From an uncultured Flavobacteriaceae bacterium (GTDB lineage: Bacteria > Bacteroidota > Bacteroidia > Flavobacteriales > Flavobacteriaceae), in NCBI GenBank assembly GCA_947500385.1, contig CANMSA010000028.1, positions 1 to 50,390 of the forward strand: 50,390 bases of DNA, read 5' to 3'. Below, in pieces: positions 1-50,390 of this stretch. Both the position numbers and the translations under genes were made by a program. The notes beneath the pieces are model-generated. The model saw only the letters and a list, made by a program, of their open reading frames with translations, was not told the origin of the DNA and ran no database searches. Position 1 is the first letter of the stretch. The number at the start of each line of letters is the position of its first letter.

Positions 1-1275
1 ACAGCCCATCAGGTCGTTCGCGTTCAAGCCCATCTCTGCGCCTTCAAGTCCATCTTCATATCGTAAGTACCAGATCAGACAGGTACCAGGTCCGGCCCCA
101 TCGAAGTTTACACCTTCGACCGCCTCCAAGGTCGGTGGCAAGCCCAAGATCTTTCCTTGGTCATCGGTGATCACCCAGGAGCTGTTGCTCCCGACTCCCG
201 TACCGTCCAGACTGATGCCGGAGACCATATCGGGCGTACCGTCCACCGTGAAGTAGTATGGACCACCGCTGATCGTCCCCGCATCGGGTTGATTTCGATA
301 CACGCGAATGCTATTGGAGAAATCAAAGTTTCCTACCAAATCAGTAGTCGCGTTGTTTCCTGTTTCAAGGCCTTCCAACCCATCCGCATAACTTAAGTGC
401 CAAATAAGGCACACTCCTGGCCCCGCACCATCAAAATCGACTCCTTCCACGGCTTCCAATGTTGGTGGTAAACCCAAAATTTTTCCATCTTCATCGGTAA
501 TCACCCATTGACGGTTGGCATTGCTTTCACATTCCAAGTCAATACCATACACATTATCTACTTCTCCATCACCCACACAAAATTCAAACGGACCACCGGT
601 GAGAAAGCCACCATCTACGCGAACAGGCTCACTCCGCACCACGGTCAACGGGTTCGACAGACTGAAACAGCCCATCAGGTCGTTGGCGTTCGAGCCCATC
701 TCGGTCCCTTCCAGGCCGTCCTCGTAGCGAAGGTACCAGATCAGACAGGTGCCAGGTCCGGCCCCATCGAAGTTCACACCTTCGACCGCCTCCAAGGTCG
801 GGGGCAGGCCCAAGATCTTTCCTTGGTCATCGGTAATCACCCAGGAGCTGTTGCTCCCGACTCCCGTACCGTCCAGACTGATGCCGGAGACCATATCGGG
901 CGTACCGTCCACCGTGAAGTAGTATGGACCGCCACTGATCGTCCCCGCATCGGGTTGATTTCGATACACACGAATGCTGTTGGAGAAATCATAGGTGCCT
1001 ACTAAATCAGCTACATTATTTTCACCAGCAAGGCCCGTAAGGCCATCTACATAACTTAAGTGCCATATCAAACACACACCAGCACCGGCACCATCAAAAT
1101 TGACAGCCTCCGGTGTGGGCGGTAGACCCAGTATTTTTCCGTCCTCATCCGTGATGACCCATTGGGAATTCACCGTGCTATTGCATTCAAGGGTAATGCC
1201 CGAAACATTGTCGGCTATACCATCCCCAACGCAAAACTCAAAAGGCCCGCCCGCGATGGTACCGCCATCGACCGT
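1..1275 (-). repeat. Coding tandem repeat, A-B-A-B, 666-bp higher-order period
   Basis: The repeat protein contains units A1 (about 1265-950), B1 (about 949-620), A2 (about 619-285) and B2 (about 284 to the edge). The two B units align without gaps at an offset of exactly 666 bp (base 1 matches base 667). They share a perfectly identical block of about 95 bases near 170-264 / 836-930. The two A units are clearly more diverged at DNA level and A1 is a few codons shorter (it lacks the EGV of EAVEGV). The B units use G/C-ending codons much more than the A units. Confidence 0.8.
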
Positions 1276-1437
1276 AGCCGGGATTTCCTCATTCTCTATA
1301 TCGCCATGTATGGCAACATCCTTGGCCGACATCTGCGGCCCAATCAGAAAAATAGCAAGAATGGCCAGCAACAAGAGACGCAGTGCGTTCCGATCATTGG
1401 CCATCCCTGTATTTAATACAAGTAATGTTCTTTTCAT
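1..1437 (-). CDS. Large secreted repeat protein, N-terminal part (3' end outside window)
   Basis: An uninterrupted reading frame starts at the ATG at 1437 and runs off the left edge, so 479 codons are visible and the C-terminus is missing. A hydrophobic stretch at about residues 20-36 (LRLLLLAILAIFLIG) looks like a signal peptide. From about residue 58 the protein is built of roughly 110-residue repeats of two alternating kinds. Type A has GGPFEFCVGDG, a LEC pair and CLIWHLSY. Type B has GGPYYFTVDGTPDMVSGISL and CLIWYLRY. Both share WVITD(E/D)(D/Q)GKILGLPPT and FDGAG. I know such repeats only as common modules of secreted Bacteroidota proteins and assign no function. A type IX secretion signal would be expected at the unseen C-terminus (inference). 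The gene is divergent from the response regulator at 1681. Confidence 0.85.
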   Translation of the reverse strand, partial: MKRTLLVLNTGMANDRNALRLLLLAILAIFLIGPQMSAKDVAIHGDIENEEIPATVDGGTIAGGPFEFCVGDGIADNVSGITLECNSTVNSQWVITDEDGKILGLPPTPEAVNFDGAGAGVCLIWHLSYVDGLTGLAGENNVADLVGTYDFSNSIRVYRNQPDAGTISGGPYYFTVDGTPDMVSGISLDGTGVGSNSSWVITDDQGKILGLPPTLEAVEGVNFDGAGPGTCLIWYLRYEDGLEGTEMGSNANDLMGCFSLSNPLTVVRSEPVRVDGGFLTGGPFEFCVGDGEVDNVYGIDLECESNANRQWVITDEDGKILGLPPTLEAVEGVDFDGAGPGVCLIWHLSYADGLEGLETGNNATTDLVGNFDFSNSIRVYRNQPDAGTISGGPYYFTVDGTPDMVSGISLDGTGVGSNSSWVITDDQGKILGLPPTLEAVEGVNFDGAGPGTCLIWYLRYEDGLEGAEMGLNANDLMGC

Positions 1438-1593
1438 TTTTTTCATTTTTAGATTATCTAACAAACTAACCCTTCTTAAATGACTCCTAGATCACGAAAA
1501 CATATACTTTTTAAGAAATTCTGTAAGGATTTTGTGAACATTACGGCTATTAAATGGATATTTCGCATTATACATAGGATACTATCCCCCGAT

Positions 1594-1640
1594 ATCACGG
1601 TGTTCATCGCGCTTTTTGGTCGATTTGACCACATCGTGAT
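1594..1640. promoter_or_regulatory. Interrupted inverted repeat in divergent promoter region
   Basis: ATCACG at 1594-1599 is the inverse complement of CGTGAT at 1635-1640, with partly matching inner bases (TG/CA) and a second small inverted pair GGTC/GACC nested inside. It lies about 40 bases before the response regulator start and about 160 bases before the divergent repeat-protein gene, where an operator would be expected. It is imperfect and could be chance. Confidence 0.25.
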
Positions 1641-1680
1641 ACTTATGTGAACTATTTTAACTTGATTCGTAGCTGATATT

Positions 1681-2379
1681 ATGAAAGACATTCTTATTAT
1701 TGAAGATGATCCGGAAATCATAAAATTACTGGAGATACATCTTACCGATCTGATTTACACAACCTCCAAAGCCATGGATGGTGAGGAAGGTTTAAACATG
1801 GCCTTGGCAAAAGACTACGACCTTATTTTATTGGATCTTACCTTACCCAGTATGGATGGTGTCGAAATCTGTAAGCGATTGCGAGCAGAAAAAAATACTC
1901 CCGTAATTATGCTTACGGCAAAATCTGAAGAAATAGATCGTGTTCTTGGGTTGGAAATCGGGGCCGATGATTATATCACCAAACCTTTTAGTATCCGAGA
2001 ATTACTGGCACGGATCAAAGCCGTTATTCGAAGAACAAGTGCTCCAAAAATCGAAGAAAAAGATTCTTCGGCCATCGCCGCTGAAGGTTTGCACATCGAT
2101 ATTGATAAGCGCAAAGTATTGTTAGATGACCGAAAGGTAGAACTCTCTCCGAAAGAGTTCGAACTATTGGTATTAATGGCCTCGAATCCCGGAAGAAATT
2201 ATACCCGGACGGAGCTTTTGAATATGATATGGGGCTATAACTTCGAGGGATACGAACACACGGTAAATTCGCATATCAACCGACTGCGGGCCAAAATAGA
2301 ATCAGATATGGCCAATCCCAACTATATTTTGACGACTTGGGGGGTTGGGTACAAGTTTAATGAAGATATTACCATATGA
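1681..2379 (+). CDS. OmpR/PhoB-type response regulator
   Basis: 232 residues, normal for the family. The N-terminal receiver domain (about 1-118) has the acidic pair D9-D10, the phospho-acceptor D52 in LILLDLTLP, T79 and K101 (ITKPF). The C-terminal winged-helix DNA-binding domain (about 132-228) shows LSPKEFELLVLMASNPGRNYTR and the VNSHINRLRAKIE recognition region. It should be phosphorylated by the kinase encoded immediately downstream, whose ATG overlaps this stop codon by 4 bases (ATGA at 2376). Targets are unknown. The divergent surface repeat protein is one candidate by position only. Confidence 0.95.
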   Translation: MKDILIIEDDPEIIKLLEIHLTDLIYTTSKAMDGEEGLNMALAKDYDLILLDLTLPSMDGVEICKRLRAEKNTPVIMLTAKSEEIDRVLGLEIGADDYITKPFSIRELLARIKAVIRRTSAPKIEEKDSSAIAAEGLHIDIDKRKVLLDDRKVELSPKEFELLVLMASNPGRNYTRTELLNMIWGYNFEGYEHTVNSHINRLRAKIESDMANPNYILTTWGVGYKFNEDITI

Positions 2380-3872
2380 GCAAATCAGAAAAGACGCTTA
2401 CTCCAAAGCTGGTCAAAAAATTATGGCTGGCCTTTATTTTACTTGTTGTTTTGATGGGCGCCTCTTATATGCTGATCACCAATCACTTTGCCGGAAAACA
2501 TTATGAGGAAACTACCCAGCGTTTGAATGCCGAAGTAGCCAATCATGTGATAGCCGAAAAATTCAAGGATGCCTCCCCTTTTTTAGAGGATGGAACGGTT
2601 AATAAACCCTTGTTTGGAGATTTAATGCACGACATGATGGCCGTGAACCAAGGGATTGAGGTGTACTTATTGGATGATGCCGGTTCTATTCTGTATTCCG
2701 TTGTGTTGGTACACGATGAAAATACACCGGCCAAGCAAGTGTCCTTGGCCCCAATTAAACAGTTTATTGCAGAAAAAGGTGAAAAGTACGTTGTTGGAGA
2801 TGACCCCCGTAATCCCGGACAACAAAAGATCTTTTCAGCCGCACCGTACGCTGTTGACGGACGTGAAGGCTATATCTATATCATTTTGGCCAGTACCAAT
2901 TTTGAAACGGTCTCCGATACCCTTATGGGGCAGTATTTTGCAAAGCTTGGCATTGGTGCCACGGTGTTAACAACCTTATTCTCCATCTTAATCGGTCTTT
3001 TGGCCATCTGGTTCCTTACTAAAAATTTGCGTCTTATTACTACCACCGTGCGACGGTTTCAGGAGGGCGATTTAGGAGCCCGTATTGAGAATCCCGATGA
3101 TTCCGATATTGCCATTTTCGCGAATTCATTTAATGAAATGGCCGATACAATTACCGGAAATATAGACAAGATGCAATCGGTTGACCAGTTGCGTAGGGAG
3201 TTGATAGCCAACGTTTCGCATGACCTTCGAACGCCTCTGGCTATTTTAAAAGGGTATATAGAAACCTTGCAAATAAAACGGGAATCGCTTTCGGAAAATG
3301 AGAAGCAGGAATACCTGCAGATTACCCATGACAATGTTGATAAGCTATCGACACTCATTAACCAATTGTTCGAATATTCGAAACTGGAAGCCGAACAGGT
3401 AACCCCTGTAAAAGAACCTTTCTCTATTACCGAGTTATCGTATGACTTGATTGCCAAGTTCAATGTATTGGCAGAGCAGAAACAAATTCGGCTTGAATTG
3501 GACAAACCCAAGGAAAATAGTATGGTTTTTGCCGATGTAAGCTTGGTAGAACGAGCGCTGCAAAACCTTATCGAAAATGCGATCAAGTATACCGAACCGA
3601 AAGGAAAGGTAACCCTATCCTTACAACAAAAAGGAAAAAACGTAGAAATCAATATTACGGATACCGGAACAGGAATTCCTGTTAACGAACAGCCGTTCAT
3701 TTTTGATCGTTACAAGCAAGTAGATAAAAACACGAAAAAACAGGGGTATGGATTGGGATTGGCCATTGTAAAGAAGATAATGGACCTTCATGATACGACC
3801 ATAACCGTGTTGAGTAAGCCCAAGGAGGGCAGTTCTTTCATATTCAACTTACCTGCCTATCAGGTTTCTTAA
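2376..3872 (+). CDS. Membrane sensor histidine kinase
   Basis: 498 residues. Two membrane segments (about 14-33 and 192-214) enclose a periplasmic sensor region of about 155 residues. This is followed by a HAMP domain (about 215-268), a HisKA dimerisation domain with phospho-acceptor H282 in NVSHDLRTPL, and a HATPase domain with the N box NLIENAIKYT and the G boxes DTGTGIP and GYGLGLAIVKKI. It is translationally coupled to the upstream regulator. The sensor region matches nothing I recognise, so the signal is unknown. A convergent terminator follows 30 bases after the stop. Confidence 0.95.
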   Translation: MSKSEKTLTPKLVKKLWLAFILLVVLMGASYMLITNHFAGKHYEETTQRLNAEVANHVIAEKFKDASPFLEDGTVNKPLFGDLMHDMMAVNQGIEVYLLDDAGSILYSVVLVHDENTPAKQVSLAPIKQFIAEKGEKYVVGDDPRNPGQQKIFSAAPYAVDGREGYIYIILASTNFETVSDTLMGQYFAKLGIGATVLTTLFSILIGLLAIWFLTKNLRLITTTVRRFQEGDLGARIENPDDSDIAIFANSFNEMADTITGNIDKMQSVDQLRRELIANVSHDLRTPLAILKGYIETLQIKRESLSENEKQEYLQITHDNVDKLSTLINQLFEYSKLEAEQVTPVKEPFSITELSYDLIAKFNVLAEQKQIRLELDKPKENSMVFADVSLVERALQNLIENAIKYTEPKGKVTLSLQQKGKNVEINITDTGTGIPVNEQPFIFDRYKQVDKNTKKQGYGLGLAIVKKIMDLHDTTITVLSKPKEGSSFIFNLPAYQVS

Positions 3873-3901
3873 GGGAATAAATTGCAATGAAGAGGAAAGC
3901 A

Positions 3902-3926
3902 AAAACCGGTCATTTGACCGGTTTTG
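3902..3926. terminator. Bidirectional intrinsic terminator
   Basis: A perfect 10-bp stem (AAAACCGGTC / GACCGGTTTT, 3902-3911 and 3916-3925) with an ATTT loop has A and T runs on both sides. It sits between the convergent kinase gene (ends 3872) and AAA+ gene (ends 3952), so it probably serves both strands. Confidence 0.8.
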
Positions 3927-3951
3927 TTATGAAACATTATTCCTTACTCGT

Positions 3952-5421
3952 TTAGAGTCCGCTAATAAAACTGCCATAGAGATCTTTAAACTGATAGCCC
4001 TCGGAAAAACGATTCTTACTCAATTTCTTATGAGCAACTAAACCCCACAGGACCAACTCCTTTAAAAAGTAGCGGTCTTTTTTAGGCCATTCGGGTTGAT
4101 GGTCTTTGATCAAGTTGTCCAATTCCGGGATACCATCCAACGCACGTTGGTATTCTTCATCCGTAAAGTCATCTAACAATTCGAAACCTTGTCCTTGGAA
4201 AAACCATTGTAACAATTCATCATAGGGAGTCTCTGCATCTTTTCTTTCGAGTTTGGCAATTTTGGGGAAAAATTGGGGAAATAGCGACTTGACCGCTTCA
4301 TCTATCAAAATGGCCGCGACCCCATCTGCGCCCTCTTGCTCCCCTTCATATACCAATTCTATTTTCCCGGTAATCGCCGGAATCACCCCTAGGAAGTCAC
4401 TTAATCGCACCATCGTGCGGTCAGAACCGTTCAGCAAGGTTCGGCGCTCGGCAGTACTTAACAGATTTTCAAAGGCCGTAATACTAGTACGCGCACTCAC
4501 CCCACTTTTGGCATCCACATATTCGCTATCCCTAGCTTCGAAACTAATTTGTTCCAATAAATCCTTGGCCAAGTCAGGCACATATACACTCTCTGTCTGC
4601 CGTGCATCAAGATTCGATTCTTGTGAAGTGATTTTTCGGGCCGTTTCGATATCATCAGGATAATGTGTCAATATCTGCGAACCGATACGGTCTTTTAAAG
4701 GCGTTACTATGCTGCCCCTATTGGTATAGTCTTCGGGGTTCGCAGTAAATACGAACTGTAAATCCAAGGGCAAACGCAGTTTAAACCCACGAATTTGTAT
4801 GTCTCCTTCTTGAAGAATATTAAAGAGCGAAACTTGAATTCTTGCCTGTAAATCGGGGAGTTCGTTGATAACAAAAATACAGCGATTGGCCCTGGGAATC
4901 ATACCAAAATGAATTACCCGGTCATCGGCATATGACAGTTTTAGATTCGCAGCCTTTATCGGGTCTACATCTCCGATTAAATCGGCCACCGTAACATCGG
5001 GCGTGGCCAGTTTTTCATAAAAACGATCCTCGCGATGTAACCATTCGATCGGGGTGTCATCGCCCTGCTGTTCAACCAATTCCATGGCGAAGCGCGACAT
5101 GGGCCGCAACGGATCGTCGTTTATTTCGGAACCTGATACTACCGGAATCCATTCATCCAACAGTTTTACCATGAGTCTGGCCAAGCGTGTTTTAGCTTGC
5201 CCGCGCAATCCCAACAGGTTAATGTTATGACGGGACAGGATCGCTCTTTCCAATTCTGGAATTACGGAATCTTCATACCCCCAAACACCGGTAAACGTTT
5301 CCGCTCCATTTTTTATCTTGATTCGCAGGTTATCCCTTAGTTCATCCTTGATACTTTTTGACTGGTATCCTGCTTTTTTAAGTGCTCCTAAAGTGGAAAT
5401 TTCTTTATGGTTCAATTTCAT
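3952..5421 (-). CDS. AAA+ ATPase, magnesium-chelatase ChlI / MoxR-like
   Basis: 489 residues. The AAA+ core shows a Walker A loop GLRGQAKT (71-78), Walker B IFVINE (about 182-187) and a sensor-1 segment VFTANPEDYTNRGS (224-237), followed by PLKDRIGSQI. The C-terminal part (about 300-489) is charged and helical with no domain I can name. The protein should hydrolyse ATP as a ring and act on a target together with the VWA protein encoded just upstream in the same direction (5512-6675). Such AAA+/VWA pairs insert metals or remodel complexes in known cases (Mg-chelatase, MoxR, RavA-ViaA). The substrate here cannot be read from sequence. No chlorophyll or cobalamin genes are nearby. Confidence 0.88.
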   Translation of the reverse strand: MKLNHKEISTLGALKKAGYQSKSIKDELRDNLRIKIKNGAETFTGVWGYEDSVIPELERAILSRHNINLLGLRGQAKTRLARLMVKLLDEWIPVVSGSEINDDPLRPMSRFAMELVEQQGDDTPIEWLHREDRFYEKLATPDVTVADLIGDVDPIKAANLKLSYADDRVIHFGMIPRANRCIFVINELPDLQARIQVSLFNILQEGDIQIRGFKLRLPLDLQFVFTANPEDYTNRGSIVTPLKDRIGSQILTHYPDDIETARKITSQESNLDARQTESVYVPDLAKDLLEQISFEARDSEYVDAKSGVSARTSITAFENLLSTAERRTLLNGSDRTMVRLSDFLGVIPAITGKIELVYEGEQEGADGVAAILIDEAVKSLFPQFFPKIAKLERKDAETPYDELLQWFFQGQGFELLDDFTDEEYQRALDGIPELDNLIKDHQPEWPKKDRYFLKELVLWGLVAHKKLSKNRFSEGYQFKDLYGSFISGL

Positions 5422-5511
5422 AGTATTTAAAGAAAGAAAAAGAGACCTACGGAAAAAGAGCCTATACTATAGACGTCGCTCCCTTCCAAGTCATCTTCTC
5501 TTTTTGTTGTG

Positions 5512-6675
5512 TTATTTCAATCTTTTTCTTCTATTATTTTCGTAATCTTCAAAAATCATTTCTCCCAGCCCTTTTAGTCCGGTAAAAAATGCCTTTCCTT
5601 TATTTGCTTGGGTAAATTGTCGAATGAACTGCATGAGATAGGGATCTTGCGCAATCATAAAAGTAGTAATCGGTATATGTAATTTTCTGGCCTGTCTTGC
5701 CATGTTATAACACTTTTCGACAATAAAGTCATCGAGTCCTACGCTATTCTTATAATACGTACCATCGGGCATACGCAAGCAACTTGGTTTCCCGTCGGTA
5801 ATCATAAAGATTTGTTTATTGGTATTGCGTTTTCTTCTTAACATATCCATCGCCAGTTGTAATCCGGCTACGGTATTCGTATGATACGGCCCTACCTTCA
5901 AATATGGTAATTCTTTTATGGGTATTGGCCAAGCATCGTTGCCAAACACCAAAATATCCAAGGTATCCTTGGGATAGCGGGTAGTGATCAGTTCTGCCAA
6001 AGCCATGGCCACTTTTTTTGCCGGTGTTATGCGGTCCTCGCCATACAAGATCATACTATGGCTAATATCGATCATGAGTACCGTACTCATTTGGGCCTTG
6101 TATTGTGTATCCTCAACGACCAAATCCTCTTCACTAAGGGAAAAACTCCCGATTCCGTGGTTCACTTGTGCATTTTTAAGACTCTCGGTCATAGAAATAT
6201 GCTCCAAACCGTCTCCATAACGATACTCCCTAAAATCTCCGGTGTGTTCATCCCCTTGGCCCGACTTGCCGGTTTTATGATTCCCTGCGCCACTTCGTTT
6301 TAGTTTCCCGAAAATTTGATCCAACGCCCGCTGACGAATAATGCGTTCCATTTTTGCAGTAATGGATATCGTACCGCTGCCATTCCCCTCGTCACCTTCT
6401 TCTCCTGCTTCCTCTGGTTCACCCCCACCATCTTCGAACTCTTCTCGAATATAGCCTTTCTCTTTTAAGTCCTCAATAAAGTCTTCGATCGTATAATCAT
6501 CGTCTGTCAATTCATATTCTTTATCCAACTCACGCAACCAATCGATCGCTTCATCAAAATCACCCGAAGTGTGCGTTATCAGTTCCTGAAAAATATCGAA
6601 AAGTTTATCAAAAGGACTTTGATCCGGTGCTTCATAGGGCGCAAACCGAAAACCTTTTCTTGTATTCATAGCCAT
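5512..6675 (-). CDS. VWA-domain protein, chelatase-like partner of the AAA+ ATPase
   Basis: 387 residues, no signal peptide, so probably cytoplasmic. The N-terminal 75 residues are helical and acidic, followed by a Glu/Gly-rich linker (about 80-100) and a Gly/Lys-rich stretch (about 128-147). A von Willebrand A domain starts near residue 197 with the MIDAS motif DISHS (203-207) and a later TDGKPS. This layout matches the VWA partners of AAA+ chelatases, where the metal-bound MIDAS recruits the client. It lies 90 bases upstream of the AAA+ gene in the same direction, so the two are probably co-transcribed. The first two ATGs (codons 1 and 3) are both possible starts. Confidence 0.9.
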   Translation of the reverse strand: MAMNTRKGFRFAPYEAPDQSPFDKLFDIFQELITHTSGDFDEAIDWLRELDKEYELTDDDYTIEDFIEDLKEKGYIREEFEDGGGEPEEAGEEGDEGNGSGTISITAKMERIIRQRALDQIFGKLKRSGAGNHKTGKSGQGDEHTGDFREYRYGDGLEHISMTESLKNAQVNHGIGSFSLSEEDLVVEDTQYKAQMSTVLMIDISHSMILYGEDRITPAKKVAMALAELITTRYPKDTLDILVFGNDAWPIPIKELPYLKVGPYHTNTVAGLQLAMDMLRRKRNTNKQIFMITDGKPSCLRMPDGTYYKNSVGLDDFIVEKCYNMARQARKLHIPITTFMIAQDPYLMQFIRQFTQANKGKAFFTGLKGLGEMIFEDYENNRRKRLK

Positions 6676-6845
6676 CTTATAAAATTAATACTTTTACTTC
6701 TGAAAGCCCCTATTTTTAGGAAAAGTTAACGCTTCCCTTTTATTCCCGAGCATTCAAACAAGCGACGTACGTATTCATTATTGCTTGCGCTTTTTAGGAA
6801 CGTTTTCAATTGGCGTACCTTGGTTATGAATCTCTCTTTACGGCC

Positions 6846-7652
6846 ATGTGGAATCAAATGATAAATGGTTTTTTTAATACACCTCCCCTCTGGAGCAACG
6901 AACAGTTTGGTATTCAACAGTTTGTATTTCCGGAAGTTGATATCGAAACGCTGCCGGCAATACCCATTCCTACCAATAGACGGCTGGGACATCAAATGGA
7001 GTATGTGTTTAAACAACTACTGGATCATTGCGATGACTATGAACTTTTAATGCATAATCTTCCTATTAAAAATACCAAAAGAACCCTTGGGGAAATCGAT
7101 TTCATTCTTCGCCAAGCAACGTCTCTTACACTTATGCATATTGAACTTACGTATAAGTTTTACATCATAGACCCCACAATAACCGAACCCATACACCGGT
7201 TAATGGGACCCAATAGGCGCGATATGTTTTTTACCAAAATGGAGAAAATCAAGCACGAGCAATTCCCCTTGTTACATAGTCGAGAAGGTGCTGCCGCTTT
7301 GGAATTAATGAATATCGACCCTGAGGGAATTATACACCAAGCATGTTTTAAAGCGCAGCTTTTTACACCTTTTAAAAGTAAAAGAATAGGGATTAGACCC
7401 TTGAACAATGACTGTATCGTTGGGTATTGGCTTCCTTTTGATGTTTTCAACACTACAGCGTTCAAATCCTATCAATTTTATATTCCCTTTAAAACAGAAT
7501 GGCCCATAGCGCCCCATTTAAAAGTACCATGGGCTTCGCACTTCAAAATATTAATGGAACTGAACCTGCGAATGTTGAAAGAGCGAGCACCCATGGTATG
7601 GATAAAAAAGTCCGATGATACTATTGAGAAATGTTTTGTGGTATGGTGGTGA
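6846..7652 (+). CDS. DUF1853 family protein
   Basis: A DUF1853-type protein of unknown function, recognised by GFFNTPPLW near the start and by LGEIDFILRQ followed by HIELTYKFYI in the middle. The GEIDF...HIELTYKFY arrangement resembles the acidic core of PD-(D/E)xK nucleases (inference, not tested). The frame is open from 6798 with a TTG at 6810, but the family's conserved part begins at GFFNTPPLW. I therefore chose ATG 6846 (269 residues); ATG 6858 is also possible. No signal peptide. It is divergent from the VWA gene and probably has its own promoter in 6676-6845. Confidence 0.82.
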   Translation: MWNQMINGFFNTPPLWSNEQFGIQQFVFPEVDIETLPAIPIPTNRRLGHQMEYVFKQLLDHCDDYELLMHNLPIKNTKRTLGEIDFILRQATSLTLMHIELTYKFYIIDPTITEPIHRLMGPNRRDMFFTKMEKIKHEQFPLLHSREGAAALELMNIDPEGIIHQACFKAQLFTPFKSKRIGIRPLNNDCIVGYWLPFDVFNTTAFKSYQFYIPFKTEWPIAPHLKVPWASHFKILMELNLRMLKERAPMVWIKKSDDTIEKCFVVWW

Positions 7653-7841
7653 GCATTAGACCCCAATTTAGGATGGGATCGTTCGAATCTTCTTCTTTTT
7701 ACTTTATTGCAAAAATGGGGACCTGTATTTGGCGTATTTTTCTTTCCTGTTTAATTTGTTGTCTTTTCTGAAGCCAAAAGTGTAACATCTTTCATTGAAA
7801 GTAGTCTTATTCAAAATACATCATCATCTTAATGAACGAAC

Positions 7842-9068
7842 ATGCCAGAAACAAACACCCAACGCATTGAAATCATTGACGCTTTACGAGGATTTGCCCT
7901 TGCGGGAATTGCCATCTGTCATGTAGTCGAAAACTATATCGGCGCCATGGCCCCTCCAAGTTTCTATGAAGGGGTAAGTGTCGGCGTGGCAGATAAGGTG
8001 GTAGATGCTTTTATAGGCATTTTTCTTCGCGGAAAATTTATAGCACTTTTCTCTTTTTTGTTCGGTCTTAGTTTCTTCATTCAAATGGATAATGGTAATA
8101 AGAAGGGCCTTGCCTTTGGGGGCAGGTTTCTTTGGCGTTTAATCCTCTTGTTACTAATCGGTTATGTGCATAGTCTTTTCTATCGCGGTGACATTCTGAC
8201 CATCTATGCACTGTTGGGAGTCTTTTTGATTCCCTTTTACAAAGTAAATACCAAATGGGTACTGGGGTTTGCGCTGGTCTTATTCCTTGGCTTGGGGCGA
8301 TATATTTCCTTTTATTTCACCAATGGCGATCATTTGTTTTTGGATGTTCCCGATATGGGCGATCCCAATTCGCCCCGTGTACTGGATTATTATAATACCC
8401 TTAAGAGCGGAAGCCTAATCGATGTTTTCAAGACCAATGCCGTTGAAGGTCATCTGGACAAGCTGAATTTTCAATACGGTGTTTTTGGGCGTGGGTATTT
8501 TACCTTTGCCTTCTTTTTGATTGGACTTTATGTGGGGCGTATTGGTTTCTTTAAACGGTTCCGGGAAGATAAAAAGATGACTAAAAAGGTATTGATAGGT
8601 GCTGGAATAAGCCTGGTTGTTGCATTGGGAATCACTGCAGGAGCTTTTGCCAACGTGAATCTGGAAACGGGTTTCAACAATTGGATTTCAATGATCGGCC
8701 TGTCTGGTATGGATCTGGCCAATTTTTCCATGACCCTGCTCTACCTGGCGTTGTTCGTAATACTCTATCGCAAAGCCAAACCAGAACGATTCTTGAAACG
8801 ATTTGCCCCGTATGGCCGCATGGCACTTACTAATTACGTGTTACAGAGTATCATCGGTACGTTTATACTCTTTGGTTGGGGGCTTGGATACCTGGGGGAA
8901 ATTAGCAATGCCTACACCTTTTTAATCGCCCTTGCATTGATTGCCTTTCAAATGTGGTATAGTGCCCGTTGGTTGCACTATTTTCAATACGGCCCCTTGG
9001 AATGGTTATGGCGTAGTCTGACCTTTTTTAGGCGCTACCCTATGCGAAGGAAGAATGACCAGGATTAA
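7842..9068 (+). CDS. DUF418 family integral membrane protein (YeiB-like)
   Basis: 408 residues with many hydrophobic segments. The N-terminus RIEIIDALRGFALAGIAICH is the typical opening of YeiB/DUF418 and related acyltransferase-like membrane proteins. The C-terminal part APYGRMALTNYVLQS matches the DUF418 domain, followed by a Tyr/Trp-rich end (QYGPLEWLWRSLTFFRRYPM). It sits in the inner membrane and its transport or transfer role is unknown. The preceding gap (7653-7841) is AT-rich without a clear terminator, so it may be transcribed independently of the DUF1853 gene. Confidence 0.9.
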   Translation: MPETNTQRIEIIDALRGFALAGIAICHVVENYIGAMAPPSFYEGVSVGVADKVVDAFIGIFLRGKFIALFSFLFGLSFFIQMDNGNKKGLAFGGRFLWRLILLLLIGYVHSLFYRGDILTIYALLGVFLIPFYKVNTKWVLGFALVLFLGLGRYISFYFTNGDHLFLDVPDMGDPNSPRVLDYYNTLKSGSLIDVFKTNAVEGHLDKLNFQYGVFGRGYFTFAFFLIGLYVGRIGFFKRFREDKKMTKKVLIGAGISLVVALGITAGAFANVNLETGFNNWISMIGLSGMDLANFSMTLLYLALFVILYRKAKPERFLKRFAPYGRMALTNYVLQSIIGTFILFGWGLGYLGEISNAYTFLIALALIAFQMWYSARWLHYFQYGPLEWLWRSLTFFRRYPMRRKNDQD

Positions 9069-9070
9069 AG

Positions 9071-9337
9071 ATGTTTGACCGCTACGCCAAAAGAAGAAGG
9101 ACGAAAGAGGACGGTACTGAACAACACGTCAACCCCAAAGGTCAAGTTGAAATTCGGTCAATAAAGAAATTATATACGGATTACAGATCACAGGCTACTG
9201 TTCAATTCCCAAAACGTAAGACATAGCACCGCCACGCTCAAAGAACAAGGACAAAGGACAGCTGTCTTAAGCGACCTAACACGTCAATTCAGAATGTCAC
9301 GTTACAATCCGGTCAAAAAGAAAAGATATCCGGAATA
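9071..9337. repeat. Degenerate direct duplication, period about 150 bp
   Basis: Two diverged copies follow each other (about 9077-9215 and 9228-9350). Shared blocks in the same order are ACCGCYACGC, AAGRACRAAGG, AACACGTCAA, TTCGGTCAA / TCCGGTCAA, AAGAAA, TATMCGGA and finally ACTGYTCA. The first copy happens to carry a 51-codon open frame (ATG 9071), which the second copy does not preserve. Apart from this and the adjoining heptamer array I see no gene in 9069-9499. Confidence 0.6.
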
Positions 9338-9407
9338 CTGCTCACTGTTTACTGTTTACTGTTCACTGTTTACTGTTTACTGTTTACTGTTTACTGATTA
9401 CTGATTA
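9338..9407. repeat. Heptanucleotide tandem array, 10 units
   Basis: Ten consecutive 7-base units: CTGCTCA once, CTGTTTA six times with one CTGTTCA among them, then CTGATTA twice. The array starts exactly where the second copy of the upstream duplication ends in ACTGCTCA. The same unit family builds the large repeat block at 46082-46840. Confidence 0.9.
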
Positions 9408-9499
9408 TCAACAAATGCTATAGGAAAAAGTACAGCATATCCCCTTTTGTTTGGTTTTACTTCGTACTTACCACCTTACATCACATGTATACTTCAATT

Positions 9500-10345
9500 T
9501 TACTCAAACGTATAACTCGTGCGAATCACTTGGGTGAGCCTAAAATAGCCGTGGGCAAAATTATCCGGGTTTGTGGTATTTATGCAGTTTCCTTTTACAG
9601 CGACCGGGGTTGCTTGGAAGAGCCCAACACCCCCTATTTGCTCAATTAAAATCTCTAGGTAATTGTTGTACGCCTCAGAAGTACTATACATTTCAATATT
9701 GACTATGTCACCCGGTACAAAGGCCTCTATTTTATCGGTTTCATCATCTTCTTCAATTTCGTACCACCAATCGATTTCATTCCCATTTATAAATTCGTCC
9801 GTACCTACTTCCAGTTCTGGCAGCAGTTCACCTTGTTTTTGAAATTTAAACAGGTAGTTGTTACCTTCTTCGGGAGGATCGGTAAACAGTAGTCGCACCT
9901 CTAGGTCGTCTTCATTAAAGCCGTCTTCTCTTGACTGGGTAATCTCGGTAATATCCGTCAACGGATTGAGGGTTTCATTAGCCCTATAGGTTTCTCCATT
10001 ATATTGAATATCAAGCGTATAGGACTGTCCCAACATAGGAGCAAATTCAGTAGTGGTGTAGGTACCATTATTCCGGTCTACAAAGACCACCTGTGTGCCA
10101 TCACCATCATTTGTGACGGTCACGGTGGCTCCTGTAACGGCCGTATTGGCAGTAGTATCGAAAAAAGGCGTAGAAGTACTGAGCTTAACCGTCTGGTTAT
10201 TACCGGCAGTTCCTTTTTCCCAATCAAGGGAAGCTTCGACCGTTAAACGTGCAGGTGCCGTTTGAACAGGTACGTCAATAACATCTTCACAGGCGGCGAT
10301 GGCAATGACTAAAAACAACAGTGAAATTCTTTTATATAGGTTCAT
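9500..10345 (-). CDS. DUF4249 family outer-membrane lipoprotein
   Basis: 281 residues. The N-terminus MNLYKRISLLFLVIAIAAC is a lipoprotein signal, with C19 as the probable lipidated residue, followed by EDVIDV. The body is beta-rich with an Ig-like opening (RLTVEASLDW, TGATVTVTNDGDG) and ends NPDNFAHGYFRLTQVIRTSYTFE, typical of DUF4249 proteins. These genes regularly follow TonB-dependent receptors, and here the gap is only 4 bases after the receptor stop. It may work with the receptor at the cell surface in a SusD-like role (inference). Substrate unknown. Confidence 0.9.
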   Translation of the reverse strand: MNLYKRISLLFLVIAIAACEDVIDVPVQTAPARLTVEASLDWEKGTAGNNQTVKLSTSTPFFDTTANTAVTGATVTVTNDGDGTQVVFVDRNNGTYTTTEFAPMLGQSYTLDIQYNGETYRANETLNPLTDITEITQSREDGFNEDDLEVRLLFTDPPEEGNNYLFKFQKQGELLPELEVGTDEFINGNEIDWWYEIEEDDETDKIEAFVPGDIVNIEMYSTSEAYNNYLEILIEQIGGVGLFQATPVAVKGNCINTTNPDNFAHGYFRLTQVIRTSYTFE

Positions 10346-10349
10346 CTTC

Positions 10350-12749
10350 TTAGAATTTAAAATTATAGGTTAAGGAAGGTACAATCCCGAAAATGGCCGT
10401 TCGGGTAGCTTCATTGGTACCCGTTTCCAGGTTTTGTCCAAAGGAAATCGAAGCGGCATTTTTTCGTCCGTAAACATTGTAAATACCCAATACCCACTCG
10501 CCTTTGAAACGTTTATCGGGTCTCCGATTGGGTTTGTAATTCAATGAAAGATCAAGTCGATGATAGGCCGGCAACCGATCTGAATTCCGGTCGGCATAAC
10601 TTGCGATCGAGAGTCCTTCATATTCATACTGCCCATTGGGATAGGTAACCGGTCGACCTGTTTGAAACACCAGGTTTGTACTAAAGCTCCAGGTATCGTT
10701 TAACCGGTACGCGCCCGATACAGAGATGTCGTGTGTTCTATCAAAAGGGGTACTGTACCATTCACCATTATTAATTCCCAATCCTCCTGCAGTACCCACG
10801 GGGGTTCTTTGCTCCGATTTTGACAAGGTATATGCGATCCATCCGGTAAAGTCGCCCTCATTTTTTCGAAGTAAGAATTCGAGCCCATACGCTCTTGATT
10901 CCCCGTTTAATATTTCTGTTTCGATGGTGTTCTGTCCGATTAAATCAGACCCATCGATATAGTCGATACGATTGTCCACGTTTTTATAGTACGCCTCTAC
11001 TTCCAAAGAATAGGTTTTATTCTTAAAATTGCGAAAGTATCCTACCGCGTATTGGTTCGATAGTTGCGGTTCAATGTACTGCCCGCTTGGCGTCCACACA
11101 TCCAAGGGAGTCGCGGAGGACGTATTCGATAGTAAATGGATGTATTGCGCCACCCTTGAAAAGCCAGCTTTTACCGAAGAAAACTCGTTCAACTCGTAGG
11201 CCACGGAAACGCGGGGCTCCAAGTTGCCGAAGCGCTTGATGCTTTCACTCTTTTCAAAATTCGTTTCACCAATTTCAGTACCTCTTTCATAGATTCCCAA
11301 AACCGCGTTATATACCACAGGTTGATTATTGGCATAGTCGACCATTGCTTGTCCACCCAAACGGTTAAACATGCTATACCGCAAACCATATTGGGCGGTA
11401 AGCTTATCGGTAAGTTTGTGTTCTGCATTCACATACAAACCACTTTCCACGGCTTTCTTTCTATCTAGGGACAAAGGATTGATCGCCGAAGTATCGGAAG
11501 TAGGTTTAATTTGTCCAGGGTCAAAATCATAGTAAATACCGCTGGCGCCAAAATCGAGTTTGAACTGGTCGCTTACATAATATTTAAGGTCGTATTTGAG
11601 GTTGTAATTATTGATCGAAGAGATCCAATCAAATTCTTCCAAAACAAAGCCAAGCTCATAGTCGTACTTACTGGCAATAAGAGAAAGGTTCGAAAAAAGT
11701 TTGTCACTGAAGAGATGGTTCCAACGTAGATTCCCGGAAGAATTCCCATACCCGCTGTTAAAATTATCCCCAAACTCAAAATTATCGCGCCCAAAATAAC
11801 CCGAGAGATATAGTTTGTTGTTCGCATTGATATTGTAATTGGTTTTTAGGTTCAGGTCATAAAAACCCACACTGTTCTTCTCTCCTGCGGCTTTTAAGAT
11901 AAGATCGGCATAGGAACGACGTCCTGCAATCAGAAAGGACCCTTTTTCCTTAAACAAGGGGGCTTCTACCGTTAAACGGCTTGAAATAATCCCGATACCA
12001 CCAGTGAGGGACAAGCGCTTGTTGTTGCCATCTTTCTGCCGCACATCGAGCACCGAGGAAACCCTCCCCCCAAAACGGGCCGGAATCCCTCCCTTATACA
12101 GTTTTACATCCTTAATGGCATCTGCATTGAAAACTGAAAAGAAACCAAACATGTGAGAGGTATTGTATATGATGGCCTCATCCAACAACACCAAATTTTG
12201 GTCCTGTGCGCCCCCACGAACATGAAAACCACCGGTTCCCTCTCCGTTGTTGGTAACTCCCGGGAGCATTTGCAGCGACTTTAAAATGTCTACTTCCCCA
12301 AGTACAACGGGCATTCTTTTTACCGTGGCGATGTTCATTTTAGCCACGCTCATCTCTGGTTTTCGTAAAATGGCCCGCTCAGGCTCATCTGCCGTTACGA
12401 CCACCTCCTCTAATTTTGTCGAGAACTCCGAAATTTCAAAGTCAACTTTTAGATCTCTATCGAGCACAATTTGTTTTTCCATTTCGGCAAAACCGATATA
12501 GGAAATAATCAAGGTATAGGTTCCTTGGGGCGCAGTAAGGGAATAAAAGCCATATTCATTGGTTACCACGCCACTGGTCGTTCCTTTTAAGAATACAGAG
12601 GCTCCAAAAAGAGTTTCGCCATTGTTTTGATCGGTAATCGTACCGCTTAGGGTATAACTGTTCTGGGCCGTTGCGGTCGCGCCCCAGAAGAGTAAACAAC
12701 CCCATATAAGGAGTTGCTTGGCCATCGGAACTTTACTTTTTTTCAACAT
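10350..12749 (-). CDS. TonB-dependent receptor with CarboxypepD_reg-like domain
   Basis: 799 residues. A signal peptide (about 9-28, ending ATATAQ) precedes a carboxypeptidase-regulatory-like domain (LSGTITDQNNGETLFGASVFLKGT...GFYSLTAPQGTYTLIISYIGF, about 32-110). Next comes a plug domain (about 130-235: LKSLQMLPGV, FHVRGGAQDQNLVLLDEAIIYN) and a 22-strand-type beta barrel ending in PSLTYNFKF with terminal Phe. It imports a large or scarce substrate across the outer membrane with TonB energy. The substrate cannot be read; no polysaccharide or metal genes flank it. It heads a two-gene unit with the DUF4249 lipoprotein. ATG 12725 is an alternative start nearer the signal peptide. Confidence 0.93.
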   Translation of the reverse strand: MLKKSKVPMAKQLLIWGCLLFWGATATAQNSYTLSGTITDQNNGETLFGASVFLKGTTSGVVTNEYGFYSLTAPQGTYTLIISYIGFAEMEKQIVLDRDLKVDFEISEFSTKLEEVVVTADEPERAILRKPEMSVAKMNIATVKRMPVVLGEVDILKSLQMLPGVTNNGEGTGGFHVRGGAQDQNLVLLDEAIIYNTSHMFGFFSVFNADAIKDVKLYKGGIPARFGGRVSSVLDVRQKDGNNKRLSLTGGIGIISSRLTVEAPLFKEKGSFLIAGRRSYADLILKAAGEKNSVGFYDLNLKTNYNINANNKLYLSGYFGRDNFEFGDNFNSGYGNSSGNLRWNHLFSDKLFSNLSLIASKYDYELGFVLEEFDWISSINNYNLKYDLKYYVSDQFKLDFGASGIYYDFDPGQIKPTSDTSAINPLSLDRKKAVESGLYVNAEHKLTDKLTAQYGLRYSMFNRLGGQAMVDYANNQPVVYNAVLGIYERGTEIGETNFEKSESIKRFGNLEPRVSVAYELNEFSSVKAGFSRVAQYIHLLSNTSSATPLDVWTPSGQYIEPQLSNQYAVGYFRNFKNKTYSLEVEAYYKNVDNRIDYIDGSDLIGQNTIETEILNGESRAYGLEFLLRKNEGDFTGWIAYTLSKSEQRTPVGTAGGLGINNGEWYSTPFDRTHDISVSGAYRLNDTWSFSTNLVFQTGRPVTYPNGQYEYEGLSIASYADRNSDRLPAYHRLDLSLNYKPNRRPDKRFKGEWVLGIYNVYGRKNAASISFGQNLETGTNEATRTAIFGIVPSLTYNFKF

Positions 12750-13125
12750 AGTCTACTGGATTAGGGTATTGTTTTTTGATTTCCCTATGATAGACAAGCA
12801 AAAAGATGGAAGGTTGCACGGGGCCGGAAAAAGTGCGGTTAATTTTGAGAATTGTTATGCAATTCACATAAAAGCATCTGTATGAACAACGTCATTTGAA
12901 AAGTTCTGAGCGATCAAAATAGTGTAATGGCAGATTATACGACAAAGCGCTTAAACTACTATGGCATACACCCATACTTACTATTTTTCACGCCAATTAA
13001 CTGGCTCAAGACTACATCAACCTGGAGTTTCAGGTACCGAATTCAATTCCGCAAAACTTTTTTATAAAACTTCCCTTAAGGTGTGATTTATTTGAAAACA
13101 AATACACTAATATAGAAGTATTGAT
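12750..13125. other. Intergenic region between divergent TonB receptor and ECF sigma genes
   Basis: 376 AT-rich bases with no convincing gene on either strand. It must hold the promoters of both the receptor operon (-) and the sigma-factor operon (+). Short TTTG-containing motifs are present but no pair fits the Bacteroidota consensus well enough to call. Confidence 0.5.
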
Positions 13126-13632
13126 TTGAGAGATAGAAAACTTGTGAAGAATAAATCGCACTTTATTGATACCATTAAGAACAACAGTGGCATAATCCAT
13201 AAAGCTGCGTCTATTTATACCTCAAACCCACAAGATAGAGAAGATCTTACACAGGAAATTATCTATCAACTGTGGAAATCGTTTGATTCTTTTAAGAGTT
13301 ATTCCAGTATTAGTACTTGGATCTATCGCGTTGCTATGAACGTTTCTATTTTCTACTTAAAACAATCAAAAAAAAGATTTCAAACCATTCCACTCAACCA
13401 TGAAATTGTCAAGGTCGAATCGGTTGACAATAACGAGGACTACCACATGTGGAAAAAAATACATCGTCAAATCAATACGTTAAATCTCTTGGAGAAAGGA
13501 ATTCTAATGCTCTATTTAGAGCATAAAAGTTATGCTGAAATTGCAGAAATAACCGGTATATCCGAAACCAACGTTGGTACCAAATTGATGAGGATAAAGG
13601 CAAAGATCAGGAAAAGGGTTATAAAAGGATAA
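13126..13632 (+). CDS. ECF-family RNA polymerase sigma factor
   Basis: 168 residues. Region 2 is visible as NPQDREDLTQEIIYQLWKSFDSFKSYSSISTWIYRVAMNVSIFYL. Region 4 is visible as LLEKGILMLYLEHKSYAEIAEITGISETNVGTKLMRIKAKIRK, a helix-turn-helix that reads the -35 element. No ATG lies at the right place; TTG 13126 is the longest start and GTG 13144 (codon 7) the other option. Two membrane-protein genes follow closely (5 and 11 bases), which suggests one operon in which a membrane protein may control the sigma factor. Confidence 0.92.
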   Translation: MRDRKLVKNKSHFIDTIKNNSGIIHKAASIYTSNPQDREDLTQEIIYQLWKSFDSFKSYSSISTWIYRVAMNVSIFYLKQSKKRFQTIPLNHEIVKVESVDNNEDYHMWKKIHRQINTLNLLEKGILMLYLEHKSYAEIAEITGISETNVGTKLMRIKAKIRKRVIKG

Positions 13633-13637
13633 TAGAG

Positions 13638-14231
13638 ATGGGTATAGAAGATTTAAAAAGCGATTGGAATTCTTTGGGGAATACTACGAATCAAAAGAAA
13701 ATAACGAATGACCAAATAAGGTCGATTCTCAAGTCGAAATATCGTGTTTTCCTTATCAAAGTCTTCGTTTTCGAAATACTTATTCTATTTGCCTACTTAT
13801 ATTTTACCGCACTGATCATTTTTACCTTTCATCAATTGAAAATTCATTATTTAGAAGTGCTATCGATCATGGCAATCGCTATCATGCTTGTTCTTTTCAT
13901 TACGAGGTTAAAAAATTTGATCGACTCGTATCGCATTCGCTTCTCCAATCATTCTTATGTTACAGCGGTTAAAAAACTTGCTAAACAGAAAATATACGCG
14001 CAAAAATATTATCTCTTTAATGTGATCTCGAGCTTTTTGTTACTTGTGATTTTGAGCATTCTTACTGTTAAGATCTACAATGAATATGACTTGATTCAAA
14101 ATCGGTATTTCTGGGTGATCATTACTTCATGTAGCCTTCTTCTTGCCCTATTTATAAACAAATGGATTCGAAACTCTTATGCCAAGGTAGTTCGAGAGGC
14201 GGAGGACTTATTGCAAGAAATACAATATTAA
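13638..14231 (+). CDS. Membrane protein of sigma-factor operon, possible anti-sigma factor
   Basis: 197 residues starting 5 bases after the sigma factor stop. The N-terminal 33 residues are cytoplasmic-like (MGIEDLKSDWNSLG). They are followed by two membrane segments (about 38-62 and 71-90), a basic loop and two more segments (about 122-143 and 153-171), then a short charged tail. Flavobacterial ECF factors are often followed by such small membrane proteins starting with a D-K-x-x-W-x-x motif. An anti-sigma role is inferred from position only, as no zinc-binding anti-sigma motif is present. Confidence 0.75.
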   Translation: MGIEDLKSDWNSLGNTTNQKKITNDQIRSILKSKYRVFLIKVFVFEILILFAYLYFTALIIFTFHQLKIHYLEVLSIMAIAIMLVLFITRLKNLIDSYRIRFSNHSYVTAVKKLAKQKIYAQKYYLFNVISSFLLLVILSILTVKIYNEYDLIQNRYFWVIITSCSLLLALFINKWIRNSYAKVVREAEDLLQEIQY

Positions 14232-14242
14232 AACATATTATT

Positions 14243-14812
14243 ATGAATACGTTTAATTGGAAGTTACTATTGGAAATAGTTTGCAGGTGGTATGTCTTTA
14301 TTTTTCTAAATTTTTATGGTTTTGGAAAAATAATGGGTGGGCAATTTTATCGAAGGGGCCAATTACCCATAGATGTTGCCAATACTACGATCCAGCAAGC
14401 AAGTGCATACGATTTAGCCTGGTCCTTTATGGGGTATTCCTATGCGTATATTTTGTTTATTGGGATAACCCAAATATTCGGGGCGTGGATGCTCTTATGG
14501 AATCGAACTAAACTTATCGGGGTGCTCATTTTGATGCCAATAATGGTCAACATAATCGTTTTTGATATGATCTTTTTAGATGTAAAAGATGCATTGGTAA
14601 ACGCTTCCATTTACTTTTCTATGCTGGTCTATATTATGTATGCCAATAAGGAAAAAGTAGTGAACGCTATTAAATTGTTCACTTCTCCCCATCACGGCAC
14701 TACTACCCTAAAAAAAGAACAAATTTTTAAAAGGATTTGCCTAATCTTATTAATAATGGGTATCGTCTTCGGAATAGATCAGTTTTTTGTCAACCTGATA
14801 CGCAATCAATAA
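14243..14812 (+). CDS. DoxX-like small integral membrane protein
   Basis: 189 residues from ATG 14243. An upstream in-frame ATG at 14162 would overlap the previous gene by 70 bases and is unlikely. Four to five hydrophobic segments are visible (around 12-30, 66-90, 92-125 and 165-180). YGFGKIMGGQF near the first segment and the overall layout resemble DoxX-like membrane proteins, though I hold this assignment loosely. It is the last gene of the sigma-factor operon. The role is unknown; envelope stress or redox functions are known for DoxX relatives. Confidence 0.7.
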   Translation: MNTFNWKLLLEIVCRWYVFIFLNFYGFGKIMGGQFYRRGQLPIDVANTTIQQASAYDLAWSFMGYSYAYILFIGITQIFGAWMLLWNRTKLIGVLILMPIMVNIIVFDMIFLDVKDALVNASIYFSMLVYIMYANKEKVVNAIKLFTSPHHGTTTLKKEQIFKRICLILLIMGIVFGIDQFFVNLIRNQ

Positions 14813-14946
14813 AAAAGACTAATTATAAAGGGTACCGCTTATTAGCGATCAACTGGTTGATTGATCATATATCTTAAAAACCTGCTACCCTGCCTATAAG
14901 TAGCCAAGAGGAATTTCCTGAACCGAAATCAATAGAATGCGCTAAC

Positions 14947-14982
14947 TTTGGTCTTAAACAAAAAGTACTTTACATATTTTTG
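14947..14982 (+). promoter_or_regulatory. Candidate Bacteroidota-type promoter
   Basis: TTTG at 14947-14950 and TATTTTTG at 14975-14982 match the Bacteroidota TTTG / TAnnTTTG elements, with a 24-base spacer that is slightly longer than usual. It would start a transcript about 45 bases before the deacylase ATG at 15035. Confidence 0.35.
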
Positions 14983-15034
14983 CCAGAGCAGTCGTTCCAA
15001 ACAGTACAAAAATGCATACAAAATTTAGTATTCA

Positions 15035-16081
15035 ATGAGACAAATTTCGTTCTTCCTTTTGGTGCTTTTAATAGTGCAAGGCACAGTTGCACAGAATGCT
15101 TTTCAAAAGGCTTTCAATGCCGAAGCAAGACCCTCAAAGGAAAACGTTCAAATCGATTTTTCCGATGCTGCAGGGAATTCAGGTCACTTACCCATATCCA
15201 TTGTAAAAGGAAAAATAGACGGACCCGTTTTTACCATAATGGCAGGCGTTCATGGATACGAATACCCACCCATTATCGCAACACAGGAATTACTAAAAGA
15301 AATTGAAATAGGGGAGCTTACAGGAACTTTAATCATCATTCCTATTGCTAACATCGGCTCCTTTTTTACGCGAACCCCTTTTATAAATCCACAGGATCAA
15401 AAAAATCTTAACAATGCCTTTCCCGGAAAAAAAGAGGGCAGTATTACGGAACGGATAGCGTATTTTATCACCACGAATATTATTTCCAAAAGCGACGTTT
15501 TCCTAGATGTCCATGGAGGGGATGCGTGTGAAGACTTAATCCCCTTCGTATGCTTTTATGACAACTCGGAAAAACCCAGGCAAACTGCTTTGGCAAAGGA
15601 ACTATCGGAAAACAGCGGCTTTGAATATGTAGTCTCCTATCCTTACACCATTTCCAACACGGATCCGGCAAAGTATGCCTTTAAACAAGCCGTACAAGAT
15701 GGAAAAACGGCATTGAGCATTGAATGCGGCAAATTGGGAAACGTACAACTTGAGAATGTCGGTTTGATTAAAAAAGGAGTATACAACATGCTGGAGACCA
15801 TGGGGATGTATGCGAATGGAACAGGAGCCCATGAAAATATTGTTTATCGTAATAAACAGACCTATATCACCGCCCGCGCAAAAGGGATTTTTTATAGCAC
15901 TTATGGCGCCGGGGATACGGTTCGCAAAGGTGAGGTTATTGGGTACACCACCAACGAATTTGGTACTGTTCTAGAGGAATACAAGGCAACCAACGATGGT
16001 GTCATTTTGTACATGCTCGCTACACCGCCTATAAACATCGATGATACGGTTATGTGCATTAGCACGTATGTAGACCCATAG
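15035..16081 (+). CDS. Secreted succinylglutamate desuccinylase / aspartoacylase-family protein (M14-like)
   Basis: 348 residues with a signal peptide (MRQISFFLLVLLIVQGTVAQ), so periplasmic or secreted. Zinc ligands of the AstE/AspA family are in place: H73 and E76 in GVHGYEYPP and H160 in FLDVHGGD. NLNNAFPG (about 124-131) and SIECG carry further conserved residues. The C-terminal part (TARAKGIFYSTYGAGDTVRKGEVIGY) is the usual beta domain. It should hydrolyse an N-acyl amino acid or a related amide or peptide bond outside the cytoplasm. The substrate is not determined. No obvious operon partner. Confidence 0.88.
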   Translation: MRQISFFLLVLLIVQGTVAQNAFQKAFNAEARPSKENVQIDFSDAAGNSGHLPISIVKGKIDGPVFTIMAGVHGYEYPPIIATQELLKEIEIGELTGTLIIIPIANIGSFFTRTPFINPQDQKNLNNAFPGKKEGSITERIAYFITTNIISKSDVFLDVHGGDACEDLIPFVCFYDNSEKPRQTALAKELSENSGFEYVVSYPYTISNTDPAKYAFKQAVQDGKTALSIECGKLGNVQLENVGLIKKGVYNMLETMGMYANGTGAHENIVYRNKQTYITARAKGIFYSTYGAGDTVRKGEVIGYTTNEFGTVLEEYKATNDGVILYMLATPPINIDDTVMCISTYVDP

Positions 16082-16301
16082 ATTTTGGTCTACCCATAAA
16101 CCTTCGGTGCGCTGTACCGTTCCCTGCGTTGAAATATAGCGCGTATAAAGTCGGTACGTTTTTGAAGCCCGACCTTTTAGCAGTAGGTTAACAAACACTC
16201 TTTAGAAACGAATCGCGAAATAGTTAAAAAGCTAATATTGCAAATGTTGGCTGCAAACAGCAGACTTGAATAGTAAGAAAAGCACAAAAAAACAACTACA
16301 T

Positions 16302-16808
16302 ATGACCCGGATTCTCCTTTTACTCCTCATACTTTTCGGCATTGGCTGTAAAAACAATCCAGAAGTGACTTCCGAAAAGGAGTTTCATACGTTGATGAAC
16401 AATGTTGCCGAAGGCTGGTCTACCCAAAACAGTGCGTTGGCCCTAAGCAGTTTTGATCAAGATGCCATTTATATGGAACCTCCCAACATTCAATACTACA
16501 GGGGTCATGCCCAATTGAAACCGTATTTTGATGCATTGGATAATACGTACAAAATGGAGTTCCACCACCTTTGGTTTGATAGTGGCACACAATCCGGAGC
16601 CGGTGAATATACGTTCAGTTACGGTAAAGACACCTCCGATGTAGGGGTGGTGGTCGTGGAATTGGTACAGGGAAAAATTAAATTTTGGAGGGAATATCAA
16701 CAAAAAGGCCCTACAGATTTTGAGGAGTTCCTGCAGATCCAGGACAAGGAATGGGATTGGCATATCGGAAATTACCCTGCACCAAAAGATACTATTGTTG
16801 AACACTGA
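16302..16808 (+). CDS. SnoaL/DUF4440-like lipoprotein
   Basis: 168 residues from ATG 16302, chosen because MTRILLLLLILFGIGC is a clean lipoprotein signal; an upstream TTG (16266) only adds a basic extension. After the lipobox Cys comes a cystatin-like, NTF2-type fold suggested by FHTLMNNVAEGWSTQNSALALSSFDQDAIYMEPPN, then YYRGHAQLKPYFDAL and FHHLWFD, typical of SnoaL-like/DUF4440 proteins. It probably binds or converts a small molecule in the periplasm. Substrate unknown. Confidence 0.8.
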   Translation: MTRILLLLLILFGIGCKNNPEVTSEKEFHTLMNNVAEGWSTQNSALALSSFDQDAIYMEPPNIQYYRGHAQLKPYFDALDNTYKMEFHHLWFDSGTQSGAGEYTFSYGKDTSDVGVVVVELVQGKIKFWREYQQKGPTDFEEFLQIQDKEWDWHIGNYPAPKDTIVEH

Positions 16809-17135
16809 CCACTGCCGTATCTTGGCTAAATTTTAATAGTATCGCCCATTCCGAAGAATGGATTGAAACATTGGAACAGTCTCGATGTAGCGGCGATTTT
16901 TCTAAAAAAAAGGTGGAACGCCTATCTCAGAAAACCTAAATATAAACAGCGAACCCAACAAGTTTGTCCCGAACCGGATCGCATTCAGCGATTCCCATAG
17001 TTTAATAATAAGACATGGCGGGCTTCGTTGAAATCATCAAAAAGGTGAAAAATAGCCATAAAAATAGTATCTTATACTACGCCTATGTCGCTTTCGCGGA
17101 ATAGGTGTTTCATCGAATCATCAAAAACGACCGAC
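16809..17135. other. Intergenic region, no gene seen
   Basis: 327 bases between the SnoaL-like lipoprotein and the S41 peptidase. Only very short open frames occur (for example a 29-codon one at 17015-17104), with no start signal or recognisable product. A longer in-frame start for the peptidase at 17085 would lack a signal peptide at its N-terminus. No tRNA or terminator hairpin is evident. Confidence 0.5.
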
Positions 17136-18590
17136 ATGATCAAAAAAACCATTCTCATACTGTTGTTCCTGCCGTTGATGACCATTGGCCAGGAATGTAA
17201 CTGCGAATCTAATTTTAATTGGGTAAAGACCACTTTCGAAGAAAATGATGCAGGGTTTTCGTATGCATTGGAAACCAAAGGAAAAGCTGCCTATGACAGC
17301 CTTAACGCCGATTTTCTGAAGCGGGTGAAAAGCGTCTCGAACCTTTCCGAATGCAATGGATTGCTTTATGAATGGCTTACTTTTTTTCGTTCGGGGCACA
17401 TTGCCATTAGAGGATTATCAAGTCAGGGAAATGGTGGGCCAGCACAAGACGCTACTCCGAGTGAAGATGCTATTCGAGCGCAATACAAGGACAGCGAGCG
17501 TCTCGATGTGGATGTAGCCGCTTTCAAACAATATCTCCAGACCAAAACCGAAGTAGGTTATGAGGGTATATGGGTCTCCGAACCCTATACCATCGGTATC
17601 AAAAAAGAAAAAGAAGGCTACAAAGGCTTTATCGTCAAGGCCGATGGGGTATATTGGACTACCGGCCAGGTTAAGCTCAAAATCATGAATGATGGCAGGG
17701 CAACCTTTTACATGAGAGACCATTCAGCACAAAATTTTGATCGCGCCGAGCTCATTGGGAAGAACTATCTGCAGTTGGGCTTTGTAACCTTAAAGCGGAC
17801 GGAGGCTAGCACGAAAGAGGAACCCGAGGTAGAACGGTATTTTCAAGCCATTTCCGCGGACAATCCCTATTTCGAGAAAATCGATACTGAGACCACCTTA
17901 TTGCGAATTCCAAGATTTTGGGGCTCCGAAAAGAAAAAAATAGACAGTGTGATCAAGGCCAACAGGGAACAGATTCTGGCAACACCGAATCTAATCATAG
18001 ACCTTCGAAACAACGGTGGTGGTAGCGATAGTAGCTTTCAGCAATTGCTACCGATCCTCTACACCAACCCCATCCGCACGGTTGGTGTCGAACTTCTGTC
18101 GACGCCCCTTAACAATCAACGGATGCTCGATTTTATTAATAAGGAAGAATATGGGTTTGATGAAGATGATAAAAAGTGGGCGCAAGAATCCTACGACAAA
18201 CTTTCAAAACAACTTGGGAAATTTGTAGATCTCGATTCGACCATGATTTCCGTTGACACCTATGATACCATTCATCCTTTGCCAAGAAATATTGGTATCA
18301 TTATCAACGAAAACAACGGTAGCACCACCGAACAGTTTTTGTTGGCCGCAAAACAAAGTAAAAAAGTAAAATTGTTCGGAACGACCACTGCCGGGGTGTT
18401 GGACATCTCTAATATGTACTTCGTACAATCGCCCTGCAAAGAATTCGAATTGGGGTACAGTCTATCAAAAAGCATGCGCATCCCGGAAATGACCATTGAT
18501 GATAAAGGCATACAGCCCGATTATTATATAGCCAAGGATATTCCAAAATACCATTGGATCAAATTTGTCACCAAAATACTTAAGGAATAA
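17136..18590 (+). CDS. Secreted S41-family (C-terminal processing-like) serine peptidase
   Basis: 484 residues from ATG 17136, which places a signal peptide at the very start (MIKKTILILLFLPLMTIGQ). The S41 fold is shown by LIIDLRNNGGGSD (about 288-298) and by the nucleophile segment ENNGSTTEQFLLAAK with S396, followed by KLFGTTTAG. The usual catalytic Lys of tail-specific proteases (KTFGKG-type motif) is not obvious, since the aligned stretch reads GTTTAG. The catalytic set may therefore differ or the enzyme may be inactive. Probably periplasmic. It stands alone, with gaps of about 330 bases on both sides. Confidence 0.85.
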   Translation: MIKKTILILLFLPLMTIGQECNCESNFNWVKTTFEENDAGFSYALETKGKAAYDSLNADFLKRVKSVSNLSECNGLLYEWLTFFRSGHIAIRGLSSQGNGGPAQDATPSEDAIRAQYKDSERLDVDVAAFKQYLQTKTEVGYEGIWVSEPYTIGIKKEKEGYKGFIVKADGVYWTTGQVKLKIMNDGRATFYMRDHSAQNFDRAELIGKNYLQLGFVTLKRTEASTKEEPEVERYFQAISADNPYFEKIDTETTLLRIPRFWGSEKKKIDSVIKANREQILATPNLIIDLRNNGGGSDSSFQQLLPILYTNPIRTVGVELLSTPLNNQRMLDFINKEEYGFDEDDKKWAQESYDKLSKQLGKFVDLDSTMISVDTYDTIHPLPRNIGIIINENNGSTTEQFLLAAKQSKKVKLFGTTTAGVLDISNMYFVQSPCKEFELGYSLSKSMRIPEMTIDDKGIQPDYYIAKDIPKYHWIKFVTKILKE

Positions 18591-18915
18591 AGCAGTGGCC
18601 CTTAAATGAACCTTCATCAAAAAATCGTGATACCCTTTCACTAAGAACCCGCTATTTCCAAGAATAGCCGCTTCCCTTCTACTACCAAGCGATTCTGCCC
18701 ACTGTGTGAACGTCTGGCAAAAATAAAGTAGTTTTTATGCCCATACCCCTTTATGGGCACCTTTGCCCCTATTGAACCCATCTTTGCGCGCAGCCCTTAT
18801 TATAAAGTGGATTGTTTTTTGCTTTTTTTTCTTCCTAGATGCAACTATCCTAAATTCGCATTGTCTTTAGAAGAGTAATTGAGTAGTTGACTAGCTAATA
18901 ACCAAGTAGAATTTA
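18591..18915. other. Intergenic region with one small hairpin
   Basis: 325 bases without a convincing gene. An 8-bp perfect stem TGCCCATA/TATGGGCA (18738-18745 / 18752-18759) with a 6-base loop is present but has no T-run after it, so it is not a clear terminator. The last 80 bases before the sigma factor are AT-rich and should contain its promoter. Confidence 0.45.
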
Positions 18916-19455
18916 TTGGAAACCAATATTCGTTTTACGCACCAGGCGCTTGTTGAAAAATGCAAGACCGGCCATCGCAGTTCACAATATGAGCTATACA
19001 CGCTCTATGTGGATGCTATGTACAATATTGGTATGCGGATGCTGGGCAATAAAGAAGATGCGGAAGATGTGGTTCAGGAAAGTTTTGTTGATGCCTTTAA
19101 AAACCTCACCAGTTTTAAATACGAGAGTACGTTCGGTGCTTGGCTTAAGCGTATTGTTATCAACAAAAGCATTAACTATTTAAAAGCAAAACGAATTCCC
19201 GTAGTCCCAATGGATTCCCATGAATTTCATTTGACCAACGAAGAAATGGAAGAAACGGAGGCCGTTGATATCAAAAAAGTAAAAACAGGAATCGCGCAAC
19301 TTCCGCAAGGATACCGGCAAATTATCAACCTATATCTGGTAGAAGGTTATGATCACATAGAAATTGGGGAAGTATTGGGCATCAGCACTTCTACTTCCAA
19401 ATCGCAATATCATCGTGCAAAGAAAAAACTAGTTGAAATTATAAAGGCGTTGTAA
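18916..19455 (+). CDS. ECF-family RNA polymerase sigma factor
   Basis: 179 residues from a TTG start at 18916, chosen because there is no ATG before region 2 and ETNIRFTHQALVEKCKTGHRSSQ matches the usual family N-terminus. Region 2 reads LYTLYVDAMYNIGMRMLGNKEDAEDVVQESFVDAFKNL...WLKRIVINKSINYL. Region 4 reads LPQGYRQIINLYLVEGYDHIEIGEVLGISTSTSKSQYHRAKKKL. Its stop overlaps the start of the next gene by one base (TAATG), so the two are translationally coupled. It probably drives this gene run and possibly a wider regulon. Confidence 0.93.
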   Translation: METNIRFTHQALVEKCKTGHRSSQYELYTLYVDAMYNIGMRMLGNKEDAEDVVQESFVDAFKNLTSFKYESTFGAWLKRIVINKSINYLKAKRIPVVPMDSHEFHLTNEEMEETEAVDIKKVKTGIAQLPQGYRQIINLYLVEGYDHIEIGEVLGISTSTSKSQYHRAKKKLVEIIKAL

Positions 19456-19988
19456 TGGACAATTTTGAAAAACATATACGAGCACATCAAAACGAGTTTG
19501 ACGATCACAAAGCCGACAAGGAAAAGCTCTGGGCCAGGATCGAAAGCGAACTTGCGCCGCCTAAGGTAGTACCTCTTTGGAAATCTCGCGGCTTTAGGAT
19601 TGCCGCAAGTACGCTTTTATTGGTTGGGCTAGGTATTATCATCGGCTTTTTTGCACTCAACGCTACAACAGAGCAAACACAACTGGTAGATCAAGAACTC
19701 CTTGATATTGATATGCACTATAAAAGTTTGGTGTCACATCAGGTGAAACTGGTTCAAAATCATCCAAACCTCTCAAAAGAAGACAAAACCGAATTTCTAG
19801 GATTTATAGATGAATTGGATCAAGAGTATGAATTGCTGCGGTTGGAAATGAATAAAAACCTGGACAATGAAATTGTACTGGAAGCGATTGTCAAGAACTA
19901 CAAAAAACGAATAGAACTAATTGAGAATTTGTTGAATCAAATCAACAAATCCAAAACAATAAATGAAGATTATGGATACACTTTGTAA
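19455..19988 (+). CDS. Putative anti-sigma factor, single-pass membrane protein
   Basis: 177 residues. The N-terminal 50 residues are cytoplasmic and charged (FEKHIRAHQNEFDDHKADKEKLWARIESEL). One membrane segment (about 50-70) follows, then a periplasmic helical region (about 75-165) likely to form a coiled coil. Topology, size and one-base coupling to the ECF gene fit an anti-sigma factor. There is no zinc-binding HxxxCxxC motif, so the assignment rests on context. Its end overlaps the start of the next gene. Confidence 0.75.
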   Translation: MDNFEKHIRAHQNEFDDHKADKEKLWARIESELAPPKVVPLWKSRGFRIAASTLLLVGLGIIIGFFALNATTEQTQLVDQELLDIDMHYKSLVSHQVKLVQNHPNLSKEDKTEFLGFIDELDQEYELLRLEMNKNLDNEIVLEAIVKNYKKRIELIENLLNQINKSKTINEDYGYTL

Positions 19989-21060
19989 AAAACTACTGCT
20001 CTTCCTATGCATAGCAGTGTTGGGGAGTGGCCTGAACGCCCAGAAAAACGTATCGAAAACGATAACCAAGGAGTTTGACCTTACGAACAAGGGCGAATTA
20101 CACCTGGTAAACAAATACGGCAATATCGCCATTAATGGTTGGGACAAGAACAGCGTATCGGTTTCGGTAAAGGTAACGGTTACCCATAAGAAAAAAGAGT
20201 ATGCGGAAAACCTGTTGGACAGAATAGACGCGGTAGACAATGAATTGAATGATTTGATCTCGATTACGTCGGTCATTGCCGACAAGAGTACAGGTTTCTT
20301 TGCCAAGTACTTTAACAAGGTGAACCCTTTCGATTTTGATCGCAGTAACGTACAAATAGACTATACCATTTACTTGCCCCGGAACGCGGAATTGGATATT
20401 ACCAATGTATTTGGCGACCTCGTTATTGAAGATTGGACCGGAAAATTAACCGGTGAAATTCAACATGGGGATGTATGGATCAATGAAAACTTGAATACCA
20501 CCGATCTAGACCTGAAATATGGCAAGTTACGGGCCAAATCGATCAATTATGGCACGATACGCCTTAAAAATGGTAGTCTTGATATGAATAGTGCAAAAGA
20601 CTTACGCATCAATAGTTCGGGTTCCAATATCACCATGGATCAGGTAGCATCGCTCGAATTATATTCAAGTAAGGATGTTATTCGAATCGAAAACCTAGGG
20701 TCGGTTTACGGAGAGTTGAAGTTTTCCGAAATGCAATTACAAGAAGTAAACGGGGCCATTAAAATGAGTATGAAAATTGCCGATTTTAAAGTCTCCCGAA
20801 TTACCGATGTCGCTCCGGTGATCGATTTAAAACAGGAATCTTCGGAAATAAGTCTCAACATTGCAGACCTCGACTTTAACTTCAAAGCGACGCTAGAACA
20901 AGGGTTGCTACGGATACCGAAGTCGTTTAAAAATGTGGATACAAAAATGATCGACAAGGGAAAACGAATTCGTGAAATTAGCGCGAGCTATGGAAGCAAA
21001 GGTGCCGGAAGCATTTCGATCACTGGAAAAAAGGGAGTGGTATTGTTGAAGGAATTATAA
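19972..21060 (+). CDS. Exported adhesin-like beta-helix protein (DUF4097/DUF2807-type)
   Basis: 362 residues from ATG 19972; ATG 19963 (3 residues longer) is equally possible, and both overlap the preceding gene. The signal peptide is MDTLCKKLLLFLCIAVLGSGLNAQ. The body has repeated short beta motifs (LHLVNKYGNIAINGWD, ELDITNVFGDLVIEDWTGKL, LDLKYGKLRAKSINYGTIRLKNGSLDMNSAKDLRINSSGSNI), as in the putative auto-transporter adhesin / DUF4097 families. It is co-transcribed with the ECF and anti-sigma genes, so probably an envelope protein whose level the sigma factor controls. Exact function unknown. Confidence 0.8.
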   Translation: MDTLCKKLLLFLCIAVLGSGLNAQKNVSKTITKEFDLTNKGELHLVNKYGNIAINGWDKNSVSVSVKVTVTHKKKEYAENLLDRIDAVDNELNDLISITSVIADKSTGFFAKYFNKVNPFDFDRSNVQIDYTIYLPRNAELDITNVFGDLVIEDWTGKLTGEIQHGDVWINENLNTTDLDLKYGKLRAKSINYGTIRLKNGSLDMNSAKDLRINSSGSNITMDQVASLELYSSKDVIRIENLGSVYGELKFSEMQLQEVNGAIKMSMKIADFKVSRITDVAPVIDLKQESSEISLNIADLDFNFKATLEQGLLRIPKSFKNVDTKMIDKGKRIREISASYGSKGAGSISITGKKGVVLLKEL

Positions 21061-21186
21061 AGAAAACAACCCAAATTAATAGTAAGGAATTGGTTGCAAA
21101 TATCGCTTAATTGTTAAAATCATGGCAGCAATGCAACCTTCCCTTATTTCAATTGTCTATTAGAGTAATCAATTAAAAAAAGTAAC

Positions 21187-21864
21187 ATGAAGTATCAATT
21201 GTTAGTATGGGGTTTGTTGTTAGGAATTACCCTGCAACAAAGTCATGCACAAGATTCTGAAACGAACGACCAAGAAGACTATGTTGAGTTCAACGACCGT
21301 AAAAATGTAGTACACGGTGTGTATCTTGGCATTACCACGGCCTATGGGGAAATTGACGGGCAAGACACCTACCAAGGTGGAATAAAATTGGCGTATGTGG
21401 CCAACCAACAATTTGAGGTTGGGTTTGCCGGGAATTTTTTCTACTCCGATCAAGATCGCTTTAATCCTAGCCTCGCAAGAAATGAAGATCTCATCGGGGC
21501 CTACATGGGATTGCACCTTGAACCTATTTTATTCAGTAAACGAAAAGTGAACCTTTCCTTTCCGGTATTGATCGCTGCTGGTGGTATTGGCGCCATCGGC
21601 GATGATTTCAACGACGACGATTTTGAAGAGGAATTGGATGAAGACGATATAGATGCCGTGTTCGTTCTGGAACCGGGCGTTAGTGCCCTTTTTAACATTT
21701 CAAGATACTTGCAGCTAGAAGCCGGTATCAAGTATCGTTTCTCGAGCACTTTTGATATCGCAACGACCCCTGTGAATAGGATCAATGGGTTTTCGGCGGG
21801 AATCGGCGTTAAAGTCGGGGTTTTCAACCTAGGCAGAAACCGCTATAAAAAGAACGTGCAGTAA
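21187..21864 (+). CDS. Small outer-membrane beta-barrel-like protein
   Basis: 225 residues with a signal peptide (MKYQLLVWGLLLGITLQQSHA). Alternating hydrophobic/polar strands with glycine and aromatic residues (GVYLGITTAYGEIDG, GGIKLAYVANQQFEVGFAGNFFYSD, LEAGIKYRFSSTF, GFSAGIGVKVGVF) indicate a small outer-membrane barrel. One loop is strikingly acidic (about 138-155, DDFNDDDFEEELDEDDID), which suggests cation binding or a surface patch. It follows the adhesin-like gene in the same direction after 126 bases and may belong to the same regulon. Confidence 0.75.
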   Translation: MKYQLLVWGLLLGITLQQSHAQDSETNDQEDYVEFNDRKNVVHGVYLGITTAYGEIDGQDTYQGGIKLAYVANQQFEVGFAGNFFYSDQDRFNPSLARNEDLIGAYMGLHLEPILFSKRKVNLSFPVLIAAGGIGAIGDDFNDDDFEEELDEDDIDAVFVLEPGVSALFNISRYLQLEAGIKYRFSSTFDIATTPVNRINGFSAGIGVKVGVFNLGRNRYKKNVQ

Positions 21865-21913
21865 TTCTTATTGCCTAGACTTTGCAAGCTATTTAGTATT
21901 AAAAACACTCTAT

Positions 21914-22141
21914 ATGAAAAGTAAAGAAAGTACTTTCAGCCGTATACGTCACAAAGTGATTAAGACCAAGCATGTTTTTACTGAAAACAATCAAGTATTC
22001 CTAAAAAAAGCTTTGAAGGATAACGAGACAACTGCCCCGGGACGAGATGAATGGTCTCCCATTAATTTTCAATGGATTCCCATATTGAAATTACATCAGA
22101 ACAGTCTCTCCAGGTCCACGGGAACATCACTTGACCATTGA
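21914..22141 (+). CDS. Possible small protein, unrecognised
   Basis: A 75-codon ATG frame between the barrel and head-GIN genes, in the same direction. The first 40 residues are basic and helical (KSKESTFSRIRHKVIKTKHVF) with no signal peptide or membrane segment. The last 25 residues have an unusual Ser/Thr/Leu composition and look less protein-like. It could be a genuine small gene, the start of a decayed gene, or chance. No family recognised. Confidence 0.35.
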   Translation: MKSKESTFSRIRHKVIKTKHVFTENNQVFLKKALKDNETTAPGRDEWSPINFQWIPILKLHQNSLSRSTGTSLDH

Positions 22142-22190
22142 TTTTCATGCTACCGACATCGCTAGCTAAAACCGTATAAAGAACACTATA

Positions 22191-22913
22191 ATGAAAACCA
22201 TTAAAACATTCACCTTCATAGTACTTATAAGTAGTTTGCTTAGTTCTTGCTACAAAGATACCGTTCGGGTATCGGGCGAAATCGTTACGGAAGAGGTAAC
22301 CCTTAGCGGTTATTCGAAACTGAAAGTCTCGGATGCGTTCAATGTCTTCGTGACCTTCTCGGAGACCGAAGAAAGCATTGCGATAGAAGCGAACGATGAC
22401 ATTCAAGAGTATATTATTGTCGAAAAAAAAGGCGAGAAGTTAGTTGTTCGCCTTAAGAATTTTACCAATATCAAGGGAAACGCGACCCTAAATGTATTGA
22501 TTACTACAAAGAATTTAACCGCTTTTGACGTTTCTGGAGCAGCCGAGGTAACCCTTGAAAATGAACTTGCGATGCGGAGTGTAGACATAGCACTTTCCGG
22601 AGCTTCAAATTTTAAAGGGGAATTACTGGTAAATCAACTTGAAATACGTTCAAGCGGGGCTTCCAATGCAGATTTATACGGAACCGCGGATCGTGCCAAC
22701 GTGCGGCTTTCAGGAAGTAGTGAGTTGCGCGATTTTGACATGGTCATTAAATCACTTGATATCAATATGTCGGGTGCAAGCGACGCCTATCTTTCCATCA
22801 ACGAAAGTATGGATGTGGTTGCGGCAGGAGCTAGCAATTTAACATATAAGGGAGATGCCGCAATTGGCACAAAACGCTTGAGCGGTTCCTCACAACTCAT
22901 AAAGAGAGAATAA
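22191..22913 (+). CDS. Head-GIN domain lipoprotein (DUF2807, putative auto-transporter adhesin)
   Basis: 240 residues with a lipoprotein signal (ending SLLSSC, Cys 20). The DUF2807 signature is clear: VTLSGYSKLKVSDAFNVFVTFSETEESIAIEANDDI, then repeated SGAS/SGSS turns (ALSGASNF, RSSGASNADLYG, RLSGSSELRDF, NMSGASDAYL, AAGASNLTY, RLSGSSQL) forming a beta helix. Probably anchored to the outer membrane. It is the last gene of the run that starts with the ECF factor at 18916 and is followed by a strong terminator. Confidence 0.92.
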   Translation: MKTIKTFTFIVLISSLLSSCYKDTVRVSGEIVTEEVTLSGYSKLKVSDAFNVFVTFSETEESIAIEANDDIQEYIIVEKKGEKLVVRLKNFTNIKGNATLNVLITTKNLTAFDVSGAAEVTLENELAMRSVDIALSGASNFKGELLVNQLEIRSSGASNADLYGTADRANVRLSGSSELRDFDMVIKSLDINMSGASDAYLSINESMDVVAAGASNLTYKGDAAIGTKRLSGSSQLIKRE

Positions 22914-22937
22914 TCAAATGTATTAAAACATCTCAAG

Positions 22938-22972
22938 AAAGCCCCTTATTTATAGAATAAGGGGCTTTTAAC
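22938..22972. terminator. Bidirectional intrinsic terminator
   Basis: A 13-bp perfect stem (AAAGCCCCTTATT 22938-22950 with AATAAGGGGCTTT 22956-22968) and a 5-base loop, with a T-rich end on the plus strand and A/T-rich flanks on the other. It lies between the head-GIN gene (ends 22913) and the convergent end of the histidine operon (hisIE stop at 22993). Confidence 0.85.
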
Positions 22973-22992
22973 TTCTAATACCTTCAAAGGAA

Positions 22993-23589
22993 TTAGTGTC
23001 TGCTCTTTAACACTTCTTCGATATCTTTTAACTGAAAGCCTTTCGCCTGAAGCAAAATAAGATAGTGAAATAGTAGGTCGGCACTTTCATCTAAAAAGAG
23101 TTGATCATTTGAATCTTTCGCCTCGATCACCACTTCAACAGCTTCTTCCCCAACCTTTTGAGCGATTTTATTGATCCCCTTTTCAAAAAGGGAAGCCACG
23201 TAGGAGGAACTACCATCCGCCGCGGCACGCCGTTCGGCAATGGTGTTTTCAAGCTTGGAGAGAAATCCAAACGAGGGTTCATTGGTCTCACCCCAACAAG
23301 TATCCGTTCCCGTATGACAGGTAGGGCCCTCAGGACGCACCATGGCCAGCAGGGTATCTTGGTCACAATCATTTTGAAGCGATTCCAAATGCAAGAAATT
23401 ACCGCTCTCCTCCCCTTTGGTCCATAAACGCTGTTTGCTACGGCTATAAAAAGTGACTTTTTTGGTTTCTTGGGTCTTTATAAACGCCTCGTTGTTCATA
23501 TATCCCAACATGAGTACATTTTTGGTCCTGGCATCTTGCACGATGACCGGTACCAACCCGTCCTTATTTTTTTTAAAATCTATTTCCAT
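22993..23589 (-). CDS. hisIE: Bifunctional phosphoribosyl-AMP cyclohydrolase / phosphoribosyl-ATP pyrophosphatase
   Basis: 198 residues, the usual fused HisIE length. The N-terminal HisI domain (about 1-105) shows VLMLGYMNNEAF, TFYSRSKQRLWTKGEESGN, NDCDQDTLL and the metal-binding GPTCHTGTDTCW. The C-terminal HisE domain (about 110-198) shows KLENTIAERR, SSYVASLFEKGINKIAQKVGEEAVEVVIEA and SADLLFHYLILL. It carries out the second and third steps of histidine synthesis, from PR-ATP to ProFAR. It is the last gene of the operon, directly before a bidirectional terminator. Confidence 0.97.
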   Translation of the reverse strand: MEIDFKKNKDGLVPVIVQDARTKNVLMLGYMNNEAFIKTQETKKVTFYSRSKQRLWTKGEESGNFLHLESLQNDCDQDTLLAMVRPEGPTCHTGTDTCWGETNEPSFGFLSKLENTIAERRAAADGSSSYVASLFEKGINKIAQKVGEEAVEVVIEAKDSNDQLFLDESADLLFHYLILLQAKGFQLKDIEEVLKSRH

Positions 23590-23624
23590 GCTACTGTTTG
23601 TTCTAAATGAACTGCTATTCCTTT

Positions 23625-24206
23625 TTAATTCAATCGTAAAAAGTACATCGGAAAGCCCAATGAATCTTCCTTTCCGTATACTCTGAACCCAAATTTTTGA
23701 TACAGTTTTAGGTTATAGTCCGACACCGTATCGATGATTACCGGCAACTCGTTATCAGAAAAGTCATCAAATACCTGCATAATCAGGCGTGGAGCCGTTA
23801 CCCCCCCTTTAAACTCACTCTTCACCCCAAAAATCAAAGGTCGGATATGATGTTCAGGGGGATGGTTCCCCTTTACCAGTTTTTGGCGCTCCAATACCTT
23901 GAAAATACGTTCAATCCCGATGCATTGAAACGCGAGTTGCACTGTTGCTTTTAGCATACGACCGGTCATCCGTTCTTTATGCGGGTAATTGATCAACAAA
24001 CAACAAGCGCGGTTATCAGATAGAAATACCTCTCCCGAGCTCATTGCTTTCTCAAACAGATAGCCCATTAACACTTGCATCCGGGCCAAGCGTTTTTTAT
24101 CTTGCTTTACCACGAAGTTTATGGAGTTATCCTCTTTATTGGGAGCAAAAGCGGCCACCAAAATACGTACCACCAATGCTTTATCTTCACGAACTGCCCT
24201 TATCAA
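23625..24206 (-). CDS. GNAT-like acyltransferase fold protein, unassigned
   Basis: 193 residues between hisF and hisIE, in operon direction with gaps of 11 and 35 bases. IRAVREDKALVVRILVAAF at the start and IIDTVSDYNLKLYQKFGFRVYGKED near the end (the typical second half of a GNAT domain) suggest an acetyltransferase. The acetyl-CoA loop (Q/RxxGxG/A) is not evident; the segment KGNHPPEHHIRPLIFGVKSEFKGG takes that region. Activity is therefore uncertain. No histidine pathway role is known for such a protein. Confidence 0.7.
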   Translation of the reverse strand: MIRAVREDKALVVRILVAAFAPNKEDNSINFVVKQDKKRLARMQVLMGYLFEKAMSSGEVFLSDNRACCLLINYPHKERMTGRMLKATVQLAFQCIGIERIFKVLERQKLVKGNHPPEHHIRPLIFGVKSEFKGGVTAPRLIMQVFDDFSDNELPVIIDTVSDYNLKLYQKFGFRVYGKEDSLGFPMYFLRLN

Positions 24207-24217
24207 TTTTATAACTA

Positions 24218-24973
24218 TTAAATGCGAACGGCAATCCCGTTTCTTTTTAAATCTTCTTTTAAATCCCCAATGGCGATTTCCTTAAAATGGAAAACACTTG
24301 CCGCCAGTGCCGCATCTGCCTTTCCTTTGGTAAAGGTATCTGAAAAATGTTGCATATTCCCTGCACCACCCGATGCAATGATCGGAATATTTAATTCGGT
24401 CGAAAGCCGGGCCAATGCTTCATTTGCAAAACCGTCTTTGGTACCATCATGGTCCATCGAAGTGAATAAAATCTCCCCTGCTCCGCGTTGTTCGACTTCC
24501 TTGGCCCATTCGAACAAATCCAACTCGGTAGGAACCTTACCTCCTACCAAATGTACCAGCCATTTTCCTGTCACCTGTTTTGCATCAATGGCCACCACAA
24601 TACACTGGGACCCAAATTTGGCGACCAGATCATTGATCAGTTGCGGATTCTTGACCGCGGATGAATTAATGGACACCTTATCCGCTCCGTTCTGCAATAG
24701 CCTATCAACATCTTCAACAGACGAAATACCACCACCCACCGTAAAGGGTATGTTCACTTTTTCGGCAACGCGATATACCAAATCTGCCAAGGTTTTCCGT
24801 TTTTGTTCTGTGGCCGAAATATCTAGAAACACCAACTCGTCGGCACCTTCCTTACTATATATTTCCGCAAGTTCAACGGGATCTCCCGCATCCCTTAAAT
24901 CAACGAAATTAACCCCTTTTACCGTGCGGCCATCTTTAATATCCAAACAAGGAATAATTCTTTTTGCCAGCAT
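24218..24973 (-). CDS. hisF: Imidazole glycerol phosphate synthase, cyclase subunit
   Basis: 251 residues, the standard length of this (beta/alpha)8 barrel. The start [19 protein letters not shown] carries catalytic D11. [12 protein letters not shown] contains the second catalytic Asp, and the phosphate-binding motifs VGGGISS, INSSAV and IIASGGAGN are present. It pairs with HisH to convert PRFAR plus glutamine-derived ammonia into imidazole glycerol phosphate and AICAR. hisH is six genes upstream in the operon rather than adjacent. Confidence 0.98.
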
Positions 24974-24999
24974 TTTTTTTTATTTAAAACGAATAGTAT

Positions 25000-25305
25000 C
25001 TATCTAAAAATCGGTTTCATAAACGACCGTTCATAACGGACTATACATCGGGTTTCCCTGGCGTATTCATAGGCGGCCTGACATTCATTGTCGGCTGCAC
25101 TTGCATTGCGATAATTTTCATACGCCGCCAAGGAATCAAAGCTAAAGAGGGCCGTGGCGATATCATTGGCTCCTTCATGTGGTAAAAAATATCCATGGTG
25201 GGTACCTCCAAACCGGTTCACCAGCGGTATCCACATTCTTGCATACTTTTCAAATTCGTTCACTTTAAACGGGTCGATTCTATATTTTAGATAACATGTG
25301 ATCAT
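25000..25305 (-). CDS. NIPSNAP-family protein
   Basis: 101 residues, a single ferredoxin-like alpha/beta domain of the NIPSNAP type: MITCYLKYRIDPFKVNEFEKYARMW, VNRFGGTHHGYFLPHEG, IATALFSFDSLAAYENYR. No signal peptide. Its start directly abuts the stop of the DUF1572 gene, so the two are co-expressed within the his operon. Biochemical role unknown; it has no known connection to histidine synthesis. Confidence 0.85.
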   Translation of the reverse strand: MITCYLKYRIDPFKVNEFEKYARMWIPLVNRFGGTHHGYFLPHEGANDIATALFSFDSLAAYENYRNASAADNECQAAYEYARETRCIVRYERSFMKPIFR

Positions 25306-25827
25306 TCAATCCAATTTATTTTTCACTTCAAGGTCTACGCCATCATAGAACCCGAGATCTTTGTTTTTAAGTTGTTTTACCCAAAAAGCGATTTGCCCCG
25401 TATGGTATGAATAATGTTCCACAACATGCATGATAATGCCGATACCTGAAAACGAATACCCTTGAACTTCCCGCTTTTTAGTCAATTGCCCCTCACTCGC
25501 CCCTTTAATTACCTCCTTAGCGGTCAACACCGTTTCTGAAAGTTTCGTAAGAAGTGTTTTTTTGTTATACCCTGACGTTACCGAAAACTCGCTATTTCTT
25601 TCCCGAATGTCCACAGTTTCTCCCAAGGAAGAAATGGCATATTGAGTGATATTGCCACATAAATGAAGGATCAGGTTGGCAATACTATTTAAAGAATCGT
25701 TTGGACGTTTCCAAAGTTCTTCTTCAGATATATGCTCCAAACTTGTATAAATCATGCGGGTACTCTCATCCATTCGGTACAGGGCATTCTCTACTATTTC
25801 CGAAATCAACTTTTCTGTTGCATTCAT
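25306..25827 (-). CDS. DinB-like / DUF1572 family protein
   Basis: 173 residues, all-helical. The DinB-type pattern is visible: [40 protein letters not shown] near the start and a C-terminal [20 protein letters not shown]. Histidines in the LILHL and EHYSYH helices fit the metal site of the DinB fold. It overlaps hisA by 4 bases and abuts the NIPSNAP gene, so it is embedded in the operon. Some DinB-fold enzymes are thiol-dependent transferases; its actual reaction is unknown. Confidence 0.85.
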
Positions 25828-26600
25828 GTGCTCAAGATATAGTTTTCCAATTGTTTTAAGCTGATATGGTTCTCATAGATCGCCTTTCCGATAATGGTTC
25901 CTTCACAGCCGATTTCGGCCAAGCGAGGCAATTCGTCAAAAGCGGAAATTCCACCGCTGGCAATCAGTTTCACCCCGGGCACCAGCGTATCTAAAACTCC
26001 ACCGGGGCCACCAGTGGTAGCATTCACCGCTGTTTCTTTCAATATTTTTTTATACAGGTCAAAGGAAGGTCCTTGAAGCATCCCATCCTTACTTATATCG
26101 GTACAGATGATATATTCGATTCCCTTTTTTTGATATTTTTGAATGAAGGGCACCAAGTCTTCCGTAGATTCTTCTTGCCAACCGGAAACCGCCACTTTTT
26201 CATCTAAGGCATCGGCCCCTAAAATAATCTTATCCGAACCATATTCCCTGATCCATGCACTAAAAGTGTTTTTATCCTTTACCGCAATACTCCCACCGGT
26301 GATCTGGTCGGCGCCACTTTCAAAGGCAATTCGCAAATCTTGATCGGTCTTAAGGCCGCCCCCGAAATCTATTTTTAAACGAGTTTTGGAAGCTATTTGC
26401 TCCAAGACCCGGTGGTTTACGATGTGCTTGGATTTTGCCCCGTCTAAATCTACCAAATGAAGGTATTCGATACCATGGGCCTCAAACTCTTTTGCCATCT
26501 CCAACGGATGCTCATTATAAATCTTTTTTGTATCATAGTCGCCCTTGGAAAGGCGCACGCATTTGCCCTCTATGATATCTATTGCAGGTATAATTCTCAT
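25824..26600 (-). CDS. hisA: ProFAR isomerase
   Basis: 258 residues from ATG 26600. A further in-frame start at 26642 would add 14 residues not seen in the family and overlap the GNAT gene. The barrel starts [20 protein letters not shown] with catalytic D8. [14 protein letters not shown] holds the second catalytic Asp, and [16 protein letters not shown] and KLIASGGIS bind the phosphates. It converts ProFAR to PRFAR, the step before HisHF. It is preceded by a GNAT gene (gap 8) and overlaps the DUF1572 gene. Confidence 0.98.
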
Positions 26601-26608
26601 TTTACTTT

Positions 26609-27034
26609 TTATAATAAGACCACTCGGTCGTTTGCCATCCATAATTCTGATTCCCCTATACGCTTGAAACCGTACTTTTCGTACATACCGTGGGCGTCTT
26701 TCGTTTTTAAGGCAAGTGTTTTTAAGTTCCGTACCAGTTGATGATCCATTATAAAGGACAGCAATTCTTTTCCATATCCTTTACCCTGGTGCGGTTCAAA
26801 AATGATCACGTCCATTAAGTTTCCGAATACCACCCCATCAGTGACCATGCGCGCAAACCCTATTTGTACGTTTGCACTGGAATACATGCCGAAACATAAG
26901 GAATTGGCAATAATGGTCTCTACCTGCTCAAAGGAGCGTTGACGCCCCCAATAGGAAACCGTACTTAAGTACTTATGGATTTTCGTAACGGACAACAACT
27001 TCTTATCCGTCGAAATATAACAGTTGTCTTTCAT
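26609..27034 (-). CDS. GNAT-family N-acetyltransferase
   Basis: 141 residues. It shows a complete GNAT core: [39 protein letters not shown], with the acetyl-CoA loop HQGKGYG, and [27 protein letters not shown] at the C-terminus. Substrate unknown. It starts inside the last codons of hisH (4-base overlap) and ends 8 bases before hisA, so it is a fixed member of this operon although it has no known role in histidine synthesis. Confidence 0.92.
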
Positions 27035-27615
27035 TGGATTTCCAAAAAATTTTTCAATATTCGCTCGCCGACATCACTGCTTTTTTCCGGGTGAAATTGG
27101 GTCCCGTAAAAATTTCCCTTTCCCAAGGCGGCACTGTAGGAAATACCATATTCACAGGTCGCGATGGTTGCTTCGCATACCGGCGCAAAAAAACTGTGCA
27201 CCAAGTAGATATAGTCATTGTTCGGTACTGCTTTGAATAACCCTGTTTTCAAGCTTGAAATTTGATTCCAACCAATTTGGGGCACTTTAAGCGTGTTTGA
27301 AAAACGCTTCACATCCACATCAAAAATACCAAGGCCTTTGGTATTCCCTTCTTCAGAGGAATTGCACATCAATTGCATTCCGAGACAGATACCCAATACG
27401 GGTTGTTTTAAAGTGGGAATCACCTCCTCTAGACCACTTTCGCGTAATTTCTTCATAGCGCTGCTTGCTTCCCCAACACCCGGAAAAATTACCTTGTCAG
27501 CAGCCCGTATCGTATCAACATCATGGGTTAAGATAGCTGTATACCCGAGTCGCTGTACCGCAAATTTGATACTTTGAATGTTTCCCGCCCCGTAATTAAT
27601 AATTACAATGTTCAT
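27031..27615 (-). CDS. hisH: Imidazole glycerol phosphate synthase, glutamine amidotransferase subunit
   Basis: 194 residues, a class I glutamine amidotransferase with nucleophile C77 in GICLGMQLM and the His/Glu pair H175/E177 in FHPEKSS. The oxyanion strand PGVG is at about 45-48. It supplies ammonia to HisF. A 66-base gap of simple-sequence character separates it from the four-helix-bundle gene upstream in the operon, much longer than the other junctions nearby. Confidence 0.98.
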   Translation of the reverse strand: MNIVIINYGAGNIQSIKFAVQRLGYTAILTHDVDTIRAADKVIFPGVGEASSAMKKLRESGLEEVIPTLKQPVLGICLGMQLMCNSSEEGNTKGLGIFDVDVKRFSNTLKVPQIGWNQISSLKTGLFKAVPNNDYIYLVHSFFAPVCEATIATCEYGISYSAALGKGNFYGTQFHPEKSSDVGERILKNFLEIQ

Positions 27616-28072
27616 GATTCAAGGTACAAGGTTTGAAGTGAGAAGTACAAAGTATTTTTTCTTTTGGAAATCATATTTCAATTATTTTCTATTCGCTTTT
27701 GAAGTCTTAATCGAGGCTACAATTATAGCTAGTAGCTCTTTTGATTCATTCAATAGGATTTGAATCTCACTTGTTTTACCTGCTTTAACTTCCAAAAAAA
27801 GTTCCAACCAGTACGCGGATTCATCTACTTCTTCTTCGACAATTTTTAGTTTATGAATAAAATCCGGAGTAGACTTTGCCCTCTGGGAAGCCCTATAATT
27901 TGCACCAGCACTACTTGAGCAACGTATTAATTGTCGTACCCAGGCATCTAGTTCCCGAGAATGTGGGATTTGAGAGCAAAATTTCCAACAGTCAACTGCA
28001 AACCTTTTTGTCCTTAATTTTAAATCTTGCCTTGGCATACTTTGTATTTTTTACCTAGTACTTTTTCCCTTT
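27616..28072 (-). repeat. Four-helix-bundle gene cassette flanked by short inverted repeats
   Basis: TACAAAGTAT at 27646-27655 recurs as its inverse complement at 28037-28046, bracketing the 118-codon gene between hisB and hisH. Both flanks are also rich in AAG/GTAC/AAGGT words (AAGGTACAAGGTTT on the left, AAAGTACTAGGTA on the right, read on the other strand). The arrangement suggests an inserted unit, but no transposase or target duplication is evident. Confidence 0.5.
27682..28038 (-). CDS. Four-helix bundle protein (23S rRNA intervening-sequence type)
   Basis: 118 residues. It matches the small four-helix-bundle family first described from intervening sequences of bacterial 23S rRNA genes: LKLRTKRFAVDCWKF at the start, then LIRCSSSAGANYRASQRAKSTPDFIHKLKIVEEEVDESAYWLELFLE and a last helix LLNESKELLAIIVASIKTSK. 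In Bacteroidota such genes are scattered through genomes and their role is not known. Here the gene sits between hisB and hisH with 34 and 66 bases on its sides. The right-hand inverted repeat runs into its start codon. Confidence 0.9.
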   Translation of the reverse strand: MPRQDLKLRTKRFAVDCWKFCSQIPHSRELDAWVRQLIRCSSSAGANYRASQRAKSTPDFIHKLKIVEEEVDESAYWLELFLEVKAGKTSEIQILLNESKELLAIIVASIKTSKANRK

Positions 28073-29209
28073 TTATAACATTCCCTTCGTACTTGGCAAT
28101 ACCATTTTTTCAACATCGCGCTTCACCGCCATTTTAATCGACTTGGCAAAGGCCTTAAAAATAGCTTCGATTTTATGGTGTTCGTTCGTGCCTTCCGCTT
28201 TGATATTTAAATTGGCTTTGGCCCCATCGGTAAACGATTTAAAAAAGTGAAAAAACATCTCGGTAGGCATCTCCCCAATTTTTTCCCGTTTGAATTCCGC
28301 TTCCCAAACCAACCAATTACGGCCCCCAAAATCTATCGCAACCTGCGCTAGGCAATCATCCATAGGCAAACAAAACCCATAGCGTTCTATTCCCAGTTTG
28401 TTGCCCAAGGCCCGGTGGAAGGTTTCACCCAAGGCTATGGCCGTATCTTCAATGGTATGGTGCTCATCTACTTCCAAATCCCCGACTACTTGTATATCCA
28501 GGTCCATTTGGCCATGTCGTGCCAATTGGTCCAACATATGATCAAAAAAGGCCAAACCGGTCTGGATGGTACTTTTACCCGTTCCGTCGAGATTGAGTTG
28601 GATATGAATAGCTGTTTCATTTGTTTTGCGGTGTATTTCCGCTGTGCGATCTTGTAACTTCAAAAACTCATAGATAGTTTCCCAATCGTTGTTTTCCAAC
28701 GCAATTACAGCATTCAGCGCCGCCCTGTCGACGGTAATTTCACCTGTGCCCAAATTCGTATCATCATTGATAAAAACGCCTTTTGCTCCCAGGTTTTTAG
28801 CCAATTCCATATCGGTGAGTCGGTCCCCGATGACAAAAGAATTCTGTAAATCGTACTCCTCGGAAAAATATTCGGTCAGTAGGCCCGTTCCAGGTTTTCG
28901 CGTATCGGCATTTTCATGTGGAAATGTACGATCCAGAAACACTTTGTCGAATATCACCCCTTCATTTTCAAATGATTTCATGATGAAGTTGTGCACAGGC
29001 CAAAAGGTATCTTCCGGAAAAACATCGGTTCCCAATCCATCTTGGTTCGTAATCATCACGAGTTCATAATCAAGTTCCTTGGCTATTTTACCTAAAAACG
29101 TAAATGCTTTTGGGTAAAAAATCATTTTTTCAAAGGCATCGATCTGTTCGTCTACGGTTTCTTTGATGATGGTGCCATCCCTATCGATAAAAAGTACTTT
29201 CTTTTTCAT
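28073..29209 (-). CDS. hisB: Bifunctional histidinol-phosphatase / imidazoleglycerol-phosphate dehydratase
   Basis: 378 residues. The N-terminal HAD phosphatase domain (about 1-165) has nucleophile D9 and D11 in [16 protein letters not shown] and the [14 protein letters not shown] motif. The C-terminal dehydratase domain (about 188-378) has [24 protein letters not shown] and a second metal-binding DHHK-like EHHKIEA. The zinc-binding Cys cluster of the E. coli phosphatase is absent: the aligned loop reads [14 protein letters not shown]. It catalyses the sixth and eighth steps of the pathway. Confidence 0.98.
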
Positions 29210-29235
29210 TATACTGCTTCCTTTTTTCTGTTCGG

Positions 29236-30291
29236 TTACCTGCTTTGGGTATCCAGCTGTTGCAACGTATCGATTAATTTTTTGTTTTCAATCTTGGTTC
29301 CTACCGTAAATCGCAGGGTGTTTTTACACAAGACTTGATTTGTTCTGTTTCGCACTACTACACCTTTGCTTAAAAGTTGTTGGTATCTGTTATTCGCATC
29401 ATCTACCTTCGCAAGTACAAAGTTGGCATCCGACGGGTATACTTTTGCCACAAAGGGAACCGCATTCAATGTTGCCACGAGCCGATCCTTTTCTGCTAGA
29501 ATGTTGCTGATCTCCTCGGTAATGGTATCGGCATCCGAAAGCCGTTTCAGGGCTCTTTCTTGCGTAAGTTCATTGACATTATATGGCGGTTTGATCTTGT
29601 TCAACACCGAAATAATTTCTGAGGAAGCAATGCAAATTCCTAACCGGATTCCCGCTAGACCATAGGCTTTTGACAGCGTTTGTGTTACCACTAAATTGGG
29701 ATATTGATCAATTTTGGAGGCCCAACTATCTCCAGGAGAAAAGTCGATATACGCTTCATCAATGACTACCAAACCACTGAAATTTCCCAGCAGTTCCTCA
29801 ATACCGCTGGTCTTAAAACTATTTCCGGTCGGATTGTTCGGGGAACAGATAAAAACCATTTTGGTTTGCGCATCTATTCGCTTTCCTATTTCGGGAATAT
29901 TGGGTTCGAAATCGTCGGTTAATACTACCTCTCGATTCTCAACGGCATTGACCCCCGCTAATACCTTGTACATCCCGTACGTTGGTGGAAGCGTGATAAT
30001 GTTGTCTTTTTGCGGTTCACAAAATGCCCTGAATAATAAATCCAGGACCTCGTCGCTGCCATTTCCCAATAACAAATTAGGGACTTCTACCCTTTTTGCC
30101 TTCGCCAACACCATTTTTAGGCTCCGTTGTTGCGGATCAGGGTAACGATTGACCCCATTTTCAAAGGGGTTTTCGTTCGCATCTAGAAATACCATCTTAG
30201 AACCGTCGGACACGTATTCGTCCCGGGCCGAGGAATACGGCCGAAGGCCCTTTACATTTTCCCTTATTATATTGTCTAAATTAAAGCTCAT
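29236..30291 (-). CDS. hisC: Histidinol-phosphate aminotransferase
   Basis: 351 residues, a fold-type I PLP enzyme. The PLP lysine is K208 in [14 protein letters not shown]. Other signatures are [26 protein letters not shown], the PNNPTGN loop (151-157) and [10 protein letters not shown] (175-184, with the PLP-ring Asp). It transfers an amino group from glutamate to imidazole acetol phosphate. It lies 26 bases before hisB and 40 bases after hisD. Confidence 0.98.
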
Positions 30292-30331
30292 TCCTAAACA
30301 TTGCTGATTGCTACTTTTTCAAAATGGAATT

Positions 30332-31621
30332 CTACGTATCCGACAAACTTTTTAATCGCAAACTCACTGCATTCTTGTGAGCTTGCAAGCCTTCCGCTTC
30401 GGCCATTACCTCGATGGCCTCCCCTATGTTCCGGATCCCTTCCTTGGAAATTTTCTGGAACGTCATACTCTTCATAAAACTATCTAAATTGACCCCGCTG
30501 TATTGTTTGGCGTATCCGTTTGTAGGCAACGTATGATTGGTACCCGAAGCATAATCACCTGCACTTTCGGGCGTGTAGTTACCAATAAAAACCGAACCGG
30601 CATTTTCGATGTTTGAAATAAAAAAATCTTCATTCTCTACGCAAATAATATAATGTTCCGGACCATATTCGTTGATCAATTCTACCGCAGTAGCCGCATC
30701 AGCTACATAAATAAGTTTACTGTTTTCAATAGCCTTTTCCGCAATCTCTTTACGGGGAAGCACACTCAGTTGTCTTGCTACTTCGTCTTCCACTGCCTCG
30801 ATCAGTTCCTTCGAGGTAGAGACCAGCAGAACCTGACTATCGACTCCGTGTTCGGCTTGGCTCAACAGATCAGACGCCACAAACGCGGCATTTGCAGAAT
30901 TATCCGCCACCACCAAAAGTTCACTTGGTCCGGCAGGCATATCGATGGCGACCCCATGTTTGGTCGCTAGTTGCTTGGCTACCGTTACATATTGGTTGCC
31001 AGGGCCAAAAATCTTATACACCTTGGGAATCGTCTCCGTTCCGAAGGTCATGCCCGCAATTGCCTGAATACCGCCTACTTTATAAATCTTGGTTATACCA
31101 CAAAGGTCTGCCGTGTACAAAATTGCCGGGTGAATGCTGCCATCGCTTGCCGGAGGGGAGCACAATACCACTTCCTTACAACCCGCGATCATCGCAGGTA
31201 CCGCTAACATCAAAATGGTAGAAAACAAGGGTGCCGTGCCTCCGGGGATATAGAGCCCCACCTTTTGAATGGGTCTTTTCTCCTGCCAGCAATGCACACC
31301 AATGGCAGTGGTCACCGCTATTGTTTCACCTAGCTGCGCTTTATGAAAGGCGGTAATATTCTGTTTCGCCAACGCAATGGCGTTTTGGAGTTCCTGAGAA
31401 ACCAGTTCTTTTGCCGTGGCAATCTCGGCATTCGAAACCGTCAATTCGCCCAAAGAGATACCATCGAACTTTTCAGTATACTTTTTCAATATAGGGTCCC
31501 CCTCCATTTTCACCTCCTCAAAAATTGCATTCACCGTGTCTTCGATCTCGGAAACGGATTGCGTTGGGCGTTTTAACAACGTATCCCAAGTAGCTCTTTG
31601 CGGATTATTGATCTTATTCAT
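30332..31621 (-). CDS. hisD: Histidinol dehydrogenase
   Basis: 429 residues, full length. NAD- and zinc-binding motifs are clear: VGLYIPGGTAPLFSTILMLA (121-140), GPGNQYVTVAKQLA (207-219), DMPAGPSELLVVAD (227-240), SQAEHG (254-259, zinc ligands), GPEHYIICVEN with the catalytic Glu/His pair E322-H323, and GDYASGTNHTLPT (355-367, zinc Asp). It oxidises histidinol to histidine in two NAD-dependent steps. Only 2 bases separate it from the upstream GNAT gene. Confidence 0.98.
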   Translation of the reverse strand: MNKINNPQRATWDTLLKRPTQSVSEIEDTVNAIFEEVKMEGDPILKKYTEKFDGISLGELTVSNAEIATAKELVSQELQNAIALAKQNITAFHKAQLGETIAVTTAIGVHCWQEKRPIQKVGLYIPGGTAPLFSTILMLAVPAMIAGCKEVVLCSPPASDGSIHPAILYTADLCGITKIYKVGGIQAIAGMTFGTETIPKVYKIFGPGNQYVTVAKQLATKHGVAIDMPAGPSELLVVADNSANAAFVASDLLSQAEHGVDSQVLLVSTSKELIEAVEDEVARQLSVLPRKEIAEKAIENSKLIYVADAATAVELINEYGPEHYIICVENEDFFISNIENAGSVFIGNYTPESAGDYASGTNHTLPTNGYAKQYSGVNLDSFMKSMTFQKISKEGIRNIGEAIEVMAEAEGLQAHKNAVSLRLKSLSDT

Positions 31622-31623
31622 GC

Positions 31624-32046
31624 TTACAGTTCTTTCTGATAGTGGTAGGCAACCATTTTATACCCTTGTTGTTCCCAGAAGCGTTGACCGGCTTTATTTT
31701 CAACATAGCAGTTTAACTCCGATGCGACGCAACCAAGAGATTTTCCATAATCGAAAATCCAGTTCATCAACTGTTGTCCAATCCCCTTGCCTTGATACTC
31801 TGGGCGTATGTATACATTATCGGGCTCCAAATGCTTTCCTACATAATATTTATTCAAAATCCACAACCCGGATATTCCTATCAAAGAATCTCCATCAAAA
31901 ACACCGATACAGTGGTAATTGGTTCGCAGCATTTCTTGCAGGCGTTCTTTCAGTACACCCTCGGGGATTTTTGGATTCAAAGCCCTCCATAATGGTATAA
32001 TTGTTTCCATTTTGTCTTTCTCGATAAAGCGAATAGTTGGTTCCAT
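31624..32046 (-). CDS. GNAT-family N-acetyltransferase
   Basis: 140 residues with a full GNAT signature: IGVFDGDSLIGISGLWI, PDNVYIRPEYQGKGIGQQLMNWIFDYGKSLGCVASELNCYVENKAGQRFWEQQGYKMVAY. The acetyl-CoA loop is QGKGIG. It lies between hisG (gap 29) and hisD (gap 2). It is a different GNAT subgroup from the one before hisA, so the two are not a recent duplication. Substrate unknown. Confidence 0.92.
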   Translation of the reverse strand: MEPTIRFIEKDKMETIIPLWRALNPKIPEGVLKERLQEMLRTNYHCIGVFDGDSLIGISGLWILNKYYVGKHLEPDNVYIRPEYQGKGIGQQLMNWIFDYGKSLGCVASELNCYVENKAGQRFWEQQGYKMVAYHYQKEL

Positions 32047-32075
32047 TATTAAAATACCGTGTTTTTCTTCTATGC

Positions 32076-32933
32076 TTAGAGAACCATTTTTTCAATGGGG
32101 CATACAAGAATCCCCTCTGCACCTGCTTGTTTTAACTCATCGATCACTTCCCAGAAAGTGTCTTTGTTGATAACCGTATGTACCGAGCTCCAACCTTCTT
32201 CAGCGAGCGGTAAGACGGTAGGGCTGCGCATCCCTGGTAACAACTCCAAAATACGTGCTAACTTCTCATTTGGGGCATTCAACAGTACATACTTGGATTG
32301 TCGCGCCTGCAAGACCGATTGTATGCGAAACTGTAATCGCTTTAAAATCGCCTTTCGTTCTTCCGATATTTTCGGGGACACCGCCAACACGGCTTCACTT
32401 TTTAGCATCACCTCCACCTCTTTCAGGTTATTTTTGAAAAGGGTACTGCCACTGGATACGATATCACATATGGCATCTGCAAGGCCAATATTGGGGGCGA
32501 TCTCGACCGATCCATTAATAATATGCAAATCTGCATGTACTCCTTTTTCCTTTAGGTATTGCTTTACGGTATTTGGATAGGAAGTGGCAATCCGTTTTCC
32601 CTCAAAATCTTTTACCGATTGGTACGCAACTCCTTTCGGTACCGCCAATGAAACTTTGCATTTCGAAAATCCCAGCTTTGTGGCGATGCTGATATCCGCT
32701 CCCTTTTCAATTAGGACGTTCTCGCCTATAATTGCGATATCTACAACCCCATCTCTAAGGTATTGGGGAATATCCCCGTTTCTTAGATAAAATACTTCCA
32801 AGGGGAAATTACGGGAGGCCGCTTTTAGTTGGTCTTTTCCATTGTCGATCGAAATACCGCAATTTTTAAGGATGGAAAGCGACTCTTCATTGAGTCTTCC
32901 TGATTTCTGAATGGCTATTCTAATTTTTGTCAT
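32076..32933 (-). CDS. hisG: ATP phosphoribosyltransferase, long form
   Basis: 285 residues, the long form with a C-terminal regulatory domain (about 210-285, LLPGMRSPTVLPLAEEGWSSVHTVI). That domain mediates histidine feedback inhibition in characterised HisG proteins. Catalytic-domain signatures are IRIAIQKSGRLNEESLSIL, the VVDIAIIGENVLIEKGAD loop and the PRPP-binding ADAICDIVSSGSTLFKNNL. It catalyses the committed first step, ATP plus PRPP to PR-ATP. It is the first structural gene of the operon, downstream of the attenuator at 32983-33101. Confidence 0.98.
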   Translation of the reverse strand: MTKIRIAIQKSGRLNEESLSILKNCGISIDNGKDQLKAASRNFPLEVFYLRNGDIPQYLRDGVVDIAIIGENVLIEKGADISIATKLGFSKCKVSLAVPKGVAYQSVKDFEGKRIATSYPNTVKQYLKEKGVHADLHIINGSVEIAPNIGLADAICDIVSSGSTLFKNNLKEVEVMLKSEAVLAVSPKISEERKAILKRLQFRIQSVLQARQSKYVLLNAPNEKLARILELLPGMRSPTVLPLAEEGWSSVHTVINKDTFWEVIDELKQAGAEGILVCPIEKMVL

Positions 32934-32982
32934 TGTATGTCCGCTACTTGGTTCCCACTATTTGTGGATTGCTATTTTCATT

Positions 32983-33015
32983 AAAAACAAAACCCGCTTG
33001 ATTTCTCAAACGGGT
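32983..33015 (-). terminator. Attenuator terminator of the his operon
   Basis: Read on the minus strand, ACCCGTTTGA (33015-33006), loop GAAA, TCAAGCGGGT (33001-32992) form a 10-bp stem with one G-U pair and a stable GNRA loop. TTTGTTTTT (32991-32983) follows directly. This is a textbook intrinsic terminator, 50 bases before the hisG start and 32 bases after the leader peptide stop. Confidence 0.88.
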
Positions 33016-33061
33016 CGTACATTATGTTGTAATACTACAATACACTTTTACCTCGCTTGAG
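33005..33061 (-). promoter_or_regulatory. Antiterminator pairing of the his attenuator
   Basis: On the minus strand, CTCAAGCGAGGT (33061-33050), which lies over the last codons and stop of the leader peptide, can pair with ACCCGTTTGAG (33015-33005), the 5' arm of the terminator: eight consecutive pairs (one G-U), then GGT/ACC beyond a one-base bulge. The two structures are mutually exclusive. A small hairpin TTGTA-GTAT-TACAA lies between the arms. Confidence 0.8.
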
Positions 33062-33101
33062 CGCAGTGGTAAAAATGATGGTGTACATTGATAGTTCTCA
33101 T
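33048..33101 (-). CDS. hisL: Histidine operon leader peptide
   Basis: A 17-codon frame, MRTINVHHHFYHCAQAR, encoded just before the terminator. It has four His codons within six (codons 7, 8, 9, 12). A ribosome short of charged His-tRNA would stall there and leave the antiterminator arm (33061-33050) free. A ribosome reaching the stop would cover that arm and let the terminator form. This is the logic of the enterobacterial his leader. The gene symbol is used by analogy; the peptide has no sequence similarity requirement beyond its His run. Confidence 0.85.
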   Translation of the reverse strand: MRTINVHHHFYHCAQAR

Positions 33102-33188
33102 TATGGTGTAAAAATAAAACGTATTCTTGATTTATCAAAAGAATAGTTTCAAATTCAACAAAACTTTTAATGCTGGTTAGGTTCTATG

Positions 33189-34001
33189 CTAGTTATTCCC
33201 CAATATCAAAGGTAAACCTGCATCTCCACTACCCACGATCACCACTTTGGCATTTGGTGATTGTGACAGCTTTAAAGTCGCATCGATTCCCTTGTCCTGC
33301 AAAATTTTATCCGTCAAGGAAGCACTTAGAATTCTGTTGGCATCCGCTTTTCCCTGGGCTTCGATCGTTACCTTTTGTGCTTCTTTTTCGGCAGTGACCA
33401 AACGGAACTCGTACTCCAGTGATTCTTGTTCTTGTTTTAGTTTTCCTTCAATCGCGTCTTTAATCGTCGGAGGGAGTTTTACATCTTCCACCAAGACCCT
33501 TTTAACGTTTAGGAATTGACCGCTTAATTCATTCCTAACCTCTTCTAATATTTCTTGCTCAATTACGTCTCGTTTACTGGAATACAGTTGTTCGGGAGTG
33601 TACCGCCCTACCACACTTCTAGCGGCGGCATTCACGGCCGGGTCTAACAGTTCCACTATGTAGTCTTCACCTTTTGTTTTGATCAAGTTTCCCAAATTTG
33701 AGTATTCGGGTTCAAACCAGATGGTTCCGTTTACCTTCACCTCAAGGCCGTTTACAGAGAGTACGTTCATCTCATCAGAAATCGATTGTTGTCTCACCTT
33801 GTGTATCAACATATCATTCCAAGGAGCAACAATATGCCAACCCTCCCCATAGGTTTGATCGGTTACGATACCGCCTGCAGCGGGTTTAAAAAGCACTCCT
33901 CCTTCACCTGGACCAATCTTCACGATTGTTCGGCTAATGGTGAACACGAGTATAATTAAAATAAAAATAGATGGAAGGGCAATTTTTGGTAATTTATCCA
34001 T
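33189..34001 (-). CDS. Prohibitin / SPFH-domain membrane protein
   Basis: 270 residues. One N-terminal membrane anchor (about 8-28) is followed by the SPFH/prohibitin domain: VKIGPGEGGVLFKPAAGGI, YGEGWHIVAPWNDMLIHKVRQQ and VNGTIWFEP. A helical region (about 175-225, KLKQEQESLEYEFRLVTAEKEAQKVTIEAQGKADANR) is likely to form a coiled coil for ring assembly. Prohibitin-like proteins scaffold membrane microdomains and often act on membrane proteases. It lies 12 bases after the VWA membrane protein gene and is probably co-transcribed with it. Confidence 0.92.
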   Translation of the reverse strand: MDKLPKIALPSIFILIILVFTISRTIVKIGPGEGGVLFKPAAGGIVTDQTYGEGWHIVAPWNDMLIHKVRQQSISDEMNVLSVNGLEVKVNGTIWFEPEYSNLGNLIKTKGEDYIVELLDPAVNAAARSVVGRYTPEQLYSSKRDVIEQEILEEVRNELSGQFLNVKRVLVEDVKLPPTIKDAIEGKLKQEQESLEYEFRLVTAEKEAQKVTIEAQGKADANRILSASLTDKILQDKGIDATLKLSQSPNAKVVIVGSGDAGLPLILGNN

Positions 34002-34013
34002 GGATGTTTTGTT

Positions 34014-36035
34014 TTAAGTTAGTCCATTATATTTACGCAGCAGCCACTCCAATGCAAGGGCGGCCACGATGATTCCCAGAAGGAATTTAAAATCTATCAA
34101 AGATACGATATTTTGTTCGTTCTTCTGGGTGGGAACAAAGCGCTGCGCCCCCACCAAGCCATCAATCAAATCGTTGGTCTGGGCGGGAAAAAAGGAATTG
34201 CCATCAGTGTTTTTTGCCAATCGTGCCAATTTGTTATGATCTGTAGACAAGAATTGCTGCTCCACGTCGAAATCAAGTACCGTAAAACTTCCCGACTTGG
34301 ATATCCCTTCATTGGCGACCTTTGCCGTAAACCTATAAGGACCAGGCGGAATATCGGAGAAATCAGCCTCGTAGTAGTTCCCCTTTACCAACATAGGAAT
34401 CTCCTTTGTCTTCCCTGTATCCGTATTTCGCAATGCCACATTGATTGTCGCATTGGCATCAAACAGGAAGGCCTCGTCAAAATAGGTGGCCGTTACCTTG
34501 GCCTCGCTATTTCCTTGATAAACCGACTCATAATCCACCGTAAAACGCGCTTTGGGTTTATTCGTAGAGAGGTAGCGTATCAACTTGCCCATGAACGTAT
34601 CAAAGTTTTTGAAGTCTTGTTGGTTTCGATAGCTCTGCATACGCCATTTCCAAAGATTTTCCCCAAACAAAATAGCTTCCCGCTCCCCTTCGTTGCCCAA
34701 TACGGCCAAAAGAGGTTGATTTAGCTCCACTCCCTTGATTTGCTGCCCCAATAACACTTCATGTGCTTTGTTAATGATAATATCTCCCAAGTTAGACGAG
34801 AGCGGAGGAAAATCAGTGGTGTCAAAATCCTCGACATTGAAGATAGAAAACCCGGCATTTTCAACCGGAATGGTCTCTTCCGCCTGTTCATAACTATTTT
34901 TTGTAAAACTATTTTGTACCCGGTTTAAAAAAGCCCAGTCTGTTTTGGGCCCCGTAATCGTAAAATAGTTGGTTTTCTTTTGCTTTATATACTGATACAC
35001 CTTTGAAAAACTGCCGGTCGGTTGGTATAGAATAAAAAGATCGATTTTGTCAAAGTCGGTGGCCGAGGTGGTGGGCTTATAAATAACGACCGCGCGTTGT
35101 TCATTACTTTCGATACTCTTTTTAAGCGCACCGATATCGGGGTGCATTGCCTCCGATACGATGGCAATATTGGTTTTTTCATCAATTACTTCCACCGCTG
35201 CGGATCGTCGGTTGTTTGCGGTATTTCGCTCATTTGTTAAACTTGTAACAGCGACCACTATGTTCTTTACTCCAACAGAACGGGCGTCCAATAGAGTATT
35301 AATAACTTTTGAATTGCGAGTTTTGGACAAGTCTACCACCTCTCGATATACGGTCTTGCCATTCTCAGATATGGTCACCGTTTTAGTAATGGCCCCATCA
35401 CCTTCGTAATTGATATATACTTCCAGGGGGTACTTATTCTTTAAAAAAGCGTACTTATTCACATTTAACTGCCCAACCCTTACATCTTCATAGGTGGTGG
35501 TATCACCCACTGCCAGAGGGTAAATAGGGGTATTACTTGATTTTGTAAAGAACTCATAATCTTCTCCTACAGTTTGATTTCCATCGGTAATCAAAACTAC
35601 TGCCTTGTTCATTTCTCCAGAAATCGTCTGAAGCGTGTTCAAAGCCTTGGAAATATTGGTGTTTTTTTCGGCAAAACTCAGGCTGTCATAGGCATTGAGC
35701 TGATTTCCAAAACTATGATATTGAATATCGAACTTATCGGATAAGGCCGACGATTCCTTAATTTTCTGTAAACTCGCTCTCGTTTCACTCCCTTCTATGG
35801 AAGTGGAATTATCGACCAACACAAAGAGTTCCGCCTTTTCAAGGGTGTAGGAATTTTTGGCAAACTCCGGATTGATTACCAATAGAAATGCCCCGAACCA
35901 TGCTATAAAACGCAAAAAAGAGAGCCAAAGCCCAAGCTTTCCCCTCTTTTTTGATTTGTAATGATATTGAAACAGTACCAGCCCCAACGAAACGATTGCC
36001 GCTAGGATGATTAAAAGTACCGTTTGTGTCTCCAT
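34014..36035 (-). CDS. Membrane-anchored VWA-domain protein
   Basis: 673 residues. Two N-terminal hydrophobic segments (about 5-23 and 37-57) and one near the C-terminus (about 648-665) anchor it. A VWA-like domain follows the second segment, with LFVLVDNSTSIEGSE in place of the DxSxS MIDAS motif (DNSTS, conserved) and AVVLITDGNQTV as the second metal loop. The large remainder has Ig-like features (DANATINVALRNTDTGKTKEIPM, GPYRFTAKV). It resembles BatA/BatB-like or other envelope VWA proteins. Function unknown; the partner may be the prohibitin-like protein. Confidence 0.85.
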   Translation of the reverse strand: METQTVLLIILAAIVSLGLVLFQYHYKSKKRGKLGLWLSFLRFIAWFGAFLLVINPEFAKNSYTLEKAELFVLVDNSTSIEGSETRASLQKIKESSALSDKFDIQYHSFGNQLNAYDSLSFAEKNTNISKALNTLQTISGEMNKAVVLITDGNQTVGEDYEFFTKSSNTPIYPLAVGDTTTYEDVRVGQLNVNKYAFLKNKYPLEVYINYEGDGAITKTVTISENGKTVYREVVDLSKTRNSKVINTLLDARSVGVKNIVVAVTSLTNERNTANNRRSAAVEVIDEKTNIAIVSEAMHPDIGALKKSIESNEQRAVVIYKPTTSATDFDKIDLFILYQPTGSFSKVYQYIKQKKTNYFTITGPKTDWAFLNRVQNSFTKNSYEQAEETIPVENAGFSIFNVEDFDTTDFPPLSSNLGDIIINKAHEVLLGQQIKGVELNQPLLAVLGNEGEREAILFGENLWKWRMQSYRNQQDFKNFDTFMGKLIRYLSTNKPKARFTVDYESVYQGNSEAKVTATYFDEAFLFDANATINVALRNTDTGKTKEIPMLVKGNYYEADFSDIPPGPYRFTAKVANEGISKSGSFTVLDFDVEQQFLSTDHNKLARLAKNTDGNSFFPAQTNDLIDGLVGAQRFVPTQKNEQNIVSLIDFKFLLGIIVAALALEWLLRKYNGLT

Positions 36036-36098
36036 AAAGTCATTGTTTGCAGTGTGGCGCGAGGCGCCTTCGGATTAAAGCGCATCCTGCCTACCGTC

Positions 36099-36845
36099 CT
36101 AGGTCAACATACCGCCGTCTACATTCAATACTTGCCCCGTTACATAGCCCGATAGATCGGAAGCGAGAAACAAGCATGCGTTCGCAACATCTTCTGGTTT
36201 TCCTCCTCTTTTAAGGGGAATTCCATCCCTCCAGCCCTGAACAACTTTCTCGTCTAGCTTGTCCGTCATTTCAGTCTCGATAAACCCCGGGGCGATGGCA
36301 TTGCAACGAATGTTTCGGGATCCCAATTCCAAAGCGATCGATTTGGTAAAACCGATCATCCCCGCTTTAGAGGCGGCGTAATTTGCCTGTCCCGCATTTC
36401 CTTTTACCCCAACAACACTGCTCATATTGATAATGGAGCCTTTACGTTGTTTTAACATGGTACGCTGTACCGCCTTCGTCATATTGAAAACCGATTTCAA
36501 ATTAATTTCAATCACCGAATCAAAATCCGCTTCGCCCATGCGCATCAGTAAATTGTCTTTGGTAATCCCTGCATTGTTGATCAATACGTCGATCCCACCA
36601 AAATCTTCCAATACTTTGGCGACCAGTTCCTCTGACTGTTCATAGCTGGCGGCGTTGCTTTTGTATGCCTTTGCCTTTACTCCTTTGGAACCCAGTTCGC
36701 CTTCGAGCTGTAAGGCAGGCGCTTCACTAGAACTATAGGTAAAAGCCACATTGGCCCCATGGTCAGCGAATACTTGGGCAATTCCCATTCCGATGCCCCT
36801 ACTGGCGCCGGTAATAATGACATTTTTTCCTTCCAATAATTTCAT
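36099..36845 (-). CDS. fabG: 3-oxoacyl-[acyl-carrier-protein] reductase
   Basis: 248 residues, classical short-chain dehydrogenase. The NADPH loop is ITGASRGIGMG (11-21), then LINNAGITKDN, the catalytic S143 in NMSSVVG, Y156 and K160 in YAASK, and IAPGFIETEMTD downstream. The C-terminus LSGYVTGQVLNVDGGM is typical of FabG. It reduces 3-oxoacyl-ACP in fatty acid elongation. Its position downstream of the lipid A gene cluster is in keeping with a shared need for hydroxyacyl-ACP. Confidence 0.95.
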   Translation of the reverse strand: MKLLEGKNVIITGASRGIGMGIAQVFADHGANVAFTYSSSEAPALQLEGELGSKGVKAKAYKSNAASYEQSEELVAKVLEDFGGIDVLINNAGITKDNLLMRMGEADFDSVIEINLKSVFNMTKAVQRTMLKQRKGSIINMSSVVGVKGNAGQANYAASKAGMIGFTKSIALELGSRNIRCNAIAPGFIETEMTDKLDEKVVQGWRDGIPLKRGGKPEDVANACLFLASDLSGYVTGQVLNVDGGMLT

Positions 36846-36875
36846 TCTCTATTACTTTGGTTGGTTATCTTTTAA

Positions 36876-36956
36876 TTACGATTTTATGGGCGCCGATTTC
36901 TCATAGTTGAAAAGTTCATCGATATCCATCTCCTGAATATCACCTAGCTTTTTCAT
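36876..36956 (-). CDS. Possible 26-residue small protein before fabG
   Basis: A short frame from ATG 36956 to the stop at 36876, in the same direction as and 30 bases upstream of fabG. It begins MKKLGDIQEMDIDELFNYEK and ends in a short Ser/Pro/Lys tail. The composition is protein-like (acidic amphipathic core DELF) with no membrane segment. It could be a true small gene, a remnant, or a leader for fabG. No family recognised. Confidence 0.35.
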   Translation of the reverse strand: MKKLGDIQEMDIDELFNYEKSAPIKS

Positions 36957-37001
36957 AGCATGGCTTATTCGTTATTATAACAATTAGTTGTCAAGTATCC
37001 T

Positions 37002-37061
37002 GTCTTAAAATAAGAAAATCCACCTGCCTAAATGTAAGGCCGATGGATTAAATTTTAAGAC
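37002..37061. other. Long intercistronic hairpin between sucD and fabG
   Basis: A 60-base interrupted palindrome. The outer arms GTCTTAAAAT (37002-37011) and ATTTTAAGAC (37052-37061) are perfect inverse complements. Inside, AATCCA/TGGATT and GCC/GGC also pair around the centre at about 37031. No T-run follows on the minus strand, so it is not a standard terminator. It may stop exonucleases, mark an RNA processing site or weaken read-through after sucD. Confidence 0.6.
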
Positions 37062-37092
37062 TTATTTGATAAACTTTAACACCGGGTATCGA

Positions 37093-37965
37093 TTATCCCA
37101 TTACTTCTTTCACTTTCTTGCCAATTTCGGCAGGGGAATCGACCACATGAATACCATGTTCCCGCATTATTTTCTTTTTTGCCTGCGCGGTATCGTCACT
37201 ACCCCCTACAATTGCTCCTGCATGTCCCATGGTTCTTCCTGCGGGTGCGGTTTCACCAGCTATAAAACCAACTACGGGCTTAGTGCTGCCACTTTCCTTA
37301 TACCATTTGGCAGCATCGGCTTCCAATTGCCCACCAATTTCACCGATCATGACCACACATTCGGTTTCCGGGTCGTTGATCAATAATTCAACCGCCTCCT
37401 TGGTCGTAGTTCCGATAATTGGGTCCCCACCAATCCCGATGGCTGTGGTAATCCCTAATCCTTGGCGTACCACTTGATCAGCGGCCTCATAGGTAAGTGT
37501 ACCCGATTTTGAGACGATACCTACGTTTCCTTCTTTGAAAACAAATCCGGGCATAATACCCACCTTTGCTTCCCCTGGAGTTATCACTCCTGGACAATTG
37601 GGGCCTACCAACCGGCAATCCATATTTTTGATATAGTTCGATGCTTTTACCATGTCGGCAACCGGAATTCCTTCCGTAATCGTTATAATGACTTTAATTC
37701 CGGCACTGGCAGCCTCCATAATCGCGTCTGCCGCAAACGCCGGGGGAACGAAAATAATGGTCGTGTCGGCGCCCACTTTCGCCACCGCTTCCTCCACGGT
37801 ATTAAAAACAGGTTTCCCTAAATGCTCCTGTCCTCCTTTGCCAGGGGTGACCCCGCCAACAATGTTTGTACCATATTCAATCATTTGACCTGCATGAAAG
37901 GTACCTTCGCTTCCGGTAAAACCTTGAACAATTATTTTGGAGTTTTTATTGACTAGAACGCTCAT
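37093..37965 (-). CDS. sucD: Succinyl-CoA ligase, alpha subunit
   Basis: 290 residues from ATG 37965, the standard length. An upstream in-frame start at 38016 would add 17 basic residues and is unlikely. CoA-binding motifs are [23 protein letters not shown] and [24 protein letters not shown] and the phosphohistidine H248 in [13 protein letters not shown] are present. It forms succinate plus ATP/GTP from succinyl-CoA in the TCA cycle, with a beta subunit encoded elsewhere. It follows the lpxD-like gene in the same direction. Confidence 0.97.
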
Positions 37966-38055
37966 TGTATAGGTGCTTCTTTTATTGGTTAAATTTTTCT
38001 TTTTAATGCATGGCAAAAATATAGGTTTGAAAAGGATTTCTAAAACAATCCTCCT

Positions 38056-38988
38056 TTATTCTTCCAACCTTTTTATGATATTGGGTATCTTTTTCACGTA
38101 GGCCAGTTGTTTTAGCTTTTCACGCGACTCTTCAATGGGGGTGCCAAAATAACTTTTACCACCTTCCACAGACTTCGTCACTCCGGTTTGCCCCATAATG
38201 ACGGCTTTCTCCCCTATTGTGATGCCACTATTCGTGCCTACCTGCCCCCAAATGGTTACTTCGTCTTTTATGACCACACACCCCGCAATGCCCGTTTGTG
38301 AGGCGATCAAACAGTTTTTACCAATCACGGTGTCATGGCCTACATGCACCTGATTGTCTAGCTTTGTTCCTTCTTTTATGGTGGTATCGCCGGTAACTCC
38401 TTTATCTATTGTACAAAGCGCACCTAGTTCAACATGGTCTTCCAATACCACCCTTCCACACGAAATCAGCTTATCAAAACCTGCAGGACGTTTCTTGTAG
38501 TAGAAGGCATCTGCCCCTAAAACCGTTCCAGAATGAATGGTGACATGGTTCCCAACAACACAATTATCATAAATGATTACATTGGCATGTATTAGGCAAT
38601 CATCTCCAATCATTACATTGTTGCCTATAAAGGCATTTGGCTGAATAACAGTTCCCTGCCCTATCTTAGCTGAAGTGGCAATGGAAGCAGTCGCTTTTTC
38701 GAATGGTCTAAAGTGTTCGGATAATTTGTTGAAATCTCGAAACGGATCATCGGAAATCAAAAGCGCCTTTCCTTTGGGACAGTCCACCTTTTTGTTGATC
38801 AGGACGATCGTTGCCTTGGAGGCCAGCGCCTTGTCGTAATATTTCGGGTGGTCTACAAAAACGATGTCACCCGCTTCAACGACATGAATTTCATTCATTC
38901 CCAACACCGGAAAATCATGATCACCCACAAAATCACACTCGATGATCGAAGCAATTTTTCGAAGGGACTGAGGGTTTGGAAATTTCAC
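38056..38988 (-). CDS. LpxD-like left-handed beta-helix acyltransferase (second copy)
   Basis: 310 residues. The N-terminal domain (about 1-100) resembles LpxD (IASIIECDFVGDHDFPVLGMNEIHVVEAGDIVFVDHPKY). The following hexapeptide repeats (GQGTVIQPNAFIGNNVMIGDDCLIHANVIIYDNCVVGN) form a left-handed beta helix. DNQVHVGHDTVIG carries the candidate catalytic His, the equivalent of NQIQIAHNVEIG in the lpxD at 41860. It may acylate a different UDP-sugar from LpxD, or make an alternative lipid A. It follows efp with a 55-base gap. Confidence 0.88.
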   Translation of the reverse strand: MKFPNPQSLRKIASIIECDFVGDHDFPVLGMNEIHVVEAGDIVFVDHPKYYDKALASKATIVLINKKVDCPKGKALLISDDPFRDFNKLSEHFRPFEKATASIATSAKIGQGTVIQPNAFIGNNVMIGDDCLIHANVIIYDNCVVGNHVTIHSGTVLGADAFYYKKRPAGFDKLISCGRVVLEDHVELGALCTIDKGVTGDTTIKEGTKLDNQVHVGHDTVIGKNCLIASQTGIAGCVVIKDEVTIWGQVGTNSGITIGEKAVIMGQTGVTKSVEGGKSYFGTPIEESREKLKQLAYVKKIPNIIKRLEE

Positions 38989-39043
38989 GTATGGTTATTA
39001 ATTACTGGGTCTAAAAGTTATGGAGGTCGAAGGCAGGTATCGA

Positions 39044-39610
39044 TTACTCCTTTACACGCTCCATATAGGAACCACTGGCCGTATCGACTTTGATTTTATC
39101 GCCTTCATTGATAAACAAGGGTACATTCACTTCGGCCCCGGTCTCCACTTTCGCAGGTTTTGTTGCATTGGTAGCGGTATTACCCTTTACACCCGGTTCG
39201 GTATAGGACACTTCTAGCACCACACTTGCGGGCATATCTACCGACAAAGGCATACTATCCTCGGTATTGAACATAATTTTCACTACCTCCCCTTCCTTCA
39301 AAAGTCCGGGGGCATCCAGCGAGCTTTCTTGCAAAGTGATTTGATTGTAATCATCCGTATTCATAAAGTGGTAGGTCTCCCCCTCTGCATACAAGTATTG
39401 ATAGTTACGTGTTTCTACCCGCACATCCTCGATCTTGTGACCTGCGGAAAAGGTGTTATCGATTACTTTTCCGTTCGTGACACTTTTCAATTTAGTGCGA
39501 ACAAAAGCTGGGCCTTTCCCCGGTTTTACGTGCAAGAATTCGATTATTTTATAGATATCGTTGTTGTAACGAATACACAATCCTTTTCTAATATCTGATG
39601 TTGATGCCAT
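39044..39610 (-). CDS. efp: Translation elongation factor P
   Basis: 188 residues, standard EF-P with three beta domains: SDIRKGLCIRYNNDIYKIIEFLHVKPGKGPAFVRTKLKS, TFSAGHKIEDVRVETRNYQYLYAEGETYHFMNTDDYNQI and the C-terminal GDKIKVDTASGSYMERVKE. K32, in the loop PGKGP, is the tip residue modified in some bacteria. The factor rescues ribosomes stalled at polyproline. Its location inside the lpx cluster, after lpxA, is a usual flavobacterial arrangement. Confidence 0.97.
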   Translation of the reverse strand: MASTSDIRKGLCIRYNNDIYKIIEFLHVKPGKGPAFVRTKLKSVTNGKVIDNTFSAGHKIEDVRVETRNYQYLYAEGETYHFMNTDDYNQITLQESSLDAPGLLKEGEVVKIMFNTEDSMPLSVDMPASVVLEVSYTEPGVKGNTATNATKPAKVETGAEVNVPLFINEGDKIKVDTASGSYMERVKE

Positions 39611-39675
39611 GGTTTTGTTGTTTGTTAGCCTTCCTTTAAACGGCCAGGCTCGCTTTTTTATGTTGGTTATCCAAA

Positions 39676-40461
39676 TTAGTTATTGCTAAAATACCCTTTC
39701 ATAATACCTCTCTGCGAATCCCGAATAAATTGCAGTATTTCATCTCTTTCAGGGGTGGCCTCCATCTCTGCCTCTATAATTTGAACAGCTTGGGTATTGT
39801 TGTAATTTTTTTGGTATAATATGCGGTAAATGTTCTGCACCTCCCGTATTTTCTCGGAAGCGAAACCACGTCTTCGCAGTCCCACCGAATTAATCCCAAC
39901 ATACGATAAGGGTTCCCTAGCCGCTTTTACAAAGGGTGGCACATCTTTTCTAACCAACGACCCGCCCGTTACAAAGGCGTGTTGCCCCACCGAAACAAAT
40001 TGATGTACGGCCACAAGACCCGCCAGAATCACATTGTCTCCAATGGTTACATGCCCGGCCAAGGTTGAATTATTGGAAAAAATGCAATTATCCCCTACCA
40101 GACAATCGTGTGCCACATGGCAATAGGCCATGATCAGACAATTTTTACCGATAACGGTTTTATTTCTGTCCGAAGTACCTTTATGAATCGTGGCACATTC
40201 GCGAATGGTAGTTCCGTTCCCAATGGTCACCGTCGTCTCTTCGCCATCGTACTTTAAGTCTTGGGGAGGTGCCGAGATAACCGCTCCTGGAAAAATATTA
40301 CAGTTTTTCCCGATCCGTGCACCTTCCATGATGGTCACATTGGAACCGATCCACGTGCCATCACCAATCGTAACATTATTATGGATGGTGGTAAAAGGCT
40401 CTACCACCACATTTTTAGCGATTTTAGCACCGGGATGAATGTAGGCAAGGGGTTGGTTCAT
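39676..40461 (-). CDS. lpxA: UDP-N-acetylglucosamine acyltransferase
   Basis: 261 residues, normal length. A left-handed beta helix of hexapeptide repeats runs from residue 4 to about 190 (IHPGAKIAKNVVVEPFTTIHNNVTIGDGTWIGSNVTIMEGARIG). The catalytic-His region reads IMAYCHVAHDCLVGDN. GLNSVGLRRRGF-type sequence (NSVGLRRRGFASEKI) begins the C-terminal helical domain. It catalyses the first acylation in lipid A synthesis, using 3-hydroxyacyl-ACP. Only one base separates it from the lpxC/fabZ stop. Confidence 0.97.
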   Translation of the reverse strand: MNQPLAYIHPGAKIAKNVVVEPFTTIHNNVTIGDGTWIGSNVTIMEGARIGKNCNIFPGAVISAPPQDLKYDGEETTVTIGNGTTIRECATIHKGTSDRNKTVIGKNCLIMAYCHVAHDCLVGDNCIFSNNSTLAGHVTIGDNVILAGLVAVHQFVSVGQHAFVTGGSLVRKDVPPFVKAAREPLSYVGINSVGLRRRGFASEKIREVQNIYRILYQKNYNNTQAVQIIEAEMEATPERDEILQFIRDSQRGIMKGYFSNN

Positions 40462-40462
40462 G

Positions 40463-41863
40463 TTATGTTCTTTTTACGATTTGTGCCATCATTTCAGCTT
40501 CGGAAACCAATTTATCATTTGCATAGGCATAGGCCTGCATATGGCAAATACCTCTTCGAATGGGCGAAATTAAATCGCATTTGAATATTAAAGTATCTCC
40601 GGGCAGCACCGGCCGCTTGAATTTTACATTGTCTATTTTCATAAACAAGGTCAAATAGTTCTCAGGATCCGGAACCGTACTCAACACCAATATTCCTCCT
40701 GTCTGTGCCATTGCTTCTACCTGCAATACGCCGGGCATTACGGGCGCGCCGGGAAAATGCCCTACGAAAAAGGGCTCGTTCATGGTCACGTTCTTCATTC
40801 CTACCACGTGCGATTTTGACAGCTCCAAGATGCGATCGATCAACAAAAAGGGAGGGCGGTGCGGTAACATGGCCATAATTTGATGAATATCCATCAACGG
40901 TGGCTGGGTCAGATCGAACTTGGGCACGCTATTGCGTTTTTCAACCTTAATTTTTTTGGATAATTTTTTGGCAAATTGTGTATTTACAAAATGCCCTGGC
41001 TTGTTGGCAATTACTTTTCCCCTGATGGGAGTGCCGATCAGCGCTAAATCACCGATCACGTCCAACAATTTGTGACGCGCGGCCTCATTGGGTTGATGCA
41101 GCGTAAGATTATCAAGAATGCCATTGGGCTTTACCGAAAGCTTCTCCTTATCGAAGGCTTTCAACAACTTTTTCATAGTGCTATCGGAAATATCCTTATC
41201 GACGTATACAATAGCATTGTTCAAGTCCCCGCCTTTGATAAGGCCGTTTTCCAATAACATTTCGAGCTCATGCAAGAAACTAAAGGTACGTGCACTTGAT
41301 ATCTCTTCTTTAAAATCGGACAAACGCTCCAATGTGGCGTTTTGGGTACCTAACACCTTGGTGCCAAAGTCTACCATGGTGGTCACCTGGTACTCGTCTG
41401 CCGGAATGATCGTAATCTCGCTTCCGGTCTCTTCATCCTTGTATGTGATTACTTCCTGAACCACATATTCGTCCCGAAATGCTTCTTGTTCCACCGCGCC
41501 CACAATTTCCAAGGCTTCCACAAAATACTTTGAAGAGCCGTCCATTATTGGTGGTTCGGGAGCATCCAGTTCGATCATGACATTGTCGATCCCCATACCA
41601 ACCAAGGCGGCCAGTACATGTTCGGAAGTTTGGATCTTCACCCCGTTTTTTTCGAGGTTGGTGCCCCGTTGGGTGTTTACGACATAGTTGGCATCCGCTT
41701 CGATAACCGGTTCCCCTTCCAAATCGACCCTTTTGAATTTATACCCATGATCTTGCCCGGCAGGGACAAACTTCATGGTCACGTCCTCACCTGTATGAAG
41801 TCCTACTCCTTTTAGAATAACCTCTTTGGCAATGGTACGCTGTTTTACTTTTTCAATACTCAC
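40463..41863 (-). CDS. lpxC/fabZ: Bifunctional UDP-3-O-acyl-GlcNAc deacetylase / 3-hydroxyacyl-ACP dehydratase
   Basis: 466 residues, a Bacteroidota-type fusion. The LpxC part (about 1-300) shows GVGLHTGEDVTMKF, SEHVLAALVGMGIDNVMIELDAPEPPIMDGSS and RHKLLDVIGDLALIG with the zinc ligands of both domains. The FabZ part (about 318-466) shows MDIHQIMAMLPHRPPFLLIDRI and the catalytic GHFPGAPVMPGVLQVEAMAQ. It couples the committed lipid A deacetylation with the competing fatty-acid dehydration of the same 3-hydroxyacyl pool. The start overlaps the end of lpxD by 4 bases. Confidence 0.97.
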   Translation of the reverse strand: MSIEKVKQRTIAKEVILKGVGLHTGEDVTMKFVPAGQDHGYKFKRVDLEGEPVIEADANYVVNTQRGTNLEKNGVKIQTSEHVLAALVGMGIDNVMIELDAPEPPIMDGSSKYFVEALEIVGAVEQEAFRDEYVVQEVITYKDEETGSEITIIPADEYQVTTMVDFGTKVLGTQNATLERLSDFKEEISSARTFSFLHELEMLLENGLIKGGDLNNAIVYVDKDISDSTMKKLLKAFDKEKLSVKPNGILDNLTLHQPNEAARHKLLDVIGDLALIGTPIRGKVIANKPGHFVNTQFAKKLSKKIKVEKRNSVPKFDLTQPPLMDIHQIMAMLPHRPPFLLIDRILELSKSHVVGMKNVTMNEPFFVGHFPGAPVMPGVLQVEAMAQTGGILVLSTVPDPENYLTLFMKIDNVKFKRPVLPGDTLIFKCDLISPIRRGICHMQAYAYANDKLVSEAEMMAQIVKRT

Positions 41864-42882
41864 TGTTCAATCTTTTTTTCCAGTTCGTTTATTTTGTTTG
41901 TTATTTTCGGGAGATTTTTAAAATGTACATATGATTTATTGTAATCCCCATAATTCAAAGCGGGAGATCCTTGCAACACTTCATCGTCTTTCACAATTCT
42001 ACCGATGCCCGATTGCGCCTGAATGCGTACACGATCCCCAATGGTGATGTGTCCTACAATACCTACTTGGCCGCCGATCATACAATGTTTGCCTATTTTA
42101 GTAGACCCGGCAACTCCCGTTTGAGCTGCAATTACGGTATGTTCTCCTATTTCAACGTTGTGGGCGATCTGTATTTGATTATCGAGTTTCACCCCTTTTC
42201 TTAAAACAGTCGACCCCAAAGTCGCTCGGTCAATGGTGGTTCCTGCACCGATATCCACATTATCTTCCAAAATCACATTGCCTGTTTGCGGAATTTTTTT
42301 GAATTCCCCCGTTTTACTGGGAGCATAGCCGAACCCATCGGCACCGACAACCGCACCGCTATGAATAACACAATTGTTCCCGATAACGGTTTCCGAATAA
42401 ATCTTCGCCCCGGCAAAAACAATTACGTTGTCTCCAATCTCAACATTATCACCGATATAGGCGTTCGGGTATATTTTCACATTTTCACCCAATCGTACAT
42501 TGTTGCCTAAATACGAAAAAGCGCCCAGGTACAGCCCGGGACCATGGGAAGCCGTTTCCGACATATACACGGGGTTTTCAATACCCGATTTATTATTCTT
42601 AACCTGGTTATAATACTCCAATAATTTTGAAAACGACTCATAGGCATCTTCCACCTTGATCAGTGCGGTATCCAAATCCTGTTCTGGAACAAAATCTTTA
42701 TTCACAATGGTAATAGACGCTTTGGTCGTATAAATATGGGAAGTGTATTTCGGATTTGCCAAAAAGGTAAGAGACCCTTGTTCGCCTTCTTCTATCTTTG
42801 CTAATTTATGAACAGCAATGTCTGGATTTCCCTCCAGTTCACCCTCTAGAATTCCTGCAATTTGGCCAGCCGTAAAAATCAT
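41860..42882 (-). CDS. lpxD: UDP-3-O-(3-hydroxyacyl)glucosamine N-acyltransferase
   Basis: 340 residues, full-length LpxD. The uridine-binding N-terminal domain has GSLTFLANPKYTSHIYTTKASITIVN. The beta helix runs from about 95 to 300 and contains HSGAVVGADGFGYAP, VDIGAGTTIDRATLGSTVLRKGVKLDNQIQIAHNVEIGEHTVIAAQTGVAGST with the catalytic His. The C-terminal helix is INELEKKIEQ. It adds the second acyl chain in lipid A synthesis. It lies 23 bases after the HD-domain gene and overlaps lpxC/fabZ. Confidence 0.97.
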   Translation of the reverse strand: MIFTAGQIAGILEGELEGNPDIAVHKLAKIEEGEQGSLTFLANPKYTSHIYTTKASITIVNKDFVPEQDLDTALIKVEDAYESFSKLLEYYNQVKNNKSGIENPVYMSETASHGPGLYLGAFSYLGNNVRLGENVKIYPNAYIGDNVEIGDNVIVFAGAKIYSETVIGNNCVIHSGAVVGADGFGYAPSKTGEFKKIPQTGNVILEDNVDIGAGTTIDRATLGSTVLRKGVKLDNQIQIAHNVEIGEHTVIAAQTGVAGSTKIGKHCMIGGQVGIVGHITIGDRVRIQAQSGIGRIVKDDEVLQGSPALNYGDYNKSYVHFKNLPKITNKINELEKKIEQ

Positions 42883-42905
42883 GGGAACAAAAGTAACAAA
42901 AATAG

Positions 42906-44150
42906 TTATAGTCTAGGGGAAACTCCTTCTTTGGGATAACAGATATAGTATTTAGTGACGACATTGGAAAGGGCTTTTAGGTTCAGGTGATCGGATGCTT
43001 TCACCACATCTGTTAGTTTTCCGCCGCTTTTCAAAATCATGATACGCTGTTTATGAGGATTATAGGCAGTATTTTGAATTTCCCCGGAGAAAACAAAATA
43101 CGACGCCTCTTCTTCACTCAGGTTATGCTTTTGTTGTAATTGCAAGAGGTGTTTCGTAATTTTCTGTTGCTCGATCGGTTTGTTTTTCAACTTGATATGC
43201 AACAAATTCCGATTGAGTAACCGCATACATATCTCCGAAAGAACAACATCTGGATGGTGTTGCCAAGCTTTCAAAGCCCCCATTACATCCACATCGTCCA
43301 ACATGGAAAAACGATCTAATATGGCTTCGTCAAAATCGGCTTTCCTTATCTTATGTGTGAGAAAAAACAAAAGGGTATTACTGCAGGGGACCTCCACTCC
43401 CTTTGCCAACAATTCTTTCGCCCTTCGCAACGAACGAATCAATAACTGTTCTGCCACTACTCCGGTCTTGTGCAAATACACCTGCCAATACATGAACCGC
43501 CGGGCCATTAAAAACTTTTCAACCGAGTAGATTCCCTTCTCCTCTATCACCAACTCGTCATTGACTACGTTCAACATCCGCACCAAACGTTCCGAATTGA
43601 TATTCCCTTCAGAGACGCCCGTGTAAAAACTATCCCGTTTCAAATAATCGAGGCGATCCATATCCAATTGGCTCGAAACCAGTTGATTTAAAAAGGTTTT
43701 GGGGTGCGTTCCGTTGAAAATAGCGATGGCCGTAGTTAAACTTCCGTTAAACTTCTTGTTCAAAGCCTCCATAAAAAGGAGCGATATATCTTCATGTTGT
43801 ACCCCCTCTACAATGCTATGTTCCATCGCGTGGGAAAAAGGGCCATGTCCAATATCGTGTAATAAAATCGCAACCAACAACCCTTCCTCTTCCCCTTCTG
43901 AAATCGCAACCGCTTTAGAACGAAGCAGTTGTATTGCCTGTTGCATCAAGTGCATACACCCCAGCGCATGATGAAAACGGGTGTGATGCGCCCCTGGATA
44001 TACCAAATAAGACAGTCCCATTTGCGAAATGCGGCGCAAACGCTGAAAGTACGGGTGACTGATAAGCTCATAAACGAGCGGATTGGGAATTCCAATAAAT
44101 CCGTAAATTGGATCATTGAAAATTTCGAGTTTTTTGGAATGCGAACTCAT
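42906..44150 (-). CDS. HD-domain phosphohydrolase (dNTPase-like)
   Basis: 414 residues from ATG 44150 (MSSHSKKLEIFNDPIYGFI). An open frame extends up to 44288 but adds Cys-rich, non-family sequence. The HD motif is complete: AHHTRFHHALGCMHL, LLHDIGHGPFSHAMEH and, later, QLDMDRLDYLKRDSFYTGV with the closing Asp. The enzyme belongs to the YdhJ/SAMHD1-like group that acts on nucleotides; the substrate is not determined. It begins the lpx cluster in this strand, and its promoter should lie in 44151-44431, shared with the divergent porX. Confidence 0.92.
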   Translation of the reverse strand: MSSHSKKLEIFNDPIYGFIGIPNPLVYELISHPYFQRLRRISQMGLSYLVYPGAHHTRFHHALGCMHLMQQAIQLLRSKAVAISEGEEEGLLVAILLHDIGHGPFSHAMEHSIVEGVQHEDISLLFMEALNKKFNGSLTTAIAIFNGTHPKTFLNQLVSSQLDMDRLDYLKRDSFYTGVSEGNINSERLVRMLNVVNDELVIEEKGIYSVEKFLMARRFMYWQVYLHKTGVVAEQLLIRSLRRAKELLAKGVEVPCSNTLLFFLTHKIRKADFDEAILDRFSMLDDVDVMGALKAWQHHPDVVLSEICMRLLNRNLLHIKLKNKPIEQQKITKHLLQLQQKHNLSEEEASYFVFSGEIQNTAYNPHKQRIMILKSGGKLTDVVKASDHLNLKALSNVVTKYYICYPKEGVSPRL

Positions 44151-44382
44151 GGAGCCTTTTATAAAATGATGGACCGGTTTTTGCGGTCCGCACAAAGTTA
44201 GACAATATTGGTATGATTGGAGCCTTCCTTTTTTCCTGAATCGGCAAATAGAAAAAAAGAAAGAGGTCATACATAACAAGACGGCCAAAAACAGTGCGTA
44301 TTAAAGAACCCTTACCGGATGAATAAATGGCCGTATACACAATCTGTTTTAGTACATCATACGTAGGTAGTAGAGAGGATAG

Positions 44383-44411
44383 TTGTATGCCTTAACTAGA
44401 ATGCTAATTTG
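44383..44411 (+). promoter_or_regulatory. Candidate porX promoter
   Basis: TTG at 44383-44385 and TAATTTG at 44405-44411, 19 bases apart, resemble the flavobacterial TTG / TAnnTTTG pair with one base missing in the second element. Transcription would start about 15 bases before the porX ATG at 44432. Confidence 0.3.
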
Positions 44412-44431
44412 ATTATAGAATTCACTGTAGA

Positions 44432-45976
44432 ATGAATAAAATTTCAATACTTTGGGCCGATGACGAAATCGACCTATTAAAACCGCACATCTTATTCCTG
44501 GAAGGAAAAAATTACGAAGTGATACAGTGCCGAAGTGGTCAGGAAGCCATAGAAGCCCTGAGCGAAAGCCGTGTAGACATAGTTTTTTTGGATGAAAACA
44601 TGCCCGGTATTTCGGGACTGGAAACCTTGAACGAGATTAAGGTGATGGATGCTTCACTCCCCGTAGTGATGATCACAAAGAGCGAAGAGGAGTTTATCAT
44701 GGAAGAGGCGATCGGCTCCAAAATTGCGGATTACCTGATCAAGCCGGTAAATCCGAATCAAATTCTTTTATCGCTAAAGAAAAATCTAGATCACTCGCGT
44801 TTGGTCTCGGAAAAGACGACCAGCAATTACCAGCAGGAGTTCCGAAAAATCGCTATGGACCTATCGATGGTGAACTCTATTGAGGAATGGACCCATTTAT
44901 ATCGAAAACTGATTTATTGGGAATTGCAATTGGAGGAAATCGAAGATGCCAGCATGTTCGAAATCTTGGAGTCCCAAAAGGCCGAGGCGAACAACCAATT
45001 TGGGAAGTTCGTAGAACGTAATTACGAAGATTGGTTTCAAGACCCGGAAGGCCCTGTTATGTCGCACACCCTTTTTAAAGAGCGTGTCTTTCCAGAACTG
45101 AAGGAAGGTCCCACTCTTTTGGTAGTGGTTGACAATTTACGCTACGACCAATGGCTCGCTTTTGAGGACACCGTCGGTAATTTTTATAAAAAAGATACCG
45201 AGGAAGCCTATTTCAGTATTCTCCCTACTGCGACACAGTATGCCCGAAATGCTATTTTTTCTGGCTTGACTCCTTTGGACATGGAGAAAAAATACCCGGA
45301 TTGGTGGAAAAACGATACCGATGAAGGCGGTAAAAACCTCTTTGAGGATAAGTTCCTAGGGGCCCAGATAAAACGGCTGGGGCTCGACATCAAATGGGAA
45401 TACCATAAAATCAGCAGCCTAAAGCAAGGAAAGCACTTATCGCAGAATTTTAAATCGCAAAAGGATAACGACCTTACCGTAATAGTCTATAATTTTGTGG
45501 ACATGCTCTCGCATTCCAAGACCGAGATGGAGGTCATTAAAGAGTTGGCCAGCAATGACAAAGCCTACCGCTCCTTGACCCAAAGTTGGTTCAAAAACTC
45601 CCCTTTGCTGGAAATTATTCAACAAGCGCAGACTCTGGGGATGAAACTGATCATTACTACCGACCATGGTACCATAAATGTAAAACAACCCTCAAAAGTT
45701 ATCGGAGATAAGGAAACCAGCCTGAACCTTCGTTACAAAACCGGACGCAGCCTCACCTATGATGAAAAAGATGTCTTGGAAGCCAGGGACCCTCGCAGTA
45801 TATATTTGCCAAGCATTAATATGAGTAGTTCCTTTATTTTTGCGAAAAACGACTTGTTTTTTGCCTATCCCAATAACTACAACCATTATGTGGGATATTA
45901 TCGCAATACCTATCAACATGGGGGAGTCTCGTTGGAAGAGATGATCATTCCCTTTGTAGTATTGCGGCCGAAGTAA
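44432..45976 (+). CDS. porX: PorX: response regulator with PglZ domain, type IX secretion control
   Basis: 514 residues, the usual PorX length. The receiver domain (about 1-120) has D10-D11, phospho-acceptor D54 in VFLDENMPG, T82 and K104. A helical linker follows. The PglZ/alkaline-phosphatase-like domain (about 205-514) has VVVDNLRYDQW (D234), the nucleophile region SILPTATQYARNAIF, LIITTDHGTINV and NTYQHGGVSLEEMIIPF with metal-binding Asp/His residues. Known PorX proteins act with the kinase PorY and a sigma factor to control T9SS genes and hydrolyse oligonucleotides. No porY is adjacent. The gene is divergent from the HD/lpx cluster. Confidence 0.95.
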   Translation: MNKISILWADDEIDLLKPHILFLEGKNYEVIQCRSGQEAIEALSESRVDIVFLDENMPGISGLETLNEIKVMDASLPVVMITKSEEEFIMEEAIGSKIADYLIKPVNPNQILLSLKKNLDHSRLVSEKTTSNYQQEFRKIAMDLSMVNSIEEWTHLYRKLIYWELQLEEIEDASMFEILESQKAEANNQFGKFVERNYEDWFQDPEGPVMSHTLFKERVFPELKEGPTLLVVVDNLRYDQWLAFEDTVGNFYKKDTEEAYFSILPTATQYARNAIFSGLTPLDMEKKYPDWWKNDTDEGGKNLFEDKFLGAQIKRLGLDIKWEYHKISSLKQGKHLSQNFKSQKDNDLTVIVYNFVDMLSHSKTEMEVIKELASNDKAYRSLTQSWFKNSPLLEIIQQAQTLGMKLIITTDHGTINVKQPSKVIGDKETSLNLRYKTGRSLTYDEKDVLEARDPRSIYLPSINMSSSFIFAKNDLFFAYPNNYNHYVGYYRNTYQHGGVSLEEMIIPFVVLRPK

Positions 45977-45990
45977 TGACTGCTTTGCAT

Positions 45991-46074
45991 CAAGTGCAAG
46001 CGCAAGTGTCAAGTTCAAGGTCAAGCGCAAGTGTCAAGTTCAAGTTCAAGCGCAAGTTTCAAGTTCAAGGTCAA
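45991..46074. repeat. Degenerate CAAGNN hexamer array
   Basis: About 14 consecutive hexamers of the form CAAGNN (CAAGTG, CAAGCG, CAAGTT, CAAGGT), some with one extra base, starting 15 bases after the porX stop. The same words return at 46909-46936, on the other side of the heptamer block, so the block is bracketed by hexamer repeats. Confidence 0.8.
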
Positions 46075-46081
46075 ATACGAA

Positions 46082-46840
46082 CTGATTACCTATTACTGTT
46101 CACTGCTCACTGATTACCGATTACCGATTACCGATTACCGCCAATCGAAAAGCGCTTCGACATGCTCAGCGTGACGTAGGTGCTCCTAGTTGTCCTGGCC
46201 AAATCAAATCCATCATTTTTAACCGTAAACTGATTACTATTCACTGATTACCGATTACCGTTCACTGTTCACTGATTACCGATTACTGATTACTGATTAC
46301 CGTCAATCGAAAAGCGCTTCGACATGCTCAGCGTGACGTAGGTGTTCCTAGTTGTCCTGGCCAAATCAAATCCATCATTTTTTATTGTAAACTGATTACT
46401 GTTCACTGATTACCGTTCACTGATTACCGTTCACTGATTACTGATTACCGATTACTGCTCACTGATTACCGCCAATCGAAAAGCGCTTCGACATGCTCAG
46501 CGTGACGTAGGTGCTCCTAGTTGTCCTGGCCAAATCAAATCCATCATTTTTAACCGTAAACTGATTACTATTCACTGATTACCGATTACCGTTCACTGTT
46601 CACTGATTACCGATTACTGATTACTGATTACCGTCAATCGAAAAGCGCTTCGACATGCTCAGCGTGACGTAGGTGTTCCTAGTTGTCCTGGCCGAATCAA
46701 ATCCATTATTTTTAACCGTAAACTGCTCACCGATAACTGACTACTGATTACCGATTACTGTTCACTGCTTACCGTTCACTGCTTACCGTTCATTGCTTAC
46801 CGTTCACTGCTTACCGTTCACTGATTACTGAATACCGTTC
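46082..46840. repeat. Compound repeat block: heptamer arrays alternating with four copies of an ~85-bp module
   Basis: Heptamers CTGATTA, CCGATTA, CTGTTCA, CTGCTCA and related forms occur in runs. Between them lie four nearly identical modules starting CAATCGAAAAGCGCTTCGAC at 46142, 46304, 46473 and 46635, each running through TCCTAGTTGTCCTGGCC to CATCATTTTT. The spacing 162-169-162 shows a dimer duplicated as a unit of 331 bp; copies 1/3 and 2/4 share their C/T variants (GTGCTCC versus GTGTTCC). After the fourth module a long heptamer run (CTGCTTA/CCGTTCA) continues to about 46840. No coding potential. Confidence 0.9.
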
Positions 46841-46848
46841 TGTCAGGT

Positions 46849-46880
46849 CGAGCGCAGTCGAGACCTATCTTCAAAGGGGA
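46849..46880. repeat. Dispersed-type palindromic motif
   Basis: TCAGGTCGAGCGCAGTCGAG followed by ACC is an imperfect palindrome (TCGA repeated on both sides of GCGCAG). From memory, very similar GAGCGCAGTCGAGA words are scattered between genes in many flavobacterial genomes. The module above contains a related stretch (GCTTCGACATGCTCAGCGTGAC). Confidence 0.45.
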
Positions 46881-47005
46881 CATACAACCACTGTGCCGAA
46901 AGTAGTAACAAGTTCAAGCGCAAGTGTCAAGTTCAAAAAATATAGATCGTTCACCGTGCTGAATTTGTAGTTGTGCATAAATTTCCTTTCTTTGACCCGC
47001 CAGTT

Positions 47006-47416
47006 ATGAAAAAAGATTATACCGAAGCCGACTTACCAAAAATTGCCCAATGGGTATTGGGTCAAGCATCCTCAAAAACACTTTGTTTTTATGGGGAAAT
47101 GGGTGCAGGGAAGACCACCTTGATCAAAGAATTGGTGCGCTGCTTGGAAGGAAGCGATCCTGGAAACAGCCCTACCTTCGGCATCGTAAACGAATACGAA
47201 AAAACCGATGGCGGCCTCTTGGGGTATCATTTTGATTTTTATCGTTTAAATGACGAAATGGAAGCCTATGACTTGGGTTTTGAAGAGTATTTAGCGCAAA
47301 ATGTGTGGGTTTTTATCGAATGGCCCGAAAAAATTTCAAGTTTAATCCCTGAGGACGCTACGAATATTACTATTGAAGTGGCGGATGAAACAGCGCGCAG
47401 TATTCAACTTTCCTAG
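47006..47416 (+). CDS. tsaE: tRNA threonylcarbamoyladenosine biosynthesis ATPase TsaE
   Basis: 136 residues from ATG 47006 (MKKDYTEADLPKIAQWVLGQ), which fits the family; a GTG at 46973 would add 11 unrelated residues. The Walker A motif GEMGAGKTT is at 30-38. NSPTFGIVNEYE, HFDFYRL and VFIEWPEKI are TsaE hallmarks. It drives the TsaB-TsaD-TsaE complex that makes t6A37 in ANN-decoding tRNAs. The large repeat block lies directly upstream, so its promoter must lie within or just after the repeats. Confidence 0.95.
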   Translation: MKKDYTEADLPKIAQWVLGQASSKTLCFYGEMGAGKTTLIKELVRCLEGSDPGNSPTFGIVNEYEKTDGGLLGYHFDFYRLNDEMEAYDLGFEEYLAQNVWVFIEWPEKISSLIPEDATNITIEVADETARSIQLS

Positions 47417-47679
47417 TATCCTTATTTCCCTCTAAGTTATCCCTTTACGGTTTTAGAATTGAATTCAGAAGGTGTTTTTCTTGAATTTGAAACGAATTTC
47501 GAAACGCTTTTGGCGAAGAATAATTGCGCTTTTGAGGGCTTTTCCTTCAAAATTCGACGAAATGCTTCATTTATCCGATAAAGTGTTCGATTTTAACGTT
47601 TAAAAACTTTTTTTTAAGGGCAGATTTCCTACTTTTACCAACGAGATAACTATAATTTCTAACTAAAAAACCCCTGAAA

Positions 47680-47814
47680 ATGAAAAAATTCGTATTTGGC
47701 CTGTTGGCATGTGTAACCCTTTTAGCCGTATCCTGTGAATCTAGTTCTACTGCAGAGGAGGATGCTTTGTATGAGCAAGGTGTTGATAAAAGTAAGCTTA
47801 CAAAGAAAATTTAA
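47680..47814 (+). CDS. Small lipoprotein, 44 residues
   Basis: MKKFVFGLLACVTLLAVSC is a clear lipoprotein signal with C19 as lipid site, followed by a 25-residue Ser/Glu-rich mature part that contains ALYEQGVDKSKL. An intrinsic terminator follows at 47846, and an AT-rich upstream region with TACTTTTA (about 47630) could be a promoter, so it looks like a free-standing transcription unit. Too short for most gene callers. Function unknown; short Bacteroidota lipoproteins with a YEQGVDK-like motif seem familiar to me, but I cannot name a family. Confidence 0.8.
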   Translation: MKKFVFGLLACVTLLAVSCESSSTAEEDALYEQGVDKSKLTKKI

Positions 47815-47845
47815 AGTTTAACATTTTAAGTAAATAGATAAGATT

Positions 47846-47872
47846 AGGGCAATTTATATTGCCCTTTTTTTA
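47846..47872 (+). terminator. Intrinsic terminator of the small lipoprotein gene
   Basis: AGGGCAAT (47846-47853) pairs with ATTGCCCT (47858-47865) over a TTAT loop and runs into a T-tract (TTTTTTTAT). It is placed 32 bases after the small lipoprotein stop. Confidence 0.85.
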
Positions 47873-47928
47873 TACTTTTTAAAGTTTTGCTTCGTTAAAA
47901 ATAAAACTAAGTAAGCTCATTGTTGAAT

Positions 47929-48588
47929 ATGAATCCCAAAAGTAATAAGGTAAAGAGAAAAATATTCTGGGAATCAATCTGTGTATTTTTTATTGCAATC
48001 GCTCCTTTCGTTTATAAATTATACGACTATTTACCAGAAGACCCTGAAGCTACCATTTCTTTCCTCGGTTTTGTAATTGACAATCACGGTTTTGCAGATG
48101 TATCCACCTTTATGTGGTTTTTAATGAGCAAAATAGTCCCTTTATATTTATTGATTTTCTGGTTTTTAACTTCGAAGAATTGGTGGTATCATATCATTTT
48201 GTTGCCTATAGCAATGTACTCCTTTCAAATTTTCGAAGTATTGTTTACATATGACAAGGAAATCGACACCGAAAATTTGCTATGGCTACTACCAGTTTGC
48301 ATGGTCGTAGTTCCAATTGTTTACTTCATCAGAATAAAGCTGTATGACAAATATGTGCACGGTATCGACTTGGAAGCCATGGAAGCTGAATTAAGATTGC
48401 TAAAGCAAAAACAATCAGAAAATACTTTTGATAAAGGTTCTGAAATAAGCACAGAAAATTCCCCTAAAAAAGTTTCTAGGGAGTACCGGTCGTTAAGCGA
48501 AAAAATAGAATATGGACTCTCAACTAATAACCTAGAGAGCAAATTCAAGCAATTCCAAAACAGCTTAAAGAGCTTGCTGCATCTCTAG
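47929..48588 (+). CDS. Unrecognised membrane protein with C-terminal helical tail
   Basis: 219 residues from ATG 47929 (a TTG at 47920 is less likely). Hydrophobic segments are at about 14-33, 58-84 (including MSKIVPLYLLIFWFL), 87-104 and 117-138, so four membrane passes. The remaining 80 residues are charged and helical (LEAMEAELRLLKQKQSE...), probably a cytoplasmic coiled coil. No family recognised. It lies alone between a terminator and the dehydrogenase gene, on the same strand. Confidence 0.75.
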   Translation: MNPKSNKVKRKIFWESICVFFIAIAPFVYKLYDYLPEDPEATISFLGFVIDNHGFADVSTFMWFLMSKIVPLYLLIFWFLTSKNWWYHIILLPIAMYSFQIFEVLFTYDKEIDTENLLWLLPVCMVVVPIVYFIRIKLYDKYVHGIDLEAMEAELRLLKQKQSENTFDKGSEISTENSPKKVSREYRSLSEKIEYGLSTNNLESKFKQFQNSLKSLLHL

Positions 48589-48734
48589 TTTTACCACACC
48601 ACTCTTTATCCCTTTCCAAACAATATTTTTAAAAAAAATGTTCCGGCATTTTTGGTCACCTTATTACCTACGGTATTTCCTAGAATTTCCTTAAATTTAC
48701 TCTCAACAACCTTCACCATCCGTACGCGGCCTCT

Positions 48735-49934
48735 ATGAATCAACCCAGCTCTCCTTTCAGCAAACAACAATTGCTTCCACAAGAAGAAACGCTAGAGATC
48801 TTGCGCCAAAAACGGGAGCTCTTTATCGGCATCCCCAAAGAAAACCAATATCAGGAACAACGTATTTGCCTTACGCCCGATGCGGTCAATGCCATTACGG
48901 CCAATGGCCATCGGGTACTGATCGAATCCGGTGCAGGGGAAGGTGCCCATTTTTCCGATGTCGATTATACCAATGCCGGTGGCGAAATCACACGGGACAC
49001 CAAAAAAGTATTTGGTTGTCCGCTCCTTTTAAAAGTAGAGCCCCCTACCCTTGCGGAAATCGAAATGATGCATCCACAGGCGACCATTATTTCGGCCCTA
49101 CAGATCAAAACACAAGACAAGCAATATTTTGAGCACCTGGCCAAAAAACGGATTACGGCCATCGCCTTTGAATACATTAAAGACGAGGATGGCAAGTACC
49201 CGGCCGTACGCTCCCTAAGCGAGATCGCAGGAATATCCTCCGTACTGATCGCCTCGGAACTCATGGCCGCCACAAACGACGGCAATGGCCTTATGTTCGG
49301 CAATATCAGTGGAGTGCCCCCGGTAGAAGTGGTGATTATCGGAGCCGGTACCGTGGGAGAATTCGCCGCACGCTCCGCCATCGGCCTAGGGGCCAATGTG
49401 CGTGTTTTTGACAACTCCCTGACCAAGCTGCGCAACATTCAATCGCGTTTGCGGCAAACGGTATACACCTCTACCATTCAACCCAAAAACTTGGTAAAAG
49501 CCCTGCGCAGATGCGATGTGGCTATTGGTGCGGTACGGGGAACGGATCGCTCTCCCGTGGTGGTAACCAGCCCCATGGTGGAGCAAATGAAAAAAGGAGC
49601 CGTCATTATTGATGTGAGCATCGATATGGGCGGATGTTTCGAAACCAGCGAAGTAACCGATCATAACAAACCGACCTGTGAAAAATTTGGGGTCATCCAT
49701 TACGGGGTTCCCAATATTCCCTCCCGCTATCCGAAAACGGCCACCCTTTCCATTAGCAATATCTTTACGCCCTATCTCTTAAAATTAGGAGAAGAAGGCG
49801 GACTCGAAAATTCCCTTCGATTTGACAAGGGACTTCGCAACGGACTTTATATGTATCACGGAATCCTGACCAACAAATCGGTCGGAGAATGGTTCGACCT
49901 GCAGTACAGTGATATTAACTTCCTGATCTTTTAA
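48735..49934 (+). CDS. ald: Alanine dehydrogenase / PNT-alpha family protein
   Basis: 399 residues. The N-terminal domain has FIGIPKENQYQEQRICLTPDAVNAITANGHRVLIESGAGEGAHFSD. The Rossmann domain has VVIIGAGTVGEFAARSAIGLGANVRVFDNS, and IDVSIDMGGCFETS and HYGVPNIPSRYPKTATLSISNIFTPYLL close the fold. Known alanine dehydrogenases interconvert alanine and pyruvate plus ammonia with NAD. The substrate-binding Lys (LLKVEPP) is present. The catalytic His expected shortly after it is not evident (SALQIKTQ replaces the usual Y-L-H-L), so substrate and activity are less certain. It is coupled to the next gene, 1 base away. Confidence 0.88.
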   Translation: MNQPSSPFSKQQLLPQEETLEILRQKRELFIGIPKENQYQEQRICLTPDAVNAITANGHRVLIESGAGEGAHFSDVDYTNAGGEITRDTKKVFGCPLLLKVEPPTLAEIEMMHPQATIISALQIKTQDKQYFEHLAKKRITAIAFEYIKDEDGKYPAVRSLSEIAGISSVLIASELMAATNDGNGLMFGNISGVPPVEVVIIGAGTVGEFAARSAIGLGANVRVFDNSLTKLRNIQSRLRQTVYTSTIQPKNLVKALRRCDVAIGAVRGTDRSPVVVTSPMVEQMKKGAVIIDVSIDMGGCFETSEVTDHNKPTCEKFGVIHYGVPNIPSRYPKTATLSISNIFTPYLLKLGEEGGLENSLRFDKGLRNGLYMYHGILTNKSVGEWFDLQYSDINFLIF

Positions 49935-49935
49935 T

Positions 49936-50316
49936 ATGAGTTTTCTAAAACGGCTCGGCTTTTTTCTGGTCGGACTTTCGATCGGTATTGTTTTTCTTAG
50001 CATGTTCTTCAAAAAAAAATCGGACGAAACCGGGGTTTCTTTCTGCTACCTCCCCAATTGTCGAACCCTGAAAGACATTCGTTCCAAGCAACTTCAGTAT
50101 TCGGATGCCGTGCAAACGCTCTTGCAAGACAAAAGCTTGGATACTACGGACATTCATAGTTTTTTGTTCGAAGGGGATGTGGACTTTGGGAAAAGCGATA
50201 CTAAATCATCCCCCTGTAAAACCTATTTTATTGAAGGGACGATCAACGAAAAAGAAGCTGTGCTCAAAGTTCGGAATTGCCGTTCGAAAGCCGTGGTGGA
50301 AGCGATTGAGTTCTAG
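49936..50316 (+). CDS. DUF4258 family protein with membrane anchor
   Basis: 126 residues beginning one base after the dehydrogenase stop. One N-terminal membrane segment (about 8-25) is followed by a small soluble domain of DUF4258 type (RSKQLQYSDAVQTLLQDKSLDTTDIHSFLFEGDVDFGKS...KTYFIEGTINEKEAVLKVRNCRSKAVVEAI) with Cys residues at about positions 37, 42, 94 and 114. Function unknown. The adjacency to ald suggests joint expression. Its stop codon TAG is the first three bases of the heptamer array that fills the right edge. Confidence 0.8.
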   Translation: MSFLKRLGFFLVGLSIGIVFLSMFFKKKSDETGVSFCYLPNCRTLKDIRSKQLQYSDAVQTLLQDKSLDTTDIHSFLFEGDVDFGKSDTKSSPCKTYFIEGTINEKEAVLKVRNCRSKAVVEAIEF

Positions 50317-50390
50317 AGGTTAGAGGTTAGAGGTTAGAGGTTAGAGGTTAGAGGTTAGAGGTTAGAGGTTAGAGGTTAGAGGTTAGAGGT
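50314..50390. repeat. Perfect heptanucleotide tandem array, at least 11 units
   Basis: Eleven uninterrupted copies of TAGAGGT run from 50314 to the window edge and continue beyond it. The first unit contains the stop codon of the DUF4258 gene. No variation between units is visible, unlike the two CTGNTTA-type arrays. Confidence 0.95.

Follow-up and report, generated by a model that had tools for sequence, protein, structure and literature searches.

The window analysed here, a stretch of 50,390 nucleotides from an uncultured marine Flavobacteriaceae bacterium with a genome of 6.03 Mb, carries a presumed his operon on its minus strand, headed by hisG (Table 1). Pfam matches give the gene order hisG, hisD, hisC, hisB, hisH and hisA, and hisF was named by eye; by hisG, the named neighbours of the source organism are Maribacter algarum, Pelagihabitans pacificus and Zobellia uliginosa. 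Interspersed among the his genes are two genes for GNAT acetyltransferases and one for a 23S rRNA intervening-sequence-type protein (26612-27034, 27685-28038 and 31627-32046). A Band_7 gene (33189-34001) lies upstream on the same strand, and the region between it and hisG holds a short reading frame followed by a stem with a T-tract.

Table 1. Features of the hisG leader region and of the genes behind it, numbered by position in the window.
Feature	Position	Strand	Basis
Predicted -33 element TTTG, 19 nt before the -7 box	33136..33139	-	sequence, motif scan (TTTG 17-21 nt before box)
Predicted -7 box TATTTTTA, 5 of 6 positions of the sigma-A consensus TAnnTTTG	33109..33116	-	motif scan
Leader peptide gene, 17 codons (MRTINVHHHFYHCAQAR, then stop)	33048..33101	-	sequence; kept in relatives
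Conserved run of His control codons 7-9 (CAC CAT CAT)	33075..33083	-	sequence and comparison of leaders
Strand 1 of 1:2 stem (CATTTTTACC; His codon 9 to codon 12)	33068..33077	-	fold; pairing in relatives
Antiterminator arm A (CTCAAGCGAGGT; codons 14-17 and first base of stop)	33050..33061	-	A:B pairing in relatives
Strand 2 of 1:2 stem (GGTAAAAGTG; last codon, stop, bases after)	33043..33052	-	fold, covariation, tree
Arm B, common to antiterminator (A:B) and terminator (B:C)	33005..33016	-	folding, terminator scan, covariation
Arm C, 3' side of terminator	32991..33001	-	pairing and two-sided changes in relatives
T-tract of terminator	32983..32992	-	sequence, terminator scan
hisG, first gene of presumed his operon	32076..32933	-	Pfam HisG and HisG_C
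Rest of presumed operon: GNAT, hisD, hisC, hisB, 23S rRNA IVP-type protein, hisH, GNAT, hisA, ORF, hisF	24218..32046	-	Pfam; hisF by eye

The first-pass annotation had read a 17-codon frame with His at codons 7, 8, 9 and 12, and the minus strand from 33101 to 33048 reads exactly so. The stem behind it (33016-32991) has 11 pairs including a G-T, a GAAA loop and a T-tract that reaches to 32983; loop and T-tract had been described correctly, and the length of 10 bp given earlier becomes 11 pairs when the G-T is counted. Folded alone the terminator reaches -16.7 kcal/mol (z -5.6), the whole leader region folds with a z of -4.9, and in neither case was any of 200 shuffles as good. The terminator tops the list of 9 terminator-like sites between 25000 and 36000, a total not above that of shuffles (mean 12.0), so that the terminator scan proves nothing by itself. 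A search of the genome with one exact pattern found no second use of the terminator sequence. Once arm C is omitted, 33061-33050 pairs with 33016-33005 with one bulged A (z -2.45, 2 of 200 shuffles as good), and the proposal of an antiterminator arm over the last leader codons, complementary to the 5' arm of the terminator, thus holds in the window as it does in relatives. The fold contains a further stem of 10 pairs, between the stretch from His codon 9 to codon 12 and the region of the stop codon, which occupies the place of the 1:2 stem that E. coli-type his attenuators also have. The earlier statement that all parts are placed as in the enterobacterial model was right for terminator and antiterminator and had overlooked this stem.

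Upstream regions of hisG were collected from 198 loci of relatives, giving 189 regions distinct over the last 250 nt and 180 that differ between leader and terminator. In 185 of the 189 regions hisG is preceded, within 300 nt, by a short frame that has three or more His in four codons, as compared with 3/189 reverse complements, 3/567 dinucleotide shuffles and 0/79 hisG interiors. The family sample alone comprised 199 genomes, 166 of them with hisG, from which 110 were used (the 30 best matches and 80 hand-picked among the matches listed); here the frame was found in 107, and the other three (L107, L130 and L195) have a two-His leader in the same place instead. The geometry of the leader is fixed: in 172 of 188 leaders the His run starts at codon 7, in 173 it is three or four positions long, and in 183 exactly eight codons lie between its final His and the stop (L188 was left out of these counts, and seven leaders whose stop is displaced were measured to the aligned position of the stop). 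Control by four His codons, as claimed at first, does not survive this comparison. The conserved control codons are 7-9 only, and His 12 lies outside the run, with His at that position in just 6 of the 188 leaders. With the usual footprint, a ribosome that has codon 9 in the A site would reach to just before arm A, and one at codon 12 would cover part of arm A.

In six loci (L025, L026, L053, L095, L166 and L189; five distinct regions and perhaps three events) a stop replaces the Gln codon, so that the peptide ends at 14 or 15 residues, and arm A continues behind it. As judged from these loci, the end of the leader is held by the RNA and not by the peptide, since they lose the end of the peptide yet keep arm A.

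The three helices were scored on an alignment of 64 diverse regions (A1), chosen at less than 86% identity and with L188 and L190 left out by hand, against 500 shuffles, a control that leaves relatedness in, so that related sequences can exceed the shuffles without structure. With this in mind, the terminator B:C is paired in 99.9% of cells, with two-sided changes in 6 of 11 pairs, and none of the 500 shuffles was as high on any of the five measures. The antiterminator A:B is paired in 94.0% of cells, where slid controls reach at most 53.4%; two-sided changes occur in 3 of 11 pairs (four cells), with 0 to 11 of the 500 shuffles as high depending on the measure. A His run kept together with compensatory changes in both alternative stems is what the first-pass annotation had proposed to look for in relatives. 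The 1:2 stem is paired in 73.7% of cells (at most 54.5% when slid) and unpaired in 26%, with 40 two-sided cells where 18.1 were expected; on three of the five measures none of the 500 shuffles was as high, and on the pair- and type-count measures 266 and 231 were. One of its pairs joins a base of the leader to the middle base of the stop codon and is U-A in 24 sequences and C-G in 17. By these counts the 1:2 stem covaries, less strictly than the terminator and the antiterminator; some members are without it, and its role in what follows is conditional. RNAalifold predicts the terminator only on the same alignment, and the A:B and 1:2 helices therefore rest on counts for named structures.

Other measures bear on the same helices. 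When arms were permuted among 188 sequences, own partners were better both for 1:2 (-7.8 versus -6.0 kcal/mol) and for A:B (-13.5 versus -13.0), with none of 200 permutations as good in either case. On a hisG tree of 109 sequences the 1:2 stem shows nine double compensations (0-7 in slid controls) and 65 single breaks, the terminator three double compensations and no break, and A:B no double compensation and 21 single breaks. Arm B is nearly frozen, being identical over 11 bases in 129 of 189 regions, which is expected because this strand has two partners; in one leader (L135), where B is altered, A and C carry changes to match. Comparison of the relatives thus establishes, at the level of sequence, the parts of the element, their fixed spacing, their conservation and covariation, and the competition of A and C for B.

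A box with at least 5 of 6 positions of TAnnTTTG precedes the leader AUG in 188/188 leaders and is present in 84/188 control stretches, and in 96 of the 188, the window included, 7-8 nt separate the best box from the AUG. The -7 box is located at -12 to -5 according to PMC9723704, which would place the start of transcription of the window's leader at about 33104; the predicted 5' UTRs are then some 3-4 nt long, and about 3 nt in the window. In Flavobacterium, RNAs that are leaderless or have very short leaders are described as a minority (PMC9723704, PMC6847099). The window has an A at -3, and so do 54% of the 188 leaders; PMC6847099 gives this base as favourable for F. johnsoniae.

A run of His codons stands before a his gene, an intrinsic terminator lies between the leader and the first gene, the antiterminator shares a strand with the terminator and would lie under a ribosome at the stop codon, and a 1:2 stem can form when the leader is not translated. 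We consider it very likely that the element is a ribosome-mediated transcription attenuator of the his operon, the response to histidine itself being inferred by comparison. In support of this interpretation, which was that of the first-pass annotation, stand the conserved leader, terminator and antiterminator; that annotation has to be amended in the number of control codons, in the overlooked stem and in leaving open whether such an element was described for this group. We propose that transcription would begin a few bases 5' of the leader AUG. When charged tRNA-His is short, a ribosome would stall at His codons 7-9, covering strand 1 and leaving arm A free; A would capture B once B is made, B:C would come too late and RNA polymerase would continue into hisG. 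When histidine is plentiful, the ribosome would reach the stop codon and cover A, and B:C would end transcription. If the leader is not translated, the 1:2 stem, which has three bases in common with A, would keep A in its loop and termination would be favoured.

This switch was folded with the bases under the ribosome kept unpaired. Before C exists, A:B forms at a mean over 187 sequences of 0.75 with a stalled ribosome, 0.41 with none and 0.00 with a ribosome at the stop; the values for the window are 0.89, 0.43 and 0.00. The 0.41 in the absence of a ribosome means that the protection afforded by 1:2 is partial in the folding model. In full-length folding the terminator B:C prevails in each of the three states, with means of at least 0.94, and the switch would thus have to be kinetic, A:B being formed before C is made. 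Such a mechanism would imply that translation follows transcription closely enough to control it, in a class that rarely uses Shine-Dalgarno initiation.

The attenuator class recurs in many families of the Bacteroidia, where little of it has been described so far. A survey of other families covered 197 genomes, 89 with hisG and 82 of these outside the family, of which 80 from 33 families were used (G249 and G219 were left out). By a criterion of at least three His in six codons of a short frame, a His leader stands before hisG in 71 of the 80 loci and in 28 of the 33 families, as compared with 3/80 reverse complements and 17/400 shuffles, the latter rate corresponding to about 3 in 80 expected by chance; nine loci are without such a leader, and some of the 71, with rare start codons or long frames, are doubtful. 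A terminator was detected in 49 of the 71 loci, mostly of a sequence other than that in the window, and the 22 without one were excluded from the pairing test. In the 49, arm A pairs with its own B at -12.4 kcal/mol versus -9.9 with permuted B (sd 0.34; 0/500 permutations). B arms from other families pair equally well in a median share of 0.22, and this share is 0.1 or less in only 17 of the 49 loci, a weak specificity between families explained by the GGCTTACC-like core that many of the terminators have in common. Ten loci of two families (L308-L313 in f41; L264-L266 and L268 in f5) have a His leader before hisG and no terminator by the thresholds of the scan; their stems may be weaker and AT-rich, or the read-out may be of another kind.

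A model (R1) built from A1, with the window included, scores the window's leader at 113 bits in its own genome and the next match at 36.5; none of the seven further matches in this genome (at most 36.5 bits) has a His run in any short frame. From the 30 best matches of R1 across 395 genomes of the class, the 16 outside the family, along with one inside it (L236), were examined; all 16 score at least 65 bits and each lies before an ORF with a HisG start, as judged by eye. R1 has a match at E up to 0.1 in 241 of the 395 genomes, and the many weak matches across the class are probably generic terminators. One scenario, which we put forward tentatively and with rather less than even confidence, is that His attenuation by leader peptide is an old trait of the Bacteroidia that most families have retained at hisG, although its RNA sequence has been exchanged several times. 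In the clade of the window, translation of the leader would then begin on an RNA with hardly any 5' UTR, some 3 nt before the AUG, the first ribosome loading at the 5' end without a Shine-Dalgarno sequence and keeping pace with RNA polymerase. Attenuation of this kind would extend a classic mechanism, best known from the Proteobacteria, to most sampled families of the Bacteroidia.

Other explanations of the element have to be set against these data. Terminators follow many genes, and the Band_7 gene on the same strand ends about 170 nt before the stem, so the hairpin could be a plain terminator of that gene and the His frame coincidental. However, the His run, the fixed distance to the stop and the complementarity of arm A all recur in relatives; with a His frame in 185 of 189 regions as against 3 of 189 reverse complements, and a promoter-like box before every one of 188 leaders as against 84 control stretches, a terminator of this kind is very improbable. 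We regard it as similarly hard to believe that the leader encodes a small functional peptide to which the RNA structures are secondary. A peptide ending in QA[RSKN] is common over the family, as such a function would have it, but this ending is accounted for by the likeness of arm A to the C arm of the terminator; residues 2-6 vary among relatives, and the six loci with a stop at the Gln codon keep the RNA arm.

Attenuation could also act mainly through the translation of hisG or through Rho and not through an intrinsic terminator, and the 22 of 71 loci in other families for which the scan used gave no terminator may be of this type. In the window itself a T-ended stem is present, and a permissive scan (a stem with at least five T in the 12-base window at its end) found one in 189/189 Flavobacteriaceae regions, that of L059 in the wrong register; these stems lie mostly 40-60 nt before the hisG match, so that the start of hisG is not covered, and a main role for translation of hisG or Rho is unlikely here. 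A conserved, structured 5' element could in principle be a metabolite- or protein-binding riboswitch or a T-box, and weak Rfam matches do appear at E up to 10, such as L10_leader with 22 bits (cut-off 44) and Thr_leader with 12.3 (cut-off 55). All Rfam matches in the window stay below the cut-offs of their families, however, neither a riboswitch nor a T-box is among the nine weak matches, and the His frame would be left unexplained; the probability of such an element is close to nil. We therefore retain the reading as a ribosome-mediated attenuator.

No study devoted to his attenuation in Bacteroidota was among the literature matches listed. A 2004 survey by Vitreschak and others reportedly names some attenuators in Bacteroidetes/Chlorobi, and may hold earlier predictions. 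Such attenuation is not undescribed in this group, a point that the first-pass annotation had left open: work on Flavobacterium psychrophilum in 2021 already reports clues of leader-peptide attenuation at amino-acid operons and a structured 5' element of hisG, conserved in other genera and without a hit in Rfam (PMC9723704). The main-text section describes no His leader, arms or covariation for hisG, and its supplement may have details (PMC9723704). The window's element is likely homologous to the published one, since both concern the same gene in the same bacterial family. The his attenuator of E. coli and other Proteobacteria (RF00514) likewise has a short leader with a His run and alternative terminator and antiterminator, and follows the same logic (as treated in PMC9413887). 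In contrast to RF00514, the window's element has its three conserved control codons for His midway along a leader of 17 codons, a very short predicted 5' UTR and arm A inside the loop of 1:2; RF00514 is absent from the matches of the window region listed at E up to 10, and no sequence relation was found. The attenuators of His leaders in Firmicutes, a different phylum, have three to five consecutive His codons with a terminator and an antiterminator before his operons, and RF00514 was likewise not found there, according to the text of PMC9413887. The word Bacteroidetes is absent from the main text of that paper, and the main text of PMC2965389 has no word starting with Bacteroid. An account of the his genes in the superphylum of the Bacteroidota mentions attenuation a single time in its text, with regard to enterobacteria (PMC8305728). 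Leader-like small frames are reported from Bacteroides (PMC7366714), and the Bacteroid-trp leader RF01692, listed among RNAs in the pertinent section of PMC2864571, is also a peptide-leader RNA of a biosynthetic operon in Bacteroidota; it senses Trp, and the his leader does not match it. The principle is therefore textbook, the kind known and the element noticed before; the present analysis adds the anatomy of the element, with the 1:2 stem, its covariation and its spread over the class.

Further leaders of biosynthetic genes were recognized by eye in the same genome, each followed by a terminator: a Trp-rich frame before trpE (MNNLNINTWWWYNSRNKS; L317), an Ile/Leu/Val-rich one before one of three ilvD-type genes (MKTIALIVILSLVVP; L319) and a Phe/Tyr-rich one before pheA (MIKQYFYNGFYFYFFFRSETGLS; L322). 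The trpE leader scores 48 bits to the Rfam family Bacteroid-trp (cut-off 49) and the pheA leader 31.3 bits to Phe_leader (cut-off 55); no leader was seen by eye before the other two ilvD-type genes or a second trpE-like gene. The set of his, trp, ilv and phe leaders from one genome would serve as a reporter of coupling in Bacteroidota, and the alignment of hisG leaders could become an Rfam family.

A hairpin considered between the stop codon and arm B (alignment columns 71-101) was not supported, with 71 to 275 of 500 shuffles as high. The stretch between the leader stop and the terminator (33047-33017) is partly conserved across the family, around TGTATTG and AACATA, and is possibly a pause site for RNA polymerase.
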